DNA from: Candidatus Paceibacterota bacterium
GTDB lineage: Bacteria; Actinomycetota; Actinomycetes; Nanopelagicales; Nanopelagicaceae
Direction of reading: 5' to 3'
Length of the DNA: 64,000 bases
Assembly (NCBI GenBank): GCA_035530615.1
Contig: DATKUL010000002.1
Span: forward strand, 372,001 to 436,000
The notes below the pieces were generated by a model. The model saw nothing but the letters and a program-made list of their open reading frames with translations. It had not been told where the DNA came from and made no database searches. This document shows positions 1 to 64,000 of the stretch, piece after piece (positions within the stretch are counted from its first letter, which is position 1; every line of letters starts with the position of its first letter). The position numbers and the translations under genes are program-made.

Positions 1-151
1 GGTGCTCCAGCAACATCAAGGTGTTGGGGCGTTTTCCTTCTGCGACTTCCGCGTGAACGGTTCGCTGAATTTGCCACGCTTTTTCGTAGTCGATTATTCC
101 GCTCCGAGAAAGCGCGATTGGCGATTTAGTGAGGATTGCTTCAACTGGCAC
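1..151 (-). CDS. lipB: Octanoyltransferase LipB, N-terminal part (cut by window edge)
   Basis: LipB transfers octanoyl groups from acyl carrier protein to lipoyl domains such as those of the E2 protein encoded nearby. Only about the first 50 codons lie in the window. The visible protein shows the family pattern: a DYEKAW motif, then QR, a His, and a TLMLLEH strand matching the usual LLLLEHP. I place the start at a GTG (151-149) because TAGGCT lies six bases upstream, the leaderless arrangement seen at many genes here. An in-frame ATG at 157 is the alternative, but it would overlap that hexamer. lipB next to the TIGR01777 epimerase and E2 is the order known in mycobacteria. The rest of the gene lies to the left of the window. 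Confidence 0.82.
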   Translation of the reverse strand, partial: MPVEAILTKSPIALSRSGIIDYEKAWQIQRTVHAEVAEGKRPNTLMLLEH

Positions 152-157
152 CCACAT

Positions 158-163
158 AGCCTA
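158..163 (-). promoter_or_regulatory. -10 hexamer of lipB (TAGGCT), leaderless type
   Basis: TAGGCT on the minus strand ends six bases before the in-frame GTG of lipB. This places the transcription start at or next to the start codon. No clear -35 box is visible. Confidence 0.5.
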
Positions 164-246
164 AAGGTAGGCTGGCACTCTCATCTCCTTGAAATTCTAA
201 GCAGATGGCAGAATGGCCCCACCAGCGAAGGAAAGGTCTCATATTC

Positions 247-2454
247 GTGTCCCAGACCACATCCGTCCATCCGGCGAAATCTCCAAGAAAGGCATTTCGC
301 CGCCCCTTCTGGAGTGCAGTCTTGGTCATCTTCATCTGGTTTGGAGCCAGCGGTGTCTTTGGCCCGCTTTTTAGCAAGTTGAGCACGGTGCAAGAGAATA
401 ACAACTCATCCTTTTTACCGGATAACGCTGAGTCAACTAAGGCATCCCAAGTGATCGCCCGATTCTCCGTCGCGGACAATTCCAAACTTCCAACCCTGGT
501 TCTGTTGGAAGGAAATGTTGATGCCAGCAAATTGGCAGCCATTAATGCGCACCTTGTTACTCTGCCGAATAAGCACATTAATTATTTAGAGAAGTACCAA
601 GGCACGGTTGACTCGGGAATCAAACTTTCGCAGTATTTTGCCGGGGGCGCTTCTCCGCAAGCTTTCCCTGCCCCGGATGGAAAGGCAATCCTTCTTAGTC
701 TGCCCGTATCTATGACGGTGGCGACTGCAACCCTCCCAGACGGTCAACCTGTGATCACAGCAATGATCAAAACGATTCGCGATGATATGAACAAGTGGGC
801 CGCCGAGAACGGGTTCGTCAGTCATGTGACGGGAATAGGCGCGCTGCTCAGTGATCTTTTTGGTGCCTTCGGCGGCATTGATTCAAGTTTGCTTTTCACG
901 ACACTTGGAGTCGTTTCTTTCATTCTTATTATTGTCTATCGATCACCCGTACTTTGGATCCTTCCGGTGGCATCAGCGATACTTGCACTTTCCACTGGTG
1001 GGGGAATCGTTTATCTTTTAGCGAAGAACCAAATCATCGATTTGAATGGGCAAGCGCAAGGGATTCTCACGATTCTGGTTCTTGGTGCGGCGACTGATTA
1101 TGCGCTGCTGCTGATTGCTCGTTACCGCGAAGAGTTGCACCACCATGAATCAAGATTTGTTGCGATGCGCGCTGCCTATCGAGGAATCTTTGAGCCAATT
1201 CTCGCCTCTGGAACAACAGTGGCGATCAGTCTGCTGGTTCTGCTCTTGAGCGAACTTTCCAGCAACCGCGGCTTGGGACCAGTGGGTGCGATAGGAGTCG
1301 TCGCGGCCATGTTGACGATATTGACCCTACTGCCGGCGCTATTGGTGATTTTTGGGCGGTGGATTTTTTGGCCACGCATTCCACGCTTTGATGATGTGGA
1401 TGCCAATCTTTCGGGAGTGTGGGCGAAAGTGGGCGCGCAGGTAAGCAAGCAACCGCGTCGTCTTTGGATCAGCACTGCAGTACTTCTTCTCGTTCTTGCT
1501 GGATTTGCCACAACCTTGCAAGCAGATGGTCTGTCGACATCGCAATCATTCACCACCCGGCCTGAATCTGTTGTTGGACAGGATCTATTGCTCAAGCACT
1601 TCCCCGGCGGGGAAGGGCAGCCAACTGAAGTCATTGTTAAAGAATCGCTCATGCAGGAAACGACGAAAGTTCTCTTATCTGTAAATGGCGTCGCCAGCGT
1701 CGAGCCTATGCGCACTTCAATTCCGATTCCGGGCCAGCCGCTACCTGATATTAAGATTGTCGGCGGACTCGTAGTACTCAATGCGACTTTGACCCAAGCT
1801 CCTGATTCTGTGAAGGCAAGGGAATCGGTACCAGTAATACGAGCTGCTGTTCATAAGATTGATCCGACAATCCTTGTGGGAGGATCCAGCGCAGTTTCTT
1901 ATGACATTGATCAAGCTTCACGCCACGATAATCGCTTGATTATCCCGGTGGTTTTGATATTGATTGGAATCATCCTTACATTCCTCCTGCGGAGCTTTGT
2001 AGCAGCAGGACTCCTACTTGCCACAGTTGTGCTCTCATATGCCGCAACCTTGGGAGTATGCCAATTGGTCTTCCATAATATTTTCCACTTTCCAGGAGCC
2101 GACACTTCTTTCCCGCTTTTCGCCTTTGTTTTCCTGGTTGCTCTTGGAATTGATTACAACATCTTCTTAATGACTCGGGTTCGTGAAGAGAGTGCAAGAA
2201 TCGGAACTCGCGCTGGAGTAATCAAGGGATTGACAGTCACAGGTGGAGTGATTACCTCTGCCGGTATCGTGCTTGCGGCGACCTTTGGCGTACTTGGGAT
2301 ACTTCCACTGGTATTTCTTGCCGAATTAGGTTTTGCGGTTGGATTTGGAGTCCTGCTCGATACGATCATCGTGCGATCGATACTTGTGCCGGCACTTGTA
2401 CACGATATTGGTGGCAAAGTCTGGTGGCCCTCAAAACTCCAGCACCGCGATTAG
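247..2454 (+). CDS. MMPL/RND-family membrane transporter
   Basis: A roughly 735-residue protein of the MMPL family (RND superfamily), probably exporting a lipid or hydrophobic compound by proton motive force; the substrate cannot be told. It has the duplicated layout: a TM near residues 15-35, a large extracytoplasmic domain to about 200, a bundle of about five TMs to 370, a TM near 415, a second outer domain, and a final TM bundle from about 570. The GAATDYALLLIARYREE and ALGIDYNIFLMTRVREE motifs sit at equivalent places in the two halves, with the Asp-Tyr pairs typical of MMPL proteins. I prefer the GTG at 247 because an AGGAAAGG-like ribosome site lies about ten bases upstream; an ATG at 205 is also in frame. 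It stands between lipB and the epimerase, where synteny has no transporter. Confidence 0.88.
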   Translation: MSQTTSVHPAKSPRKAFRRPFWSAVLVIFIWFGASGVFGPLFSKLSTVQENNNSSFLPDNAESTKASQVIARFSVADNSKLPTLVLLEGNVDASKLAAINAHLVTLPNKHINYLEKYQGTVDSGIKLSQYFAGGASPQAFPAPDGKAILLSLPVSMTVATATLPDGQPVITAMIKTIRDDMNKWAAENGFVSHVTGIGALLSDLFGAFGGIDSSLLFTTLGVVSFILIIVYRSPVLWILPVASAILALSTGGGIVYLLAKNQIIDLNGQAQGILTILVLGAATDYALLLIARYREELHHHESRFVAMRAAYRGIFEPILASGTTVAISLLVLLLSELSSNRGLGPVGAIGVVAAMLTILTLLPALLVIFGRWIFWPRIPRFDDVDANLSGVWAKVGAQVSKQPRRLWISTAVLLLVLAGFATTLQADGLSTSQSFTTRPESVVGQDLLLKHFPGGEGQPTEVIVKESLMQETTKVLLSVNGVASVEPMRTSIPIPGQPLPDIKIVGGLVVLNATLTQAPDSVKARESVPVIRAAVHKIDPTILVGGSSAVSYDIDQASRHDNRLIIPVVLILIGIILTFLLRSFVAAGLLLATVVLSYAATLGVCQLVFHNIFHFPGADTSFPLFAFVFLVALGIDYNIFLMTRVREESARIGTRAGVIKGLTVTGGVITSAGIVLAATFGVLGILPLVFLAELGFAVGFGVLLDTIIVRSILVPALVHDIGGKVWWPSKLQHRD

Positions 2455-2465
2455 GAAGTGATTAC

Positions 2466-3353
2466 TTACTCCACTAAAGCCGCAAGTGCTGCCCCTATAT
2501 GGGGATAATCGAAGGCAAATCCAGCCTCAGTGAGAACTTCCGGAATGACCTTTTTTGATCCGAGCATCTCGGATGAGAATCCGCCAAAGGCAATTTTTAA
2601 GGCGATGGCAGGAACTGGGAAAACGGCTGGCCGATGCAGGGCGCGTGCCAGGGCAGCAGTGAATTCTTGATTGGTCACGGGATTGGGTGCGGTTATGTTG
2701 ACCGGACCCAATATTGGATTCTCCAAAGCGAAGCTGACGGCGCGAACCACATCATGCAGAGTTATCCAAGACCACCACTGTTTTCCTGATCCGAGCCGAC
2801 CGCCAATGCCGAAACGAAAGAACGGGATCATCCTTCCAAGTGCACCACCAGTTGGATCTAGGACGAGTCCCGTTCGAAGTTTTACGGTTCGAACATCCCC
2901 GGCAAGATCTGCCGCGTTCTCCCACTCATGGCATACGGCTGCAAGGAAATCATCCCCTGCGCGATCCCTTTCGGTCATGGCTCGATTACCTGTTTCGCCG
3001 TACCAACCCATTGCGCTGGAAGAAATGAATACCTTTGGCTTTACCGCTGCAACTGCATGTGCAATTGTCGTTGTTCCAAGTAGGCGCGAGTTCAAGATCT
3101 CACTTTTGTATTTTGCAGTCCACCTTTTATCTCCGACCCCAGCACCTGCCAGATGGATGACCGCATCGACGCCTTCAAGTGCCGCGAGATCCACGGTACC
3201 TGCTTGTGGATCCCAACTGATTTCATCCGGCGCGACGGTCTGCCGTCGCACCAAACGTTGAACTGTATGCCCCTCTGATTTGAGATGTCCCACAATCGCA
3301 GTTCCGATAAGACCCGAGGATCCTGTAACGGCAATGCGTTGTAATGGGTTCAT
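2466..3353 (-). CDS. TIGR01777-type NAD(P)-dependent epimerase/SDR protein
   Basis: A 295-residue extended short-chain dehydrogenase-like protein (YfcH/SDR39U1 type). The nucleotide-binding TGSSGLIG loop is at residues 10-17. The SSAMGWYG segment near residue 115 carries the Tyr seen in this family, and the C-terminal 50 residues match the DUF1731 tail. The substrate is unknown. Its start codon overlaps the stop codon of the E2 gene (TAATG), so the two are probably translationally coupled. The same E2-epimerase-lipB order occurs in mycobacteria, which suggests an undefined link to lipoate-dependent metabolism. Confidence 0.9.
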   Translation of the reverse strand: MNPLQRIAVTGSSGLIGTAIVGHLKSEGHTVQRLVRRQTVAPDEISWDPQAGTVDLAALEGVDAVIHLAGAGVGDKRWTAKYKSEILNSRLLGTTTIAHAVAAVKPKVFISSSAMGWYGETGNRAMTERDRAGDDFLAAVCHEWENAADLAGDVRTVKLRTGLVLDPTGGALGRMIPFFRFGIGGRLGSGKQWWSWITLHDVVRAVSFALENPILGPVNITAPNPVTNQEFTAALARALHRPAVFPVPAIALKIAFGGFSSEMLGSKKVIPEVLTEAGFAFDYPHIGAALAALVE

Positions 3354-5044
3354 TACAAACCAAGGTCCGTTTCAAATGATCCGCCTTCAAGACGATCTTT
3401 CAGTGTCACCAAGAAGCGTGCTGCATCTGCGCCGTCTACAACTCGGTGATCGTAAGAGAGGGCCAAATAAACCATGGAGCGAATGGCGATTGTTTCCCCA
3501 CCATCTTCGCCCTTGACCACCATTGGTCGCTTCACAATTGCACCAAGACCAAGAATCGCGACCTGGGGTTGGTTGATAATCGGAGTATCGAATAACGCAC
3601 CGCGACTACCCGTGTTGGTGATTGTGAATGTGCCGCCACCGAGTTCGTCCGGAGTGACTTTGTTATCGCGCGTACGAGTTGCAAGATCTGAGATCTTCTG
3701 GGCGATTCCGCCCATGTTGAGGTTGCCTGCGTCGCGTATTACCGGAACCAGCAACCCGCGTTCGGTGTCTACTGCGATACCAAGATGTTCGGCCGCGTGA
3801 TACGTGATCTGGTCGCCTTCAACCGATGAGTTGACAACCGGATGTTGCTTTAATGCTTCACATACGGCTACGGCAAAGAATGGAAGGAATGTGAGTTTCA
3901 CTCCCTCACGCTCTTCGAACTTGGCCTTAGCGCGATCGCGCAAACGGGCAATTTTGGTGACATCTACTTCAATAACCGTTGTGAGTTGCGCACTTACATG
4001 AAGTGATTCGACCATGCGCGCGGCGATAACTTTTCGCAGACGAGACATCGTGACGGTCTGCCCCCGAAGAGGGGATCCTCCTGAAGTCGGCATCTTTGTA
4101 CTAGCACCCGATGCTACGTGGGTTACAGGAGCGACGGTCGCGACAGGTGGTGCAACTGGCGCTGGCGCCAAGCGAACCGCAGCGGCTTCAATATCTTCCT
4201 TACGGATACGGCCACCCACACCAGTACCCGCAACTTTTGCCAGGTCGACACCGAGTTCTGCAGCGAGTTTGCGGACGAGGGGAGTGACATAGGCATCGGC
4301 CTCGGCGACAACAGGAGTGAGGGATGCCGGCGTCGATGTAGGCGCAACGGCAACGGGCGCAACTATCGGAGAAGCAATGGAAGTTGCAACTGGTGCTGGT
4401 GCAACTGGTGCTGGTGCAACTGGAGTGAGTGTGGAACCAATGAGGGCGAGGCGTGCTCCAACTGGAACTGTTGTATCAATGGGAACATCAATAGCAAGTA
4501 GAACACCTGCGACGGGGGAGGGAATTTCCGTATCAACTTTGTCGGTAGAAACTTCCAGGAGAGCCTCATCTACCGCAACCGGGTCGCCCACATTTTTAAG
4601 CCAGCGCGTGACGGTTCCTTCAGAGACTGATTCGCCGAGGGCTGGCATGGATACGACAGTCCCCGAGTTCGAGGAGACAGGTGCCGGTGTGGCAACGATT
4701 GGAGTTTCGACAACTGGCGCAGCGGGCACTGTGGATGCAGCGGGCACAACCGGTGCTGTGGATGCAGCGGGCACAACCGGTGCTGCTGGAAAAGGAGTGG
4801 CCTCTGTGCTTTGCGCAATAATCGCGAGTTCAGCGCCGACTGGAACTGTTTGGTCAATTCCAACGACTATTTTGGAGAGGATGCCGGCAACGGGGGAAGG
4901 AATTTCGGTATCGACTTTGTCGGTGGAAACTTCCAAGAGTGCCTCATCAACTGCGACATGATCGCCCTCGGCCTTAAGCCAGCGCGTGACAGTGCCTTCC
5001 GTGACACTCTCGCCCAGAGCTGGCATCGTTACTGAAAATGTCAT
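3353..5044 (-). CDS. sucB: Dihydrolipoamide acyltransferase (E2) with two lipoyl domains
   Basis: Core E2 subunit of a 2-oxo-acid dehydrogenase complex; in actinobacteria this DlaT/SucB type can serve both pyruvate and 2-oxoglutarate dehydrogenases. Domain order: lipoyl domain 1 (residues 1-77, lipoyl-Lys43 in a [11 protein letters not shown] motif), an Ala/Pro/Val linker, lipoyl domain 2 (about 129-205, Lys169 in the same motif), a second linker, a peripheral-subunit-binding domain near 250-290, and the catalytic domain to 563 with the DHRVVDG active-site motif (His533, Asp537). A GGGGAG ribosome site precedes the ATG. It is preceded by the E3 gene and followed, with overlap, by the epimerase. 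No E1 gene is in the window, so the partner complex is not decided by context. Confidence 0.93.
4391..4430. repeat. Short tandem repeat coding the Ala-Pro-Val linker of E2
   Basis: About two and a half copies of a 15-base unit (GCAACTGGTGCTGGT on the plus strand) lie in the second interdomain linker of the E2 gene, coding APVAP-like residues on the minus strand. Confidence 0.6.
4730..4783. repeat. Exact 2 x 27-bp tandem repeat in the first E2 linker
   Basis: Two identical 27-base copies (4730-4756 and 4757-4783) encode a nine-residue Ala/Pro/Ser/Thr/Val unit twice between the two lipoyl domains. The length keeps the frame. Confidence 0.8.
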
Positions 5045-5089
5045 TGACGTTCTCCCCTTAGTGTGACTGCGATGAGTTTGCTAATAATT

Positions 5090-6457
5090 TCAACCGTGCG
5101 CATGCAGCGGTTTACCGGCAAGTGCCATGTGCGCTTCACCCATTGCCTCCGACAACGTTGGATGCGCGTGAATTAACGCAGCGACATCCTTGGCGCTGGC
5201 TTCCCAATTGAATATGAGTTGTGCTTCCGCGAGGAGTTCTCCCACGCGGGCACCGACCATGTGAATACCGAGAACTGGGCCGTCTTTCTCGGATACGAGT
5301 TTGATGGAACCCGCGGTTCCAAGAATTTGAGCTTTGCCGTTTCCAGCAAGGTCATACGTCAACTCAATGACATCGTGACCGCGCTCTTTGGCCTGCGCAG
5401 TGGTCAGTCCGACCGAAGCAACTTCAGGGTCTGAATAGGTGACACGTGGAACTCCGTCGTAGTTAATAGGTCGGGGGTTGAGTCCGGCAATTTCTTCAGC
5501 CACGAGAATTCCTTCGCCGAATCCAACATGGGCCAATTGAAGAGTTGGGATTAAATCTCCAACTGCCCAGATTCCTGGAACATTTGTGCGGCACTTGTCA
5601 TCAACGGTGATGTAGCCGCGTTCCATTGCAATGCCTTGCTCTTCATAACCCAAATTGGCAGAAACTGGTCCGCGACCGACTGCTACCAAGAGCAGGTCGG
5701 CCACAAACTCTTTTCCGTTCTCTAAAGTCACGGTCACGTTTTCGTCCGTCACCGCGGCCGATTGGAATCGAACGCCTAATTCAAAATTAATTCCTCGCTT
5801 GCGGAAAGCTCTTTCAAGTTGCTTGCTTGAAGATTCATCTTCCAGGGCAACCAGGTGGGGAAGCGCCTCAATAATTCGTACTTCAGCGCCAAAGGACTTC
5901 CAGAGTGAAGCAAACTCACATCCAATTACGCCTCCTCCGAGAACAATGACGTTAGAGGGGACGTAATTTAATGTCAGCGCATGGTCGCTCGTGATAATTC
6001 TGTTGCCATCAATATCGAGCCCAGGCAATGAACGCGCGTAGGAACCGGTAGCCAGTACGACGTTCTTGCCGACATATTGCTCCCCATCAACTTCTACGGT
6101 GTTCTTCGACACGAGTCGTCCATGGCCCTGTACAAAAGTTATGTTTCGAGACTTAACGAGACCTTGCAATCCTTTGTGAAGTTTGTTGATGACGCCATCC
6201 TTATAAGCATTCACGCCATCCATGTCAATGGACTGGAATTGGGCGTTGACACCATAGCGAATGGCTTCTCGGGTGTTGTCGGCAATTTCGCCCGCGTGAA
6301 GAAGTGCCTTGGTTGGGATACATCCGCGATGCAGGCACGTACCGCCTAATTTATCCGATTCGATGAGAGCTACTGAGTAGCCCAACTGTGCGCTTCTCAG
6401 AGCACATGCATATCCACCGCTACCGCCGCCCAGCACAACCAGATCAAATTCAGACAC
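5090..6457 (-). CDS. lpdA: Dihydrolipoyl dehydrogenase (E3)
   Basis: A flavoprotein that reoxidises dihydrolipoamide on E2 and passes electrons to NAD. The 455-residue protein has the N-terminal FAD loop GGGSGG (residues 10-15), the redox disulfide Cys41/Cys46 in GGTCLHRGC, a second GGGVIG nucleotide loop near 175, an AVGD motif near 300, and the C-terminal His432-Pro-...-Glu437 catalytic dyad contributed to the partner subunit. An AAGGGGT ribosome site precedes the ATG. It lies 45 bases upstream of the E2 gene on the same strand, so the two are probably co-transcribed. Confidence 0.95.
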   Translation of the reverse strand: MSEFDLVVLGGGSGGYACALRSAQLGYSVALIESDKLGGTCLHRGCIPTKALLHAGEIADNTREAIRYGVNAQFQSIDMDGVNAYKDGVINKLHKGLQGLVKSRNITFVQGHGRLVSKNTVEVDGEQYVGKNVVLATGSYARSLPGLDIDGNRIITSDHALTLNYVPSNVIVLGGGVIGCEFASLWKSFGAEVRIIEALPHLVALEDESSSKQLERAFRKRGINFELGVRFQSAAVTDENVTVTLENGKEFVADLLLVAVGRGPVSANLGYEEQGIAMERGYITVDDKCRTNVPGIWAVGDLIPTLQLAHVGFGEGILVAEEIAGLNPRPINYDGVPRVTYSDPEVASVGLTTAQAKERGHDVIELTYDLAGNGKAQILGTAGSIKLVSEKDGPVLGIHMVGARVGELLAEAQLIFNWEASAKDVAALIHAHPTLSEAMGEAHMALAGKPLHAHG

Positions 6458-6549
6458 TTCTACCCCTTCAGATTGGTTTGCCTATTCTGCCAGCCATTGG
6501 GCGTTGAGCACGACTTGAGATTTGGTTCCCCTCCTGGAAGTGGATCCCT

Positions 6550-8067
6550 TTACTCCAGATTGTTCTCAGCAAAACGGATTAATGAGCGCATAGGCATCCC
6601 GGTCCCACCTTTGGGGGTGTAACCATGCGGCTCGTGGACGTTGTAGGACGGCCCGGCAATATCAATGTGAAGCCAGGGAAGGTCTGTGGGAATAAACTCC
6701 CGCAGGAAAAGACCCGCAACCAGCATCCCACCCATTTTCTCGCCGATATTTGCCATGTCGGCGACGGGCGAGTCCAAGGATGCGCGAAGTTCTTCAGGTA
6801 GCGGCATGGGCCAGAGGGAATCGCCTGCCTCCCCAGCGGCCTGCAGGAATTGCGTGGATAGTCCCTCGTCGTTGGTCATCACGGCGCCGGTACGTGTGCC
6901 GAGTGCGATGAGTTGTGCGCCGGTTAAGGTCGCCACGTCGATGATTCCGTCCAATTTTTTTCTTTTTAAACCACCGGCATTGGCCACTTCTACCGCCTTA
7001 ACCAGCGAATCCGCTAGAACCAGTCGCCCTTCGGCATCGGGATTGAGCACTTCGACGGTTTTCCCTCCGTATATTGTGACGATGTCACCAGGGCGGGTGG
7101 CCGTATCGCTGACCATGTTCTCTGCCAGCGCCGCCCATGCGTCAATGTGAATCGGAAGTTTTAGGGCGGCAATTGCGAGAGTTGCCGCGCAGACGGCAGC
7201 CGCGCCCGCCATATCTGATTTCATCGCTTCCATACCCAGTCCCGCTTTCAGGTTGAGCCCCCCAGTATCGAAGGTGATTCCCTTTCCCACGAAGGCGTAC
7301 CTCTTTTTTGATTTCTTAGGGCTATAGGCGATGTGCAGTAAACGCGGAGGGTTGGAGGAGCCTTGTCCAACGCTGGTGATGCCACCGAAACCCTGAGATT
7401 TCAGTTGCTTTTCATTGAGAACTGTAATTTTAAGCCCTGCCTTTTCACCACCTGCATCTGCAACTGCCTTTTTGATGTGTTCCACAAATGACATTGGAGT
7501 GAGGTGGCTCGGAGGCGTATTCACAAGGTCGCGAACCAGGGCGTTGTATTGGCCAGTTATCATCGCGCGTTTAGAAATGTTCTTAGCTTGTGGCGAATTC
7601 GCAAGTGTCGTGTGAACTGTGATCGAAGTAACAGGTGTTCGGGCGTCGCCCTTAGTGCTTCCACGAAATTCCTCAAATGAGTACGCGGCAATGGCCGCAC
7701 CTTCAGCAATGGCGTTTACCGCGTGAACGTCAGCCACCGGCAGAGCAAAGGAGACTTCCGCATTGCCGGCCAAGGCGCGAGTGGCTGCACCTGCGGCGCG
7801 TCGCAGTACTTCATGCGGATATTTTTGGGCTTTCTTCCCGAGTCCTGTAAATACAAGTAGACGGATAGAAGCGCCAGGAAGTCGAATGATTTCATCGGTT
7901 TTACCAGTTGCACCTAGATCTGCAAGGGTAGCGAGAAGTGGCTTGGTGTCGAGAACTAAGTCACCCGATTCAATGTGAAGTGTGGGATTCTTTCCTTCAC
8001 CGTGCGTCAGTCCCACCACGAGGACACCGGTTGAGGCTGCTCCGTCGATTAATCGCACCTTTGCCAC
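6550..8067 (-). CDS. pepA: Leucyl aminopeptidase (M17 family)
   Basis: A cytosolic M17 metallo-aminopeptidase that removes N-terminal residues from peptides. The 505-residue protein has a variable N-terminal domain and a C-terminal catalytic domain beginning near the NTPPSHLTP segment (about residue 185). The metal-binding signatures TFDTGGLNLK, MKSDMAGAA and NPDAEGRLVLAD are all intact. The start is a GTG with an AAGGAG ribosome site six bases upstream. It lies about 90 bases upstream of lpdA on the same strand, an order also seen in mycobacteria. Confidence 0.95.
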   Translation of the reverse strand: MAKVRLIDGAASTGVLVVGLTHGEGKNPTLHIESGDLVLDTKPLLATLADLGATGKTDEIIRLPGASIRLLVFTGLGKKAQKYPHEVLRRAAGAATRALAGNAEVSFALPVADVHAVNAIAEGAAIAAYSFEEFRGSTKGDARTPVTSITVHTTLANSPQAKNISKRAMITGQYNALVRDLVNTPPSHLTPMSFVEHIKKAVADAGGEKAGLKITVLNEKQLKSQGFGGITSVGQGSSNPPRLLHIAYSPKKSKKRYAFVGKGITFDTGGLNLKAGLGMEAMKSDMAGAAAVCAATLAIAALKLPIHIDAWAALAENMVSDTATRPGDIVTIYGGKTVEVLNPDAEGRLVLADSLVKAVEVANAGGLKRKKLDGIIDVATLTGAQLIALGTRTGAVMTNDEGLSTQFLQAAGEAGDSLWPMPLPEELRASLDSPVADMANIGEKMGGMLVAGLFLREFIPTDLPWLHIDIAGPSYNVHEPHGYTPKGGTGMPMRSLIRFAENNLE

Positions 8068-8140
8068 GAATTACTCCTTAATACTCGGAAGACTCGGTCT
8101 GTTCGCTCTGCACTTCGTTACAAGAAGTGAGCCTAGGCGA

Positions 8141-8146
8141 TAGATT
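8141..8146 (+). promoter_or_regulatory. -10 hexamer of gcvT (TAGATT), leaderless type
   Basis: TAGATT ends six bases before the ATG of gcvT and no ribosome site is present, so transcription probably starts at the ATG. No glycine riboswitch is seen in the 85 bases shared with pepA. Confidence 0.6.
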
Positions 8147-8152
8147 AACAAC

Positions 8153-9241
8153 ATGAAACATTCACCCTTGCACGCCCAGCATCTCGCCCGAAACGCCAAG
8201 ATGGCCGACTTTGGCGGTTGGCTTATGCCAATCGATTATCCAGATACCGGTACTTTGGCCGAGCACACCGCGGTTCGTGAGCGAGTGGGGCTTTTCGATG
8301 TGTCCCATCTCGGCAAGGCGTCAGTGAAGGGGCAAGATGCACTGGATTTTCTTAACGCGGCTTTTACCAATGACCTCAATCGGATTGCTGATGGAGAAGC
8401 GCAATACACAATGATGTGCAATGCGGCAGGAGGCGTAATAGATGACCTTATTGTTTATAGAAATAGTCCAGATGATTTTTTTCTGGTTCCTAACGCTTCC
8501 AATACATCTGATGTAGTCGGAGGCCTTAAGGCGTTCTCTCACCCTGGGATGGAAATAAGAAATTTGCACGAAGAATATGGCGTCTTGGCAGTGCAAGGCC
8601 CGAATTCAATTGACGTTCTCCGTGCGCTTGGCGTAAACCCTGATATCGACTACATGAGTTTTTCTCGCACATCCATTGCTGGGGCACCTGTCATTCTCTG
8701 CCGTACGGGTTATACGGGCGAACATGGATACGAGATTTTACCAACGTGGAATGAGGCAGAGAAAGTCTGGGTAGAAATTGTCGATGCAATGAAGCCATTT
8801 GATGGTGTTGTCTGTGGTCTCGGAGCTCGGGATACATTGCGGACGGAAATGGGTTATCCACTCCATGGTCACGAACTCTCGTTAGATATAACTCCCGTTC
8901 AAGCAAGTGCCAATTGGGCTGTCGGTTGGAATAAAACTCTCTTCACTGGATCTGACATTCTTCGCAAAGAAAAAGAGGATGGTCCTGCTCGTAGGCTCGT
9001 TGGGCTGAAATGCCTTGGCCGGGGAATCCCGCGTGCGCATATGGAAGTGAAGAACTCTGCTGGCGAAAAGATTGGCGAAGTGACGAGTGGAACTTTCTCC
9101 CCGACTCTTAAGAATGGCATTGCTTTAGCACTTATTGCACCTGGTCATTCTCTTGGCGATCGCCTCAGCATCGATGTACGCGGCAAAGACTGCGAAGTCG
9201 AAATCGTCAAAGTGCCTTTTGTTCCTTCGCACGTGCGATAG
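8153..9241 (+). CDS. gcvT: Aminomethyltransferase, glycine cleavage T protein
   Basis: GcvT moves the aminomethyl carbon of glycine from lipoylated H protein to tetrahydrofolate, releasing ammonia. The 362-residue length is typical. Visible family features are the N-terminal HLARNAKMADFGGWLMPI segment, VGLFDVSHLGK, the VQGPNS turn, and the GLGARDTLRTEMGYPLHG folate-pocket segment near residue 225. It is read from its own leaderless promoter. The H and P proteins are not in the window. Its 3' end overlaps the convergent transporter gene by 35 bases. Confidence 0.95.
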   Translation: MKHSPLHAQHLARNAKMADFGGWLMPIDYPDTGTLAEHTAVRERVGLFDVSHLGKASVKGQDALDFLNAAFTNDLNRIADGEAQYTMMCNAAGGVIDDLIVYRNSPDDFFLVPNASNTSDVVGGLKAFSHPGMEIRNLHEEYGVLAVQGPNSIDVLRALGVNPDIDYMSFSRTSIAGAPVILCRTGYTGEHGYEILPTWNEAEKVWVEIVDAMKPFDGVVCGLGARDTLRTEMGYPLHGHELSLDITPVQASANWAVGWNKTLFTGSDILRKEKEDGPARRLVGLKCLGRGIPRAHMEVKNSAGEKIGEVTSGTFSPTLKNGIALALIAPGHSLGDRLSIDVRGKDCEVEIVKVPFVPSHVR

Positions 9242-10064
9242 CGAATTCTTTCGCACTTTGGAATTCGATCGGGGTAACAAAAGCGGCCTTGCGTTGCGTT
9301 CTTCGTAGTGCAAAGAGGACAGCTGGCGCGGTCAAAAGCATAAGCATGCTGGTGAGAATGGCTCTTGGAACATCCCATGCCATCGCGGATGCGAAGTGAT
9401 AAATGATGAAATGGTGGAAATTTGTTCCAACGCTTGCAGTGGGAGAATAGGAAATCTGAGTCTGAGCACCTAAGGCCCACGGCCAGAACTGAAGGTCCAT
9501 AAGCAGGCCAAATGTGAATGCTGCAACTGCTCCAAATGCAACCAAAAGAAGCACTTCACTTCGTCCTCGGATCAATTGTTTTCCGAATCGATTGGGGAGT
9601 GCTCCTGCTGCCAATCCAATCCAACCCGCCGCAAACATTTGATAGGCGAGCCATGGACCGAAACCGCCCGTGAGAATCGCCGAGACGAACATTGAGAGAA
9701 TTCCCAGAACAAATCCAAATGAGGCGCCAAAGACCCGCGCACCTAGGATCAAAATAAACCACATAGGTTCGATTCCGGCAGCCCCGGCACCCATCGGTCG
9801 CAGAGCAGCAGTGAGCGCTGCCAACACGCCAAGTAGAGCCACCGATTTGGCGTCCAATCGTTGGTTGCTAATCTCGGTAATCAGCAGAGCAAGTGCAAGC
9901 GGTACCGCCGCGAAGAAGAAGATTTGATTATTGATGTGATGCCAACTGGATTGAGCATCAAGAAGGAATGGCCAGAGGAATCCATAAAGACTCACTAACG
10001 AAGCTACAGAAAGTGCGAGAACTGATCTAAATCTAAACGTGTAGATATTCGCTGTGGTGCTCAT
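9207..10064 (-). CDS. ECF transporter substrate-binding S component, probably for a cobalamin
   Basis: A membrane protein of 285 residues with about seven hydrophobic segments, the substrate-capture subunit of an energy-coupling-factor vitamin importer. The GFVLGILSMFVSAILTGGFG stretch near residue 130 and the GAGAAGIEPMWF segment are of the S-component type. Its ATG overlaps the stop of the ATPase gene by four bases. The operon is led by a cobalamin riboswitch, so the likely substrate is vitamin B12 or a corrinoid; this is inference from regulation, not from residues of the S component. Confidence 0.85.
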   Translation of the reverse strand: MSTTANIYTFRFRSVLALSVASLVSLYGFLWPFLLDAQSSWHHINNQIFFFAAVPLALALLITEISNQRLDAKSVALLGVLAALTAALRPMGAGAAGIEPMWFILILGARVFGASFGFVLGILSMFVSAILTGGFGPWLAYQMFAAGWIGLAAGALPNRFGKQLIRGRSEVLLLVAFGAVAAFTFGLLMDLQFWPWALGAQTQISYSPTASVGTNFHHFIIYHFASAMAWDVPRAILTSMLMLLTAPAVLFALRRTQRKAAFVTPIEFQSAKEFAIARAKEQKAL

Positions 10065-11674
10065 TCGTTGGGCTTCGAGAGCTCAAGAACATCAACAACA
10101 TTTTTTACAGTAAGCCAGGGCGCTGGCGACATAATTTTGGCAACTTGGGGTGCAAAAGCCGGCGACGAGAGTAGAACGTCAACTGTGCGACCGTCCGCGA
10201 CAATTTCACCATCTGCAATGAAGACCACTCTCGTCGCTACTTCTGCCACGAGTTCGACGTCGTGAGTTGCCAGAATGACAGCGCATCCACGAGAGGCGGT
10301 GGCATTGAGCGTTGCTACAAGGGAATTCTTCGCACTGTAATCCAGCCCACGCGTCGGCTCATCGAGAATGAGAATTTTTGGATTTGAGGAGAGAACAACA
10401 CTCAAGGCGAGGGCCAGACGCTGTCCTTCTGAAAGATCTCGTGGGTGCGTATTAGGGGAAATGCCTGGGACTAGGCTCTTCAGTAATTCAAAAGTCGATC
10501 CCTTATCGATCTCGTTATCTCGATCTGCCGTTGCGCACTCTCCTAGGACACTTTGGCCGTATAGGAGGTCACTCGGCTCTTGTGGAATGAAACCGATACA
10601 CATTCGCCGTTCTTTGCCATGAAGTGAAGAGGGAACATTTCCGAGGACGGATATCTGACCTTGAGTAGGTTTAAGAATTCCAGCAATGCTTTTGAGGAGA
10701 GTGCTCTTTCCGGCGCCGTTTCGACCCATGATTGTGATGATCTCTCCCCCTCCGATTGAGAGCGAGATATTGTCGAGTGCCTTCGTGTTTGCATACGAAA
10801 GTGAAATCCCTCTGATACTTATCACTTCAGAGTGAGGCATTTGATCAGATTGAGTATTCGGTATCGAAATATCTCTTCGCAATGCTTCTGTCGATCGCCG
10901 CATGTCACGTACCGTGAGTGATATCGCGGGTAGATCAAGTGCACGAGCAAGGTGGACAATTGGTGGAGCAATTTCGGAAGTTTGTAGAATCGTTTCAGGA
11001 CTTCCGATTTCCGCTTGGCCACCACCTTTTATGTAGAGAATTCTGTCTGCGAATTGGATGACTCGCTCCAATTTATGCTCTGATATCACCACCGTCAGTC
11101 CGAGGTCCTGAACCAGCCGGTGAAGAATTGAGAGCACTTCTTCGGCAGCGATCGGATCAAGCGCGCTTGTAGGTTCGTCAAGAACCAAAACCTTGGGGTG
11201 CATGACTAGAGCACTTCCAATTGCAACTCTTTGCTGCTCACCTCCGCTGAGGGTTGCAATAGAGCGATTTCTTAGGTGAGCCAAACTGAGAAGGTCGAGT
11301 ACTTCTTCCACTCTTTTCCGCATGATGTCGGGAGGCAAATTGAGTGCTTCCATTCCAAAAGCAAGTTCTTCCTCAACTTTGTCGGTTACAAATCCATTGA
11401 TTGGATTTTGTCCCACGATTCCAATGAGATGCGCGAGTCCGCCGGGTTTTACTTCTCTAGTCGAAATACCGTTGACACTTATATCGCCCGCGAGAATTCC
11501 ACCTGTGTGGTGGGGGATGAGCCCATTGATAAGGCGCAATAGGGATGATTTTCCAGAACCTGTCGCTCCCATAACAAGCACAAGTTCACCTTCACTAATG
11601 GTGAAACTGAGATCTTCAAAAATTGTTTTTGTTGACGTTGGGTATATAAGAGAGACATTTGTAAAGGAGATCAT
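10061..11674 (-). CDS. ECF transporter ATPase, two fused ABC domains
   Basis: A 537-residue fusion of the two ECF ATPases (EcfA and EcfA'). The first ABC domain has Walker A GATGSGKSS (about residue 36), signature LSGGEQQR and Walker B VLVLDEPTSALD. The second, from about residue 285, has GRNGAGKST, a divergent signature LSEGQR and Walker B ILILDEPTRGLD. Both sites look catalytically complete. Four-base overlaps with the genes on both sides indicate one translationally coupled operon, giving the energising module for the S component. Confidence 0.94.
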   Translation of the reverse strand: MISFTNVSLIYPTSTKTIFEDLSFTISEGELVLVMGATGSGKSSLLRLINGLIPHHTGGILAGDISVNGISTREVKPGGLAHLIGIVGQNPINGFVTDKVEEELAFGMEALNLPPDIMRKRVEEVLDLLSLAHLRNRSIATLSGGEQQRVAIGSALVMHPKVLVLDEPTSALDPIAAEEVLSILHRLVQDLGLTVVISEHKLERVIQFADRILYIKGGGQAEIGSPETILQTSEIAPPIVHLARALDLPAISLTVRDMRRSTEALRRDISIPNTQSDQMPHSEVISIRGISLSYANTKALDNISLSIGGGEIITIMGRNGAGKSTLLKSIAGILKPTQGQISVLGNVPSSLHGKERRMCIGFIPQEPSDLLYGQSVLGECATADRDNEIDKGSTFELLKSLVPGISPNTHPRDLSEGQRLALALSVVLSSNPKILILDEPTRGLDYSAKNSLVATLNATASRGCAVILATHDVELVAEVATRVVFIADGEIVADGRTVDVLLSSPAFAPQVAKIMSPAPWLTVKNVVDVLELSKPNE

Positions 11675-12495
11675 TGTTGGACACCCAGTTCTTGCCTTAT
11701 CTTCAAATTAGGTGCAAGCACGAGTGCTGTAATCGATGCAGGCAATGCAAGTGAGGGCCAAGCAACCGCCGCAATTGCGCTCAAACAGATGAGAGTCTCT
11801 CTAAAATGCCATGAGTTTGGTCGATAGCGAGATCGCCTTTTACTGAAACCGTACCCGCGCGCATCCATTGCCGCCGCTAGGTCGAGAGATCGCGAAAGAG
11901 AATCTTCAAGGAGTGGAAGAGCGACTCGTTTCCAACTCTTCAAGCCGTGGATATCTTGGCCACGCAATCGTTGTGCTTCTCGAATTCTCGTCGTGCTTGT
12001 GACAAGCTGCGGAACCAACGAAGTGGCAATCACGACAGCAACCCCAAATTCATAAATCATGATAGGCAAGGATCGAAGTAACCTGTGCGGGCTTGAAAGC
12101 GACGCGGCTGCACCAAGCAACGCCACGATTGTTGCCAACATCACTCCCTCATGAGCGGTAAGGGATAAACGTTCGAGTGTGACATTGCCTCCGATGCGAA
12201 TCCCTGCCATCCAAGAAGGAAGGGGGAGGACTGGGATCGAAAATAGCGTTTGTCCAGGTATGGGGACTCCAATGAGAATCCCAGTGAGAGTGCGAATTGC
12301 GAAGATCCAAAGCCCTAGTTTGAGCGCCCATTTGAAGCTGTGCGCCCAAGGGGCATCCTCCGATTTGAAGAGAACAATGATCGCCACTACACCCACCATT
12401 GCGATGGACATGAGAACGGAACTTTGACGCGCCGCACTAATAGCGAGGGCGCCAGCCCATATCCACCATGCAAGTGGGTGTAATGAACGATCCAT
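11671..12495 (-). CDS. ECF transporter T component
   Basis: A 274-residue CbiQ/EcfT-type membrane protein that couples the ATPase to the S component. It has several hydrophobic segments, and near residue 215 the conserved cytoplasmic coupling motif AAAMDARGYG followed by KRRSRYR, whose Ala-Arg-Gly core contacts the ATPase. The stop codon overlaps the ATPase start by four bases, and the gene begins six bases after the secreted protein gene. Confidence 0.92.
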   Translation of the reverse strand: MDRSLHPLAWWIWAGALAISAARQSSVLMSIAMVGVVAIIVLFKSEDAPWAHSFKWALKLGLWIFAIRTLTGILIGVPIPGQTLFSIPVLPLPSWMAGIRIGGNVTLERLSLTAHEGVMLATIVALLGAAASLSSPHRLLRSLPIMIYEFGVAVVIATSLVPQLVTSTTRIREAQRLRGQDIHGLKSWKRVALPLLEDSLSRSLDLAAAMDARGYGFSKRRSRYRPNSWHFRETLICLSAIAAVAWPSLALPASITALVLAPNLKIRQELGVQQ

Positions 12496-12501
12496 ACGTT
12501 A

Positions 12502-13053
12502 TTACTTCTTCTTTATGAGCAGCAATCGAGGAGTGGGAATTTCGGCTCCGCATTCTTTTGCGGGATAATCATTGAAGGCACAAATAAATCCGGAAGCAGC
12601 GAAACGTATTTTCACAACTTTCGCCAGTATGTCCGAACCGAGTGCCGATTTCTCAATCACGACGCATTTAGAGACAAAGTGGGGAATCGACTCACCCTTT
12701 GGGCGCAAGACGACTCGTCCGAAATCGACTACTACGCCAACTCGTTTCTGAGTGGCGGACTTAAACTTTGCTCTTCCGCACAATCGTTTGAAATTTGGAG
12801 CAAACATTGGTTGTGAAGCCTGCGGGACGCCGTCACCACTGAATGTGAAAACCCATCCTTCAACTGAACCATCTGCAACAACGGTGGTTGGACCTGTCAT
12901 TGCTTCACTCCAAGCAGTTGCTCCAGGTGCTGCTTGGAAATACCCCCAGTAGCGGTAACCCTTGTCGGCGGCTTGAGCCGAAGGCGATAGAGCAGATAGA
13001 ACGAATGTAGAAAGAATTAGGAATATGAATGAACGTGAACTTTTACTTTTCAA
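12502..13053 (-). CDS. SCO2322-family secreted protein of the B12 ECF operon
   Basis: A 183-residue exported protein with a signal peptide (basic LKSKSSRS, hydrophobic core, cleavage near SAQAAD) and a following KGYRYWGYFQ segment like the Streptomyces SCO2322 family, which sits beside ECF transporter genes. Its function is not established. The frame is open back to 13161, but the added 36 codons cross an intrinsic terminator of the riboswitch leader and lack signal-peptide character. I therefore choose the TTG at 13053, which has an AGAGAG ribosome-site-like run about eight bases upstream. It is the first gene of the riboswitch operon. Confidence 0.75.
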   Translation of the reverse strand: MKSKSSRSFIFLILSTFVLSALSPSAQAADKGYRYWGYFQAAPGATAWSEAMTGPTTVVADGSVEGWVFTFSGDGVPQASQPMFAPNFKRLCGRAKFKSATQKRVGVVVDFGRVVLRPKGESIPHFVSKCVVIEKSALGSDILAKVVKIRFAASGFICAFNDYPAKECGAEIPTPRLLLIKKK

Positions 13054-13109
13054 TGTATGAGTCTCTCTGTAGGGAGTCTCACAGGGCGGACCAGTTGAAA
13101 TTTCTACAC

Positions 13110-13139
13110 AAAAAAACCGCTCGATCGTGTTCTCGAACG
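13110..13139 (-). terminator. Intrinsic terminator, expression platform of the cobalamin riboswitch
   Basis: On the minus strand CGTTCGA (13139-13133) pairs with TCGAGCG (13124-13118) across an eight-base loop, with one G-U pair, and is followed at once by G and seven U. The 3' arm CGAGCG is also complementary to CGCTCG at 13178-13173 just downstream of the aptamer, which would give a mutually exclusive anti-terminator. Confidence 0.75.
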
Positions 13140-13179
13140 ACTTAACCAACTGTGCAAACACTTCTGTTTGGACGAGCGC

Positions 13180-13345
13180 CCCGCAAACCTCGGCGGGTGG
13201 TGTCGATATCGAGTTCCTGGTCAGGTAATCCGACTTAGCAGTTATGAACTGCTTTACGGTTGCGGGTCAGCGCCGGACTCTCACCGGACTTCCCCTGAAC
13301 GCAAGAACAATATGTAATTGTGGGTCTACCAAACCACAAGTGGGT
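13180..13345 (-). ncRNA. Cobalamin riboswitch
   Basis: The minus strand carries the conserved B12-box core between about 13305 and 13218: GGGGAAGTCCGGTGAGAGTCC, then GGCGCTGACCCGCAACCGTAA, a small hairpin (GCAGTT/AACTGC), and AGTCGGATTACCTG. These match the AdoCbl riboswitch consensus in order and spacing. The outer ends are estimated. The element precedes the ECF transporter operon and is followed by an intrinsic terminator, so cobalamin binding should stop transcription. The first gene has no AUG, and its RBS lies beyond the terminator. Confidence 0.93.
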
Positions 13346-13449
13346 GACGTATGCAAAGCGGCAGGCTCGAACTGGCGGTGCTAGCCTTCACTTAGTGAGA
13401 TTTGAGCGTGAACTAGTCACGACCGAGAGTAGCCACTTAGGAGACCGCC

Positions 13450-14451
13450 ATGGAGTATCGCCGTTTAGGAAGTTCTGGATTGTATGTATCTGAAATTTCT
13501 TACGGGAATTGGATCACTCACGGTTCGCAAGTAGAACAGCAAAGTGCCATCGCTTGCGTAAAAGAGGCGCTTAATGTGGGTATTACGACTTTTGATACAG
13601 CCGATGTTTATGCAGATACGCGAGCGGAAACCGTCCTAGGTAAGGCTCTAAAGGGTGTGCGCAGAGAGTCGTATGAGTTGTTTACAAAAGTCTACGGAAA
13701 GACGGGACCGGGCAAGAATGATCAGGGACTGTCTCGTAAACACATTTTGGAGTCATGTCACGCTTCTTTGAAGCGACTCGGGACCGATCACATAGATCTG
13801 TATCAAGCTCATCGTTTCGACTATGAGACCCCACTAGAAGAAACCCTCAAAGCTTTTGACGATTTGATTCGTCAGGGCAAAGTTAATTACATAGGAGTTT
13901 CGGAATGGAAAGCCAGCGAAATCGAAGCCGCTATCGAAATTCAGAATGCTTATGGGTACGACCGTTTCGTATCCAACCAACCTCAATACTCCATGCTCTG
14001 GCGGGTAATCGAAGCGGAAGTAATTCCGACATCGGTTAAGGCTGGAATTGGTCAGATTGTTTGGTCTCCGATCGCGCAGGGCGTGTTGTCTGGTAAGTAC
14101 AAAGCAGGCAAAAAGGTTCCGGCTGGATCGCGCGCAACAGATAAGAAGAGTGGCGCCGAAATGGTTTCTCGTTGGATGAGAGACGATGTGCTTAGCGCTG
14201 TTCAGAACCTTCGCCCGATCGCCGAAGAAGCTGGATTGACTATGGCTCAGTTGGCTGTTGCTTGGGTCCTTCAGAACAAGAATGTCTCATCGGCGATAAT
14301 CGGGGCGACGAAGCCTTCGCAGATTAAAGAGAATGTCAAAGCTTCGGGTGTAAAACTCTCGGCAAAATCAATGAAGGCAATTGACAAAGCTTTGGGGAAG
14401 TTGCCAGAAAAAGATCCAGCGCTAACGGAAAGTCCAAAGACTAGAGGTTAG
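13450..14451 (+). CDS. Aldo/keto reductase (Kv-beta-like)
   Basis: A 333-residue NADPH-dependent aldo/keto reductase of the potassium-channel-beta-like group; the substrate is unknown. It starts with the family MEYRRLGSSGLYVSEISYG strand, and has FDTADVYA (Asp and the catalytic Tyr, near residues 55-61), the catalytic Lys in ELFTKVYG, the LGTDHIDLYQAHRFD segment (His of the tetrad) and VSEW. An AGGAG ribosome site lies six bases before the ATG. It is divergent from the riboswitch operon and convergent with the DUF3043 gene. Confidence 0.92.
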   Translation: MEYRRLGSSGLYVSEISYGNWITHGSQVEQQSAIACVKEALNVGITTFDTADVYADTRAETVLGKALKGVRRESYELFTKVYGKTGPGKNDQGLSRKHILESCHASLKRLGTDHIDLYQAHRFDYETPLEETLKAFDDLIRQGKVNYIGVSEWKASEIEAAIEIQNAYGYDRFVSNQPQYSMLWRVIEAEVIPTSVKAGIGQIVWSPIAQGVLSGKYKAGKKVPAGSRATDKKSGAEMVSRWMRDDVLSAVQNLRPIAEEAGLTMAQLAVAWVLQNKNVSSAIIGATKPSQIKENVKASGVKLSAKSMKAIDKALGKLPEKDPALTESPKTRG

Positions 14452-14461
14452 TCGCTTCTCT

Positions 14462-15010
14462 TTATTTCTTCTTTTTCCCTAGAGAAGCAGGAGTGACTTG
14501 AGTCTTTGGCGCACGGAGTCGACGCAACTGGGTTGAGCGCGACCATGCATACATTCCCAAACCTCTGGTCGGAGCATCTGGAAATTTAGCGCCAACTTCG
14601 CGTTTTATACGACGACTCAAAACGAACCAATCCGCGAGCGCGCTGAACATGATGAAGTACATGAGGATGACTGCCACGGCTTGAAGTTGTGCAATTCTCG
14701 AAATGAGTAGGACAAGCACAAGAAGTGGAAGAAAGTACTCTCCAACAGAGCGGCGCGAATCCACGAGATCGCGAACGTATCGGCGAACGGGACCGCGGTC
14801 TCGCGCAGGCAGAGCATTCTCTTCTCCACGCATATACGCGGCGCGGGTTGCCGCTCGCTGCTGGCGTACTAGTTCCTTTTGTTGCGCTCGTTCTGCTTTA
14901 TTTGTCGCGGGTGCCATTGAGTTAACCACGCGTTTGGCTTGAGCGTCTTTTCGCTTAGGTGTCGGACGACCCTTGCTCTCAGGTGTGTTCTGTGTCGATT
15001 CTGAATTCAT
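14462..15010 (-). CDS. DUF3043 membrane protein
   Basis: A 182-residue actinobacterial DUF3043 protein of unknown function. The N-terminal third is very basic and Pro-rich (the KGRPTPKRKDAQ signature near residue 14), the middle has the GPVRRYVRDLVDSRRSVGEYFLP segment followed by two TMs (about residues 97-135), and the C-terminus is again basic, ending KKKK. Transcription starts at the ATG: TATAGT lies six bases upstream. In other actinobacteria it is also found near nadA and the cytochrome oxidase genes. Confidence 0.9.
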   Translation of the reverse strand: MNSESTQNTPESKGRPTPKRKDAQAKRVVNSMAPATNKAERAQQKELVRQQRAATRAAYMRGEENALPARDRGPVRRYVRDLVDSRRSVGEYFLPLLVLVLLISRIAQLQAVAVILMYFIMFSALADWFVLSRRIKREVGAKFPDAPTRGLGMYAWSRSTQLRRLRAPKTQVTPASLGKKKK

Positions 15011-15016
15011 GTAGCG

Positions 15017-15022
15017 ACTATA
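15017..15022 (-). promoter_or_regulatory. -10 hexamer of the DUF3043 gene (TATAGT), leaderless type
   Basis: Minus-strand TATAGT ends six bases before the ATG at 15010. It is the closest match to TATAAT among the leaderless promoters in this window. Confidence 0.6.
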
Positions 15023-15048
15023 CGGGTAGTCCGCACTGGAGAGGGAAT

Positions 15049-16206
15049 CTAGGGGAGCGCCAACATTCGTTCTAAGGCAATTTTGGAGAACTTCGCAACT
15101 TCCTCACTTACTTGAATCTGATTTACGAGGTGGCCACTGACGAGAGACTCCATGACCCAGACAAGGTGGGGGAGATCAATGCGATTCATGGTCGAGCAAT
15201 AGCAGACTGTCTTATCCAAGAACATGATGGATTTGTCAGGGTGATTTTTAGCAAGTCGAGAGACCAGATTGAGTTCGGTACCGATAGCCCACTGTGATCC
15301 CGCTGGAGCCGCTTCAATGGCGCGGATGATCATTTCAGTCGAACCAACAACATCGGCATGAGACACGACGTCATACTGGCACTCGGGATGTACGAGAATC
15401 TGAATGCCAGGAATTTTCTCCCTTACTTCATTGACTGTTTCCAATGAGAAGCGACCATGAACCGAACAGTGTCCCCGCCAGAGAATTATTTTTGCGTTTT
15501 TGATCTCCTCCGCTGTGAGTCCTCCCATGGGTTTCCAGGGATTCCAAAGGACACAGTCTTCCAACGAGAGCCCCAGGCTGAGAACTGCGGTGTTGCGTCC
15601 TAAATGTTGATCGGGCAGGAAAAGTACTTTCTCGCCTTGTTCTAAGGCCCAGGTCATTGCCCGTTTTGCATTGGACGAGGTGCAAACGGTGCCACCATTT
15701 TTGCCCGTGAAACTTTTGATTGCAGCCGACGAATTCATGTATGTCACAGGAATTGTCGAACCTGCGACTCCCAGATCTTCTAGAACTTTCCAGCAATCAT
15801 CGACTTGGTTCGCCGTGGCCATGTCTGCCATGGAGCATCCCGCAGCCAAATCGGGGAGAATAACTTTCTGAGCGGGAGAGGTAAGAATATCCGCGCTCTC
15901 GGCCATGAAATGCACTCCGCAGAAGATGATGTATTCCGCGCTGGATTGTGCGGCTGCGGCTTGCGCTAACTTGAACGAATCCCCCGTGATGTCCGCGAAC
16001 TCAATAACTTCATCTCGCTGGTAGTGGTGCCCGAGGACCAGCGCACGCGATCCAAGGGTTGCCCGCGCCGCGCGCGCGCGGGCGACGAGACTTGGATCGC
16101 TAGCCGCAGGGAGTTCGCCCGTACAGGAGACGCCTCGCTCGCTGCTTAAGTCTGCTTCACGGCCAAAGTTTAAGAGGTCTAGTAGAGCCACGTCCGTATT
16201 CTCCAC
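15049..16206 (-). CDS. nadA: Quinolinate synthase
   Basis: NadA condenses iminoaspartate with dihydroxyacetone phosphate to quinolinate, the first ring-forming step of NAD synthesis, using a [4Fe-4S] cluster. The 385-residue protein has the three cluster cysteines in CGVHFMAES, VCTSSNAKR and the C-terminal CYCSTMNRI segment, plus GHHYQ near residue 60. The start is a GTG. nadB and nadC, often clustered with nadA, are not in the window. The divergent neighbour encodes an iron-sulfur carrier, so the gene sits beside a possible cluster donor. Confidence 0.94.
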   Translation of the reverse strand: MENTDVALLDLLNFGREADLSSERGVSCTGELPAASDPSLVARARAARATLGSRALVLGHHYQRDEVIEFADITGDSFKLAQAAAAQSSAEYIIFCGVHFMAESADILTSPAQKVILPDLAAGCSMADMATANQVDDCWKVLEDLGVAGSTIPVTYMNSSAAIKSFTGKNGGTVCTSSNAKRAMTWALEQGEKVLFLPDQHLGRNTAVLSLGLSLEDCVLWNPWKPMGGLTAEEIKNAKIILWRGHCSVHGRFSLETVNEVREKIPGIQILVHPECQYDVVSHADVVGSTEMIIRAIEAAPAGSQWAIGTELNLVSRLAKNHPDKSIMFLDKTVCYCSTMNRIDLPHLVWVMESLVSGHLVNQIQVSEEVAKFSKIALERMLALP

Positions 16207-16293
16207 GCTTTTATGGCTACGCGCGAGTTCATTCTGCGTGTGAGGGTGGTAGCGGGTAGGCTCTTCCAGTACGCAAAAGAGGAGAGAATGAAT

Positions 16294-16650
16294 ATGAGCA
16301 CTGAGACAACCACTCCGATAACAACCAGCACGATCCAGTTGACTGATATTGCCGCTGGCAAGGTGGCAGCTCTATTGGCGCAAGAGGGTCGCGATGATTT
16401 AGCTCTTCGGGTCGCGGTTCAACCCGGCGGTTGTTCAGGGCTGCGCTACCAGCTCTATTTTGACGATCGCGACATGGAAGGTGATTCCACTCATGTTTTT
16501 GGCACAGTGAAGGTTATCGTTGACAAAATGAGCGATCCTTACTTAGCCGGCGCAACGATTGATTTTGTCGACACCATCGAAAAGCAGGGGTTCACGATAG
16601 ATAACCCCAACGCCGGTGGTTCCTGTGCCTGCGGAGATTCATTCCATTAA
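16294..16650 (+). CDS. erpA: A-type iron-sulfur cluster insertion protein
   Basis: A 118-residue A-type carrier (ErpA/SufA family) that delivers Fe-S clusters to apo-proteins. The three ligand cysteines are present: Cys47 in GGCSG and Cys111/Cys113 in SCACGDSF. The frame is open to 16213, but the GGAG at 16281-16284 fits an ATG at 16294 with nine-base spacing better than the ATG at 16288. It is followed 30 bases later by the PfkB kinase gene, as in mycobacteria. Clients here could include NadA, the Rieske protein and LipA. Confidence 0.9.
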   Translation: MSTETTTPITTSTIQLTDIAAGKVAALLAQEGRDDLALRVAVQPGGCSGLRYQLYFDDRDMEGDSTHVFGTVKVIVDKMSDPYLAGATIDFVDTIEKQGFTIDNPNAGGSCACGDSFH

Positions 16651-16680
16651 TTCTTTGACTTCGCTACCCGCTGGATCATT

Positions 16681-17673
16681 ATGAAAATCGGTGTTGCTGG
16701 TTCGGTGGGCCGAGATCATTTGATGACCTTTCCCGGCAAATTTACGGATTCCCTGGTTGCCGGTTCGCTTGAGAGTGTTTCCCTATCCTTTCTAGTAGAT
16801 GGACTTGATATTCGGCGCGGGGGATGCGCGGCAAATATTGCCTTCGGAATGGGAGTTCTCGGACTTAATCCAATCCTTATAGCCGCGGTTGGCACGGATT
16901 TTGAAGACTACGAAGCATGGTTGACACGTCATGGCGTGGACACTTCGCACGTGTTGGTTTCTGAGACTCTTCTCACCGCGCTGTACATGGTGACAACTGA
17001 TACTGAGCTCAATCAAATTGCCTCATTCTTTCCGGGTGCGATGAGCGAAGCACGAAATATCGAGTTGGCGCCCATAATGGATAAGACCGGGAAACTCGAC
17101 CTTCTGGTGATTTCACCTGATGACCCCGAAGCCATGTTGCGTCATTCCGAAATTGCCAAGCGCGAAGGCATTCGGATCGCGGCGGACCCTTCTCAGCAAA
17201 TGGCTCGAATGAGCGGGGAAGAAATCAAGAAGTTAATTGACGGGGCGGCCTATTTATTCCTTAATGAGTACGAGTTAGCCCTGGCTAGTCAGAAGACAGG
17301 TTGGAGTGATGGAGAGATTCTCGATCGGGTTGAGGTCCGAGTAGTCACGCTCGGCTCTAAAGGCGCGAAAGTCGAGGAAAAGGGTCAGGAAACCATCACC
17401 GTGGGGATTGCCCAGGAGAAGTCCAAGTTGGATCCCACCGGGGTCGGTGATTCCTTTCGAGCTGGGTTTATTGCCGGGCTCGCATGGGGACTGAGTCACG
17501 AGCGTTGTGCCCAACTTGGCTCAATGCTGGCAACCTATGTCATCGAAACTAAAGGTACGCAGGAGTATCGCTTTACGAGGGAAGAGTTCTTGGAGAGATT
17601 TGAAAAGGCTTTCGGTGCAGAAGCTACTGCAGATGTAAGCGAACACCTCGTCCACTTTGGATTCGATTCTTAA
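16681..17673 (+). CDS. PfkB-family carbohydrate/nucleoside kinase
   Basis: A 330-residue ribokinase-fold kinase. It has the Gly-Gly substrate-lid region (RRGGCAANIAFGMG, near residue 43) and the C-terminal PfkB signature DPTGVGDSFRAGF (about residues 250-262), with the catalytic Asp in GVGDS. In mycobacteria the gene at this position (beside the ErpA-like gene and ctaC) is an adenosine/carbohydrate kinase; the exact substrate here is not shown by sequence. Probably co-transcribed with erpA. Confidence 0.88.
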   Translation: MKIGVAGSVGRDHLMTFPGKFTDSLVAGSLESVSLSFLVDGLDIRRGGCAANIAFGMGVLGLNPILIAAVGTDFEDYEAWLTRHGVDTSHVLVSETLLTALYMVTTDTELNQIASFFPGAMSEARNIELAPIMDKTGKLDLLVISPDDPEAMLRHSEIAKREGIRIAADPSQQMARMSGEEIKKLIDGAAYLFLNEYELALASQKTGWSDGEILDRVEVRVVTLGSKGAKVEEKGQETITVGIAQEKSKLDPTGVGDSFRAGFIAGLAWGLSHERCAQLGSMLATYVIETKGTQEYRFTREEFLERFEKAFGAEATADVSEHLVHFGFDS

Positions 17674-17706
17674 TTTTTACTTTTTGATTTTTAAACTCGT
17701 TAATCA

Positions 17707-17916
17707 TTAGTGCCCTTTTGTCACTTTGAATTGCGTTGGTCCAATCTCTTCAACCGTATTGCCAGTCATCCGCGCCCACGCGTGAAGATCTGGCTTCGTT
17801 GCTGGGTCATCGGCCAGTAAAACCAAAGACTCGCCTTCCTTGAGGCTTTTTAGGGCTTTGGCAGTGTGAATAATGGGAAGTGGGCACCGGGTTCCGAGGC
17901 AATCAACTACTTTCAT
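17707..17916 (-). CDS. TusA-family sulfur carrier
   Basis: A 69-residue TusA/SirA-fold protein. The sulfur-carrying cysteine is Cys11 in the RCPLPI motif, with a second Cys6 nearby. Such proteins accept persulfide sulfur and hand it on, for example to tRNA thiolation or molybdenum cofactor enzymes. Its ATG overlaps the stop of the desulfurase-like gene by four bases, so the two are made together. In Streptomyces relatives the two domains are fused in one protein; here they are separate. Confidence 0.9.
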   Translation of the reverse strand: MKVVDCLGTRCPLPIIHTAKALKSLKEGESLVLLADDPATKPDLHAWARMTGNTVEEIGPTQFKVTKGH

Positions 17917-18992
17917 GATCCACGTAAATCTCTGACCGCTTCACGAATCGCGGTGACAAGAGCCGAAATCTCCTCCTGCGTGGCGCCATGGTGAAGAGTG
18001 ATGCGAATATTTCCGTGAGTGAGAAGTCCCATGGCGGCAAGTACGTGGCTCGGCTGCAGATCATCGGCAGTGCAAGCAGAACCAGAATCTACTGAGAAGC
18101 CAGCTACCTCGAGTCGGCGTAGCAACTCTTCACCCTGCACGTACAGAAATGAGAATGAAGTGATGTTGGGTAACGATGATTCAAGATCTCCAGCGATGTC
18201 GCAATCTTCAATCGAGGCGCGAATTTGCGCTCTTAATTCTGCGCTAAGTTTGCGAAGTCGCGCCTTCTCCCTTTCTTCATTGCCGGACCACTCCTCAAGG
18301 GCAACCGCGCTGGCGATGAGCAGAGGCAAGGAATATGACTGTGGTGTTCGAAGGTGGTTTAAATGGGGCAAAGGGTTGCGCCAGTTGGCTCCTTCGTGAA
18401 TAAGTAAGAGCGATACGCCTTGCGGCCCCTGCCAGGACCTTGCATCAAAAATGGCAGTGTCCCATCGCGCTGGAAGGGGCACCCGGGTGCCCGATACCGT
18501 GAAATCGCAGGCAATTCTGGCTTTAGGTGCATGGGTGATGAGGGTTTCGAGATCCTGCACGACTCCGGTTTCGGCGTTGGCACCCTGTATGGCCCACACG
18601 AGTTGCGCATCCTGAGGGAGGGAATCGGGGAGAATGTGGCCAGCCGGATCAACCTGCAATTCTTGGGCTTGCCCATGGTCTCGAGCAATGGTGATGACCT
18701 CCTTCCGATCCACGCTGGAGAAGAGGAGCGTGTCTGTGGGGTGTAGCAGGCCGACAATGGCGAGGTAGGGGGCTAGCCCTGGTTCTCCCAGGATCTCAAT
18801 CTCAGAAGGTCGTACATTCAGTCCTGCCGCCAGGGAGTCCAGGGCCGAATTGAGCAGGATTCGCGCTCGCGCCGAGTGTTGGGAGAGCTTGTGGGGATCA
18901 TGCCAGCCCTGGTTCAGGGCATCCGTAAGGGCATCGGCGACCAGAGGAGAGAGAGGGGATTCTGAGAGAAAATTCCTGGTGAAGTCAGCCAC
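17913..18992 (-). CDS. Cysteine desulfurase-like protein lacking the PLP lysine
   Basis: A 359-residue class-V aminotransferase-fold protein. It keeps the mobile-loop cysteine (Cys307 in SGSACTADDLQPSHVLAAMGL), the ANAETGVVQ segment and the Asp that holds the PLP ring nitrogen (ACDFT). However the SxHK motif is replaced: the aligned positions in FDARSWQGPQG are Arg185 and Ser186, so the Schiff-base lysine is gone. The usual TSGGTEAN phosphate loop reads LGEPGLAP, and the PLP-stacking His is an Arg in SSVDRKEV. Ordinary desulfurase chemistry is therefore unlikely. The gene is intact, starts at a GTG with a leaderless promoter, and overlaps tusA by four bases. It may be a scaffold or persulfide relay; that is inference. 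Confidence 0.85.
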   Translation of the reverse strand: MADFTRNFLSESPLSPLVADALTDALNQGWHDPHKLSQHSARARILLNSALDSLAAGLNVRPSEIEILGEPGLAPYLAIVGLLHPTDTLLFSSVDRKEVITIARDHGQAQELQVDPAGHILPDSLPQDAQLVWAIQGANAETGVVQDLETLITHAPKARIACDFTVSGTRVPLPARWDTAIFDARSWQGPQGVSLLLIHEGANWRNPLPHLNHLRTPQSYSLPLLIASAVALEEWSGNEEREKARLRKLSAELRAQIRASIEDCDIAGDLESSLPNITSFSFLYVQGEELLRRLEVAGFSVDSGSACTADDLQPSHVLAAMGLLTHGNIRITLHHGATQEEISALVTAIREAVRDLRGS

Positions 18993-18999
18993 CTCGCCT

Positions 19000-19005
19000 A
19001 CGCTA
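19000..19005 (-). promoter_or_regulatory. -10 hexamer of the desulfurase-like gene (TAGCGT), leaderless type
   Basis: Minus-strand TAGCGT lies seven bases before the GTG at 18992. It is divergent from the ctaC promoter 34 bases away. Confidence 0.5.
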
Positions 19006-19038
19006 CCCCCACTTGCAAGCCAGATCGAAATGCCCCAC

Positions 19039-19044
19039 TATCCT
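19039..19044 (+). promoter_or_regulatory. -10 hexamer of ctaC (TATCCT), leaderless type
   Basis: TATCCT ends seven bases before the ATG at 19052, and the C-rich spacer contains no ribosome site. Confidence 0.55.
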
Positions 19045-19051
19045 TTACCCC

Positions 19052-19810
19052 ATGTCTTTGGAGCCCCGCACCCGAAACGCACATCTTGTGCGCAATCTTG
19101 CCCTGTTAATTCCCGCGCTTGTTCTCTTATCTGGCTGTTCCATTTCTGGACTCGGCTTCGAAAAGGGAGTTTCCAGCGTGAACGACACATCGATGACGCT
19201 CTGGCAAGCAGAGTGGATTACGGCGGGAGTCGTCGGCGTATTTACCGCAGGGCTTATTTTTTGGTCGGCCTTTTTCCACCGGAAGAAGAACGAGGAGTTT
19301 CCGAAACAAACTCAGTACCACATCCCAATCGAGATCGCTTATACCCTGATTCCGTTTATTATCGTCGCCGTATTTTTTGCAATGACAGCTCGCGATGAAT
19401 CTAAAATCACCTCTAAGTCGACGACGGGTGTTGCACACAATATTTCTGTCAATGGAATTCAGTGGTCCTGGCAATTCGGATATACCGAAGCAGGCGAGAA
19501 GGCTGTTGTGACAGGAACGCCTGGAAAGGCGCCGATTCTCTATCTTCCACAAGGCGAAAAAGTTCGTTTCACCCTCACCTCAAGTGATGTAGTGCACGGA
19601 TTCTGGATTCCGGCATTCATGATTCAAATGCAGAATTTGCCCGGAGTTACGAATCATCTGGAATTCACCGCCAACAAACTTGGTGACTATCCAGGTCGGT
19701 GCAACATTCTCTGTGGGCGCGATCACTCGCGAATGTTATTTACGGTTCGCGTCGTTACTCCTGCGCACTATCAGGATTACCTCAATACCTTGAAGGCGAG
19801 TCTGTCATGA
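19052..19810 (+). CDS. ctaC: Cytochrome c oxidase subunit II
   Basis: A 252-residue lipoprotein-type subunit II of the aa3 oxidase, carrying the CuA centre that receives electrons from the cytochrome bcc complex. The signal peptide ends in a lipobox LLSGC (Cys29). Two TMs follow (about 50-72 and 95-115), then the cupredoxin domain with the ligands His in VVHGFW, Cys217, Cys221, His225 and Met228 ([12 protein letters not shown]). I choose the ATG at 19052 over the upstream TTG at 19013 because of the leaderless promoter. The stop overlaps the ctaD start (ATGA). Confidence 0.95.
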
Positions 19811-21465
19811 CAACAGTTGCACAGCCACCAAGAGTTGCCACTCTCTCGACTATGAAGGCGCCGTCCCGTAAGGGCAGCACTTTTGTGAAGTGGATAACGT
19901 CAACGGATCACAAGACAATCGGGTATCTGTACCTCATGACCTCGTTTTCCTGGTTTCTTATCGGCGGAATTCTTGCCCTCTTTCTCCGCGCAGAATTAAC
20001 CCGCCCAGGACTGCAGTTCTGGAGCAACGAGCAGTACAACCAGATCTTCACCATGCACGGAACGATCATGTTGCTGATGTTTGCCACCCCGCTCTTTGTT
20101 GGGTTCGCCAACGTCATCATGCCTCTTCAAATTGGCGCGGCAGACGTGGCCTTTCCACGCTTGAATATGTTGTCGTACTGGCTCTATCTTTTTGGCAGCA
20201 CCATGGCGTTTGCCGGCTTCTTGGCTCCGGGCGGCGCGGCATCCTTTGGTTGGACCGCCTACGCCCCGTTGGCTAATTCGCAGTTCTCTCCTGGAATCGG
20301 GGGAGACCTGTGGGTCATGGGGTTGGCACTTGGTGGCCTTGGAACAATTCTTTCCGGCGTCAACTTCATAACCACAATTTTCACAATGCGCGCACCGGGG
20401 ATGACGATGTTTAGAATGTCAATTTTTTCATGGAACATACTTCTCACTTCTATTCTGGTTCTACTAGCATTTCCTCCACTTGCTGCTGCATTCCTGGGGC
20501 TCGAGTCCGACCGTCTCTTCGGTTCACATATCTTTGACCCGGCAAACGGCGGAGCTATGTTGTGGCAGCACTTGTTCTGGTTCTTTGGTCACCCCGAGGT
20601 TTACATTCTTGCGATCCCGTTCTTCGGTATTGCAAGCGAAATTTTGCCCGTTTTCAGCCGTAAACCGATTTTCGGCTACAAGGGTTTGGTAGCAGCAACT
20701 ATCGCGATTTCGGCTCTCTCGGTTTCAGTATGGGCCCACCACATGTTCGCAAGTGGACAAGTCCTTCTACCGTTTTTCTCTTTTATGACTTTTCTCATCG
20801 GCGTTCCAACTGGAGTGAAGTTCTTTAACTGGATCGGCACGATGTGGCGCGGGTCGATCACTTTCGAGACCCCGATGCTCTGGATTCTAGGATTCCTCAT
20901 TACCTTCCTCTTTGGCGGGTTGACTGGAATCATTCTGGCTTCACCTCCACTTGACTTCGCGGTGTCGGCTTCATATTTCGTCGTCGCTCACTTCCACTAC
21001 GTCCTTTTTGGAACCGTGGTCTTCTCAATGTTCGCCGGATTCTATTTCTGGTGGCCAAAAATGACGGGTAAGATGCTCAATGAACGGTTGGGAAAGATCC
21101 ATTTCTGGATGACTTTCTTTGGATTCCACCTGACCTTCTTGATTCAACATTGGCTAGGTATTAAGGGATTCCCTCGTCGCTACTCTGATTATTTGCCATC
21201 GGATGGGTTCACTTTCATGAACGAGGTTTCGACAGTTGGGGCAGTGCTTCTTGCCGCTTCCATGATTCCGTTCGCGATAAATGTCTGGATTACGCGAAAT
21301 TCTCCCATGGTCGGCGTGGATGATCCATGGGGTTATGGCGGATCGCTGGAGTGGGCTACCTCGTGTCCGCCGCCGCGTCACAATTTCACTGCGATGCCTC
21401 GTATCCGAAGTGAACGCCCGGCATTCGATCTGCATCACCCTCATATCAAGACCGAAGGGCACTAA
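19807..21465 (+). CDS. ctaD: Cytochrome c oxidase subunit I
   Basis: A 552-residue haem-copper oxidase subunit I with 12 TMs, holding haem a and the haem a3/CuB site. Visible signatures are the N-terminal TSTDHKTIG, the haem-a His in [10 protein letters not shown], the [17 protein letters not shown] CuB/Tyr signature near residue 260, the AHHMF pair of CuB histidines, and the [11 protein letters not shown] haem ligands. The start ATG overlaps the ctaC stop; the frame is open upstream but runs inside ctaC. ctaF follows six bases later. Confidence 0.97.
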
Positions 21466-21470
21466 CTCCC

Positions 21471-21875
21471 ATGAAAACATCGATAAACCTTTTCTTCGGG
21501 TTAGCAGTCTTCTATTTCATTATTACTGCCATCTATTGGCAGGTCGGGGGAGAAGCCGTTGGAATTACGGCTCTTTTTCTAAGTGGTGCGTTGGCGGCCC
21601 TGGTTGGCTTCTACATGTGGTTCGCGCATAAGCGAATTGGTGGATCTTTACCGGAAGATCGACAAGAGGCAGAGATAGCTGACGGAGCAGGCGAACTTGG
21701 TTTCTACAGTCCACATTCTTGGTGGCCGCTGCCGGTTGCACTCTCCGCTTGCGCGGCCGGTCTTGGGCTGATCATCGGATGGTGGCTTACCTTCATTGGC
21801 GTAGGAGCCTTGCTGGTCAGCATTCTCGGCTATGTCACCGAATACGAGAAGCCAACCACTTCATCGCATCACTAA
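21471..21875 (+). CDS. ctaF: Cytochrome c oxidase subunit IV, actinobacterial type
   Basis: A 134-residue membrane protein of the actinobacterial CtaF family, an accessory subunit of the bcc-aa3 supercomplex. It shows two TMs near residues 5-25 and 34-53, a short loop with the SPHSWWP motif typical of CtaF, and two further TMs near 84-126. It begins six bases after ctaD and clearly belongs to the ctaCDF operon. Confidence 0.93.
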   Translation: MKTSINLFFGLAVFYFIITAIYWQVGGEAVGITALFLSGALAALVGFYMWFAHKRIGGSLPEDRQEAEIADGAGELGFYSPHSWWPLPVALSACAAGLGLIIGWWLTFIGVGALLVSILGYVTEYEKPTTSSHH

Positions 21876-21918
21876 TTCTGGTTCTGCAATTAGATTTTGT
21901 TAGTTCGAATGTTGATGC

Positions 21919-22587
21919 TTACTTAAGGGTTGATAGGTACTTTAGGTATTCCATTTCGGTTACAACCTGAACTGATAATTTCATCCCTGCATGTCCTCTT
22001 CCGCATTGGATATTGCATGCACCGGGGAATATTCCGGCTTTTTCAGCCATGATGTCTATTCTCCCAACAGAATCGGGTGAAGCTTCTTTGTCAATTCCAA
22101 GTCCAGGAATCCAAAATCCGTGTGAGACATCATTTGATTTCAGATTGATATGGACAAGTTTGCCTTGAGGGATAAACAGAACCGCGGAATGAGAAGAATC
22201 GGAAACGAGCACGGAGTTGGTTCCATCAAGTTGATAGGTGAATGACCAAGACCACGCCACGCCCTTTGCGTTGACCGTGTATTCGCTCTGAACCACTGGA
22301 ATTGCGGGGGAAGTTTGACTCTTGGATGGTGTTGGCTTAACACTGCCCGCTGAAGTAATTGGCGCGGGTGTTTTTCGCGTGGTTTTAGGTTTTACCTTCT
22401 TCTGCCAGATCAAATTCTTTCCGCTTTTGACGCACTTCACCTGAACCGCACCGGATTTGGCAATCGCGCCTACTTTGACACATCTAGTGCCCGGTGAGTT
22501 GGTACCCACCGCATAAGAAAATGGAGTGAGGCCGGCTAATGCCAACGCCAATGCAGCACCCATGGCTATAGTGGGAAGGCGTTTCAT
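21919..22587 (-). CDS. Secreted stand-alone CuA (COX2-like cupredoxin) protein
   Basis: A 222-residue exported protein: a signal peptide (residues 1-26, ending SYA), a region with two cysteines (CVKVGAIAKSG..VKCVKSGKNLIWQKK) often found after actinobacterial signal peptides, a Lys/Pro/Thr-rich linker, then a COX2-type cupredoxin domain. All classical CuA ligands are present: His156 in VSHGFWIPG, Cys191, Cys195, His199 and Met202 (CNIQCGRGHAGM). It lacks the two TMs and lipobox of CtaC. It lies convergent to ctaF. It may carry electrons or copper for the oxidase, or be a nitrous-oxide-reductase-like electron carrier; no partner is visible. The promoter is leaderless. Confidence 0.85.
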   Translation of the reverse strand: MKRLPTIAMGAALALALAGLTPFSYAVGTNSPGTRCVKVGAIAKSGAVQVKCVKSGKNLIWQKKVKPKTTRKTPAPITSAGSVKPTPSKSQTSPAIPVVQSEYTVNAKGVAWSWSFTYQLDGTNSVLVSDSSHSAVLFIPQGKLVHINLKSNDVSHGFWIPGLGIDKEASPDSVGRIDIMAEKAGIFPGACNIQCGRGHAGMKLSVQVVTEMEYLKYLSTLK

Positions 22588-22594
22588 GTCCCAT

Positions 22595-22600
22595 AACCTA
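22595..22600 (-). promoter_or_regulatory. -10 hexamer of the CuA protein gene (TAGGTT), leaderless type
   Basis: Minus-strand TAGGTT lies seven bases before the ATG at 22587. Confidence 0.5.
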
Positions 22601-22649
22601 CGCCCGGGTGAGTGCCAGCACTAGTCAATAGGCGAAAAATAGCGCGTGA

Positions 22650-22655
22650 TAGGGT
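22650..22655 (+). promoter_or_regulatory. -10 hexamer of the prp operon (TAGGGT), leaderless type
   Basis: TAGGGT ends six bases before the ATG of prpB. No ribosome site is present in the CATTTT spacer. Confidence 0.5.
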
Positions 22656-22661
22656 CATTTT

Positions 22662-23546
22662 ATGGCTGGAGATACTGCGGGTACTCGGTTGAGAAGGGCA
22701 TTGGAGGCGGAGTCGCCCCTGCAAATCGTCGGTGCTATCAATGCCAACCACGCGTTATTGGCCAAGCGGGTTGGTTTTAAGGCGGTCTACCTTTCCGGCG
22801 GGGGTGTCGCAGCCGGCTCTCTCGGCGTTCCCGATCTTGGAATTACCTCACTTGAGGACGTCCTTATCGAAGTTCGACGCATAACCGATATTTGCGAACT
22901 GCCACTCCTCGTCGACGCTGATACTGGCTTTGGTGCCTCGGCTTTCAATATCGGCCGGACGGTGAAATCTCTCATCAAAGGCGGGGCGGCGGCCATGCAC
23001 ATTGAGGACCAGGTCGGCGCCAAGCGATGCGGGCACCGTCCGAATAAGGATTTGGTGAGCGCGGCCGAGATGGTGGATCGAATTAAGGCGGCGGTCGATG
23101 CACGTACTGATGAGAGTTTTTCTATTATGGCCAGGACGGATGCCATTGCTGGAGAAGGCGTTGAAGCGGCTTTAGATCGAGCAGGTTTGTACATCGAAGC
23201 CGGTGCAGACATGCTTTTCCCCGAAGCAATTACCGAACTCGAAACATATAGAAGATTCGCTGAAGTTGTAGAAGTACCGATATTGGCAAACATTACTGAA
23301 TTTGGACTTACGCCACTTTTTACTGTTGAAGAATTAAGACGTGCGAATGTTTCGATGGCACTTTATCCCTTATCTGCCTTTCGAGCCATGAATAAGGCAG
23401 CAGAGCGAGTCTACGAATCTATTCGCCGAGACGGCACTCAGAAGTCAGTCTTAGCGGAAATGCAAACCCGTGAAGAGCTTTATGAGCGTATCAATTATTA
23501 CGAGTACGAAGCCATTTTGGATCGATTTTCGGAAAGAGAGAAATAG
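22662..23546 (+). CDS. prpB: 2-Methylisocitrate lyase
   Basis: PrpB cleaves 2-methylisocitrate to pyruvate and succinate, the last step of the methylcitrate cycle for propionyl-CoA. The 294-residue isocitrate-lyase/PEP-mutase fold protein has the [13 protein letters not shown] segment, the metal-binding DADTGFG (near residue 87) and the active-site loop KRCGHRPNK (near residue 121), characteristic of methylisocitrate lyase. It begins an operon with prpC eight bases downstream and prpD after that. Confidence 0.95.
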
Positions 23547-23553
23547 TTCAAAT

Positions 23554-24690
23554 ATGGTGGATATCAAAGCGAAGAAATCGGTTGCCCTATCAGGTGTTGT
23601 TGCGGGCAGCACGGCACTCTGCTCGGTTGGAAAAAGCGGTAATGATCTTCACTATCGTGGATACGACATTGCGGATCTAGCCCGAGAATGCCAATTTGAA
23701 GAAGTCGCTCATTTGTTGATTCACGGTGTGCTTCCTACCCGCGTGGAGTTAGTTAAATACAAGCGTAAATTGACTTCATTGCGTGGGTTGCCCGACTCGG
23801 TAAAACTGGTACTGGAAGCACTACCAGTCACTGCGCATCCCATGGATGTATTACGCACCGGCGTATCGGCATTGGGATGCGATTTGCCGGAGAGTGTGTC
23901 GCATACAGAAGCACAAGCGCGTGATATCGCCGATCGCCTACTGGCTTGCTCCGCTTCCATGCTTTTGTACTGGTATCACTTTAGTCACAACGCCAAACGG
24001 ATCGATGTGCAGACCCAAGAAGATTCAATTGGGGGACACTTTCTCTTCCTTCTCCATGGAGTTGAAGCGGATCCAATTTGGGAGAAGGCGATGCATGCAT
24101 CTCTCATTTTGTACGCCGAGCATGAGTTCAATGCCTCTACATTTGCTGCCAGGGTAGTCGCCGGCACTGGATCTGACATCTACTCTGCAATAACCGGGGC
24201 GATCGGAGCACTCCGTGGTCCGAAGCACGGAGGCGCAAATGAAGTGGCTTTGGAGATACTAGAACGATATAAAGACCCAGCTGAAGCTGAAGAAGATATT
24301 CGGAAGAGGGTTTCTGAGAAGGAAGTGATTATTGGATTCGGCCATCCTGTGTACACAATCTCTGACCCGCGCAGTGGCATCATAAAAGAGATCGCGAGAA
24401 ATTTATCCTCGCAAGCCTCGTCAACCGTGCTTTTTGAGATTGCTGAACGAATAGAAGAAGTGATGTGGGAGACGAAAAAAATGTTCCCAAATCTGGATTG
24501 GTACTCAGCCGTTGCTTACAGCAAAATGAAGATACCCACCTCGTTCTTCACGCCGCTCTTTGTGATGGCAAGGATTTCTGGATGGGCCGCTCATGTTATT
24601 GAGCAAAGAATCGACAACAAGATAATTCGCCCAAGTGCTCTTTACATTGGTCCCGAAGACCTGCCTTTCCAGCCAATAGATAAGCGATAG
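23554..24690 (+). CDS. prpC: 2-Methylcitrate synthase
   Basis: PrpC condenses propionyl-CoA with oxaloacetate. The 378-residue citrate-synthase-fold protein has the N-terminal [14 protein letters not shown] and YRGYDI motifs, and the active-site His segments GPKHGGANE and GFGHPVY (near residues 225 and 262) with the C-terminal [13 protein letters not shown]. The frame is open to 23470 inside prpB, but the ATG at 23554 matches the family start. Position between prpB and prpD supports methylcitrate rather than citrate synthase. Confidence 0.94.
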
Positions 24691-24700
24691 GCGTATCTCT

Positions 24701-26161
24701 GTGGCAACGAGCGAGGACAATTCAACCCAGGAATTCGACCAAGTTATCGTTGATATTGTTGATTACGTTGAGAACTACGAAGTTGACTCCGACTTAGCAT
24801 ATGAAACTGCTTGGAACTGTCTACTGGACACACTTGGATGCGGTCTGGAGGCACTTGAGTACCCTGCCTGTACCAAACTCTTAGGGCCGCTGGTCCCGGG
24901 GACAGTTGTTGAAAATGGCGTCAAAATCCCGGGGACAAATTTTCAACTTGATCCAGTTCAGGGTGCTTTTAACCTCGGCACCATGATCCGCTGGCTGGAT
25001 TTTAACGACACGTGGCTGGCTGCTGAATGGGGACACCCGTCTGACAACTTGGGAGCAATTCTCGCGGTGGCAGACTGGCTCTCCAGAAGTGCGGTGGCAG
25101 CAGGAGAAAGACCGCTCCTGATGAGGGACGTGCTCACGGCAATGATTAAGGCGCATGAGATTCAGGGCTGCATTGCATTGGAGAATTCCTTTAATCGCGT
25201 CGGCCTAGATCATGTGCTTTTGGTGAAAGTTGCCTCGACTGCCGTTGTGGCGAAAATGATGGGTCTCACGCATGAACAATCTTTGAATGCACTCTCTCTC
25301 GCATGGGTTGATGGACAGTCTCTTAGAACTTACCGACATTTTCCAAATGCAGGTTCGAGAAAATCTTGGGCGGCAGGGGATGCAACGTCACGAGCGGTTC
25401 GTTTGGTACTTATGGCCAAAGTCGGAGAAATGGGATACCCCTCGGCGCTCACGGCGAAAACATGGGGTTTTTATGATGTGCTTTTCAAAGGCCAACCCTT
25501 TAGTTTTCAGCGCCCTTACGGTTCATACGTAATGGAGAACATCCTTTTTAAAATTTCCTTCCCGGCTGAATTCCATGCACAAACTGCTGTTGAGGCTGCT
25601 ATGCAGATACATAAGCAGATGCGAGAAGCGGGGAAGTCAGCTCAGGAAATCAGACGGGTAACCATTCGCACACACGAAGCCTGCGTACGAATTATTGATA
25701 AGAAAGGCCGTCTGAATAACCCAGCGGACCGCGATCATTGCATTCAATACATGGTGGCCGTGCCCTTAATCTATGGTCGACTCACCGCGAGAGATTATGA
25801 GGATGATGTGGCTTCGGACCCATCCATTGATTCGCTGCGAAATAGAATAATTTGCAAGGAGGATCCGCAATTTACCGACGATTACCACGATCCAAACAAA
25901 CGATCGATCGCCAATGCCTTAACGGTTGAATTTGAAGATGGGTCGGTGATGGATGAGGTCATTGTTGAGTACCCATTAGGTCATGCCAGGCGACGCAGGG
26001 AAGGTATCCCGCTATTAATCGCGAAATATCGGACAAATCTGGCGCGAGTCTTTTCACCCGCGCAACAGACAATGATTTTGGATTACTCTCTCAATCGGAA
26101 GAAATTGGAGAGCACAAGTGTCGACGTCTTCATGGATCTGTTTGCAAAGGGTCAAATCTAA
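24701..26161 (+). CDS. prpD: 2-Methylcitrate dehydratase
   Basis: PrpD (MmgE/PrpD family) dehydrates 2-methylcitrate to 2-methyl-cis-aconitate. The 486-residue length is typical; recognisable segments are WDFNDTWL-like RWLDFNDTWLAAEWGHPSDN (near residue 95), HEIQG, and SRAVRLVLMAKVGEMGYPSAL. The start is a GTG ten bases after prpC. No separate methylaconitate isomerase or AcnB-like gene is in the window, so hydration would fall to a genome-encoded aconitase. Confidence 0.94.
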   Translation: MATSEDNSTQEFDQVIVDIVDYVENYEVDSDLAYETAWNCLLDTLGCGLEALEYPACTKLLGPLVPGTVVENGVKIPGTNFQLDPVQGAFNLGTMIRWLDFNDTWLAAEWGHPSDNLGAILAVADWLSRSAVAAGERPLLMRDVLTAMIKAHEIQGCIALENSFNRVGLDHVLLVKVASTAVVAKMMGLTHEQSLNALSLAWVDGQSLRTYRHFPNAGSRKSWAAGDATSRAVRLVLMAKVGEMGYPSALTAKTWGFYDVLFKGQPFSFQRPYGSYVMENILFKISFPAEFHAQTAVEAAMQIHKQMREAGKSAQEIRRVTIRTHEACVRIIDKKGRLNNPADRDHCIQYMVAVPLIYGRLTARDYEDDVASDPSIDSLRNRIICKEDPQFTDDYHDPNKRSIANALTVEFEDGSVMDEVIVEYPLGHARRRREGIPLLIAKYRTNLARVFSPAQQTMILDYSLNRKKLESTSVDVFMDLFAKGQI

Positions 26162-26224
26162 ACTCATTCCTCGTAAGCGCGAAGACCAATCAGTTGGAAA
26201 CTGAGTCGGGTGCACGCTAGTTTA

Positions 26225-27811
26225 TTAGTGGTGCTCGATCTCCTTGAGATCTTCCGGTGAAGGCTTGGCAATTTGCTCTGTCGTGGCACGGCTGATTCGG
26301 ACACGCAGTTTGTTTGCGATCCCCACTCGGCGGCGAACGCCGTGGCTATCGACATCTGCCAGCTCTAGAGGTTGCAACTGTTCATGCTGCGTTAGAGCGA
26401 AGGCCTCTGCATCGGTCAGGGGCTGATGCACTTCGACAAATTCGCCATGCGGCAACAGGACTAAACGACCAGTCTCTTTTCCATGGAGGACCAATTCACG
26501 GTCTGCCCTTTGCAGGGAGAGGCAGAGACGTTTGGTGATGACGAAAGCGAGAGGAGGTAGCACGAGTACCCCGATACGGCTCATCCACGTGATCTGGTTA
26601 ATTGAGAGTGAAAAGTGCGTTGCAATGAGGTCATTGCCTCCATTGAGCAGGGTGACCATTGTGAAGGTCAAGGCCGTCACGCCCAGTGCCGTGCGGTTTG
26701 GTGCATTGCGTGGACGGTCCAAGAGATGGTGTTCTCTCTTGTCTCCCGTCACCCAACTTTCGATGAATGGGTAGAGCGCCATAGATGTGAAGAGAATTCC
26801 GGGGATGATCAAACCTGGAATAAGAATGTTCCAGGAAATGGTGTGTCCGAACAGGTGCGATTCCCAATTTGGTGACATTCGCACCAGTCCATCTAGCCAG
26901 CCCATGTACCAGTCCGGTTGAGAACCTGCGGAAATCTGTCCCGGTGTATATGGTCCATAGAGCCAGATGGGGTTGATTGAGGCGACGGCGGAGATGAATG
27001 CCGTAACTCCGAAGACGATGAAGAAGAATCCACCCGCCTTGGCCATATAGACAGGCATAAATGGATAGCCAACGACGTTCTTCTCGGTGCGACCAGGGCC
27101 TGGATATTGAGTGTGCTTCTGGTACCAAACCAGCATCAAGTGAGCGGTAATGAGTGCCAGGAAGATGCCGGGGAGTAGTAAGACGTGGACAGTGAAGATG
27201 CGAGGAATAAAGACTTCGCCTGGGAACGGACCACCAAATGCGAAGAACGCTAAATATGATCCGACGATTGGCATCGCCTGAATAATCGCCTCAGCGATTC
27301 GAATTCCGGTACCGGAGAGCAAGTCGTCAGGAAGTGAGTAACCCAAGAAACCTTCAACAATTCCCAGGGTAAGAAGCCCGACTCCGATAATCCAGTTGAA
27401 CTCACGCGGTTTGCGGAAAGCGCCGGTGAAGAAAACCCTCATCAAGTGGACCACGATTGCTGCCATGAAGAGCAGGGCGGCCCAGTGATGGATTTGGCGC
27501 ATCAAAAGTCCGCCGCGGATATCGAAGGAGATATTAAGAGTCGAGGCATAAGCAGCCGACATTTTGATTTCACTCAACGGGGCGTAGTTGCCGTGGTAGA
27601 AGACTTCGCGTTGGGATGGATCGAACCAGAATGTGAGGAACACACCAGTTAGCAGCAGAATGATGAATGAATACAGCGCAATTTCGCCCAACATGAATGA
27701 CCAGTGGTCGGGAAATACCTTAGTTAGATTCTTTTTCAACCATTTTGCGGCACCGGTACGCTCGTCGACGTAGTTGGCGACTGAACCGAGTTTCTTCTCT
27801 GCGCTACTCAT
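26225..27811 (-). CDS. qcrB: Cytochrome bc1 complex cytochrome b subunit
   Basis: QcrB is the di-haem quinol-oxidising membrane core of the bcc complex. The 528-residue protein has the first TM bundle with paired haem histidines (RQIHHW near residue 105 and further His in the VHVLLLPG helix), the GTGIRIAEAIIQAMPIVGSYL region of the quinol site, and a cytoplasmic C-terminal extension as in other actinobacteria. The start ATG overlaps the qcrA stop (ATGA); an upstream TTG at 27826 is not needed. It is the last gene of the minus-strand cluster after ctaE-qcrC-qcrA. Confidence 0.95.
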   Translation of the reverse strand: MSSAEKKLGSVANYVDERTGAAKWLKKNLTKVFPDHWSFMLGEIALYSFIILLLTGVFLTFWFDPSQREVFYHGNYAPLSEIKMSAAYASTLNISFDIRGGLLMRQIHHWAALLFMAAIVVHLMRVFFTGAFRKPREFNWIIGVGLLTLGIVEGFLGYSLPDDLLSGTGIRIAEAIIQAMPIVGSYLAFFAFGGPFPGEVFIPRIFTVHVLLLPGIFLALITAHLMLVWYQKHTQYPGPGRTEKNVVGYPFMPVYMAKAGGFFFIVFGVTAFISAVASINPIWLYGPYTPGQISAGSQPDWYMGWLDGLVRMSPNWESHLFGHTISWNILIPGLIIPGILFTSMALYPFIESWVTGDKREHHLLDRPRNAPNRTALGVTALTFTMVTLLNGGNDLIATHFSLSINQITWMSRIGVLVLPPLAFVITKRLCLSLQRADRELVLHGKETGRLVLLPHGEFVEVHQPLTDAEAFALTQHEQLQPLELADVDSHGVRRRVGIANKLRVRISRATTEQIAKPSPEDLKEIEHH

Positions 27812-28800
27812 GATGAACGCTCCCAAAAACTAGGTCCGACTGCTTCTGTAAATGGTTTTTGGGCGACTAGGTAACCCTCGGCATCCACTGTAATGGCGAG
27901 TTGTGGCAGCGGGCGGGCCGCTGGCCCGAAGATTACCTTGGCGGCGCGCGGCACGTCGAAGGTCGATTGATGACAAGGGCAGAGCAGATGTTTCGTCTGT
28001 TGTTCGTAGAGTGCAACCGCGCAACCCATATGCGTGCAGATTTTGGAAAAAGCAATAATCCCTTGATAAGTCCAAGCGAGCCGCTCAGGGGAGAGTTGGA
28101 ACTCCTCGGGACGAACGCGGATGAGAAGAACCGCGTCTTTTGCGATGTTATTGAGGGTTCGCTCCTCGCCTGGGAGCAACGCTGGCAATACTTGGGCAAC
28201 CGCACCAACTTCTAAGTCAGAAGGCCTAATAGGTCGATCACCGGGATCGGTGACCAGCCGGGTGCCTTTCATCCAACTGGTTTCTTCAAGTGACTTCTTA
28301 GGCAGGGGACCAAGATCGCGCAGAGCAACGAGTGGCACAAGTCCCAGAAGGCCAAGTGAAAGTCCAAGTGAACGTTTGATCAGGGATCGTCGACCTAAGT
28401 TCGATGCCGCGGCCTGCTCCTTAACGGTCTTTACGAAATCAATTCGATCAACATCTTCGGAGCGGAACTCATGACGATCTTGGACTACTTCGTTATCTGG
28501 CATCAAGGTTTTCGCCCAATGCACCGCCCCCAAACCAATAAAGAGGGTGGAGAAGGTAAGGCCAATGCCGAGGAGAAGTTGTTGTGCATTCGTTGTTCCA
28601 AGAACGGGAAGAAAAACGAATGTGTCCCCTGGCACTTTGATGTACGCATAAATAAAGAGAATTGTTCCGAGAGCAGAGAGCCCAAAGAGAATGGCTATCT
28701 GACGCTCTGCTTTATCGGCAGCGGTCGGATCTGTGTCCGCCTTCCGATGCACATGCTCCGGTAAACCCGGATCTTGGAGACGCTCGATTTGATCTGACAT
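27808..28800 (-). CDS. qcrA: Cytochrome bc1 complex Rieske iron-sulfur subunit
   Basis: QcrA carries the Rieske [2Fe-2S] cluster. The 330-residue protein has three TMs in its N-terminal half, typical of actinobacterial QcrA (about residues 38-58, 73-95 and 145-165). The C-terminal Rieske domain has the cluster motifs CTHMGC (Cys255, His257) and CPCHQS (Cys274, His277), with Cys260 and Cys276 for the structural disulfide. It starts three bases after qcrC and overlaps qcrB. Confidence 0.95.
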   Translation of the reverse strand: MSDQIERLQDPGLPEHVHRKADTDPTAADKAERQIAILFGLSALGTILFIYAYIKVPGDTFVFLPVLGTTNAQQLLLGIGLTFSTLFIGLGAVHWAKTLMPDNEVVQDRHEFRSEDVDRIDFVKTVKEQAAASNLGRRSLIKRSLGLSLGLLGLVPLVALRDLGPLPKKSLEETSWMKGTRLVTDPGDRPIRPSDLEVGAVAQVLPALLPGEERTLNNIAKDAVLLIRVRPEEFQLSPERLAWTYQGIIAFSKICTHMGCAVALYEQQTKHLLCPCHQSTFDVPRAAKVIFGPAARPLPQLAITVDAEGYLVAQKPFTEAVGPSFWERSS

Positions 28801-28803
28801 TTG

Positions 28804-29595
28804 CTATCTCGCTTTCGTCGCCAACCAGACTGCAATACCAATCAGCAGTCCGAGTCCAAGTGTCCAAATGAGTAAACCTTCTGTAACCGGGCCTACGCGG
28901 CCAAGTGAGGCGCCGCCTAAGTTCGGTTCGTTCTGTGCTGCTTTGATCCATTTTATAATGGAGAGTTTTTCTTCGGGCGTAACGATTTTGTCTCCAAAGA
29001 CTGGCATGGATTGTGGACCAGTAATCATGGCTTCGTAGATCTCCACGGGAGTGGATGCCATCAGGGTTGGAGCAAATTTACCTTGCGTAAGTGCTCCGCC
29101 TTGACCTGCAAAGTTGTGGCACATGGCGCAGTTATTTCGAAAGAGCTCGCCGCCTTGCGCGGTGTTTCCATCCCGTTCGTAGAACATAACTTGTTGATCA
29201 GGAATTGCCGGGCCGGGCGAAAGAGATGATACATAAGCGACCAGGGCAGCAACTTCATCTGGAGTGTAAGCAGGTTTCTTTCTAATAGCCTGAGTGCTCA
29301 TATCCGCCATGGGCATTCGACCGGTAGCGACTTGGAAATCCACGGAAGCCGCACCCACTCCGATCAGTGATGTGGCAACCGATGTGCCCTCTGCATTGAG
29401 GCCGTGGCAAGACGAACACCCTCTAAGAAAGAGCTGACGCCCTTCGTCAATGGCTGTCGTTCGGGCGAGGGCATTAGCTGTTCGCTGGGTTGAGGCACTC
29501 GCAACCGAGAAGGTTGTGCCAATCATAAATAGCGCGAAGACCAACAAAATTGGCCCCGCAAAACGGTGTCGTCGGTAACGCGAAAGGCGTCTCAC
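28804..29595 (-). CDS. qcrC: Di-haem cytochrome c subunit of the bc1 complex
   Basis: QcrC replaces both cytochrome c1 and soluble cytochrome c in actinobacteria and hands electrons straight to CuA. The 263-residue protein has an N-terminal signal anchor, two class-I haem motifs CSSCH (Cys60, Cys63, His64) and CAMCH (Cys156, Cys159, His160), with methionine-rich segments for axial ligands, and a C-terminal TM. The start is GTG with a GAGGGAG ribosome site. This fits an obligate bcc-aa3 supercomplex. Confidence 0.95.
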   Translation of the reverse strand: MRRLSRYRRHRFAGPILLVFALFMIGTTFSVASASTQRTANALARTTAIDEGRQLFLRGCSSCHGLNAEGTSVATSLIGVGAASVDFQVATGRMPMADMSTQAIRKKPAYTPDEVAALVAYVSSLSPGPAIPDQQVMFYERDGNTAQGGELFRNNCAMCHNFAGQGGALTQGKFAPTLMASTPVEIYEAMITGPQSMPVFGDKIVTPEEKLSIIKWIKAAQNEPNLGGASLGRVGPVTEGLLIWTLGLGLLIGIAVWLATKAR

Positions 29596-29667
29596 GATTT
29601 ACTCCCTCTCAATTGTTTAACCCTCAACTGCCAAGTAGCAAGTGGATATTCCTACGGTTCTTTTTGT

Positions 29668-30294
29668 CTATCTAATCAGGTAAATCGCAGAAAAGAGAGC
29701 AATCCAGACGACGTCCACAAAGTGCCAATAATAAGACACCACAATGGCGGTTGTTGCTTGCGAATGGGTGAATTTACGGGCTTTGTTGGCACGGATCAAA
29801 ACGATCAAAAAGGCAATGAGACCGCCCGTCACGTGCAAGCCGTGGAATCCGGTGGTGATGTAGAAGACCGAACCGTAGGCATGCGATGAAAGTGTCACAC
29901 CTTCTTGAACTAAGGATGCATACTCATAAACTTGTCCGCCGACGAAGAAGGCACCCATCAGGAATGTGAGAGCAAACCACTCGCGCATGCCCCAGCGTGA
30001 AACTTTGAAGAGAGGACCTTTGCGTTTTGACTGTAAGCGCTCTGCCGCGAATACCCCGAATTGGCAGGTTACCGACGAAAGGACAAGAACGGTCGTATTT
30101 ATCGCCGCAAAAGGAACATTCAATATTCTTGTTGACTCTAGCCAAACGGCAGGACCTTGCACCGCTCTCGTCGTGAAGTACATTGCGAAGAGAGCCGCGA
30201 AAAACATGAGCTCGCTCGACAACCAGACAATTGTTCCTACGGCCACCAGGTTGGGGCGATTGATTTTTGGCGTGACTAAAGTGGCGCTTGACAT
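29668..30294 (-). CDS. ctaE: Cytochrome c oxidase subunit III
   Basis: A 208-residue COX3 subunit with five TMs, of the shorter actinobacterial type. Recognisable segments are the first helix [17 protein letters not shown], the EWF-containing loop and the [10 protein letters not shown] helix with its conserved His residues. The frame is open upstream to 30492, but that extension has no COX3 character and crosses into the divergent gene. The ATG at 30294 gives the family start. It is the first gene of the ctaE-qcrC-qcrA-qcrB cluster. Confidence 0.93.
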
Positions 30295-30456
30295 GGGGGT
30301 ATTATTCCTGAATTCTCCGGATTTGCTTAATCCGCCAGGGGTTTGTCCGCGATTTGTTGGATCGACAGACGTGAGGCAAATCATTCGGCACCGTCCGACC
30401 CGATCCCATCGGGCTCGACATGCAAAGGGCTGATAGGAAGAAGGTGCCCAACGCAT

Positions 30457-30462
30457 TAGACT
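30457..30462 (+). promoter_or_regulatory. -10 hexamer of the receiver-like gene (TAGACT), leaderless type
   Basis: TAGACT ends seven bases before the ATG at 30470. Confidence 0.55.
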
Positions 30463-30469
30463 TCTTGCC

Positions 30470-30892
30470 ATGGGAGCGACTACTTCACGCAAGAAGATTC
30501 TAGTTTATTCGGACGATTCAACGGTGCGGGCTGCGATCCTAAGCGCCCTGGGCAAACGCGTGAGCGCCGACCTGGGCGAGCACGATATTTCGGAGTTCGC
30601 CACAGCGGATGCCCTGCGGGCAGTGATTGATGCCTCCAAACCAGGTAAGGCGGCTGATTTAATCATTTTAGACGCGGAAGCGGTTCCAGAGGGCGGGATG
30701 GGCGTTTCGCGCCAACTCAAAGATGAGGTTTTTCAATGCCCACCGGTCCTGCTGATTACGGCTCGACCCGATGATGCTTGGTTGGCCGCCTGGTCTCGGT
30801 CCGATGCCACCGTGCTGGCACCAATCGACCCTTTTACCTTTGCGCATGTCGCCGCCGGATTGCTCAGGCGCACGGCACAACTCACCAGCTAG
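30470..30892 (+). CDS. Receiver-domain-like protein (stand-alone, atypical)
   Basis: A 140-residue protein with the alternating pattern of a response-regulator receiver: an acidic pair Asp15/Asp16 after the first strand (ILVYSDD), a candidate phospho-acceptor Asp68 (LIILDAE), and the LLITARPDD strand with a Thr. The conserved Lys of the last strand is missing (VLAPIDP instead of a K-P pair) and there is no output domain, so phosphorylation switching is uncertain. Its stop codon abuts the trpD start. Function unknown. Confidence 0.7.
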
Positions 30893-31945
30893 ATGACCCT
30901 GCAGCCAGGGTCGTGGGCATACGTCCTGCACAATCTTGAACTGGGTTTAGATCTCACTGTGCCGGATGCTCAGTGGTCGATGAGAGAAATTCTTGAAGGC
31001 CGAGCTAATGACGCCGAGATAAGTGCTTTCCTCCTCCTTCTCCGAGCCAAAGGGGAAACGGCTGGCGAAGTGAATGCACTGGTCGACGAGATGTATCTGC
31101 ATTGCGCTCCGATCTCCATTTCGGAAAGGGCTGTCGACATCGTGGGCACGGGTGGGGATGTCGCTCACACAATTAATATTTCAACTACCTCCGCCATCAT
31201 CGCAGCGGCCGCTGGCGCACGCGTCATAAAACATGGAAATCGAGCAGCAACCTCTCGATCCGGTGCCGCCGATCTTCTCGAAGCGCTAGGCGTGGCTATC
31301 TCACTGGATGGACCGGCGATTGAAACTTGCGTCCGTGAACTTGGAATTGGTTTCTGTTTTGCTCCTAAATTTCATCCGGCAATGCGATTCGCGGGGTCGG
31401 CTCGAAAGGCCTTAGGGGTTCCGAGCGTATTTAATATTCTTGGTCCGCTCGCCAATCCAGCCCGACCTAAGGCGGCAGCCATAGGCGTTGCTGATCAACG
31501 GTTACACCATGTGATGGCCGAGGTTCTTACACGCAGAGGCGTGGATGGCTTTGTATTCCGTGGCGATGACGGCCTGGATGAGATCACTTTGACAACCACT
31601 TCTACCGTTCTCGTTATCGGCGAGGGCAAAGTTAAAGAGATCAAGATTGATCCGCGAGATTTCGGAATTCCATATTCTCCAATGTCGGAGTTGATTGGGG
31701 GAGACGCAACCGAGAACGGCCGGATTACTTCAGCCATTTTTGCTGGAGAGCACGGAACTCCTCGGGATGCAGTAGTCATCAATTCGGCGGCGGCAATTGC
31801 CGCTTTTCGCGGAGAACTAGACCGTTCTCCTGTCGAAAGATTAAACGAAGGCGTGGGTGCGGCAATCGAGGCAATTGATAGCGGGGCTGCGTCTCAATTA
31901 TTGACGCGCTGGATCGAACTCTCCCAAAAATTAGCAACGACTTGA
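30893..31945 (+). CDS. trpD: Anthranilate phosphoribosyltransferase
   Basis: TrpD joins anthranilate and PRPP in tryptophan synthesis. The 350-residue protein has the PRPP loop GTGGD (residues 85-89), the NISTTSA segment, KHGNRAATSRSGAADLLEALG, and FAPKFHPAMRF typical of the family. The ATG directly follows the stop codon of the receiver-like gene with no gap, so translation probably re-initiates. No other trp gene is adjacent. The 3' end overlaps the convergent nuclease gene by 52 bases. Confidence 0.95.
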   Translation: MTLQPGSWAYVLHNLELGLDLTVPDAQWSMREILEGRANDAEISAFLLLLRAKGETAGEVNALVDEMYLHCAPISISERAVDIVGTGGDVAHTINISTTSAIIAAAAGARVIKHGNRAATSRSGAADLLEALGVAISLDGPAIETCVRELGIGFCFAPKFHPAMRFAGSARKALGVPSVFNILGPLANPARPKAAAIGVADQRLHHVMAEVLTRRGVDGFVFRGDDGLDEITLTTTSTVLVIGEGKVKEIKIDPRDFGIPYSPMSELIGGDATENGRITSAIFAGEHGTPRDAVVINSAAAIAAFRGELDRSPVERLNEGVGAAIEAIDSGAASQLLTRWIELSQKLATT

Positions 31946-33576
31946 TCTCTGGAGCGGACTTTCTCTAAAGCGAATTTTGCGCCGAGTGCCCCGTTGATGG
32001 GCGAAGCCCATTCGCCCGTAAGCGAGACCAGGCGAATTCCATCACTATCTAAGTAGTTCAATAATTTCTCGACTTCCTCGTGGGTTGACGCGGGAAGAAT
32101 CGAATCATTCGAAACAACCACTTCGGATGTCGCTACTAGCGATTCGATCGTATGACAAATCTCCACTCCAGGCTTTGAAACTGCACTTCCAGCAAGGCGA
32201 CCGTAACGAATGCACACGAATTCCCAGAGTGAAGATGCGGGACTCTCTATTCGCTGCGCTGCGATCAATTCGGGTATCCGAGTGAGAGTTCTTATCCGAA
32301 CGCCGCGAGATGAACCACGCAAGAAAGCTTCCAATTGATCCCGTATGGCAACTGCTAATTCAAATTCTTCTTCGATCGCATGCGCTGCCATCTTCTCATT
32401 TAGAAAATCTACGATTAGACGGACATCCGCATGGTCGTAGATTTCAGGAGAAGAAAGTGCACGACTCACAGCCTGACTTGCAAGTTGCGCTTCTCCGGCA
32501 CCGGAGAACGGACCCATCCACTTTATCGAATCGTTAAGCGAAGCGCTCCCACGCACCGCAGCAAATCGTGGGAAGGGTCGTTTGCTCACCTTGAGCCAGG
32601 TCGCTTTCTCTTGTCCTTTTGAGCGGCTGTTGTACGGCGGACGGTTCTCGGCGATCATTCGCAACTCTCGCACCTGTGCCTCGAGGATGGTCGCACAGAC
32701 AACCGTGTCAATCCGCGTCGCCATTGCGAGCATTTCGAGAATCCGTTTACGTGTCTCGTTGGCAGTGAAGTATGTACGAAGACGTGACCTGAGATTTCGC
32801 GACGTTCCCACGTAAAGTGGTTCGTCCTTTGGTCCTTTGAAAATGTAAACTCCAGGGGCTGCGGGAATCGAAGCGATCAGATGTTTTTTGTCCCGCTGTG
32901 CCTTTGTTATACGAGTGCTGAAACCAGTGAGTTCATCCAGAGTCGTGACTCCGAAGGATCCAAGCCTTTCAAGCAACCCGTGGAGTACGTCCACTGTTGC
33001 GCGAGCGTCATCGAGTGCACGGTGATTCGGTGAAGTTTGCGTATTGAAGAAGAGCGCCAATGTCCCGAGTTTGCAGTTGGGGACTTCATCGCGATGAAGC
33101 ACTTGCCTCGCCAGCCGCGCCGTATCAACTACGCGATAGTGCGGCCATATGTAATTTTGATTGGTGGCGGATGCTTTAAGAAATCCAACGTCAAATGGCG
33201 CGTTGTGAGCGACCAGAATCGTTTCGGTCGCAGAGCCCATGAATTCAAGAAAAGTGGGGAAAGCCTCTTCTATGGATGGGGCTTCTAGAACCATGGCATC
33301 TGTTATTCCCGTAAGTACGGTAATGAAGGCTGGGATGGATCCGCCGGGGTTTATGAGTGTTTGAAATTCTCCAATGATCTCCCCGCCGCGAACTTTGACT
33401 GCCCCGATTTCCGTGATTCCCGCTCCAACACTGGGAGAGGCCCCCGTCGTCTCAAGATCTACTACGACGAAAGTTGTCTGAGAAAGGGGCTGTCCAATCT
33501 CGTCAAAAGTTGCCTGCCACGGCTCGTTGCTCGGCGAAACTTTCATGGTCGCAACTTTAAGTGATTGATGTGACAT
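31894..33576 (-). CDS. DEDD exonuclease / GIY-YIG nuclease fusion
   Basis: A 560-residue fusion. Residues about 33-195 form a DnaQ-like DEDDh 3'-5' exonuclease: Asp40-x-Glu42 in VVVDLETTG, HNAPFDVGFL, and the HRALDDA motif near residue 190. Residues about 240-320 form a UvrC/Cho-like GIY-YIG domain (PGVYIFKGPKDEPLYVGTS). The C-terminal part has a UvrB-binding-like segment (EEFELAVAIRDQLEAF). The same fusion is known in mycobacteria (Rv2191) and is thought to act in DNA repair. Its promoter overlaps that of the divergent esterase gene. Confidence 0.9.
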   Translation of the reverse strand: MSHQSLKVATMKVSPSNEPWQATFDEIGQPLSQTTFVVVDLETTGASPSVGAGITEIGAVKVRGGEIIGEFQTLINPGGSIPAFITVLTGITDAMVLEAPSIEEAFPTFLEFMGSATETILVAHNAPFDVGFLKASATNQNYIWPHYRVVDTARLARQVLHRDEVPNCKLGTLALFFNTQTSPNHRALDDARATVDVLHGLLERLGSFGVTTLDELTGFSTRITKAQRDKKHLIASIPAAPGVYIFKGPKDEPLYVGTSRNLRSRLRTYFTANETRKRILEMLAMATRIDTVVCATILEAQVRELRMIAENRPPYNSRSKGQEKATWLKVSKRPFPRFAAVRGSASLNDSIKWMGPFSGAGEAQLASQAVSRALSSPEIYDHADVRLIVDFLNEKMAAHAIEEEFELAVAIRDQLEAFLRGSSRGVRIRTLTRIPELIAAQRIESPASSLWEFVCIRYGRLAGSAVSKPGVEICHTIESLVATSEVVVSNDSILPASTHEEVEKLLNYLDSDGIRLVSLTGEWASPINGALGAKFALEKVRSRDQVVANFWESSIQRVNN

Positions 33577-33583
33577 GTAACGA

Positions 33584-33589
33584 GGTCTA
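33584..33589 (-). promoter_or_regulatory. -10 hexamer of the DEDD nuclease gene (TAGACC)
   Basis: Minus-strand TAGACC lies seven bases before the ATG at 33576. The last base departs from TANNNT. Its TA pair (33588-33589) is shared with the divergent -10 of the esterase gene. Confidence 0.4.
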
Positions 33590-33593
33590 CGCT
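33588..33593 (+). promoter_or_regulatory. -10 hexamer of the esterase gene (TACGCT), leaderless type
   Basis: TACGCT ends seven bases before the ATG at 33601 and overlaps the opposite -10 by two bases. Confidence 0.5.
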
Positions 33594-33600
33594 CGCATCC

Positions 33601-34377
33601 ATGGCTATAACAGATGCACCCGCAGGACTCCTGGAAGATTTCGCCGTGCGAGGCAGTGGACCTGAAGGCAAGATCGGAATTCTACTTGTCCACGGCTTTA
33701 CAGGTTCGCCAGCCTCAATGCGGTCTTGGGCTGAATTTTTTGCAGCACGTGGTTATACCGTCCGCGTGCCGCGATTGCCGGGCCATGGAACCGAATGGCA
33801 AGACTTGAACAAGATCCATTGGCAAGAGTGGCCCGCAAAAGTCGTCGAAGAATTGGACGAGTTGGGCAAAACCTGCGAGAAAGTTTTCATTTTCGGGCTT
33901 TCCATGGGCGGGGGCACTTCCTTATATGTTGCCGCGCACCACAATGATCGCCTTACTGGCATAGTCCTTGTGAATCCGATGATTCATATCCCGGGCGCTT
34001 CAGTTAAATTTGCCCCGATTCTTTCGCTCTTCCGCTCGCACTTGCCCTCTGTTGGCAATGACATTAAGCGTCCTGGGGTCTCGGAATGGGCATACGACGC
34101 TCTCCCGACCAAGGGAATAGTGCAACTCAATAAACTTCTAAAGAGTTCTCGCTCCACCTTGGGCCAGATCAAAATTCCTCTGCTTCTTTTTCATAGCGCT
34201 GAAGACCACTTGCTACCAGTATCAAATACCGAGATCGTTATGGCGGAGATCGGCGCGCCACGCAAGCAGCGAGTCGAATTGCTCAATAGTTATCACGTGG
34301 CGACTGTTGACTACGACTGCGACCTCATTTTTGAAAATTCGCTGATCTTCGTTCAGGAGCTATCCGCGAAATCGTAA
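33601..34377 (+). CDS. Alpha/beta hydrolase, carboxylesterase/monoacylglycerol-lipase type
   Basis: A 258-residue cytosolic alpha/beta hydrolase resembling Est30-like carboxylesterases and monoacylglycerol lipases. The oxyanion-hole HGFTGSPASM is at residues 31-40, the nucleophile Ser101 lies in GLSMGGG, the acid Asp is in SAEDHLLPV near residue 203, and the catalytic His is in the SYHVATVD segment. Substrate unknown; a role in acyl-lipid turnover is inference. Confidence 0.88.
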   Translation: MAITDAPAGLLEDFAVRGSGPEGKIGILLVHGFTGSPASMRSWAEFFAARGYTVRVPRLPGHGTEWQDLNKIHWQEWPAKVVEELDELGKTCEKVFIFGLSMGGGTSLYVAAHHNDRLTGIVLVNPMIHIPGASVKFAPILSLFRSHLPSVGNDIKRPGVSEWAYDALPTKGIVQLNKLLKSSRSTLGQIKIPLLLFHSAEDHLLPVSNTEIVMAEIGAPRKQRVELLNSYHVATVDYDCDLIFENSLIFVQELSAKS

Positions 34378-34419
34378 TATCTTTGAAGAGCACACTATGA
34401 GGACCTGAATGGAGCTCTA

Positions 34420-34655
34420 TTAGGCGGCGCCGGCTTCATTAGCCGCGGGCACTTCAATTAACGCACCGGTCGTTACGTCATAGACGTACCCATAGATTGG
34501 AATATTCCTCGGAACAAGGGCGTGCCTGCGGATCCGAGTGACGTCGTCTAGTACTGCTCTGTTTCTATCTGGAATCGTGAGCCAAATTTTCCCTTCTCGC
34601 CAAAGTTTTCTACGTATTCCGCGTTAGCTTTTAAGACTTCTTCAAGAACTGACAT
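34420..34655 (-). pseudogene. Beta-carbonic anhydrase remnant (internal deletion and frameshift)
   Basis: The minus strand begins with a good ribosome site (AGGAGA) and ATG, followed by MSVLEEVLKANAEYVENFG, which matches the N-terminus of short actinobacterial beta-carbonic anhydrases. After about 25 codons the reading moves to another frame and continues as VLDDVTRIRRHALVPRNIP, then YGYVYDVTTGALIEV, the C-terminus of the same family, ending at TAA. Roughly 100 central codons, including all zinc ligands, are missing, and the N-terminal frame meets a stop soon after the joint. The remaining 236 bases are not a multiple of three. It cannot encode a working enzyme. Confidence 0.8.
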
Positions 34656-34718
34656 TTGGTCTCCTTGGAATAGAGATTGATTTGATTGCCAGGATTTCTA
34701 GCACCCACAAATGTAATT

Positions 34719-34758
34719 ACTTACGAAAGATAATAGAAATCAATATAGATTCGTAAGT
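34719..34758. repeat. 9-bp perfect inverted repeat (ACTTACGAA / TTCGTAAGT)
   Basis: The arms at 34719-34727 and 34750-34758 are perfect complements, separated by 22 AT-rich bases. It lies between the carbonic-anhydrase remnant and the sulfotransferase gene, upstream of the former. It lacks a T tract, so an operator or a relic of a repressor site is more likely than a terminator. Confidence 0.55.
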
Positions 34759-34817
34759 GCGAATGGGACGCTTATGAAGAGTCTTTGCATTTTGTGGCCA
34801 CATTGCGAACTAAGTTT

Positions 34818-35696
34818 CTAATCATCCGCCTTGACGAAATTGTAATCAGCGAGTGACTTAGGGGTACCTGAGGAGTGAGAATTTTGGAGGAAGGTCTCCC
34901 GTGAAAGGTGCTTACTATCCTGTCTCTTGGTGGTTATGAGAGAAATGAGATCATTCTGCGAAATCTGTACTCCGGCAAAATCCATGATCTCACGCAACTT
35001 GGATTGGGAGAAAACTTCAGAGTAGTCGAGGTCTAGCCAGTCGACATTGTTTGAGCAACAACATTGCCGAACGGAGTTGTAGAAGTCGATGCTATCTCCA
35101 ATAGAGTGGGCAAGGCTCTTTTCGTCAATCTCAATCACATCATCATCAGTGTTGAAACCGTGCCATTTGCCAGTGGCTTGAGCTTTCTTGGTGGAAATGA
35201 ACCTATCTAAATGATTGCGACGTAGGAAAAAGACCTTGGGGTGAAATTCTTCAATTAAAGCCTCGAGTTTTTCTGGGTGGAAGTGGAAACTCATGATCTT
35301 AAAGACATGGATTCCCGGCGACTTTTGAATCGAGCGAAGTACCTTTTCGGGTTTCAAACCTGACGTTTCAAATATATAAGGAATCGTCCCTGTCTTCTTC
35401 TTCAGCAAAAACTGCTTCAGGTATCTACTCGAAAAGAATGGATAATTCAATGTTATGCGCTCGATGGATTTTGGCCATTGATTGAATCCAAAGATCTCTC
35501 CGTAGTAGTGGAAAGGCGCACCTATCGAATCAAAAAGACTTCCAAGAGCGGTGGAACCCGAACGTGGGAAAGTCACAATGAATATGACGGTGGATTTGTT
35601 GGTAACTCCTCGCCTCAACAATTTGCGAAGCAAGTATCGCCTAAACATTCTGAGATTAAGGAGACGTTTTTTGAGAAGCTTCCGATTGATCGTCAC
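34818..35696 (-). CDS. Sulfotransferase-family protein
   Basis: A 292-residue sulfotransferase-fold protein. The PAPS 5'-phosphosulfate loop reads FPRSGST (residues 43-49), and a second region VFFLRRNHLDRFIS near residue 165 fits the 3'-phosphate-binding segment. The N-terminus is very basic (repeated Lys/Arg) without a TM. The start is a GTG. It is more AT-rich than neighbouring core genes and has no obvious partner, so it may have been acquired horizontally to modify a surface glycan or lipid; the acceptor is unknown. Confidence 0.8.
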   Translation of the reverse strand: MTINRKLLKKRLLNLRMFRRYLLRKLLRRGVTNKSTVIFIVTFPRSGSTALGSLFDSIGAPFHYYGEIFGFNQWPKSIERITLNYPFFSSRYLKQFLLKKKTGTIPYIFETSGLKPEKVLRSIQKSPGIHVFKIMSFHFHPEKLEALIEEFHPKVFFLRRNHLDRFISTKKAQATGKWHGFNTDDDVIEIDEKSLAHSIGDSIDFYNSVRQCCCSNNVDWLDLDYSEVFSQSKLREIMDFAGVQISQNDLISLITTKRQDSKHLSRETFLQNSHSSGTPKSLADYNFVKADD

Positions 35697-35824
35697 GGAT
35701 GCACCGTAAACGAAATCTGTAGCGAATTACAATACCAAAACTCATTTCGGAGAGATTCTTGACATTCTCTTCATCCAAATGCCTTCATTTTGACTTGTCC
35801 CGGATATTCACGGTGGAAATAAAG

Positions 35825-36316
35825 TTACGTTACATTCGGATAGACACTCTCGAATGCCCAGAGATCAATATCATCCAGGTTTATAGGTTTGTAGCCTTTG
35901 AACTCAAGGGCGCCAATCAATTGCGCCCGATGTTCGGTCGCGTGATGAATTGTCTGTGAAATGATCGTTGAGCGCAGATTTTTTCTAGACTTGTCTTTGT
36001 GACTTATCGTCAACATCTCATCGCCTGAATTGCCCGACTTGATTATTTCAGAATCCGACGCGGCAAGTATTTTCGCGAGATTGGCCACATCCGACATATT
36101 TGATGGTCGTCGGATTTCCTGTAGCGATCCGCCCTCCAGGCAATAGAGATACCAATCAGCACCTGATGTGATGTGTCTAAGGATTTGCTTTGCAGTCCAT
36201 TCTGGGTTCACGATGAATGATTCAAGGGATTCGTCTGGAAGACTTTGAACCGATTGATAGACTTTCTGATTGGCCCATGCCATGTGCTGAAGCAATCGAA
36301 CGGTAGAGATAGTCAT
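35825..36316 (-). CDS. DinB-family protein
   Basis: A 163-residue four-helix-bundle protein of the DinB/YfiT metalloenzyme type, members of which include thiol-dependent S-transferases. The three metal histidines can be placed in LLQHMAWAN or the following helix, LRHITSGADWYLY near residue 55, and the QTIHHATEHRAQLIG motif near residue 128. The frame is open to 36406, but TACAAT six bases before the ATG at 36316 marks a leaderless start, giving the normal family length. The substrate is unknown. Confidence 0.82.
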   Translation of the reverse strand: MTISTVRLLQHMAWANQKVYQSVQSLPDESLESFIVNPEWTAKQILRHITSGADWYLYCLEGGSLQEIRRPSNMSDVANLAKILAASDSEIIKSGNSGDEMLTISHKDKSRKNLRSTIISQTIHHATEHRAQLIGALEFKGYKPINLDDIDLWAFESVYPNVT

Positions 36317-36322
36317 CCGTGG

Positions 36323-36328
36323 ATTGTA
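36323..36328 (-). promoter_or_regulatory. -10 hexamer of the DinB gene (TACAAT), leaderless type
   Basis: Minus-strand TACAAT lies six bases before the ATG at 36316; it supports the shorter of two possible starts. Confidence 0.55.
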
Positions 36329-36460
36329 AGTTGCAGGGGGCCAAAGTTCCAGGCCTAATTCGGTCACTCCAGCGATATGTTCGCCTGTGCCACGAAACAG
36401 ATTCATACTCTGCAGGCGCCGTTGGTTTCAGGGGTTGAAACGCGAAAGACGCAAGGTCAC

Positions 36461-36737
36461 TTAATTCCGGAGAAGTCTCTCAATCGCAATCCTAATCTCG
36501 TCAAGATCAAGGTTTTGCTTCTTTTGCTGGCGAACTTGAAGCCTGATTTGATTTGAATGCCAATGTCAGCAACGACGATATCGCTGCTGCTGGGATTGAG
36601 CCGACAGTCTAGCTTTAGGTCGTCTTTTTAGTATAGAAAAATATGTCGGGATCTCTTGGATCCAAATCTTCTCGATAGTCAGACTCGATCCAGGCCGATC
36701 TTTTAAGAAGGGAAACCATTGGGGCGTTTTCTATCAT
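36461..36737 (-). pseudogene. Decayed small gene of unknown function, two frameshifts
   Basis: An ATG overlapping the stop of the upstream gene (ATGA) opens a 40-codon frame, MIENAPMVSLLKRSAWIESD and on to FFYTKKTT, then TAA. If the A5 run at 36620-36624 had one more A, the frame would continue as KKDDLKLDCRLNPSSSDIVVADIGIQI. If one copy of the adjacent CAAAT-CAAAT tandem duplication (36546-36558) is removed, it continues as RLQVRQQKKQNLDLDEIRI, AIERLLRN and TAA. With both repairs the length is 273 bases, exactly 90 residues plus stop. No family is recognised. It could be a dead gene, a slippage-controlled gene, or partly an assembly error in the A run. Confidence 0.55.
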
Positions 36738-37033
36738 TTCACAAAGGCGGTGATCAACCCCAAAATCAATGTGGCGGCCGCAAGAACCCAGGTCGCCCTT
36801 TTTAGACCGAGTGTCGCGTTCTTGAGATCTTCACCAGCCACACGATAGACCTCGCTAATTTTCTCTGATGCCAAGAGGTAGGTGTCACTTGCCCGTTCAG
36901 TTGCGAGAATTGAACGCACTCGGATCTCTGCCAGTGCCCCCCGTTGTTCACCACCCATGGACTCATGATTGTTGCGCACGGTAGTTATCAACGTTTGAAG
37001 GTAGTCCGGTATTACTGGTTCAACTTCTGACAT
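36734..37033 (-). CDS. Small tail-anchored membrane protein
   Basis: A 99-residue protein with a soluble, mostly helical N-terminal part (acidic, with an ERASDTYLLASEKISEVYRV heptad-like stretch) and one C-terminal TM (about residues 80-97) ending in Lys. There is no signal peptide. A TAGGAG ribosome site lies about eight bases before the ATG. It follows the single-TM protein gene by 18 bases and overlaps the decayed small gene, so the three formed a small operon. Function unknown. Confidence 0.65.
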   Translation of the reverse strand: MSEVEPVIPDYLQTLITTVRNNHESMGGEQRGALAEIRVRSILATERASDTYLLASEKISEVYRVAGEDLKNATLGLKRATWVLAAATLILGLITAFVK

Positions 37034-37051
37034 ATTGACTTGCTCCTATGC

Positions 37052-37528
37052 CTAGAATTCGGTCGAGACTTGAAAGGCGTAGCTGAACTGACTAGCCGGA
37101 ACCTCACCTGTACCCACAAATTGGACCGTGACCGTCTGTCCTGGTTGAACTTCTTCTGCGGACCCCATCAGACTCTGAGCGACACTTATTCCGTCTGGGG
37201 CAAAAATTGTCAGTCCGAATATCGCCGATTTTACTCGATCTGAGATATTCGTAATCCGTGCATCCGCGCCACCGAATCCTGAATTGTTGGTGAAATTGAC
37301 CGATACCAGATGGAAAGATTTATCAGTCATCGGATCGGTATTGTTGGTGATCTCTCGTCCTTCGGATGTCGTTTGAAGCAATTCTGCGATCGAAGTTGCC
37401 GGATCACTCTTTTGAAAAAGTGCTCCGATGATGGCAAGTACGACAAAGGCCGTCGCAATGCCGATGAGGATATTCTTGCCAGTTGAGTTTTTTGGTGTGG
37501 GAGGCGGAGTGACCGATCCCTCGCTCAT
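37052..37528 (-). CDS. Single-TM protein with extracytoplasmic DUF4352-like domain
   Basis: A 158-residue protein: a short Pro/Thr-rich cytoplasmic N-terminus, one TM (about residues 19-38), then an outer beta-rich domain of about 115 residues (REITNNTDPMTDKSFHLVSVNFTNNSGFG, PGQTVTVQF), like the DUF4352/immunoglobulin-fold accessory domains of actinobacterial membrane proteins. The ATG at 37528 has a GGAG ribosome site six bases upstream, preferred over an upstream in-frame start at 37561. Probably co-transcribed with the tail-anchored protein. Function unknown. Confidence 0.65.
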   Translation of the reverse strand: MSEGSVTPPPTPKNSTGKNILIGIATAFVVLAIIGALFQKSDPATSIAELLQTTSEGREITNNTDPMTDKSFHLVSVNFTNNSGFGGADARITNISDRVKSAIFGLTIFAPDGISVAQSLMGSAEEVQPGQTVTVQFVGTGEVPASQFSYAFQVSTEF

Positions 37529-37642
37529 GATTTCTCCATGCCGCGATCGTCCTCTACCCACAGCAAATACTCAAGAATCATCGCAATCACTCTTTTACGA
37601 TTCCATTGCTGCAGGAGGATGGGATTGTTCAGCCATTCTCTT

Positions 37643-37660
37643 GGGGCACGTATGGGGCAC
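37643..37660. repeat. Direct repeat GGGGCAC x2, 11-bp period, beside tRNA-Val
   Basis: Two copies of GGGGCAC (37643-37649 and 37654-37660) separated by GTAT lie 60 bases from the 3' end of tRNA-Val. No integrase gene or tRNA-tail duplication is visible, so an attachment-site role is only a possibility. Confidence 0.3.
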
Positions 37661-37667
37661 GAAGCGC

Positions 37668-37714
37668 TTAAAAGAAGAAACCCCTGACCGCATAATCGCA
37701 GGTCAGGGGCGTTT
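37668..37714 (-). terminator. Intrinsic terminator downstream of tRNA-Val(GAC)
   Basis: On the minus strand GGTCAGGGG-type arms (37709-37701 and 37689-37681) form a perfect 9-bp stem, extended by flanking A/T pairs, around an 11-base loop. It is followed by a U-rich tail (TTTCTTCTTTT). Confidence 0.75.
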
Positions 37715-37721
37715 CTTGTGG

Positions 37722-37793
37722 TGGACCGTACTGGGATCGAACCAGTGACCTCTTCGATGTCAACGAAGCGCTCTACCGCTGAGCCAACGGTCC
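37722..37793 (-). tRNA. tRNA-Val (anticodon GAC)
   Basis: The 72-base minus-strand sequence folds as a cloverleaf: acceptor GGACCGT/ACGGTCC, D arm GGCTCAGCGGTAGAGC, anticodon stem CTTCG/CGAAG with loop TTGACAT (anticodon GAC), T arm with GGTTCGATCCC, discriminator A. CCA is encoded next to it (37721-37719). Confidence 0.95.
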
Positions 37794-37807
37794 GTGAGAC
37801 TTGCGAA

Positions 37808-37813
37808 AGCATA
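37808..37813 (-). promoter_or_regulatory. Candidate -10 hexamer of tRNA-Val (TATGCT)
   Basis: Minus-strand TATGCT ends 14 bases upstream of the mature 5' end of tRNA-Val, a fitting distance for a short 5' leader. Confidence 0.4.
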
Positions 37814-37834
37814 CCTCACTGCTAACGAGGGTGA

Positions 37835-38179
37835 TTAGCGCCCGAAGTCATCCTCGATACGTTCAATGTCATCCTCGCCAAAATAAGTTCCAGTCTGAAT
37901 TTCAATAAAAATCACGTCTCGATCGGAGACATTGCTGATGCGGTGGAGGTCGCCGATCTTCACGAAGACGGAGTCTCCAGCAACGTGGTGAGAGATTTCC
38001 CCGTTGAGAGTAACTTCAGTTTCGCCCTGCACGATGTACCAATGTTCGGCACGTTTCTCGTGGCGTTGGTAGGAAAGCCTTTTCCCAGGGGAGACCCAGA
38101 TGCACTTCACCTTGTAGGTGGGAGTGTCTTGCAGGACTTCATAATGGCCCCACGGTCGTACTGATTCATCTTGCGTCAT
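37835..38179 (-). CDS. Cupin, mannose-6-phosphate isomerase type II C-terminal domain
   Basis: A 114-residue single-cupin protein matching the phosphomannose isomerase domain of bifunctional GDP-mannose pyrophosphorylases: RPWGHYEVL at the N-terminus, the metal histidines in LSYQRHEKRAEHWYIVQGE, and GDLHRISN. Stand-alone copies occur in actinobacteria; an isomerase role for GDP-mannose supply (which PimA would use) is plausible but not shown. The ATG at 38179 is preferred; a GTG at 38188 is in frame. It lies between tRNA-Val and tRNA-Cys. Confidence 0.85.
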   Translation of the reverse strand: MTQDESVRPWGHYEVLQDTPTYKVKCIWVSPGKRLSYQRHEKRAEHWYIVQGETEVTLNGEISHHVAGDSVFVKIGDLHRISNVSDRDVIFIEIQTGTYFGEDDIERIEDDFGR

Positions 38180-38227
38180 TGCGTCCACTTAACCCTTCCA
38201 TCTAATTCTGCGGGGCGTTCATTGTGG

Positions 38228-38298
38228 AGGTGGAGACGGGATTTGAACCCGTGTAGCAGGATTTGCAGTCCTGAGCCTCGCCTCTCGGCCACTCCACC
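38228..38298 (-). tRNA. tRNA-Cys (anticodon GCA)
   Basis: A 71-base cloverleaf on the minus strand: acceptor GGTGGAG/CTCCACC, anticodon stem CAGGA/TCCTG with loop CTGCAAA (GCA), T arm GGGTTCAAATCCC. The discriminator is U, as expected for tRNA-Cys, and CCA is encoded (38227-38225). Confidence 0.95.
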
Positions 38299-38300
38299 GT

Positions 38301-38340
38301 AAAAAAATCGGCGTCAATATTTAAAAATAATGAACGCCGA
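38301..38340 (-). terminator. Intrinsic terminator between tRNA-Gly and tRNA-Cys
   Basis: Minus-strand TCGGCGTTCA pairs with TGACGCCGA (one bulged base) around an AT-rich loop and is followed by seven U. It separates the two tRNA genes, so tRNA-Cys must either be read through or have its own promoter. Confidence 0.75.
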
Positions 38341-38347
38341 CTATTAG

Positions 38348-38420
38348 AGCGGACGACGGGACTCGAACCCGCGACATCCACCTTGGCAAGGTGGTGCGCT
38401 ACCAACTGCGCTACGTCCGC
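38348..38420 (-). tRNA. tRNA-Gly (anticodon GCC)
   Basis: A 73-base cloverleaf on the minus strand: acceptor GCGGACG/CGTCCGC, D arm with GCGCAGTTGGTAGCGC, anticodon stem CCACC/GGTGG with loop TTGCCAA (GCC), T arm GGGTTCGAGTCCC, discriminator U. CCA is not encoded. Confidence 0.95.
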
Positions 38421-38474
38421 ACACACGCACGATCGCTCGTTTGTGCTGGGCGAAATCTATCGCAGGGCAGCGCT

Positions 38475-39545
38475 ATGCGCCAAAGCGAGGCAAACTTGGC
38501 ATTATCGCCGTACGGTTACGGAGTGGAATTCGAAGGATTAACGAAGGACGAGCCCTTTTTCTGGATGGGTGGTCGTTTGGCTCGCGGGTTGGAGGAGATC
38601 AGTCACGACCCGGCTTGCCTGGATACACCTGGCTTCTGGGCAGCCTTTTCGACTTTTGAAGGCGAGTGGACGTGTGCGCGATTCGCGCACGCTGAGGATG
38701 CTCCTCTTCCGGCGGTAGATCGGCAATGGCAACCGACTACCAGTTCTTGGACGAGTTCCCTCTCCGAAAAAGATTATGTGGATTATGTGAAAGAGATTCA
38801 AAACCAGATCGCACAGGGGTGGGTGTACCAAGTCAATGCTTGTCGACAGGTGAGCGCCTCGATGTCGGATCAATCATTGCTTCCATTAATGCATGAAATT
38901 TTAAGAAAGAATCCGGCGCCATTTGCTAGCTTTCTTCGGCTATCAAATATTGAAATTGCTTCGGCTTCGCCTGAACTCTTTTTGAAAAGGGATGGTCGGT
39001 TAGTCACATCCGCGCCCATAAAAGGCACCAAACTGCCCGGGTCCGATGAGATTCCATTTGGGAGTAAAGACACTGCAGAAAACATCATGATCGTTGATTT
39101 GATACGCAACGATCTTGGCCGAATTTGTAGGACAGGATCTATAAACGTTCCTAGACTTCTCGAAACCCAGCCCCATCCAGGGCTAAGTCATTTGGTGTCA
39201 TATGTTGAGGGATCTTTACGTGATGAGATCACCTGGCAAGAAATCTCTGCAGGGTTGCTGCCCCCAGGCTCCGTTAGTGGTGCTCCGAAATCATCTGCGG
39301 TCTCCACAATCAAGAAGCTCGAGGGGTTGAGCCGTGGCCCGTATTGCGGAGCTCTTGGGTGGGTGGAAGGGCAGCAAGCGTTGTTCTCTCTTGCTATTCG
39401 AATCTTCTGGAACGAGAACGATGGAATATTGAGATTTGGGACTGGCGCCGGTATTACCTGGGGGAGTGACCCGGATGCCGAATGGGAGGAAACCGAGTTG
39501 AAAGCCAGGCGACTCATCGCGATCGCGAACGGTGAAATCCTGTGA
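38475..39545 (+). CDS. pabB: Aminodeoxychorismate synthase component I / chorismate-binding protein
   Basis: A 356-residue chorismate-utilising enzyme. Motifs: SASPELFLKRDGRLVTSAPIKGT near residue 180, ENIMIVDLIRNDLGRI near 220, and PPGSVSGAPKSSAVSTI near 275. The N-terminal domain is short. Coupling to a pabC-like gene points to p-aminobenzoate (folate) rather than anthranilate synthesis. An in-frame start at 38391 would run through the antisense of tRNA-Gly, so I choose the ATG at 38475. The glutamine amidotransferase partner is elsewhere. Confidence 0.88.
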   Translation: MRQSEANLALSPYGYGVEFEGLTKDEPFFWMGGRLARGLEEISHDPACLDTPGFWAAFSTFEGEWTCARFAHAEDAPLPAVDRQWQPTTSSWTSSLSEKDYVDYVKEIQNQIAQGWVYQVNACRQVSASMSDQSLLPLMHEILRKNPAPFASFLRLSNIEIASASPELFLKRDGRLVTSAPIKGTKLPGSDEIPFGSKDTAENIMIVDLIRNDLGRICRTGSINVPRLLETQPHPGLSHLVSYVEGSLRDEITWQEISAGLLPPGSVSGAPKSSAVSTIKKLEGLSRGPYCGALGWVEGQQALFSLAIRIFWNENDGILRFGTGAGITWGSDPDAEWEETELKARRLIAIANGEIL

Positions 39546-40261
39546 CGGCGCAATTTCCAGGCGGCGAGGGAATTTTTGAAAGTCTCAAGACTATGGGTGG
39601 AGTCCCCTTTGCTTTGACTCGCCACCTTGCCCGGGCAACGCGAAGCGCTGCAATCTTGGGGATGAGAATTCAACCTGATACTGAGATTCGCCAAGCGGTT
39701 GCCGTGGTACTTTCCAAAACTCCCCAATCGTTGGAATTTGGAAGACTTCGAATTAGGTTTCATAAGTCCGGAGAATTTGATTTGGTACACGAGACGTACC
39801 ATCCGTGGACTCGTCCAGCCAGACTAACTATTCTGGATCGCCCCATCAACGAGAATTCTCCAACCGCAGGTTTAAAGACCCTGCCTTTCACGGAAAACAT
39901 CGAATGTTTGAAACTGGCTCACGATGAAGGCTTTGACGAGGGGGTTCGATTCAATCTCAGCGGGGTGGTCTCCGAGAGCGCCACTTCGAATCTTCTTCTC
40001 AAAATCGATGATCGCTGGGTGACCCCGAGTCTGGCTTCGGGATGTTTGCCCGGAATTACTAGGGAACTGGCACTTCAATGGTTTGACATCAAAGACAGAG
40101 TTGTGACACAAGCGGATCTAGCGAATGCTGAATCGATCTACTTGATCTCCAGTTTGAAAGTGGCGCAACCCGTTTCACTTCTTGAAGGGCGAGCCCTTGA
40201 GATCGATACGAAGTTGAGGCAAGAATTGGTAAATCGAATGGCGCAAGATATTGATCCATGA
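39542..40261 (+). CDS. pabC: Class IV aminotransferase, 4-amino-4-deoxychorismate lyase type
   Basis: A 239-residue PLP enzyme that releases pyruvate from aminodeoxychorismate to give p-aminobenzoate. The PLP-Lys is Lys112 in LKTLPF; ESATSNLLL and GITR near the C-terminal half fit the class IV signature. The GTG start overlaps the pabB stop (GTGA), indicating coupling. Context supports lyase rather than branched-chain aminotransferase function. Confidence 0.87.
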   Translation: MTAQFPGGEGIFESLKTMGGVPFALTRHLARATRSAAILGMRIQPDTEIRQAVAVVLSKTPQSLEFGRLRIRFHKSGEFDLVHETYHPWTRPARLTILDRPINENSPTAGLKTLPFTENIECLKLAHDEGFDEGVRFNLSGVVSESATSNLLLKIDDRWVTPSLASGCLPGITRELALQWFDIKDRVVTQADLANAESIYLISSLKVAQPVSLLEGRALEIDTKLRQELVNRMAQDIDP

Positions 40262-40263
40262 CG

Positions 40264-40335
40264 GGGTTATTAGCTCATCGGTAGAGCGCTCGCTTCACAC
40301 GCGAGAGGTAGCAGGTTCGACACCTGCATAGCCCA
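40264..40335 (+). tRNA. tRNA-Val (anticodon CAC)
   Basis: A 72-base cloverleaf: acceptor GGGTTAT/ATAGCCC (one G-U), D arm AGCTCATCGGTAGAGC, anticodon stem CTCGC/GCGAG with loop TTCACAC (CAC), T arm CAGGTTCGACACCTG, discriminator A. CCA is not fully encoded. It lies three bases after pabC. Confidence 0.94.
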
Positions 40336-40343
40336 CCTTTAGG

Positions 40344-40349
40344 TAGACT
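40344..40349 (+). promoter_or_regulatory. -10 hexamer of thrS (TAGACT), leaderless type
   Basis: TAGACT ends six bases before the ATG of thrS. Only 20 bases separate tRNA-Val from thrS, leaving no room for a T-box. Confidence 0.6.
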
Positions 40350-40355
40350 CACCCC

Positions 40356-42344
40356 ATGTCGCAGATTGAAATCATCGTAAACGGTCAGAGCACATCTATT
40401 TCAGATGATCAGCGACCCACCCACATTTTTGCTGAACAGAAGGATGTGGTCGTCTGCCGCATCAACGGCGAACTCAGTGATCTTTGGACTGACCTCCAAC
40501 CTGGTGACATTGTTGAGAGTGTCTCGATTTCCTCTTCTGAGGGGCTTAAGGTTCTGCGTCATTCGACTGCACACGTGCTCGCGCAAGCAGTGCAGCAAGT
40601 CTTCCCTGGCACTTGTTTGGGTATCGGTCCGCCAATCACTGATGGCTTCTATTACGACTTTGATCCGGAGAATCCATTTACTCCAGAGGATCTTCAACAA
40701 CTTGAATCGGCTATGCGGAAGATCATCAAAGAAGGTCAGAGGTTTCGGCGCAGAGTCACAACCGAGAAGGAAGCTCTCCTCGAACTTGCCAATGAGCCAT
40801 TTAAGTGTGAGCTCGTCGGATTGAAATCTGATGCTAAAGACGAGTCAAGCGTTGAGGTCGGCGGCGCCGAACTCACGATTTACGACAATTTGGGGCGCGA
40901 TGGATCTCCTGTATGGAGTGATCTCTGCCGAGGACCTCATCTACCGTCCACGAAATTGATTCCTGCATTCAAATTGATGAGAAGTTCGGGTGCATATTGG
41001 CGTGGCTCGGAGAAGAATCCGATGCTGCAAAGAATTTATGGCACCGCGTGGGCAACTCAAGAGGACTTGAATACTTATTTGGAGTTTTTGATCGAGGCAG
41101 AGAAGCGCGATCATCGCCGCCTTGGCGCAGAGTTAGATCTCTTCTCATTTCCGGAAGAGATTGGATCGGGCCTAGCAGTCTTTCATCCCAAAGGTGGCAT
41201 TGTCCGTCGCGCGATGGAGGATTACTCACGTCGACGTCATGAAGAAGAAGATTATGAATTTGTTTATTCGCCGCATATAACCAAGGCAGCGCTTTTTGAA
41301 AAATCCGGGCACTTGCAGTGGTTCGCTGATGGCATGTACCCGCCAATAATTATGGACGAAGAATTGCATGCAGACGGCACTGTCAAGCGTGCGGGGCAGC
41401 AGTACTACATGAAGCCCATGAACTGCCCATTCCACAATTTGATCTTCGCCTCTCGTCAGCGTTCATACCGCGAACTTCCATTGCGCCTTTTCGAATTCGG
41501 CACCGTTTATCGGTATGAGAAGTCCGGAGTCCTGCAAGGCATCACGAGAGCGCGGGGATTTACGCAAGACGACGCGCATATTTATTGCACTCCCGAACAG
41601 ATGTTGGGCGAACTCGATAGTTTGCTGACTTTCGTGCTCAATTTATTGCGTGATTACGGGTTGTCGGACTTTTACCTAGAACTTTCCACCCGTAGCAGCG
41701 AAAAATCCCTGGGAGAGGATTCTGAATGGGCAGCTGCAACCGAAGCGCTGCGCGCAGCGGGGCAACGTCAAAATCTTGAATTAGTTCTTGATGAGGGTGG
41801 TGCAGCCTTTTATGGCCCAAAAATTTCAGTGCAAGCAAAAGATGCTATTGGGCGTACCTGGCAGCTATCTACCATTCAAGTAGATTTCCAATTGCCACAA
41901 CGCTTTGATCTCGAATATGTAGCAACCGATGGTTCTCGTCAGCGTCCGGTCATGATCCACCGTGCACTCTTTGGCTCGATCGAGCGCTTCTTTGGGGTAC
42001 TTACCGAGCACTACGCAGGTGCGTTCCCACCATGGCTTGCACCGGTGCAGGCTGTTGCCATTCCCGTAGCCGTCGCATATGAGCCGTATCTAAGAGATTT
42101 AGTCGCGCAATTGAAGAAGCGCGGGATCCGGGCCGAAATCGATGCCTCTGATGATCGGATGCAGAAGAAAGTGCGTAATGCGCAACTTCAGAAGATTCCT
42201 TACATGATCATCGCTGGCGAAGAGGATCAGCAAGCGGGCGCAGTTTCATTCCGGTATCGAGACGGAGAACAGCGAAACGGAATTCCTATTGCAGAGGCAA
42301 TCGCGGAAATCGAATCTGCGATTCGAGAGCGTCGACAGGTCTGA
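40356..42344 (+). CDS. thrS: Threonyl-tRNA synthetase
   Basis: A 662-residue class II synthetase. Domains: TGS (1-60), editing domain beginning with [19 protein letters not shown] (His pair near residue 74), catalytic core with motif 2 around [24 protein letters not shown], zinc-site residues in MNCPFH and in the downstream [11 protein letters not shown] motif 3, and the C-terminal anticodon domain. The complete length is normal. It starts the thrS-HIT block known from mycobacteria. Confidence 0.97.
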
Positions 42345-42372
42345 CGTGGAGGAAAGTTTCGGTGGGGCGGGA

Positions 42373-42873
42373 ATGCCAGATGCGTGGCAGCGCTTATGGG
42401 CGCCGCACCGCTTGGAGTATTTGCGTGGAGAGAACCGTCCTCTGGATACAAACGATGTCCCTTGCCCTTTCTGCCGAATTCCGACGTTGAGCGACGAAGA
42501 AGGACTGGTAGTCGCTCGTGGCAAGACCGCTTATGTCGTAATGAATTTATATCCGTACAACGCCGGTCATCTTCTTGTTTGTGCATATAGGCACGTTTCG
42601 GACTTGACGGATTTGACGGAGGAGGAGCGAAATGAGATTTCCTCGCTCACCGCTCATTCGATGAGCACGCTGCGGAAAGTTTCCAATGCGGCTGGTTTCA
42701 ATATTGGAATGAATCAGGGTGAAGTCTCTGGTGCCGGTGTTGCAGCGCATATTCACCAACACGTCGTGCCGCGTTGGGGTGGCGATGCCAATTTCATGCC
42801 AATCATCGCTGGCGTCAAAGTTTTGCCACAACTGCTCTCTCAAACAAGAGCGGACCTCGCCGCGGCCTGGTAG
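42373..42873 (+). CDS. HIT-domain protein, AP4A phosphorylase-like
   Basis: A 166-residue histidine-triad protein. It has WAPHRLEYL at the N-terminus, a CPFC pair, and the HIT motif His126-x-His128-x-His130 followed by VVPRW, the pattern of the mycobacterial Ap4A phosphorylase (Rv2613c), which also follows thrS. It would degrade diadenosine polyphosphates. I prefer the ATG at 42373; a GTG at 42346, just after the thrS stop, is also in frame. Confidence 0.88.
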   Translation: MPDAWQRLWAPHRLEYLRGENRPLDTNDVPCPFCRIPTLSDEEGLVVARGKTAYVVMNLYPYNAGHLLVCAYRHVSDLTDLTEEERNEISSLTAHSMSTLRKVSNAAGFNIGMNQGEVSGAGVAAHIHQHVVPRWGGDANFMPIIAGVKVLPQLLSQTRADLAAAW

Positions 42874-43069
42874 TTAACTCAGAGTTCCTAGGATCGACAT
42901 TTCGGTCACTTTGAGTGCGGGTATTCAGATTAGAACGTCGTGTCATAGGTTTTCCATAAAATTTTGAGAGGTTTGTGACTTTATGCACCACAAGCGGTCA
43001 GAAGGAAAAAGGAACGAAGAGGATGGACTTGAATTCGCGAGTGCGATATGGCATATTCAATGCACTCCT

Positions 43070-43113
43070 CCCCACCGTCCAGGGTTACCTGCACTGGTGG
43101 GGTTTATTCTTTT
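43070..43113 (+). terminator. Possible intrinsic terminator before the NYN gene
   Basis: CCCCACC (43070-43076) and GGTGGGG (43096-43102) are perfect arms around a 19-base loop, followed by TTTATTCTTTT. It lies in the 250-base gap after the HIT gene, which otherwise shows nothing, and 12 bases before the NYN start. It may end the thrS-HIT transcript or attenuate NYN expression. Confidence 0.5.
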
Positions 43114-43124
43114 CAGGGGTATGA

Positions 43125-43769
43125 GTGGGCGACAAGGTCGTTCTCTTTCTGGATTATCAGAATATATACAGACGGGCGCGCGACGCCTTTTTTTCGCACG
43201 GAGTTGACCCACATTGGCGCGGACAAATAAGTCCAATCAAACTTGGTTTACTTCTCGTTGAAAGAAGTCCTTTTGATCGAGAACTTTTAGGCGTTCGTGT
43301 CTATAGAGGCTTGCCGAGTAATTCACGGGACAAGCTTGGTTATGCTGCTGCCCGAAAACAAATTGCCCATTGGCAAGAGGACTCCCGCGTGAGCGTTGTC
43401 GTTCATCCTCTGCGTTATCCCAACGGTTGGCCAAACTCTCATAGGGAAGGCGAGAAACCAACAGAAAAGGGCATTGATGTTTCGCTTGCCATTGACTTTG
43501 TCACAATGGCAGTACGTAATGAGTATGACATTGGGATTTTGTTTAGTGCTGATACCGATCTCAAACCGGCACTCAAATTTGTCGACGGGTCGGAGATGAG
43601 TGCGACTGGGGAAGTTGCCGCTTGGAGGAGATCACCTTCCCGTGATGTTTCGAATCCGATTAAGCAGCAACGTCTATCGTTGGGCGACAACAAACCATTT
43701 TGTCACTGGCTCGATAGCGCGGATTACATGATGGTGAGCGATGAGGTCGATTACAATCGGTCGAGATAA
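43125..43769 (+). CDS. NYN-domain (PIN-like) putative ribonuclease
   Basis: A 214-residue NYN/PIN-fold protein. Acidic metal-site residues are at Asp10 (VLFLDYQNIYRRA), in the KGIDVSLAIDFV segment near residue 117, and in LFSADTDLKPAL near 142, the usual layout for Mg-dependent RNases of this fold. The start is a GTG with an AGGGG ribosome site about seven bases upstream. The gene stands between HIT and pgsA, where related genomes usually have none. Its 3' end overlaps the convergent gene by 19 bases. Confidence 0.8.
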   Translation: MGDKVVLFLDYQNIYRRARDAFFSHGVDPHWRGQISPIKLGLLLVERSPFDRELLGVRVYRGLPSNSRDKLGYAAARKQIAHWQEDSRVSVVVHPLRYPNGWPNSHREGEKPTEKGIDVSLAIDFVTMAVRNEYDIGILFSADTDLKPALKFVDGSEMSATGEVAAWRRSPSRDVSNPIKQQRLSLGDNKPFCHWLDSADYMMVSDEVDYNRSR

Positions 43770-44353
43770 CTTTTTACGATATCGACACCGATACCACGAT
43801 CCAACCAGATAGGGATAGCGGGGAACAATAATCCTGCAGCAAATCCGTCCTCGCCCATGACATCGATAGCTGCGAGGTACTCACTTTGAAATTCTGAAAC
43901 CAAAGTCTTGTGCTCGGGATCGCTCTCTGTAATTGAGGGAGGGGTGGTCGAATAGTCATGTATCTTCAAATCTGACAGAGAGATCAATGCACAAGGCAGG
44001 CCTTGGTCATCATGAAGGACGAGGTAGGGGGTCACGGTCAGATCGAAAACTCTGTTGGCGAGGAGAACCGCATCATCAAAGTCGGCTTCTTGATTTTCGA
44101 TCCCCGTGACTATGACCATTCGTGGGGGCATTGAGTCATTGAGGGCTTCCCAATTCTGGATTGTCGTGCCATCGATTCCCAGGGCAGGGTCAATAACGAA
44201 GATCGCCACGTCGCAGTTCTCGTCGGCGTCTTGATGTACGGTCCCTCCAAAGAGATCGGCTATCGCCTCAGGATGGGCACTTGGGTGGCCAAATACGTGG
44301 ATGGACAAGGCCCCAGGCTGCGTGGGGTTCGGGGTCAAGCTAGGTGTAGGCAC
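43751..44353 (-). CDS. Reduced EF-G-like protein without P-loop
   Basis: A 200-residue protein that reads like the GTPase domain of the actinobacterial EF-G paralogue found beside pgsA in Streptomyces. Matching segments are VAIFVIDPALGIDGTTIQNW, PRMVIVTGIENQEADFDDAV, TPYLVLHDDQGLPCALISLSDLKIHDYS and AGLLFPAIPIWL. The G1 loop is destroyed (VFGHPSAHPEAIADL in place of GHSGxGKTT), the NKxD position is not kept, and domains II-V are absent. The frame is clean and has its own leaderless promoter (TAGGCT), so it is retained rather than decaying. GTP binding is not expected. Confidence 0.68.
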   Translation of the reverse strand: MPTPSLTPNPTQPGALSIHVFGHPSAHPEAIADLFGGTVHQDADENCDVAIFVIDPALGIDGTTIQNWEALNDSMPPRMVIVTGIENQEADFDDAVLLANRVFDLTVTPYLVLHDDQGLPCALISLSDLKIHDYSTTPPSITESDPEHKTLVSEFQSEYLAAIDVMGEDGFAAGLLFPAIPIWLDRGIGVDIVKSYLDRL

Positions 44354-44359
44354 GAGGTC

Positions 44360-44365
44360 AGCCTA
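44360..44365 (-). promoter_or_regulatory. -10 hexamer of the EF-G-like gene (TAGGCT), leaderless type
   Basis: Minus-strand TAGGCT lies six bases before the GTG at 44353. It overlaps the pgsA -10 by the TA at 44364-44365. Confidence 0.55.
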
Positions 44366-44369
44366 CGAT
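44364..44369 (+). promoter_or_regulatory. -10 hexamer of pgsA (TACGAT), leaderless type
   Basis: TACGAT ends seven bases before the ATG at 44377 and shares two bases with the divergent -10. Confidence 0.55.
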
Positions 44370-44376
44370 GGGGCCG

Positions 44377-44979
44377 ATGATTAGCGACATATTGAAGCCG
44401 GCCGTGACTCGGGTTATCACTCCTTTGGCCAAAGGCCTGCTCCGGATCGGTTTCACGCCCAACGGGGTCACGGTTGTGGGTGCGATCGGGGTGGTCGTTT
44501 CGGCCTTCTATTTCTACGCTGATTCCCGCTTCGCCATCGGTTCTCTGTTCGTCTCGGTCTTTGTGCTGAGTGATCTCTTTGACGGGACGATGGCTCGTAT
44601 TTCCAAGCAAGGTTCCAGCCGGTGGGGTGGTTTCTTAGATTCGACAATCGACCGAATAACAGACTCGTCAATTATTGTCGCCCTTCTGCTGGGATTGAAT
44701 AAAAGCCAAGATCCTTTGATACCTGTCGTTCTCGTTGCTTTAGTCACCGGAATATTGGTTCCATATATACGTGCAAAAGCCGAATCAATGGATATTAAAT
44801 GCAGTGGGGGACTCGCGGAGCGGACCGAGCGATTGGCCATTGCAATTCTCTCCATTGGATTTCACGGGCTAAACGTTCAGTATGTGCTTGCCGTTGGCAT
44901 GTGGCTGCTTGCAATTCTTGGGGCGGTCACGGTTGTTCAAAGAATCCTGATTGTCCGCAACGCCGTGAGATCCGAATGA
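44377..44979 (+). CDS. pgsA: Phosphatidylinositol phosphate synthase (CDP-alcohol phosphatidyltransferase)
   Basis: A 200-residue membrane enzyme with about six TMs that makes phosphatidylinositol phosphate from CDP-diacylglycerol and inositol phosphate. The CDP-alcohol signature D66-x2-D69-G-x2-A-R-x9-G-x3-D88-x3-D92 is complete. The gene order pgsA-acyltransferase-pimA identifies the PI branch rather than PG synthesis. The ATG at 44368 lies inside the -10 hexamer, so I choose the in-frame ATG at 44377. The stop overlaps the acyltransferase start. Confidence 0.92.
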   Translation: MISDILKPAVTRVITPLAKGLLRIGFTPNGVTVVGAIGVVVSAFYFYADSRFAIGSLFVSVFVLSDLFDGTMARISKQGSSRWGGFLDSTIDRITDSSIIVALLLGLNKSQDPLIPVVLVALVTGILVPYIRAKAESMDIKCSGGLAERTERLAIAILSIGFHGLNVQYVLAVGMWLLAILGAVTVVQRILIVRNAVRSE

Positions 44980-45875
44980 AGAAGTTGCTCGACGCCTTGG
45001 TTGCAGCGTTGTACTTGCTGGCCTGGAGGATTGTGAGATGGCTTCCAGAAAAATGGGCTTACGGCTGTTTTTATTCTCTTGGAAAAGTATTGATTAAACG
45101 AGATGGAAAGAGTGTTCGGCGACTTCGTTCAAACCTGGCTCATGTGAAGCCTGAGTATTCCGAGTCACAGTTGGAGTCGCTGTTAGCTGATTCGATGAAC
45201 TCTTATTTGCGTTATTGGTGCGACACCTTCCGTTTCCCTGATTGGAGTAACGAGCGCGTGATGAGCACCGTTGAAGTTGAGAACGAAGAACTACTTACGC
45301 AAGCCATCGCTGCCGGGACGGGAGTGATAGTCGCGCTCCCACATGCAGGAAATTGGGATCATGCCGGAGCTTACTTCTGCAGTAAGGGTGTAAAAATAGT
45401 AACTGTCGCCGAACGTTTGAAACCTGAAATACTCTTTCGAAAGTTCTTGGCTTATAGAGAAGCAATAGGAATGGAAGTGTTGTCGTTAGATTCGCGCTCT
45501 ATTGCAACTTTGGCGCAGCGTCTTCGTGAGGGTGGTCTAGTCGCACTTGTTGCAGATCGGGATCTTTCGAAAACGGGAGTCACCGTAGATTTCTTTGGCG
45601 GAAAGGCTCGTATGCCGGCAGGGCCCGCCGTGCTCGCGATAAATACGAAAGCACCATTGGTTACCGCCTATGTTTCATACACTCCACAGGGAATTCATAT
45701 TGATTTTCGCTCAATCCTTACGGATTTCCCCGGTACGAAGCAGGAACGAGTCCAGGAAATTGTCCAGCGCTGCGCAGACAATTTTGCTGATGGGATAGGC
45801 GAATCTCCGCAGGACTGGCATATGCTGCAACGAATCTGGGTTGATGGCGATTTTAAGGAACGGGAAGATGTCTAA
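44976..45875 (+). CDS. patA: Phosphatidylinositol mannoside acyltransferase (LpxL/HtrB family)
   Basis: A 299-residue membrane-associated acyltransferase of the lysophospholipid/lipid A type. The catalytic HxxxxD motif is in LPHAGNWDHAG near residue 118, and the ADRDLSKTGVTVDFFGGKARMP substrate-site segment is clear. Mycobacterial PatA acylates the mannose of PIM1, and the position between pgsA and pimA is the same here. The ATG overlaps the pgsA stop (ATGA); earlier in-frame codons lie inside pgsA. Confidence 0.92.
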   Translation: MKKLLDALVAALYLLAWRIVRWLPEKWAYGCFYSLGKVLIKRDGKSVRRLRSNLAHVKPEYSESQLESLLADSMNSYLRYWCDTFRFPDWSNERVMSTVEVENEELLTQAIAAGTGVIVALPHAGNWDHAGAYFCSKGVKIVTVAERLKPEILFRKFLAYREAIGMEVLSLDSRSIATLAQRLREGGLVALVADRDLSKTGVTVDFFGGKARMPAGPAVLAINTKAPLVTAYVSYTPQGIHIDFRSILTDFPGTKQERVQEIVQRCADNFADGIGESPQDWHMLQRIWVDGDFKEREDV

Positions 45876-47055
45876 TCTCAAACCACTCCGGATCGGCATC
45901 GTCTGTCCCTACGGATGGGACGCACCCGGTGGTGTGCAGGCGCATATCCGAGATTTAGCCGAATATCTCATTTCTCATGGGCATACGGTTTCGGTCCTCA
46001 CACCTGCTGCCACGGAAGATGCATTGCCTCCCTATGTGGTGAGCGCCGGTAAACCAATCGCAATTCCTTATAACGGCGCGGTTGCCCGAGTCCTTTTTGG
46101 ACCTATTGCCTTCGCCAGAGTACGACAATGGATCTCGCAAGGAAATTTTGACCTCTTGCATCTTCATGAGCCTGCCATCCCTTCGCTCTCACTTCTTGCC
46201 TGTTGGGCGGCGGAAGGTCCGATGGTCGGGACATTCCACGCGGCCTCAAAGAAACAGAAGGCGATTTTCGCAATTGGCCCAATTCTCGAACCGGTGATCG
46301 AAAAACTCTCTGCGCGCATTGCGGTAAGTGAAGTCGCCCGGCTGACCCTGACTGCTCATCTTGAAACCGATGCGATCGTCATTCCCAATGGAATTTATGG
46401 TGACCGCTTCGCAGCCGGCGCTTCGCAAGCAAAGTGGTCAGGCAATACACTGGGCTTTATCGGGCGGTTCGAAGAGCCACGCAAGGGCCTTTCAGTGCTC
46501 TTGGATGCTCTCCCGATCATTACACGATTTATCCCAGATGTCAGGGTTCTAGTCGCAGGTCCAGGCGATAGCGACGAATTCATCAAGAAAGTCGCTCCGC
46601 AATTGAGAAATCGAATTACATTTCTCGGGCGGCTGAGCGAGGAAGATAAAATAGATTTTCTGAGTTCAGTGTCGATTTATGTAGCACCAAATACCGGGGG
46701 AGAGTCTTTCGGAATTATTTTGGCCGAAGCAATGGCTGCAGGTACTTGCGTGGTAGCTAGCGACATACCGGCCTTTAATTCCATGTTAGGTGAAGGCAAA
46801 TTCGGATCGATTTTTCCATCCGAAGATTCGAGTGCCTTGGCGAATGCCATTGTCGAGTTGCTGCACGATGATGAAAAACGGGAACAACTCGCTGCTGCGG
46901 GCCAGCAGAATGCCAAGCGGTTTGATTGGGACACTGTTGCTAAACAGATTTTCTCAGTCTATGAGATGGCGATGGTGGGACGTGATGGGGTTCATTTGGC
47001 TTCTGAAACGCGCAGTTGGAGTAGATTGCTCAACCGCGACGAAGGAGTTCAATGA
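45868..47055 (+). CDS. pimA: Phosphatidylinositol alpha-mannosyltransferase
   Basis: A 395-residue GT4 (GT-B fold) glycosyltransferase that adds the first mannose from GDP-mannose to phosphatidylinositol on the inner membrane face. It has YGWDAPGGVQAHIRDLAEYL (the Gly-Gly loop near residue 18), IPYNGAVARVLFGP (the lipid-side loop), GRFEEPRKGL near 195, and the ESFGIILAEAMAAGT donor-site motif near 275. It overlaps the acyltransferase gene by eight bases. Confidence 0.94.
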   Translation: MSNLKPLRIGIVCPYGWDAPGGVQAHIRDLAEYLISHGHTVSVLTPAATEDALPPYVVSAGKPIAIPYNGAVARVLFGPIAFARVRQWISQGNFDLLHLHEPAIPSLSLLACWAAEGPMVGTFHAASKKQKAIFAIGPILEPVIEKLSARIAVSEVARLTLTAHLETDAIVIPNGIYGDRFAAGASQAKWSGNTLGFIGRFEEPRKGLSVLLDALPIITRFIPDVRVLVAGPGDSDEFIKKVAPQLRNRITFLGRLSEEDKIDFLSSVSIYVAPNTGGESFGIILAEAMAAGTCVVASDIPAFNSMLGEGKFGSIFPSEDSSALANAIVELLHDDEKREQLAAAGQQNAKRFDWDTVAKQIFSVYEMAMVGRDGVHLASETRSWSRLLNRDEGVQ

Positions 47056-47555
47056 AAAATATATTGGTAATCCTTCTCGTCGTTTTCGTCTTTCTTTGGT
47101 ACCTCAGCTTCTCGGCTACTCGACTTGACCGTCTCCACCATCGCGTTGAGACAAGTTGGGCCAATTTGGACGGATTGCTGCAAAGGCGTGCCGCAATCGC
47201 CCTCGAATTAGCCAGAAGCAAGTTCGCTGACCCCGCCTCTTCCCTCCTACTGACCGCTGCCGCCTATCAAGCTAGAGATGCTTCCGTTGCCCTGCGTTCA
47301 CAGGCTGAAAGTGGATTGTCCGGTGCACTGCGCCTGCTTCAAATGGATCTAGAGTCCGACGCGGGGCCAGCCGAAAAGTCGCTTCTAAGCGAACTTTCAG
47401 ATTTATCTGCCAAAATACGGGTGGCCATTGCACTACACGTCGATTCAGTAAATAGCACGAGGGTGGTTCGTCAGAAATTGATATTTAAAATATTTCGCCT
47501 AGCGGGACGAGCTCCGTTTCCTGTCACGTATGAATTTGAAGATGATGCAATATAA
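47052..47555 (+). CDS. LemA-like membrane protein with one N-terminal TM
   Basis: A 167-residue protein: one TM (residues 3-20), then a helical domain resembling LemA (LDRLHHRVETSWANLDGLLQRRAAIALELARS). The usual LemA tail is not obvious. Function unknown. The ATG overlaps the pimA stop (ATGA), so it is translated with the PIM genes. In mycobacteria a Nudix gene is found in this position instead. Confidence 0.65.
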   Translation: MKNILVILLVVFVFLWYLSFSATRLDRLHHRVETSWANLDGLLQRRAAIALELARSKFADPASSLLLTAAAYQARDASVALRSQAESGLSGALRLLQMDLESDAGPAEKSLLSELSDLSAKIRVAIALHVDSVNSTRVVRQKLIFKIFRLAGRAPFPVTYEFEDDAI

Positions 47556-48609
47556 GAAACTTTCGGTACTTGGTGTCGTGACCCTTACCGCCCTCGTTCT
47601 GCTTTCTGGTTGTCAATCTGTTAGGAAGTCATCGGATGCAGCAGATGTTCCGACCCCTACGAAAACCGTTATCACGTATAACTCGCTCAGCGGAAGAGTT
47701 GGCACCGATGGTCCAGTATTGGTTGTGAAGATTGACGACACTGCCCAAGCGCATCCCCAAATTGGGTTAGATGAAGCCGACGTGGTTTACATCGAACAGG
47801 TTGAAGGCGGACTCACTCGACTCGCTGCGGTTTTTTCATCCATAATTCCTAATCAAATTGGCCCGGTACGAAGTGCGCGAATTTCCGATATCGACATACT
47901 CGCTCAGTACGGGCATGTTGCCTTTGCTTACAGCGGAGCACAATCAAAATTGCTCCCTGTGATTCACGCGGCAAATTTGCAAGATTTGGGTGCGCAACGC
48001 GAATCGCCAACAATTTACGTCCGAGATGAGACTCGGTATGCACCGGTCAATTTGATTCTCCAAGCGGATCTACTCATGGCCAGACTCAAAGCGGAATCTG
48101 TTCCAATCGATGTTTCGAAGAATATGGGCTGGAATTTTTCCCTGGCTGCGCCACTGGGTGGCAATCCGATTATTTCCGTGAAGTTGACATGGCCGGCAAA
48201 TTCATACACCGCTACCTGGTCTGCGACACAATCGCGTTGGCTTTTTTATCAAAACGGAAAGCCAGATCTCGCTGCCGATGGAAAACAGTTGGGTCCCACA
48301 ACCCTTGCAATCCAGATGGTTTCCATAACGCCTTCCATCTATCACGATAAATTCGGTGGAGTCACTCCATTCTCGGCCACGGTTGGTCAAGGAGATGGTT
48401 TCATCTTGCGTGATGGGACTTCTTATCCAGCCAAATGGAGCAGGCCAAGTGCGACGTCGGGGACCACGTGGACCCAAATAGACGGCTCGCCATTACCTTT
48501 TGCCCCCGGACAGATCTGGGTAGCTCTCACTAATACTGTGCCCGTTTTCGCCTTGCCTACGCCTGCGGGCACTTCGGCAACGTCTGCAAGTCCCACTCCA
48601 ACAAAGTAG
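47545..48609 (+). CDS. DUF3048 (YerB-like) lipoprotein
   Basis: A 354-residue exported lipoprotein: signal peptide with lipobox LLSGC (Cys23), a short Thr/Pro-rich linker, then the two DUF3048 halves (GPVLVVKIDDTAQAHPQIGLDEADVVY, IGPVRSARISDIDILAQYG, and a C-terminal beta-rich half). Function is undefined; relatives are cell-envelope proteins. Three in-frame ATGs (47530, 47542, 47545) overlap the previous gene; I take the last because it gives a compact n-region. It lies upstream of pdxS. Confidence 0.85.
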   Translation: MQYKKLSVLGVVTLTALVLLSGCQSVRKSSDAADVPTPTKTVITYNSLSGRVGTDGPVLVVKIDDTAQAHPQIGLDEADVVYIEQVEGGLTRLAAVFSSIIPNQIGPVRSARISDIDILAQYGHVAFAYSGAQSKLLPVIHAANLQDLGAQRESPTIYVRDETRYAPVNLILQADLLMARLKAESVPIDVSKNMGWNFSLAAPLGGNPIISVKLTWPANSYTATWSATQSRWLFYQNGKPDLAADGKQLGPTTLAIQMVSITPSIYHDKFGGVTPFSATVGQGDGFILRDGTSYPAKWSRPSATSGTTWTQIDGSPLPFAPGQIWVALTNTVPVFALPTPAGTSATSASPTPTK

Positions 48610-48641
48610 GATTAGGTCTTCAAAGATCTTAGGGAGTGTTC

Positions 48642-49529
48642 ATGTCTGAGGCAGTGGGTACGGGACGAGTCAAGCGCGGGATGGCGGAAATGCTCAAGGG
48701 CGGCGTCATCATGGACGTGGTGGATGCAACCCAGGCGAAGATCGCTGAGGATGCGGGCGCAGTCGCTGTTATGGCGTTGGAGCGCGTACCTGCAGACATT
48801 CGCGCGCAGGGTGGAGTTGCTCGCATGTCCGATCCAGACATGATCGAGAAAATCAAAGCGGCGGTATCCATTCCGGTTATGGCGAAGGCGCGAATTGGTC
48901 ACTTTGCTGAAGCACAAATTCTGCAGAGTCTCGGCGTTGATTACATTGACGAGTCTGAAGTTCTCACCCCAGCAGATTACGAAAATCACATTAACAAGTG
49001 GGACTTCACTGTTCCTTTCGTTTGTGGCGCAACAAATTTGGGCGAAGCCCTTCGTCGTATCAATGAAGGTGCAGCCATGATCCGCTCCAAGGGCGAAGCT
49101 GGAACGGGTGATGTTTCAAATGCGGTCACTCACATGCGCAAGATATGGGCAGAAATCCGACGACTTTCAACTATGCGCGAAGACGAACTTTATGTAGCAG
49201 CCAAAGAATTGCAAGCACCTTTTGAGTTAGTGAAGGAAGTAGCCCAGTCTGGAAAACTTCCGGTTGTTATGTTCTCTGCAGGTGGCATCGCTACCCCGGC
49301 TGACGCCGCTTTGATGATGCAATTGGGTGCGGACGGGGTCTTTATTGGTTCGGGAATTTTCAAATCCGGCGATCCTGCTAATCGCGCGGTTGCTTGCGTT
49401 AAGGCCACGACTTTCTTTGAGGATGCAAAAGTAGTTGCAGATGCATCTCGCGGCCTGGGAGATGCAATGGTCGGAATAAATGTCGCCGATATTCCCGTCC
49501 CTCATCGCCTCGCAGATCGTGGATGGTAA
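48642..49529 (+). CDS. pdxS: Pyridoxal 5'-phosphate synthase PdxS subunit
   Basis: PdxS forms PLP from ribose 5-phosphate, glyceraldehyde 3-phosphate and ammonia supplied by PdxT. The 295-residue barrel protein is highly conserved: [20 protein letters not shown], the first active-site Lys in [25 protein letters not shown], the second Lys in [10 protein letters not shown], and [28 protein letters not shown] six bases before the ATG at 48642 sets the start. A possible -10 (TAGGAT) is at 48607-48612. Confidence 0.97.
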
Positions 49530-49549
49530 TTCGACATTCAGATGCAATT

Positions 49550-50152
49550 ATGAAAGTTGGAGTACTCGCGCTGCAAGGTGATGTTCGAGAACACTTTGTT
49601 TCCCTGCAGGAAGTCGGCGCCAATCCGATTACAGTGCGGCGGCTTTCTGAGCTTGAATCAATCGACGCCTTGGTCATTCCGGGGGGCGAATCGACGACTA
49701 TTGCGTTGCTCGCGCAAACCTTTCATCTCTTCGAACCGATTCAGAAGCGCATAGCGGAGGGCCTTCCGGTTTATGGATCGTGCGCTGGCATGATTCTTCT
49801 AGCAGATCGAGTGCTGGATGCAACGGAGAATCAAAAGACATTCGGCGGGCTCGATATCACCCTTCGTCGCAACGCGTTCGGTCGGCAAGTAGATTCCTTT
49901 GAATCGGACCTGAATTTCCGGGGCATTGATGGGGAACTCAGGGCAATCTTTATCCGGGCTCCTTGGGTAGAGCAGGTTGGGCCTAATGTGGAAGTGCTGG
50001 CATCGGTGAATGTTCATGGAACTGAGCACCCGGTGGCGGTCCGGCAAGGCGCAGTACTGGCAACGTCATTTCATCCTGAATTGACCAACGACTACCGCAT
50101 TCATCGCTATTTCCTGGAAGAGGTGTGTGGAGCGAGTAGCAGAATCCGATAA
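49550..50152 (+). CDS. pdxT: Pyridoxal 5'-phosphate synthase glutaminase subunit PdxT
   Basis: A 200-residue class-I glutamine amidotransferase that feeds ammonia to PdxS. It has [12 protein letters not shown], the PGGEST loop (Glu47), the nucleophile Cys78 in GSCAGM, and the FHPELTND His-Glu pair near residue 180. The frame is open to 49523 inside pdxS; the ATG at 49550 matches the family start. It follows pdxS by 20 bases. Confidence 0.96.
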
Positions 50153-50201
50153 AGTCTGCCCAATCAATTTTCTAATTTCCTAAGCGTTTATGGGGTGTTA
50201 T

Positions 50202-50954
50202 ATGTCCGGCCATTCCAAATGGGCGACGACCAAGCATAAGAAGGCCATTATTGATTCTCGCCGTGCGAAATCGTTCACCAAATTCATCAAGGCCATTGAA
50301 GTCGCGGCGCGAGCTGGCGGTGCCGATATGGCGGGCAACCCGACGCTCTATGACGCGGTCCAGAAGGCAAAGAAGAATTCCATGCCGGCTGACAATATTG
50401 ATCGCGCCATCAAGCGCGGGGCTGGGCTCGAAGCCGGGGCGGCAGACTGGCAGACGATCATGTATGAGGGGTACGGTCCTGGGGGTGTGGCAATTTTAAT
50501 CGAGTGTCTCACTGACAATCGCAACCGCGCTGCCTCCGAAGTTCGAGTCGGTGTGACACGTAACGGTGGAACGATGGGAGATCCTGGGTCTGTCTCATAT
50601 CTTTTTAGTCGCAAGGGCGTAGTGATCGTCAATAAAGTTACTGGAGTATCCGAGGATAAGATTTTGGAAGCCGTCTTAGATGCGGGGGCACAAGAAGTGA
50701 ATGACTTAGGTGAGTCATTTGAGATTGTCAGCGAACCTACAGACTTGGTTGCTGTCCGTACTGCCATCCAGCACGCGGGGATGGATTACGAGTCGGCTGA
50801 GACTTCTTTCTTGCCCTCCATGTCTATTCCTTTGGATGCCGAGCAAGCGGGTAAGGTCTTTAAACTCATTGATGCCATTGAAGAACTCGATGACGTTCAG
50901 AATGTGTATGGCAATTTCGATATCTCCGACGAAGTAATGGCGAGCCTGGATTAA
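50202..50954 (+). CDS. yebC: YebC/PmpR-family translation or transcription factor
   Basis: A 250-residue TACO1/YebC protein with the invariant N-terminus [16 protein letters not shown] and the acidic middle segment ([21 protein letters not shown]). Family members bind the ribosome or DNA; a role in relieving stalling at proline stretches has been reported for some. A GGGGTG run five bases before the ATG at 50202 acts as ribosome site. The neighbourhood pdxT-yebC-ruvC is conserved. Confidence 0.95.
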
Positions 50955-51007
50955 TAAGGCAGCGCCGCAATCTAGGCTAGCTTTGTGAGATTACGGGGAG
51001 AGATCTA

Positions 51008-51547
51008 GTGCGCGTTCTAGGCGTTGACCCGGGTCTGACGCGCTGCGGCGTAGGTGTGATCGATGGTGAGGTCGGTGCTCCGATCTCATTGGTCAAGGTC
51101 GGTTTGATTCAGACTTCGTCGGAACTTCCGCTTGAACAGAGGTTGATGCAGTTAGAAGAGCAACTTCAGCATTGGGTCAATGAGTTTCGTCCTGATGTAA
51201 TCGCGGTCGAACGGGTTTTCTCGCAACTCAATGTTCGAACGGTGATGGGAACCGGGCAAGCATCCGGTATTGCCCTGCTTGTTGCGGCGAAATCAAATAT
51301 TCGCGTGGCATTGCACACACCCACAGAAGTGAAGGCCGCGGTCACTGGAACTGGACGCGCCACTAAGGGTCAAGTGGCTGAGATGGTCAAGCGATTGTTG
51401 CGATTGGACGCTATTCCTAAACCAGTAGATAGTACTGATGCTCTAGCTCTAGCTATTTGTCATTTGTGGCGCGGGCGTGGCAATGATCGAATCGCACAGG
51501 CACTGGCGGAAGAACAAATGAGATTGAAAGCGCTTAGAACGCCATGA
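51008..51547 (+). CDS. ruvC: Holliday junction resolvase RuvC
   Basis: A 179-residue endonuclease that cuts Holliday junctions. The four acidic residues are Asp7, Glu68, Asp141 and Asp144 in the usual contexts (GVDPGLTR, IAVERVF, DSTDALALAICH). The start is a GTG with a GGGGAGAG ribosome site; a TAGGCT -10 candidate lies about 30 bases upstream. The stop overlaps the ruvA start. Confidence 0.96.
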   Translation: MRVLGVDPGLTRCGVGVIDGEVGAPISLVKVGLIQTSSELPLEQRLMQLEEQLQHWVNEFRPDVIAVERVFSQLNVRTVMGTGQASGIALLVAAKSNIRVALHTPTEVKAAVTGTGRATKGQVAEMVKRLLRLDAIPKPVDSTDALALAICHLWRGRGNDRIAQALAEEQMRLKALRTP

Positions 51548-52143
51548 TCTCCACGCTTTTTGGAAGAATACGGTCTCTGCAGACCGATCGAGCAATCGTG
51601 GAAGTAGGCGGCGTTGGCCTTTTAGTCAACATTACCGTGGCGACCAGCGCACGTTTAAGTGTCGGCAATGACGCACAATTCTTTACTTCTTTGGTGGTAC
51701 GTGAAGACTCTCTGACTCTCTACGGATTCTTGGATGACTCCTCGCGCGCGCTCTTTGATTTAGTGCAAACAGTCTCTGGCATCGGCCCAAAGGTTGCGCT
51801 AGCTATCCTTGGAGTTATGACACCTGAGGATTTAGGTTCGGCAATTGCGCGAGAAGATGTGAAAGCAATTGAGCAAGTACCGGGCATTGGTCATAAGGGC
51901 GCACAGAGATTGATTCTGGAATTGAAGGGGAAAATTTCCCATCGCATAGTCGGACCGATTATCGGGCATGTCCCGGCCTGGCGTGAGCAACTTACGAGTG
52001 CGCTCACCTCGCTGGGTTTCTCTGCCAAAGAGTCCGATACTGCCGTTGCGCATCTTTTAGTGACTATCCAATCGGCGAATGAAGACCCAAGTTCGATCGA
52101 TATCGGCGAACTACTCAAGCGCGCACTTCAAAGAGGTGCGTAA
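51544..52143 (+). CDS. ruvA: Holliday junction DNA helicase subunit RuvA
   Basis: A 199-residue protein with the N-terminal OB fold (MISTLFGRI), two helix-hairpin-helix motifs (SGIGPKVALAIL near residue 78 and PGIGHKGAQRLILELKGK near 115), and the C-terminal RuvB-binding domain (ALTSLGFSAKESD). It binds the junction centre. Four-base overlap with ruvC; ruvB starts three bases later. Confidence 0.96.
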   Translation: MISTLFGRIRSLQTDRAIVEVGGVGLLVNITVATSARLSVGNDAQFFTSLVVREDSLTLYGFLDDSSRALFDLVQTVSGIGPKVALAILGVMTPEDLGSAIAREDVKAIEQVPGIGHKGAQRLILELKGKISHRIVGPIIGHVPAWREQLTSALTSLGFSAKESDTAVAHLLVTIQSANEDPSSIDIGELLKRALQRGA

Positions 52144-52146
52144 ACC

Positions 52147-53199
52147 ATGGGCGAAGAATTAGAGAGTGAACGTATAGTCGCCCCTGGGATTCGGCGCGAG
52201 GAGTCTGCCGCGGAAAATGCCCTAAGACCCAAATCGCTCTCTGAATTTATTGGACAAGAACGGGTGCGTCAGCAAATAGATGTACTGCTGACCGCCGCCC
52301 GCCATCGAAAATCACCTTCGGATCACATTCTTCTCTCCGGGCCGCCGGGGTTGGGCAAGACGACACTCGCGCTGATTCTGGCTAGCGAAATGGAGACACC
52401 CATTCGCATCACGAGCGGGCCCGCCATCACTCACGCAGGGGACTTGGCCTCGATTCTCTCCTCTCTCATGGAAGGGGAAATCCTCTTTCTCGATGAGATC
52501 CATCGGCTACCGCGTCCGGCTGAAGAACTTCTCTATCTTGCGATGGAGGATTTTCGGGTCGATGTTGTGGTGGGTAAAGGACCAGGGGCCACCGCTATTC
52601 CTCTCCAACTCCCACATTTCACTCTAGTCGGAGCGACAACTCGCGCAGGTCTCTTACCCAGCCCGCTGCGAGATCGTTTTGGGTTCACCGCCCACCTAGA
52701 CTTTTACGAGGAAAGTGAAATAGCTCAAGTTCTTCTCCGTAGCGCCGCCCTCCTCTCGCTCTCCATTCACCCGCTAGCCGTTGATGAAATTGCCAGACGA
52801 TCCAGAGGCACACCACGTATCGCCAATCGTCTCTTACGGCGCGTGCGCGATTATGCGCAAGTTCGAGGAGCCAACCAGTTGGGTCAGGAAGACGCTCGAG
52901 CAGCCCTGGAAATGTATGAAGTGGACGAACTCGGATTGGATCGGCTCGATCGTGCGGTACTTCTTGCCCTGGTCGAAAGATTTAATGGGGGACCTGTCGG
53001 CCTTTCCACGCTAGCCATTGCGGTCGGCGAGGAGACCGAAACTGTCGAATCGGTGGCCGAACCATTCCTTGTCCGGAACGGTTTTATGGCACGCACGCCG
53101 CGGGGTCGGGTCGCGACCGCCCTGGGTTGGAGGCATGTGGGCTACGAACCACCCATCTCCTCGCCCTCTATTTTCGACACGCCAGCCTCTGATGCCTAG
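52147..53199 (+). CDS. ruvB: Holliday junction DNA helicase subunit RuvB
   Basis: The 350-residue AAA+ motor for branch migration: Walker [11 protein letters not shown] near residue 63, Walker [10 protein letters not shown] near 113, sensor 1 [10 protein letters not shown] near 160, and the C-terminal winged helix ending [10 protein letters not shown]. The ruvCAB operon is complete. Confidence 0.97.
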
Positions 53200-53202
53200 A
53201 CT
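53197..53202 (+). promoter_or_regulatory. -10 hexamer of secD (TAGACT), leaderless type
   Basis: TAGACT ends eight bases before the ATG of secD and includes the TAG stop codon of ruvB. Confidence 0.45.
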
Positions 53203-53210
53203 CTCTACCC

Positions 53211-54737
53211 ATGTCCACTTCTTCGCAATCTCGAACAGCTAAGACCGTCACCAAACCAGGTCGCTCCCTTGCGATTCTGCTCCTCGTCTTAGTCGCCTTA
53301 TTGGCCGCGGTATTTATTCAGGGTGCAACCTCCGTCAAACTCGGTCTCGACCTGCGGGGTGGTACGAGCGTAACGCTCCAGCCGCGCATCGCTCCTGGCT
53401 CCACCGGGCAAGTCACCAGTGCGGCGATTGATCAAGCGGTCGCAATTATTCGCCAACGCGTGAACTCACTGGGCGTTGCCGAGAGCGAAGTCACCGCGCA
53501 GGGCAGTGGCGCAAATCGTCAGATTGTTATTTCTGTGCCAGGTGCTGCGGGGCGACGCGTCGTTGAACTCGTCGGCCAAACCGCCGAACTTAGATTCCGT
53601 CAGGTGCTTGTTTCAGGTGCGCCTGGGGCAACGCCAACGACAGGGAGCACGGCGACACCTCCGACTGGTGTGAGCACAGAATTGAATGCAAAGTTTGCGG
53701 CTCTTGATTGCACCCAGGCCTCGAATCTGCAGGGATCCGGTACGGATAATCCGAAGGACGCGATTATCGCTTGCGACCAGAAAGGCACTGGCAAATACAT
53801 TCTTGCCCCCGCCGAAGTGCTGGGCTTAGATATTTCTAAGGCATCTGCCGCGCTCAATCAGAGCACTGGTAGCGGCTGGTATGTAATCCTTAACTTCACC
53901 AACGATGGCACCAAGAAATTTGCAGCCCTTACTACGCGTGTCACAACTTTGGCGCCGCCGCAGAATGAAGTCGCGATCGTCCTTGATGGACTTGTTGTAT
54001 CCGCGCCTCGAATCAACGAGGCAATTACTGCAGGTAGCGCGGAAATTACGGGAAGCTTTACCCAGGCTGAGGCCACAGATTTGGCCAACGTATTGAAATA
54101 TGGCGCGCTGCCATTGGCATTTGACCGTGGTGAAGTCCAACAGGTTTCTCCAACTCTTGGTGCAGATCAATTGCATGGGGGACTTCTTGCCGGGTTTATC
54201 GGGCTCTTTCTTGTTCTCTTGTACTCCCTCCTTTATTACCGAGGGCTCGGCGTTGTTTCCGTCGGCTCGCTCTTCGTGGCAGGAGTAATTGCCTATCTTC
54301 TCATTTTGCTCTTGGGTGAGTGGATCGGATTCACTCTGACTCTGGCTGGTATTGCCGGAGTGATTGTGGCCATTGGTATTACCGCCGACTCTTTTATCGT
54401 CTATTTCGAACGTATACGTGACGAAGTTCGAGAGGGTCGAAGTCTTCGTTCGGCTGTTGAGACTGGCTGGCACCGGGCGCGGCGCACCATCATTGTCGCT
54501 GATTTTGTTTCCATTATTGCGGCAGCGCTTCTATATATCTTTGCGGTTGGCGGTGTGCGTGGTTTCGCCTTCACACTTGGACTGACAACGTTGATCGACC
54601 TATTCGTTGTCTTCATCTTTACCAAACCGCTGGTAACCATTCTCGCTCGACTGCATTTCTATAGTTCAGGTCACCCCCTTTCGGGGTTCTCGCCGCAGAG
54701 CTTGGGCGTTCTCACATCAACTTCCAAGGAGGCATAA
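53211..54737 (+). CDS. secD: Protein translocase subunit SecD
   Basis: A 508-residue RND-type Sec accessory protein that uses proton motive force to complete protein export. TM1 is near residues 20-38, followed by VKLGLDLRGGTSVTLQ, the large periplasmic P1 domain (with an actinobacterial Pro/Thr-rich insert near 140-155), and five more TMs from about 325 with the conserved AGIAGVIVAIGITADSFIVYFERIRDE segment. Directly followed by secF. yajC, often found just before secD, is absent. Confidence 0.95.
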   Translation: MSTSSQSRTAKTVTKPGRSLAILLLVLVALLAAVFIQGATSVKLGLDLRGGTSVTLQPRIAPGSTGQVTSAAIDQAVAIIRQRVNSLGVAESEVTAQGSGANRQIVISVPGAAGRRVVELVGQTAELRFRQVLVSGAPGATPTTGSTATPPTGVSTELNAKFAALDCTQASNLQGSGTDNPKDAIIACDQKGTGKYILAPAEVLGLDISKASAALNQSTGSGWYVILNFTNDGTKKFAALTTRVTTLAPPQNEVAIVLDGLVVSAPRINEAITAGSAEITGSFTQAEATDLANVLKYGALPLAFDRGEVQQVSPTLGADQLHGGLLAGFIGLFLVLLYSLLYYRGLGVVSVGSLFVAGVIAYLLILLLGEWIGFTLTLAGIAGVIVAIGITADSFIVYFERIRDEVREGRSLRSAVETGWHRARRTIIVADFVSIIAAALLYIFAVGGVRGFAFTLGLTTLIDLFVVFIFTKPLVTILARLHFYSSGHPLSGFSPQSLGVLTSTSKEA

Positions 54738-54739
54738 GC

Positions 54740-55813
54740 GTGACAAAGTTCGCTGGCTTGGGTGGCCGTCTATACAGAGGTGACACCTCGATAGATTTCA
54801 TTGGTAAACGTCGCCGTTGGTATGCCTTTTCGGGCGTATTGATCATTGCTTCCGCATTGGCTCTCTCCCTGCAAGGTTTGCATTTGGGGATTGAATTTAA
54901 GGGCGGCTCGGCTTTCACAGTGACAAAATCTGACATTTCAGTTGTCGATGCACGAAGCGCACTAGAGGCAGTCAAGATTCCTGGAGAAATAATCGTCCAG
55001 AAGATCGGAACCAACAAAGTTCGCATCCAAACCAATGCATTGAGCAACGAGATGTCGAATAGTGTTCAGGACGCGTTGGCGGCCAAATTTGGCGTCTCGG
55101 TGGATTCGATTGATACGCAAACAGTTGGACCGTCTTGGGGTAAAGAAATCAGCAAGAAGGCCTTGTACGGTCTGATTGGATTCTTAGTGGTCGTGCTTCT
55201 CTACCTGGCAATGGCATTTGAGCCAAAAATGGCGATTGCCGCAATCATTGCGGTTATTCACGATCTGTTTATCACGGTGGGTATTTATGCACTGGTGGGC
55301 TTTGATGTAACACCCGCGACTGTCATCGGATTCCTTACCATCCTTGGATATTCCCTATATGACACTGTGGTCGTTTTCGACAAGGTAAGAGAGAACACTC
55401 GAACAATCACGAGTACCTCCCGCATGACTTACTCTCAGGCGGCAAACTTGGCGGTCAACCAGACACTCGTTCGGTCGATAAATACGTCAGTCATCGCGTT
55501 ACTGCCCGTGGCATCAATTCTCTTTGTAGGAGCAGGACTACTTGGTGCCGGGACATTGAAGGATCTCTCGTTGGCACTCTTCATCGGTCTTGCGACCGGT
55601 ACCTATTCTTCGATCTTCATTGCGACCCCGATTCTGGCAGTACTTCGCGAACAAGAACCTGCGATGCAGGCGCTTGCCAAACGCGTTGCGGCACGAAATG
55701 CGGCTCCAGTGGCGACGCTCCAGAATGCAGATTCCGTACTTGCGGTTAGAGCGGCCGGAAAGAACCAGAAGCGTGGACCGAGGAATCAACCCAAGAAAAA
55801 GGGCCGTCGCTAA
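54740..55813 (+). CDS. secF: Protein translocase subunit SecF
   Basis: The 357-residue partner of SecD. It has TM1 near residues 30-50, the GIEFKGGSAFTVT motif, and five TMs including FLTILGYSLYDTVVVFDKVREN. The C-terminal 60 residues are soluble and end in a very basic tail. The start is GTG, two bases after the secD stop. Confidence 0.95.
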   Translation: MTKFAGLGGRLYRGDTSIDFIGKRRRWYAFSGVLIIASALALSLQGLHLGIEFKGGSAFTVTKSDISVVDARSALEAVKIPGEIIVQKIGTNKVRIQTNALSNEMSNSVQDALAAKFGVSVDSIDTQTVGPSWGKEISKKALYGLIGFLVVVLLYLAMAFEPKMAIAAIIAVIHDLFITVGIYALVGFDVTPATVIGFLTILGYSLYDTVVVFDKVRENTRTITSTSRMTYSQAANLAVNQTLVRSINTSVIALLPVASILFVGAGLLGAGTLKDLSLALFIGLATGTYSSIFIATPILAVLREQEPAMQALAKRVAARNAAPVATLQNADSVLAVRAAGKNQKRGPRNQPKKKGRR

Positions 55814-55844
55814 TACTTCAAATGCTGCACCCGTAAGTCTCAAG

Positions 55845-55850
55845 TAGGCT
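55845..55850 (+). promoter_or_regulatory. -10 hexamer of rel (TAGGCT), leaderless type
   Basis: TAGGCT ends seven bases before the GTG start of the RelA/SpoT homologue. Confidence 0.55.
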
Positions 55851-55857
55851 GTGCGAG

Positions 55858-58017
55858 GTGGACACACTCATTGCACCGGTCATTGAATCGCTGCGCGAAC
55901 ATCATCCAAAAGGTACAACGGATGAGGTAGAGCGGGCTTTTTCTGTAGCCGAAATTGCACATGCGGGGCAGATGCGGATGAGTGGCGATAAATACATCAC
56001 TCATCCGGTGGCCGTGGCTCAAATCCTGGCTGACCTTGGACTTAATTCTGAAACGATTATCGCCGCACTTTTGCACGATACGATCGAAGATACCAAGTAC
56101 TCCTTGAAGGAACTCAAATCTGATTTTGGCGATGAGATCGCCGATTTAGTTGATGGCGTTACCAAACTCGACAAACTGATCTATGGGCCAACCGCACAAG
56201 CGGAGACTGTTCGCAAAATGGTTGTGGCAATGTCGCGAGATATCCGGGTGCTTGTCATTAAGTTAGCCGATCGACTACATAACGCCCGAACGTGGAAATA
56301 TGTTTCAGCCGAAAGTGCGGAGAGAAAGGCACGTGAGACGCTGGATATTTATGCCCCTTTAGCTCATCGCCTTGGCATGAACGCCATCAAGTGGGAACTG
56401 GAGGATCTCTCCTTCGAGGTTTTAGAGCCCAAAAAGTTTGAGGAGATTGCTCGATTAGTGGCGGAACGTTCTCCCTCAAGGGAGGCATTAAGCACTGATG
56501 TCATCCACCTCGTTCAGGCTGATTTGAAGCGCGATGGCATAGATGCAACCGTCACGGGTCGACAGAAACACTTTTATAGTGTCTATCAAAAGATGGTGGT
56601 GCGAGGACGCGATTTCAATGATATTTACGACCTAGTTGGAATTCGAGTGCTTGTAGAAGACGTTCGCGATTGCTATGCAGTTTTGGGGGCAATTCACGCT
56701 AGGTGGAGTCCGATTCCTGGTCGATTTAAAGATTACATCGCAATGCCAAAGTTCAATCTTTACCAATCACTTCATACTACTGTGATCGGCCCTTCGGGAA
56801 AGGCGATCGAAATACAGATTCGAACATATGACATGCATGCCAGAGCTGAATTCGGTATTGCTGCGCACTGGAAGTACAAGGACGGGGTCGAAGGGCAGAA
56901 ATCACCCGAAATGCTCTGGTTGCGCCAACTCCATGATTGGCAGAAAGAGACAGAAGACCCTAGCGAATTCCTAGAGGCTCTCCGTTTTGATCTGGGAACG
57001 CCGGAAGTCTTTGTATTTACCCCGAAAGGAAATGTAATTGCACTTCCTGGAGGTTCGACACCCGTCGACTTTGCTTATGCAGTCCATACAGAAGTCGGTA
57101 ATCGATGCGTAGGGGCGAAGGTAAATGGACGACTTGTTCCATTGGAGTCTCCATTATTAAATGGAGATGTTGTTGATGTCCTCACGAATAAGAGCGATAA
57201 CGCGAGTCCAAGCCGTGATTGGCTTAATTTCGTCAAGAGTCCACGCGCTCGATCGAAGATAAAATCATGGTTTAGCAAAGAGCGCCGCGAGGAAGCAATC
57301 GATGCCGGACGCGAATCAATCGCACGACAGATGAGGAAGGCGGGCCTCCCTCTGCAGAAGATATTTGCCGGGCATTCTCTTCTTGAACTGGCCCATGAAT
57401 TGAAGTATCCAGATATATCGGCGTTGTATGCGGCAGTGGGGGACGGTCACGTATCAGCGGCTTCGGTTGTTGAGAAATTGGTTACCACTTTAGGAGTGGA
57501 GGACTCACACCCCGAAGCATCCGTGGATACGACAACGGTTGGAACAAACATTTCGCGGCGAACCAGCAATGCGATCGAAGTTTCCGGAATTGACGATGTC
57601 TTAGTGAAGTTGGCGCGTTGCTGTACTCCTGTTCCAGGTGACGAAATCACCGGCTTCATTACGCGAGGCAGTGGCGTTTCTGTCCATCGAACCGACTGCA
57701 CTAACGCCGCGGATTTGAAGCTTCACCAGGGAGACAGAATGGTGGAGGTTTCTTGGCTCTCGGGTGCCGGCAGTATTTTCTTGGTCAATATTCAGGTTGA
57801 GGCGCTAGATCGCTCCCGCTTACTTTCGGATGTGACTCGGACTCTGGCGGATCAACACGTAAATATTCTGAGCGCGGCGGTGAGTACCAGCAAGGACCGT
57901 ACCGCCATTTCACGCTTTACGTTTGAAATGGCAGATGCAACGCATTTGGACGCAGTGTTATCGGCGGTTCGCCAAATAGAAGGCGTTTACGATGTCTACC
58001 GAACCACTAATAACTAG
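55858..58017 (+). CDS. rel: Bifunctional (p)ppGpp synthetase/hydrolase (RSH)
   Basis: A 719-residue long RSH that makes and degrades the stringent-response alarmone. Domains: HD hydrolase with complete metal residues (His49, His73-Asp74, Glu77-Asp78 in LLHDTIEDT), synthetase with FKDYIAMPKFNLYQSLHTTVIGP and EIQIRTYDMH, TGS near residues 380-440, and C-terminal zinc-finger-like CCTP and ACT domains. It is likely bifunctional. In mycobacteria apt lies between secF and rel; here it is missing. Convergent with the DUF349 gene by four overlapping bases. Confidence 0.95.
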   Translation: MDTLIAPVIESLREHHPKGTTDEVERAFSVAEIAHAGQMRMSGDKYITHPVAVAQILADLGLNSETIIAALLHDTIEDTKYSLKELKSDFGDEIADLVDGVTKLDKLIYGPTAQAETVRKMVVAMSRDIRVLVIKLADRLHNARTWKYVSAESAERKARETLDIYAPLAHRLGMNAIKWELEDLSFEVLEPKKFEEIARLVAERSPSREALSTDVIHLVQADLKRDGIDATVTGRQKHFYSVYQKMVVRGRDFNDIYDLVGIRVLVEDVRDCYAVLGAIHARWSPIPGRFKDYIAMPKFNLYQSLHTTVIGPSGKAIEIQIRTYDMHARAEFGIAAHWKYKDGVEGQKSPEMLWLRQLHDWQKETEDPSEFLEALRFDLGTPEVFVFTPKGNVIALPGGSTPVDFAYAVHTEVGNRCVGAKVNGRLVPLESPLLNGDVVDVLTNKSDNASPSRDWLNFVKSPRARSKIKSWFSKERREEAIDAGRESIARQMRKAGLPLQKIFAGHSLLELAHELKYPDISALYAAVGDGHVSAASVVEKLVTTLGVEDSHPEASVDTTTVGTNISRRTSNAIEVSGIDDVLVKLARCCTPVPGDEITGFITRGSGVSVHRTDCTNAADLKLHQGDRMVEVSWLSGAGSIFLVNIQVEALDRSRLLSDVTRTLADQHVNILSAAVSTSKDRTAISRFTFEMADATHLDAVLSAVRQIEGVYDVYRTTNN

Positions 58018-59327
58018 TTGAACTCAGCTAGACTTTTTTCAGCTTCGGCAAGCCAGAGACGACGGGCAGCCGCAGCTTCCTTGGCTTCAGTAGCTTTCTT
58101 GGTATTACCGGCTGCTAGCGCTTTTTCTGATTGCTTTTCGTAGTTTTCAACGGCGTCCGAAAGTTGCTTAACGACTTCGGTAGCACGTGCTTTTGCGACA
58201 GGATCCACTTTGCGCCAGCGAACATCTTCGGCGGTTTTAATCTCGACCTCCACTGCGGCAAAACGTGCCTCAAAAGCGGCCTTCTTATCGCGTTGGGTCA
58301 TGCCGATGCGCTCCCATTGACGAGAAAGTTCACGGAAAGATCTCATTGCAGTTTCCGGGTTCGAGATAGGAAGGAGCGCTTCTATTTCTCCTATGAGTGC
58401 TTCGCGCTTTGCCAAATTGGAAGTCATGAGAAGATCGCGTTTTTCAAGGTCGGCATTTTTAGCAGCAAAGAATTGATCTTGTGCAGCTTTAAACCGACTC
58501 CAAAGTTTGGCGTCCTCTCCTTTCTTGCCTCGGCCGGTGGCCTTCCAGAGATCCATTAATGCTTTGAATCGCCGCGCGGTTGGTACCCACTGGGTTGAAG
58601 TGGCGAGTTGCTCAGCCTCGTTGACAAGCTCGATCTTTGCATTGGCGACCTTCGCCTGTTCGGCATCAAGGGCGGCAAAGTGGGTACGGCGCCGCTTATC
58701 AAATTTATTGCGTGAAGCCGAAAATCGTTTCCACAGTTCTGCATCGGTCTTCTTGTCTAGGCGGGGAGCAGCTTTCCATTCATCCAAGAGGGTCTTCAAG
58801 CGATCGCCAGTTGCCTTCCAACTTTCAGAAAGGGCAAGTGATTCAGCCTCAATGACGAGGATCTCTTTTGCCGCCATCACTTGCGCGCGATGCGCGGCCT
58901 TTGCTTGCGCCTCAGATGTTTTTTTGGCTTCGTATGCTTCGCGGCTTCCCTCGATAAGCAGCGGTATTTGCTCAAGGGAGAGGGAGAGGGCAACGAGATC
59001 GCCCACTCCGTTTAGCTCATTAACTTGAGTGCGTAGCCGATTGACGGCCGAGACGGCATCTGATGGAACCATCGCACCGCTGACAACCCGGGCGGCAAGC
59101 AGGGCAACTTCTGATGCAAGTGCCTCAAATTTTCGCACGAAGTAAGCAAGTGCCTCTTCGGGAGTCTTGCCTGGATAAGATCCGACTGCTTTTTCGCCTT
59201 CTGGGGTTTTGACATATACCGTGCCATCTTCGCCAACTCGACCGAACTGCGCTGGATCTCCTATAAGTGCGGATGCGGGCGATGCTGGTGCTGCTGTGGG
59301 TACTAGCGGTGTACTGCTCTCGGACAT
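58014..59327 (-). CDS. DUF349-repeat protein
   Basis: A 437-residue, almost wholly helical protein with several DUF349 repeats (recurring W-K.....K..D..LW.RF...R..F patterns near residues 165-215, 240-290 and 320-360). There is no TM or signal peptide. Function is not established; it commonly lies beside rel in actinobacteria. A GGAAG ribosome site precedes the ATG. Confidence 0.88.
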   Translation of the reverse strand: MSESSTPLVPTAAPASPASALIGDPAQFGRVGEDGTVYVKTPEGEKAVGSYPGKTPEEALAYFVRKFEALASEVALLAARVVSGAMVPSDAVSAVNRLRTQVNELNGVGDLVALSLSLEQIPLLIEGSREAYEAKKTSEAQAKAAHRAQVMAAKEILVIEAESLALSESWKATGDRLKTLLDEWKAAPRLDKKTDAELWKRFSASRNKFDKRRRTHFAALDAEQAKVANAKIELVNEAEQLATSTQWVPTARRFKALMDLWKATGRGKKGEDAKLWSRFKAAQDQFFAAKNADLEKRDLLMTSNLAKREALIGEIEALLPISNPETAMRSFRELSRQWERIGMTQRDKKAAFEARFAAVEVEIKTAEDVRWRKVDPVAKARATEVVKQLSDAVENYEKQSEKALAAGNTKKATEAKEAAAARRLWLAEAEKSLAEFN

Positions 59328-59479
59328 GTCATCTTCCTTTCAGCGCGGTAGGCCTTGGTGGTGCGACCGTCGCTATCAGAGTGCGTTGGCCGAGCAGGGG
59401 GCTGGGCCGTGAAGGATTGGGGTCTGGTACGGGGTAAAAGGTACCCTGTATCTCTACTTGGCGGAAATGGGGTCTCTCT

Positions 59480-60139
59480 GTGCTCGTGGCCTCCTTTGTT
59501 GCCCCGATGTTTGCGACCAATTGCTGGATCATCGCGCCAGGGCCGGGCCACGAGTGCATCATCATTGATCCCGGGATGCCAGATGTCTCCCACGAGGTGG
59601 CTCAAATCTGTGATCAGTACCAATTGAAACCTGTGGCCTTATTTGTCACTCATGGGCATCTGGATCACACATTTTCAGTAGTGCCCGTTTGCGCGGGGTA
59701 CAACATTCCGGCGTACATTCACAGCGAAGACCGAATTCTGCTGGAGCATCCAGAACGTGCCTTGAGCCGAGAATTCGCTACGACTCTGGAGGCAAGCGTC
59801 TTTCACGAGCCATCGGATGTAAGAGAATTGCGAAATGGTGAAGAGATGGAGTTTCTAGATATGAAGATTAAGGCCATCCACGCCCCAGGTCACACACGCG
59901 GATCCTTGCTTTACTCATTTAATGATGAAATTCTCGTCTCAGGCGACGTGCTCTTTGCGGGCTCCATTGGGCGGACCGACCAACCAACCGGATCCTCTAC
60001 CGATATGGAGAACACGCTGCGGAAGAAGATTCTTCCGCTTGATGACGCGATTCGGGTCTTACCTGGGCATGGGCCTGAAACGACTATTGGGTTCGAGAGA
60101 CGAACCAATCCATACCTCAAGAATTTAGGACGTGGATGA
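59480..60139 (+). CDS. MBL-fold metallo-hydrolase (glyoxalase II-like)
   Basis: A 219-residue metallo-beta-lactamase-fold hydrolase. The metal motif is H58-G-H60-L-D62-H63, with further ligands in HAPGHTRGS near residue 135, [12 protein letters not shown] near 155 and [11 protein letters not shown] near 195. It resembles hydroxyacylglutathione hydrolases, but the substrate is unknown in a glutathione-free actinobacterium. The GTG start is the least certain part; a TACCCT -10 candidate lies about 30 bases upstream. It is coupled to hisS by an ATGA overlap. Confidence 0.88.
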
Positions 60140-61401
60140 TGAAATACCAAGCTCCCAAAGGAGTCAGTGAATATTATCCGCCGAGATCGCGTTCCTTTGC
60201 GTGGGTAAGGGAGACACTTCTGACGCCGATTAAACGCGCCGGATACCAACTTCTTGAGTTACCCGTTTTTGAAGATACCGAACTCTTCACTCGTGGAGTG
60301 GGCGCATCGACCGATGTTGTAAGCAAGGAGATGTACACCTTTGAAGACCGCGGTGGAAGATCAATCACCTTACGACCAGAAGGAACAGTTGGGGCACTCC
60401 GCTCGATTATCGAGCATGGGCTTGATAGAGGGACTTTGCCTGCCAAAATTTTCTATAGTGGCCCGTTCTTCCGTGCGGAAAGGCCCCAAGCTGGTCGATA
60501 CCGACAGTTTTATCAAGTAGGAATTGAAGCGGTTGGTACTGAAGATCCTGCCCTTGATGCGGAAGTAATTGCCATCGCACACGCGGGATACCGGGCACTC
60601 GGCCTGACGCAATTTCGACTTGAGATCACCTCTCTGGGCGATAGCACGACTCGGGCTTTACATCGGGTGGATCTGCTGGCTTTCATAGATGGCCTTGAGT
60701 TGGACGCACCGACCAAGGCTCGCGCAGAATTGAATCCACTTCGCCTCTTTGACGATAAACGCGAGGATGTTCGCGACCTCATGGCGACGGCGCCGCTGCT
60801 TCTCGACTACCTCTCGGACGAGTCGCGATCTCATTTCGAGCAAGTCAAGGGCTTTCTGCGCGACATGGGCATTGAGTTCACCGTCAATCCACGAATGGTA
60901 CGTGGGCTCGATTACTACACCGGTACAACCTTCGAATTCGTTCACGATCTCCTCGGCGCTCAATCTGGAATAGGAGGGGGAGGCCGGTACGACGGACTTA
61001 TGGAGCAACTCGGTGGACAACCTGTTTCTGGAATCGGATTTGGACTTGGTATAGATCGAGCATTACTTGCCGCTGAAGCAGAAGGGGTCGTAGAGAAAGC
61101 AGCATTTGTCACCGATCTCTTCATCATTCCTCTCGGAACCCCTGCGAAGTCAGTTGCGCTTTCTCTCTCCGATGAACTTCGTACGTACGACCTCACCGTA
61201 GAAATCTCCTTTGGAGATCGGTCGCTCAAATCTGCCATGAAGAATGCTGATAAAAACGGCGCGGGCTATGTGCTTATTTTGGGTGATTCTGAACTTGCCT
61301 CCGGCATGGTCGAACTAAAAGAGATGCGCACGGGTGCAACGACATCAGTTAGCCTTTCTTCCTTGGTTACGACTATTACGACCGAGATATTGACTTGGTA
61401 A
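60136..61401 (+). CDS. hisS: Histidyl-tRNA synthetase
   Basis: A 421-residue class II synthetase: GVSEYYPP motif-1 region, motif 2 around [23 protein letters not shown], the histidine-specific [13 protein letters not shown] near residue 258, and motif 3 [13 protein letters not shown]. The first of two adjacent ATGs overlaps the stop of the MBL gene. aspS follows 37 bases later. Confidence 0.96.
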
Positions 61402-61438
61402 AACAGATGGGAATTTCCCAGGATATGTGGAGCAATAA

Positions 61439-63184
61439 ATGATCAGAAGTCATGGCGCAGGGACTCTCCGTAAGGACGATGTAGGTAAGACCGTCCATTT
61501 GGCGGGTTGGGTTGCGCGCCGTCGTGATCACGGGGGAGTGGCCTTCATTGATTTAAGAGATGCCACTGGCACTGTCCAAGTCGTCATCCGTGATGAGGCG
61601 ATCGCCGGTGCCCTTCGTGCAGAATGGTGTCTAAAGATTGTGGGCGAAGTCCTTGAACGTCCCATGGGAAATGAAAATTCGGGGATCCCTACCGGTGAGA
61701 TTGAAGTCATGGGGGATAGCGTTACGATTTTGAGCGAATCAGCACCTCTCCCTTTCCCCATTGACAGTGGGGACGAATCGGAAATTAATGAAGAGGTACG
61801 TCTGCGATATCGCTATCTGGATTTGCGACGCGAGAATCCCGCTCGAAACATTCGCCTTCGATCCAAGGTCACATCTTCTATTCGTAGAGTGATGGACGAT
61901 CAGGGGTTCCTGGATATCGAGACTCCCTACCTCACCCGCTCAACTCCCGAGGGCGCACGTGACTTTTTAGTACCGGTTCGACTCCAACCAGGCAATTGGT
62001 ATGCGTTGCCTCAATCGCCGCAATTGTTTAAGCAGTTGCTCATGGTTGCGGGAATGGAGAAGTATTATCAGATCGCGCGCTGTTTCCGTGACGAAGATTT
62101 CCGAGCAGACCGCCAGCCAGAATTCACGCAGCTTGATATTGAGATGTCCTTCATCGACCAAGAGGACATTCTCGAAGTCGCGGAGAAGTTGCTTGTCAAA
62201 GTCTGGAAAGAGGTAATTGATTTCGAGATTCCACTTCCAATTCGCCGAATGACTTATGCAGATGCGATGAAAGACTATGGTTCGGACAAGCCAGATCTTC
62301 GCTTTGGGCAGCAGATTCGCGAACTCACATCCTTCTTTGCTGCAACGCAATTCCGCGTCTTTCAAGCGCCGTATGTGGGTGCGGTTGTCATGCCTGGGGG
62401 AGCGAGTTCGCCGCGTCGAGAGCTGGATGCTTGGCAAGAGTGGGCAAAGACTCGTGGTGCAAAGGGTCTTGCTTACATATTGGTAAATGAAGATGGAACT
62501 CTGGGGGGACCAGTCGCAAAGAATTTATCTGAAGAAGAGTTGGCCGGCGTTGCGCAATCTGCCGGTGCAAACCCTGGAGATGCAATATTTTTCGCAGCAG
62601 GGGAAAAATCATCCTCGCAGAATTTACTAGGTGCGGTCCGTTTGGAAATCGGAAAACGTTGCGACCTGATACCTGAGGGAAAGTGGGAGTTTCTCTGGGT
62701 CTTGGATGCGCCTATGTTTGAGCGGACCGATAATGGTGGTTGGACAGCGGTGCACCATCCTTTTACCGGACCGAAGCCGGAATTTGCCCAATCTTTTCTG
62801 GAAAATCCGGGCCAGGCGTTGGCCTATGCCTATGACATTGTTCTGAATGGAACAGAACTGGGCGGCGGATCCATTCGTATTCACGACCGCGAGATGCAGA
62901 AGAAGGTCTTTCAAGTAATCGGACTCAGCGATGAAGAGGCCAACAGCAAATTTGGATTCCTTCTTGAGGCATTCAACTATGGCCCGCCACCGCATGGTGG
63001 AATTGCTCTGGGTCTGGATCGCGTCTGCGCCTTGCTGACGAATTCGGACTCAATCCGTGAGGTAATCGCTTTTCCGAAAACCGCAAGCGGTGGTGACCCA
63101 CTTACCGGAGCACCTACGCCAATTACTCCTGCGCAGCGAAAAGAGAGCGGAATCGACGCGGACTCTGTGAAAAGAGTTAATTAA
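61439..63184 (+). CDS. aspS: Aspartyl-tRNA synthetase, probably non-discriminating
   Basis: A 581-residue bacterial-type AspRS with OB-fold anticodon domain (1-110), catalytic domain with motif 2 around [27 protein letters not shown], the GAD insert near 290-410, and motif 3 [13 protein letters not shown]. In the anticodon domain the segment RRRDHGG has His31, the residue seen in AspRSs that also charge tRNA-Asn, rather than Leu as in E. coli. That suggests Asn-tRNA is made through GatCAB, which would need checking. A GGAG ribosome site precedes the ATG. Confidence 0.95.
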
Positions 63185-63279
63185 TCGTTCTTTTCTCCTT
63201 TTTGAGCCCTATTTAGTTCTTGCGGATTGACTTCCCCCTTGCATAGGTCTTCACTGGCAGAGACCTCAGGAGGTTCCAC

Positions 63280-63651
63280 ATGATCGTTATTATCGGTCTA
63301 GTTATTCTTTCTATATCGGCATTACTCGCGGCAATGGGGTTTATCGTCAACACCAATCACCCGTTTGAGGGAGATTTCGCGCTTTTTGGTCAGCATCTGA
63401 CGGGATTGACCACCGGTCGACTCTTCCTCTTCGGCGTGATAGTCGGTTTGGTTATCGCACTGGGGTTGTCCATTTTGCGGGGAGCCTTCTCTAGGAGAGT
63501 TGCCTCGCGGGAACTGCAACGTGAATTGAAGAAGTCTCAAGCCGAAACCGCATCGGTTCGGGCAGATTTCGAGCGACTGAGCGGAGAACTTGCAAGCGAA
63601 CGCGCCAAGAGCCAAGTAATAGAAATTCCATCACCTGGCGCATTGATTTAG
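63280..63651 (+). CDS. Small membrane protein, LapA-like layout
   Basis: A 123-residue protein with two TMs (about residues 3-22 and 44-66) separated by a short loop, then a basic segment and a C-terminal coiled coil (ELQRELKKSQAETASVRADF). This resembles the LapA/DUF1049 layout, but I do not recognise the family firmly. A possible ribosome site AGGAGG lies about five bases before the ATG. The next two small membrane genes have the same orientation. Confidence 0.7.
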   Translation: MIVIIGLVILSISALLAAMGFIVNTNHPFEGDFALFGQHLTGLTTGRLFLFGVIVGLVIALGLSILRGAFSRRVASRELQRELKKSQAETASVRADFERLSGELASERAKSQVIEIPSPGALI

Positions 63652-63677
63652 TTCCCTCTAAAAAATAAGGAGTTTTG

Positions 63678-63833
63678 ATGATTACCCTCGGAATAGTACT
63701 GATCGTCCTTAGTATTTTTGCCCATATTGGAGCACTCCAAAGTCTTGGGGTTCTATTAATCGTGATCGGCGTGGTTCTTGCCCTACTCGGTGGCGTAGGC
63801 CGGCCAATTGGCGGGCGCCGTCACTACTGGTAA
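63678..63833 (+). CDS. DUF6131 small membrane protein
   Basis: A 51-residue protein with two hydrophobic helices and the ending GGVGRPIGGRRHYW, which matches the actinobacterial DUF6131 family. An AAGGAG ribosome site lies five bases before the ATG. Function unknown; it follows the preceding membrane gene by 26 bases. Confidence 0.85.
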   Translation: MITLGIVLIVLSIFAHIGALQSLGVLLIVIGVVLALLGGVGRPIGGRRHYW

Positions 63834-63917
63834 GCCTTAATCCCTCCTACATCAGTGCGCAATTCGGGTAGAGTTTCCTTATCGCGTAACTGAGCGAATG
63901 ATTGGGAGGATATTGAG

Positions 63918-64000
63918 ATGGGCCCTGGAGGTATTGCAACAATCATCGCCGCTTGCTCGCTCTTGGTTATTGCCGTGGCAATTAGTTACGCAGTAGTTCG
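63918..64000 (+). CDS. DUF948-family membrane protein, N-terminal part (cut by window edge)
   Basis: A clear GGGAGGA ribosome site seven bases before an ATG opens MGPGGIATIIAACSLLVIAV and a hydrophobic helix running to the window end. The N-terminus and location after aspS fit the actinobacterial DUF948 protein found upstream of alaS. Only 27 codons are visible. Confidence 0.6.
   Translation, partial: MGPGGIATIIAACSLLVIAVAISYAVV

Follow-up and report, generated by a model that had tools for sequence, protein, structure and literature searches.

Recurrent loss of the Schiff-base lysine, with retention of the mobile-loop cysteine, in a TusA-linked cysteine desulfurase homologue of actinobacteria

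Introduction

Cysteine desulfurases are regarded as PLP-dependent, and annotation assigns them by their fold. The PLP Schiff base of Escherichia coli IscS involves Lys206. The K206A variant of this enzyme has no desulfurase activity and still holds some PLP (PMC9978102). Another IscS residue, Cys328, hands persulfide to the sulfur acceptor TusA (PMC2854127). IscS proteins that lack the Schiff-base lysine have been described from Archaeoglobus fulgidus and Methanosarcina acetivorans (IscS1), and the A. fulgidus protein is reported to lack desulfurase activity, with a possible role as a cluster ligand (PMC7585200). Desulfurases can also be joined to sulfurtransferases, as in the CD-Rhd fusion of Pseudorhodoferax, which is an active desulfurase and carries a rhodanese rather than TusA (PMC8931425). 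Our literature search on the actinobacterial desulfurase-TusA pair found no study of it.

Here we describe such a pair from a 64,000-nucleotide stretch of actinobacterial DNA (the window), which lies on a 2.16-Mb genome that is 100% complete in three contigs. A first-pass annotation of the window had proposed that a desulfurase homologue operonic with tusA had lost its PLP lysine and might serve as a PLP-free persulfide relay or scaffold, a new use of the fold. The archaeal proteins cited above had already been described as Lys-less, which weakens the claim of novelty.

Results and Discussion

The gene of interest (17913-18992, minus strand) starts with GTG and codes for a class V (NifS/IscS-like) protein of 359 amino acids. 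Its frame contains no internal stops in the ORF reading, in agreement with the first-pass view that it is undamaged. The protein matched the Aminotran_5 profile (5.8e-13), the NifS profile (2.3e-34 over residues 13-356, with bit scores below the NCBIfam equivalog cut-offs) and IscS chains in the PDB (2e-23, residues 7-356). This full-length homology places it in the NifS/IscS group of the class V aminotransferase fold. The tusA gene (17707-17916, minus strand) codes for 69 amino acids from an ATG that overlaps the stop of the upstream Lys-less gene as ATGA. Its product matched Pfam PF01206 (5.8e-19) and has an intact CPxP motif, read as CPLP, so the overlap and motif reported earlier are both present. 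It is the only TusA of its genome.

Two neighbours are kept across the class: a divergent ctaC gene for cytochrome c oxidase subunit II (19013-19810, plus strand; start codon provisional) and a convergent pfkB-family kinase gene (16681-17673, plus strand). Beyond the kinase lie a gene for an A-type Fe-S carrier of the ErpA/HesB type (16213-16650, plus strand) and the adjoining nadA (15049-16206, minus strand). The Lys-less gene had been credited with its own promoter. We found no sigma-70-like sites upstream of it, and it is separated from the divergent ctaC by a short spacer common to both genes. Beside ctaCDF, on the opposite strand (21919-22587, minus strand), a further gene codes for another protein of 222 amino acids that carries a COX2 periplasmic domain (PF00116).

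The protein was aligned to E. coli IscS, using a reference that differs from the K-12 record only at residue 392. Lys206 aligns with Ser186 (codon 18435-18437; all codons here are on the minus strand), and the preceding His205 with Arg185 (18438-18440). The PLP-stacking His104 is replaced by Arg96 (18705-18707), at a position where all 52 readable members of the family to which the window belongs (the window family) carry Arg or Lys. Thr76 of the PLP phosphate loop is Gly72 (18777-18779), and the loop reads LGEPGLAP where IscS has TSGATESD. Gln183 is replaced by Val166, and Ser203 by Asp183 (18444-18446); the latter position is Ser in all 38 Lys-bearing orthologues and Asp in 45 of the 54 window-family members. 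Three residues are kept. Asp180, which contacts the PLP ring nitrogen, corresponds to Asp163 (18504-18506) and is present in 54/54 window-family members; Arg354 corresponds to Arg330; and Cys328 corresponds to Cys307 (18072-18074), within a mobile-loop motif of the SSGSAC type that reads DSGSAC. Measured against a PLP-dependent cysteine desulfurase, the protein thus lacks the Schiff-base lysine, Thr76, His104, Ser203 and His205, and retains Asp180 and the mobile-loop cysteine. The alignment bears out what the first-pass annotation had read from the sequence about the lost lysine, the two replaced histidines, the missing phosphate loop and the surviving cysteine.

A substitute for the lysine was ruled out. 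No other lysine occupies the Schiff-base position in the family alignments, and the Lys-less proteins share no invariant lysine. Lys35 is the sole lysine-rich column of the window family and is Arg in other families. AlphaFold2, run on the window protein with a two-sequence input (one homologue), gave a mean pLDDT of 40.8, too low for a usable model.

The window protein has in common with A. fulgidus IscS (PDB 4EB5) and M. acetivorans IscS1 an IscS-type fold, a replaced Schiff-base lysine (Asp in A. fulgidus) and a kept loop cysteine. However, A. fulgidus IscS pairs with IscU and in our alignment keeps a TSGATEAN phosphate loop and the stacking histidine, whereas the window protein has lost most of the cofactor site, is partnered with TusA and belongs to a group in which the loss recurs in many lineages.

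Our counts cover 119 orthologues sampled across the class, 54 from the window family and the rest from other families. The sampled genes lie opposite ctaC and before the pfkB kinase gene, often with the A-type carrier gene and nadA beyond. We treat them as positional orthologues because they share this ctaC/pfkB synteny, and the same conservation rules out a paralogue or a misassembly. The Schiff-base lysine is kept in 38 of the 119 and missing from 81, which comprise all 54 window-family members and 27 proteins from other families. By these counts and by the tree described below, loss of the lysine in related actinobacteria is family-wide and recurrent and no local accident. The first-pass annotation described relatives as Lys-bearing desulfurase-TusA fusions. 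This description suits Streptomyces-like families, but not the 81 Lys-less proteins, and in many cases tusA has an ORF of its own that overlaps the upstream gene. The Lys-bearing pairs and fusions (family f19 is a Streptomyces-like example) are orthologous to the window pair, with the same ctaC/pfkB locus and the same Cys-loop block; they differ in keeping Thr76, His104, Ser203, His205 and Lys206, and in some of them a single ORF covers both the desulfurase and TusA.

The cofactor site and the cysteine loop have followed different courses. Retention of Thr76, His104, Ser203, His205 and Lys206 together was 0.97 in Lys-bearing proteins versus 0.02, 0.03 and 0.18 in the Lys-less groups. For the Cys-loop block, the corresponding values were 1.00 versus 1.00, 0.97 and 0.97. 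The loop cysteine is present in 119/119 orthologues, and Cys307 is among the 9 of 348 columns that are invariant across all Lys-less proteins. The Lys-less proteins also keep Asp180 (79/81), Arg354 (78/81) and Glu156 (all). Pairwise dN/dS within the window family was mostly 0.07-0.18, with or without TusA, a rough estimate in which many dS values are saturated; by this measure the window-family pairs are under purifying selection. The open frames and dN/dS values rule out a pseudogene. A scan of viral contigs found one relative, at 28% identity. One draft genome (G031) contains two divergent Lys-less copies (L023 and L051), both accompanied by tusA and ctaC. Because L051 clusters with a different genus, this genome may be a mixed bin.

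The direction of change is likely to be loss, since homologues outside the class keep the lysine. On a tree computed after removal of the active-site columns (200 bootstraps), we counted about nine irreversible losses (7-12 over the 200 bootstrap trees), and parsimony gave 6-7 changes. The exact number is soft because the starred branches alone force only two. Losses were also found in 4-Mb genomes. One protein from family f34 (L089) has Met at the lysine position, canonical His104, Ser203 and His205, and Ala in place of Thr76, consistent with decay that is able to start close to the lysine. These comparisons show, at the level of sequence, that the ancestral gene at this locus coded for a Lys-bearing desulfurase with a link to TusA, that the Schiff-base lysine and the remaining cofactor site were lost repeatedly, and that strong constraint persisted on the loop cysteine and the block around it. 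Four stages coexist: lysine with TusA, no lysine with TusA, neither lysine nor TusA, and no gene. Nine genomes of one genus (g16, in the window family) gave no match at E 1e-28. The whole gene is cleanly gone from the eight of them with a fetched region (L146-L153), where pfkB abuts ctaC and the order erpA, pfkB, ctaC is unchanged.

A tusA gene is adjacent to, overlaps or is fused with the Lys-less gene in 51 of 81 cases, and CPxP is intact in all 51 (and in 86/86 linked TusA copies overall). In many window-family genomes, several of them single-contig, the Lys-less protein is kept and TusA was found nowhere in the genome. Complete TusA-less genomes keep the Lys-less protein, and therefore TusA cannot be its general function; TusA as the sole function is ruled out on the same ground.

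Comparing window-family members with and without TusA revealed, post hoc, a C-terminal patch that tracks the partner. The patch comprises Ser281-Phe-Leu283-Tyr284 (18141-18152, minus strand) and Leu324-Thr325-His326 (18015-18023, minus strand). Within the window family, S281-x-L283-Y284 and L324-T/S325-H326 are near-invariant in proteins with TusA and scattered in those without. Across all orthologues, the LY pair occurs in 86/86 proteins with adjacent TusA versus 3/33 without, and L324-[TS] in 78/86 versus 1/33. Among the Lys-less proteins, LY is found in 51/51 with TusA and 3/30 without. Outside the family of discovery the counts are 56/56 and 2/9 (Fisher p 5e-8, kinship ignored). In a phylogenetically corrected test, a small one with five independent pairs taken from supported branches, every pair showed the same direction or no difference (p 0.06-0.25). 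The patch follows the presence of TusA, not the lysine, and Lys-bearing orthologues have it too. These patterns suggest that SxLY/LTH is a candidate TusA-docking site retained by the Lys-less proteins. E. coli IscS-TusA (PDB 3LVJ) is likewise a desulfurase-fold protein with TusA as its sulfur acceptor, but it is PLP-dependent, and its contact residues for TusA (Trp45, Glu49, Asp52 and Arg220) are neither conserved in the window protein nor specially conserved in the orthologues. We dropped these contacts as a docking site for that reason.

Our preferred reading, to which we give slightly less than an even chance, is that the window protein is a former NifS/IscS-type desulfurase that now acts as a PLP-free persulfide relay and owes its retention to the mobile-loop cysteine. 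The host has an iscS-mnmA-ligA cluster and a set of suf genes whose order, judged by eye from the ORFs, is sufB, D, C, S, U; the IscS and SufS of this genome are Lys-bearing. Sulfur donors therefore exist, and persulfide need not be made by the Lys-less protein. We favour a PLP-free relay because of these host systems and because K206A IscS is inactive and the Lys-less A. fulgidus IscS is reported to be so. The Lys-less protein would be unable to desulfurate cysteine; Cys307 would be loaded with sulfane sulfur by SufS, by IscS or by a low-molecular-weight persulfide. A TusA docked near the SxLY/LTH patch, in genomes that have one, would take this sulfur over on its CPxP cysteine, and in TusA-less relatives the loop cysteine would have to serve another acceptor. 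We put forward with slightly greater reserve the broader idea that a PLP desulfurase has been converted, recurrently and under selection, into a PLP-free persulfide carrier that would perform thiol-persulfide exchange only and dock TusA or another acceptor. The relay or scaffold suggested in the first-pass annotation is partly supported and fits better than the alternatives, given that the PLP site is gone and the loop cysteine and TusA-correlated patch are strongly constrained. What has changed is its setting: the loss is recurrent rather than a single oddity, and TusA is not the whole story.

An Fe-S scaffold or ligand role, in which the loop cysteine would ligate a nascent cluster on a partner such as SufU or the neighbouring A-type carrier, is unlikely but has a direct precedent in the Lys-less A. 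fulgidus IscS (PMC7585200). It would account for retention of the cysteine in the absence of TusA, and the A-type carrier gene lies two genes off in many loci. However, this carrier persists in genomes without the Lys-less gene, synteny alone proves no contact, and it is TusA, rather than a U-type scaffold, with which both the linkage and the patch correlate.

The near-complete retention of Asp180, Glu156 and Arg354 runs counter to a simple relay and could mean that a ligand still binds. Non-covalent PLP or another ligand might support altered chemistry, for example on cysteine persulfide via Arg330, Glu141 and His316, with Cys307 as the nucleophile. The PLP held by K206A IscS (PMC9978102) and the Arg or Lys at the stacking-histidine position of the window family are compatible with this. 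We nevertheless think it improbable: the phosphate loop and phosphate-contact residues are almost completely lost, and the Arg/Lys replacement is not general beyond the window family.

Two further explanations seem to us very improbable. An inactive regulatory or structural subunit, for example in a heterodimer with the Lys-bearing host IscS or SufS, could use its cysteine in trans, as the loop cysteine of IscS-type homodimers reaches the partner site of the other subunit (PMC2854127); yet the gene is unlinked to the host iscS and sufS genes, the protein is only 27% identical to its own IscS, and the TusA-correlated patch would be left unexplained. A relic of little function, from which the PLP site, then TusA and then the gene vanish in streamlined genomes, would match the coexisting stages, gene loss in the eight examined genomes included, but against it stand the losses in 4-Mb genomes and the fact that the gene has long persisted, in TusA-less lineages too, with a dN/dS of about 0.1 and its cysteine invariant.

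Roughly two in three sampled orthologues from this conserved actinobacterial locus cannot form the Schiff base, yet all keep the sulfur-carrying cysteine. This cautions against a desulfurase annotation for Lys-less genes. The natural series, from lysine with TusA to no gene, lets sulfur mobilisation be separated from sulfur transfer, and SxLY/LTH offers a testable candidate patch for TusA docking. In families f5 and f34 (L049, L108, L113, L100, L109, L115 and L122), a leucyl/phenylalanyl-tRNA-protein transferase-like gene, read by eye, occupies the place of tusA between the Lys-less gene and pfkB.
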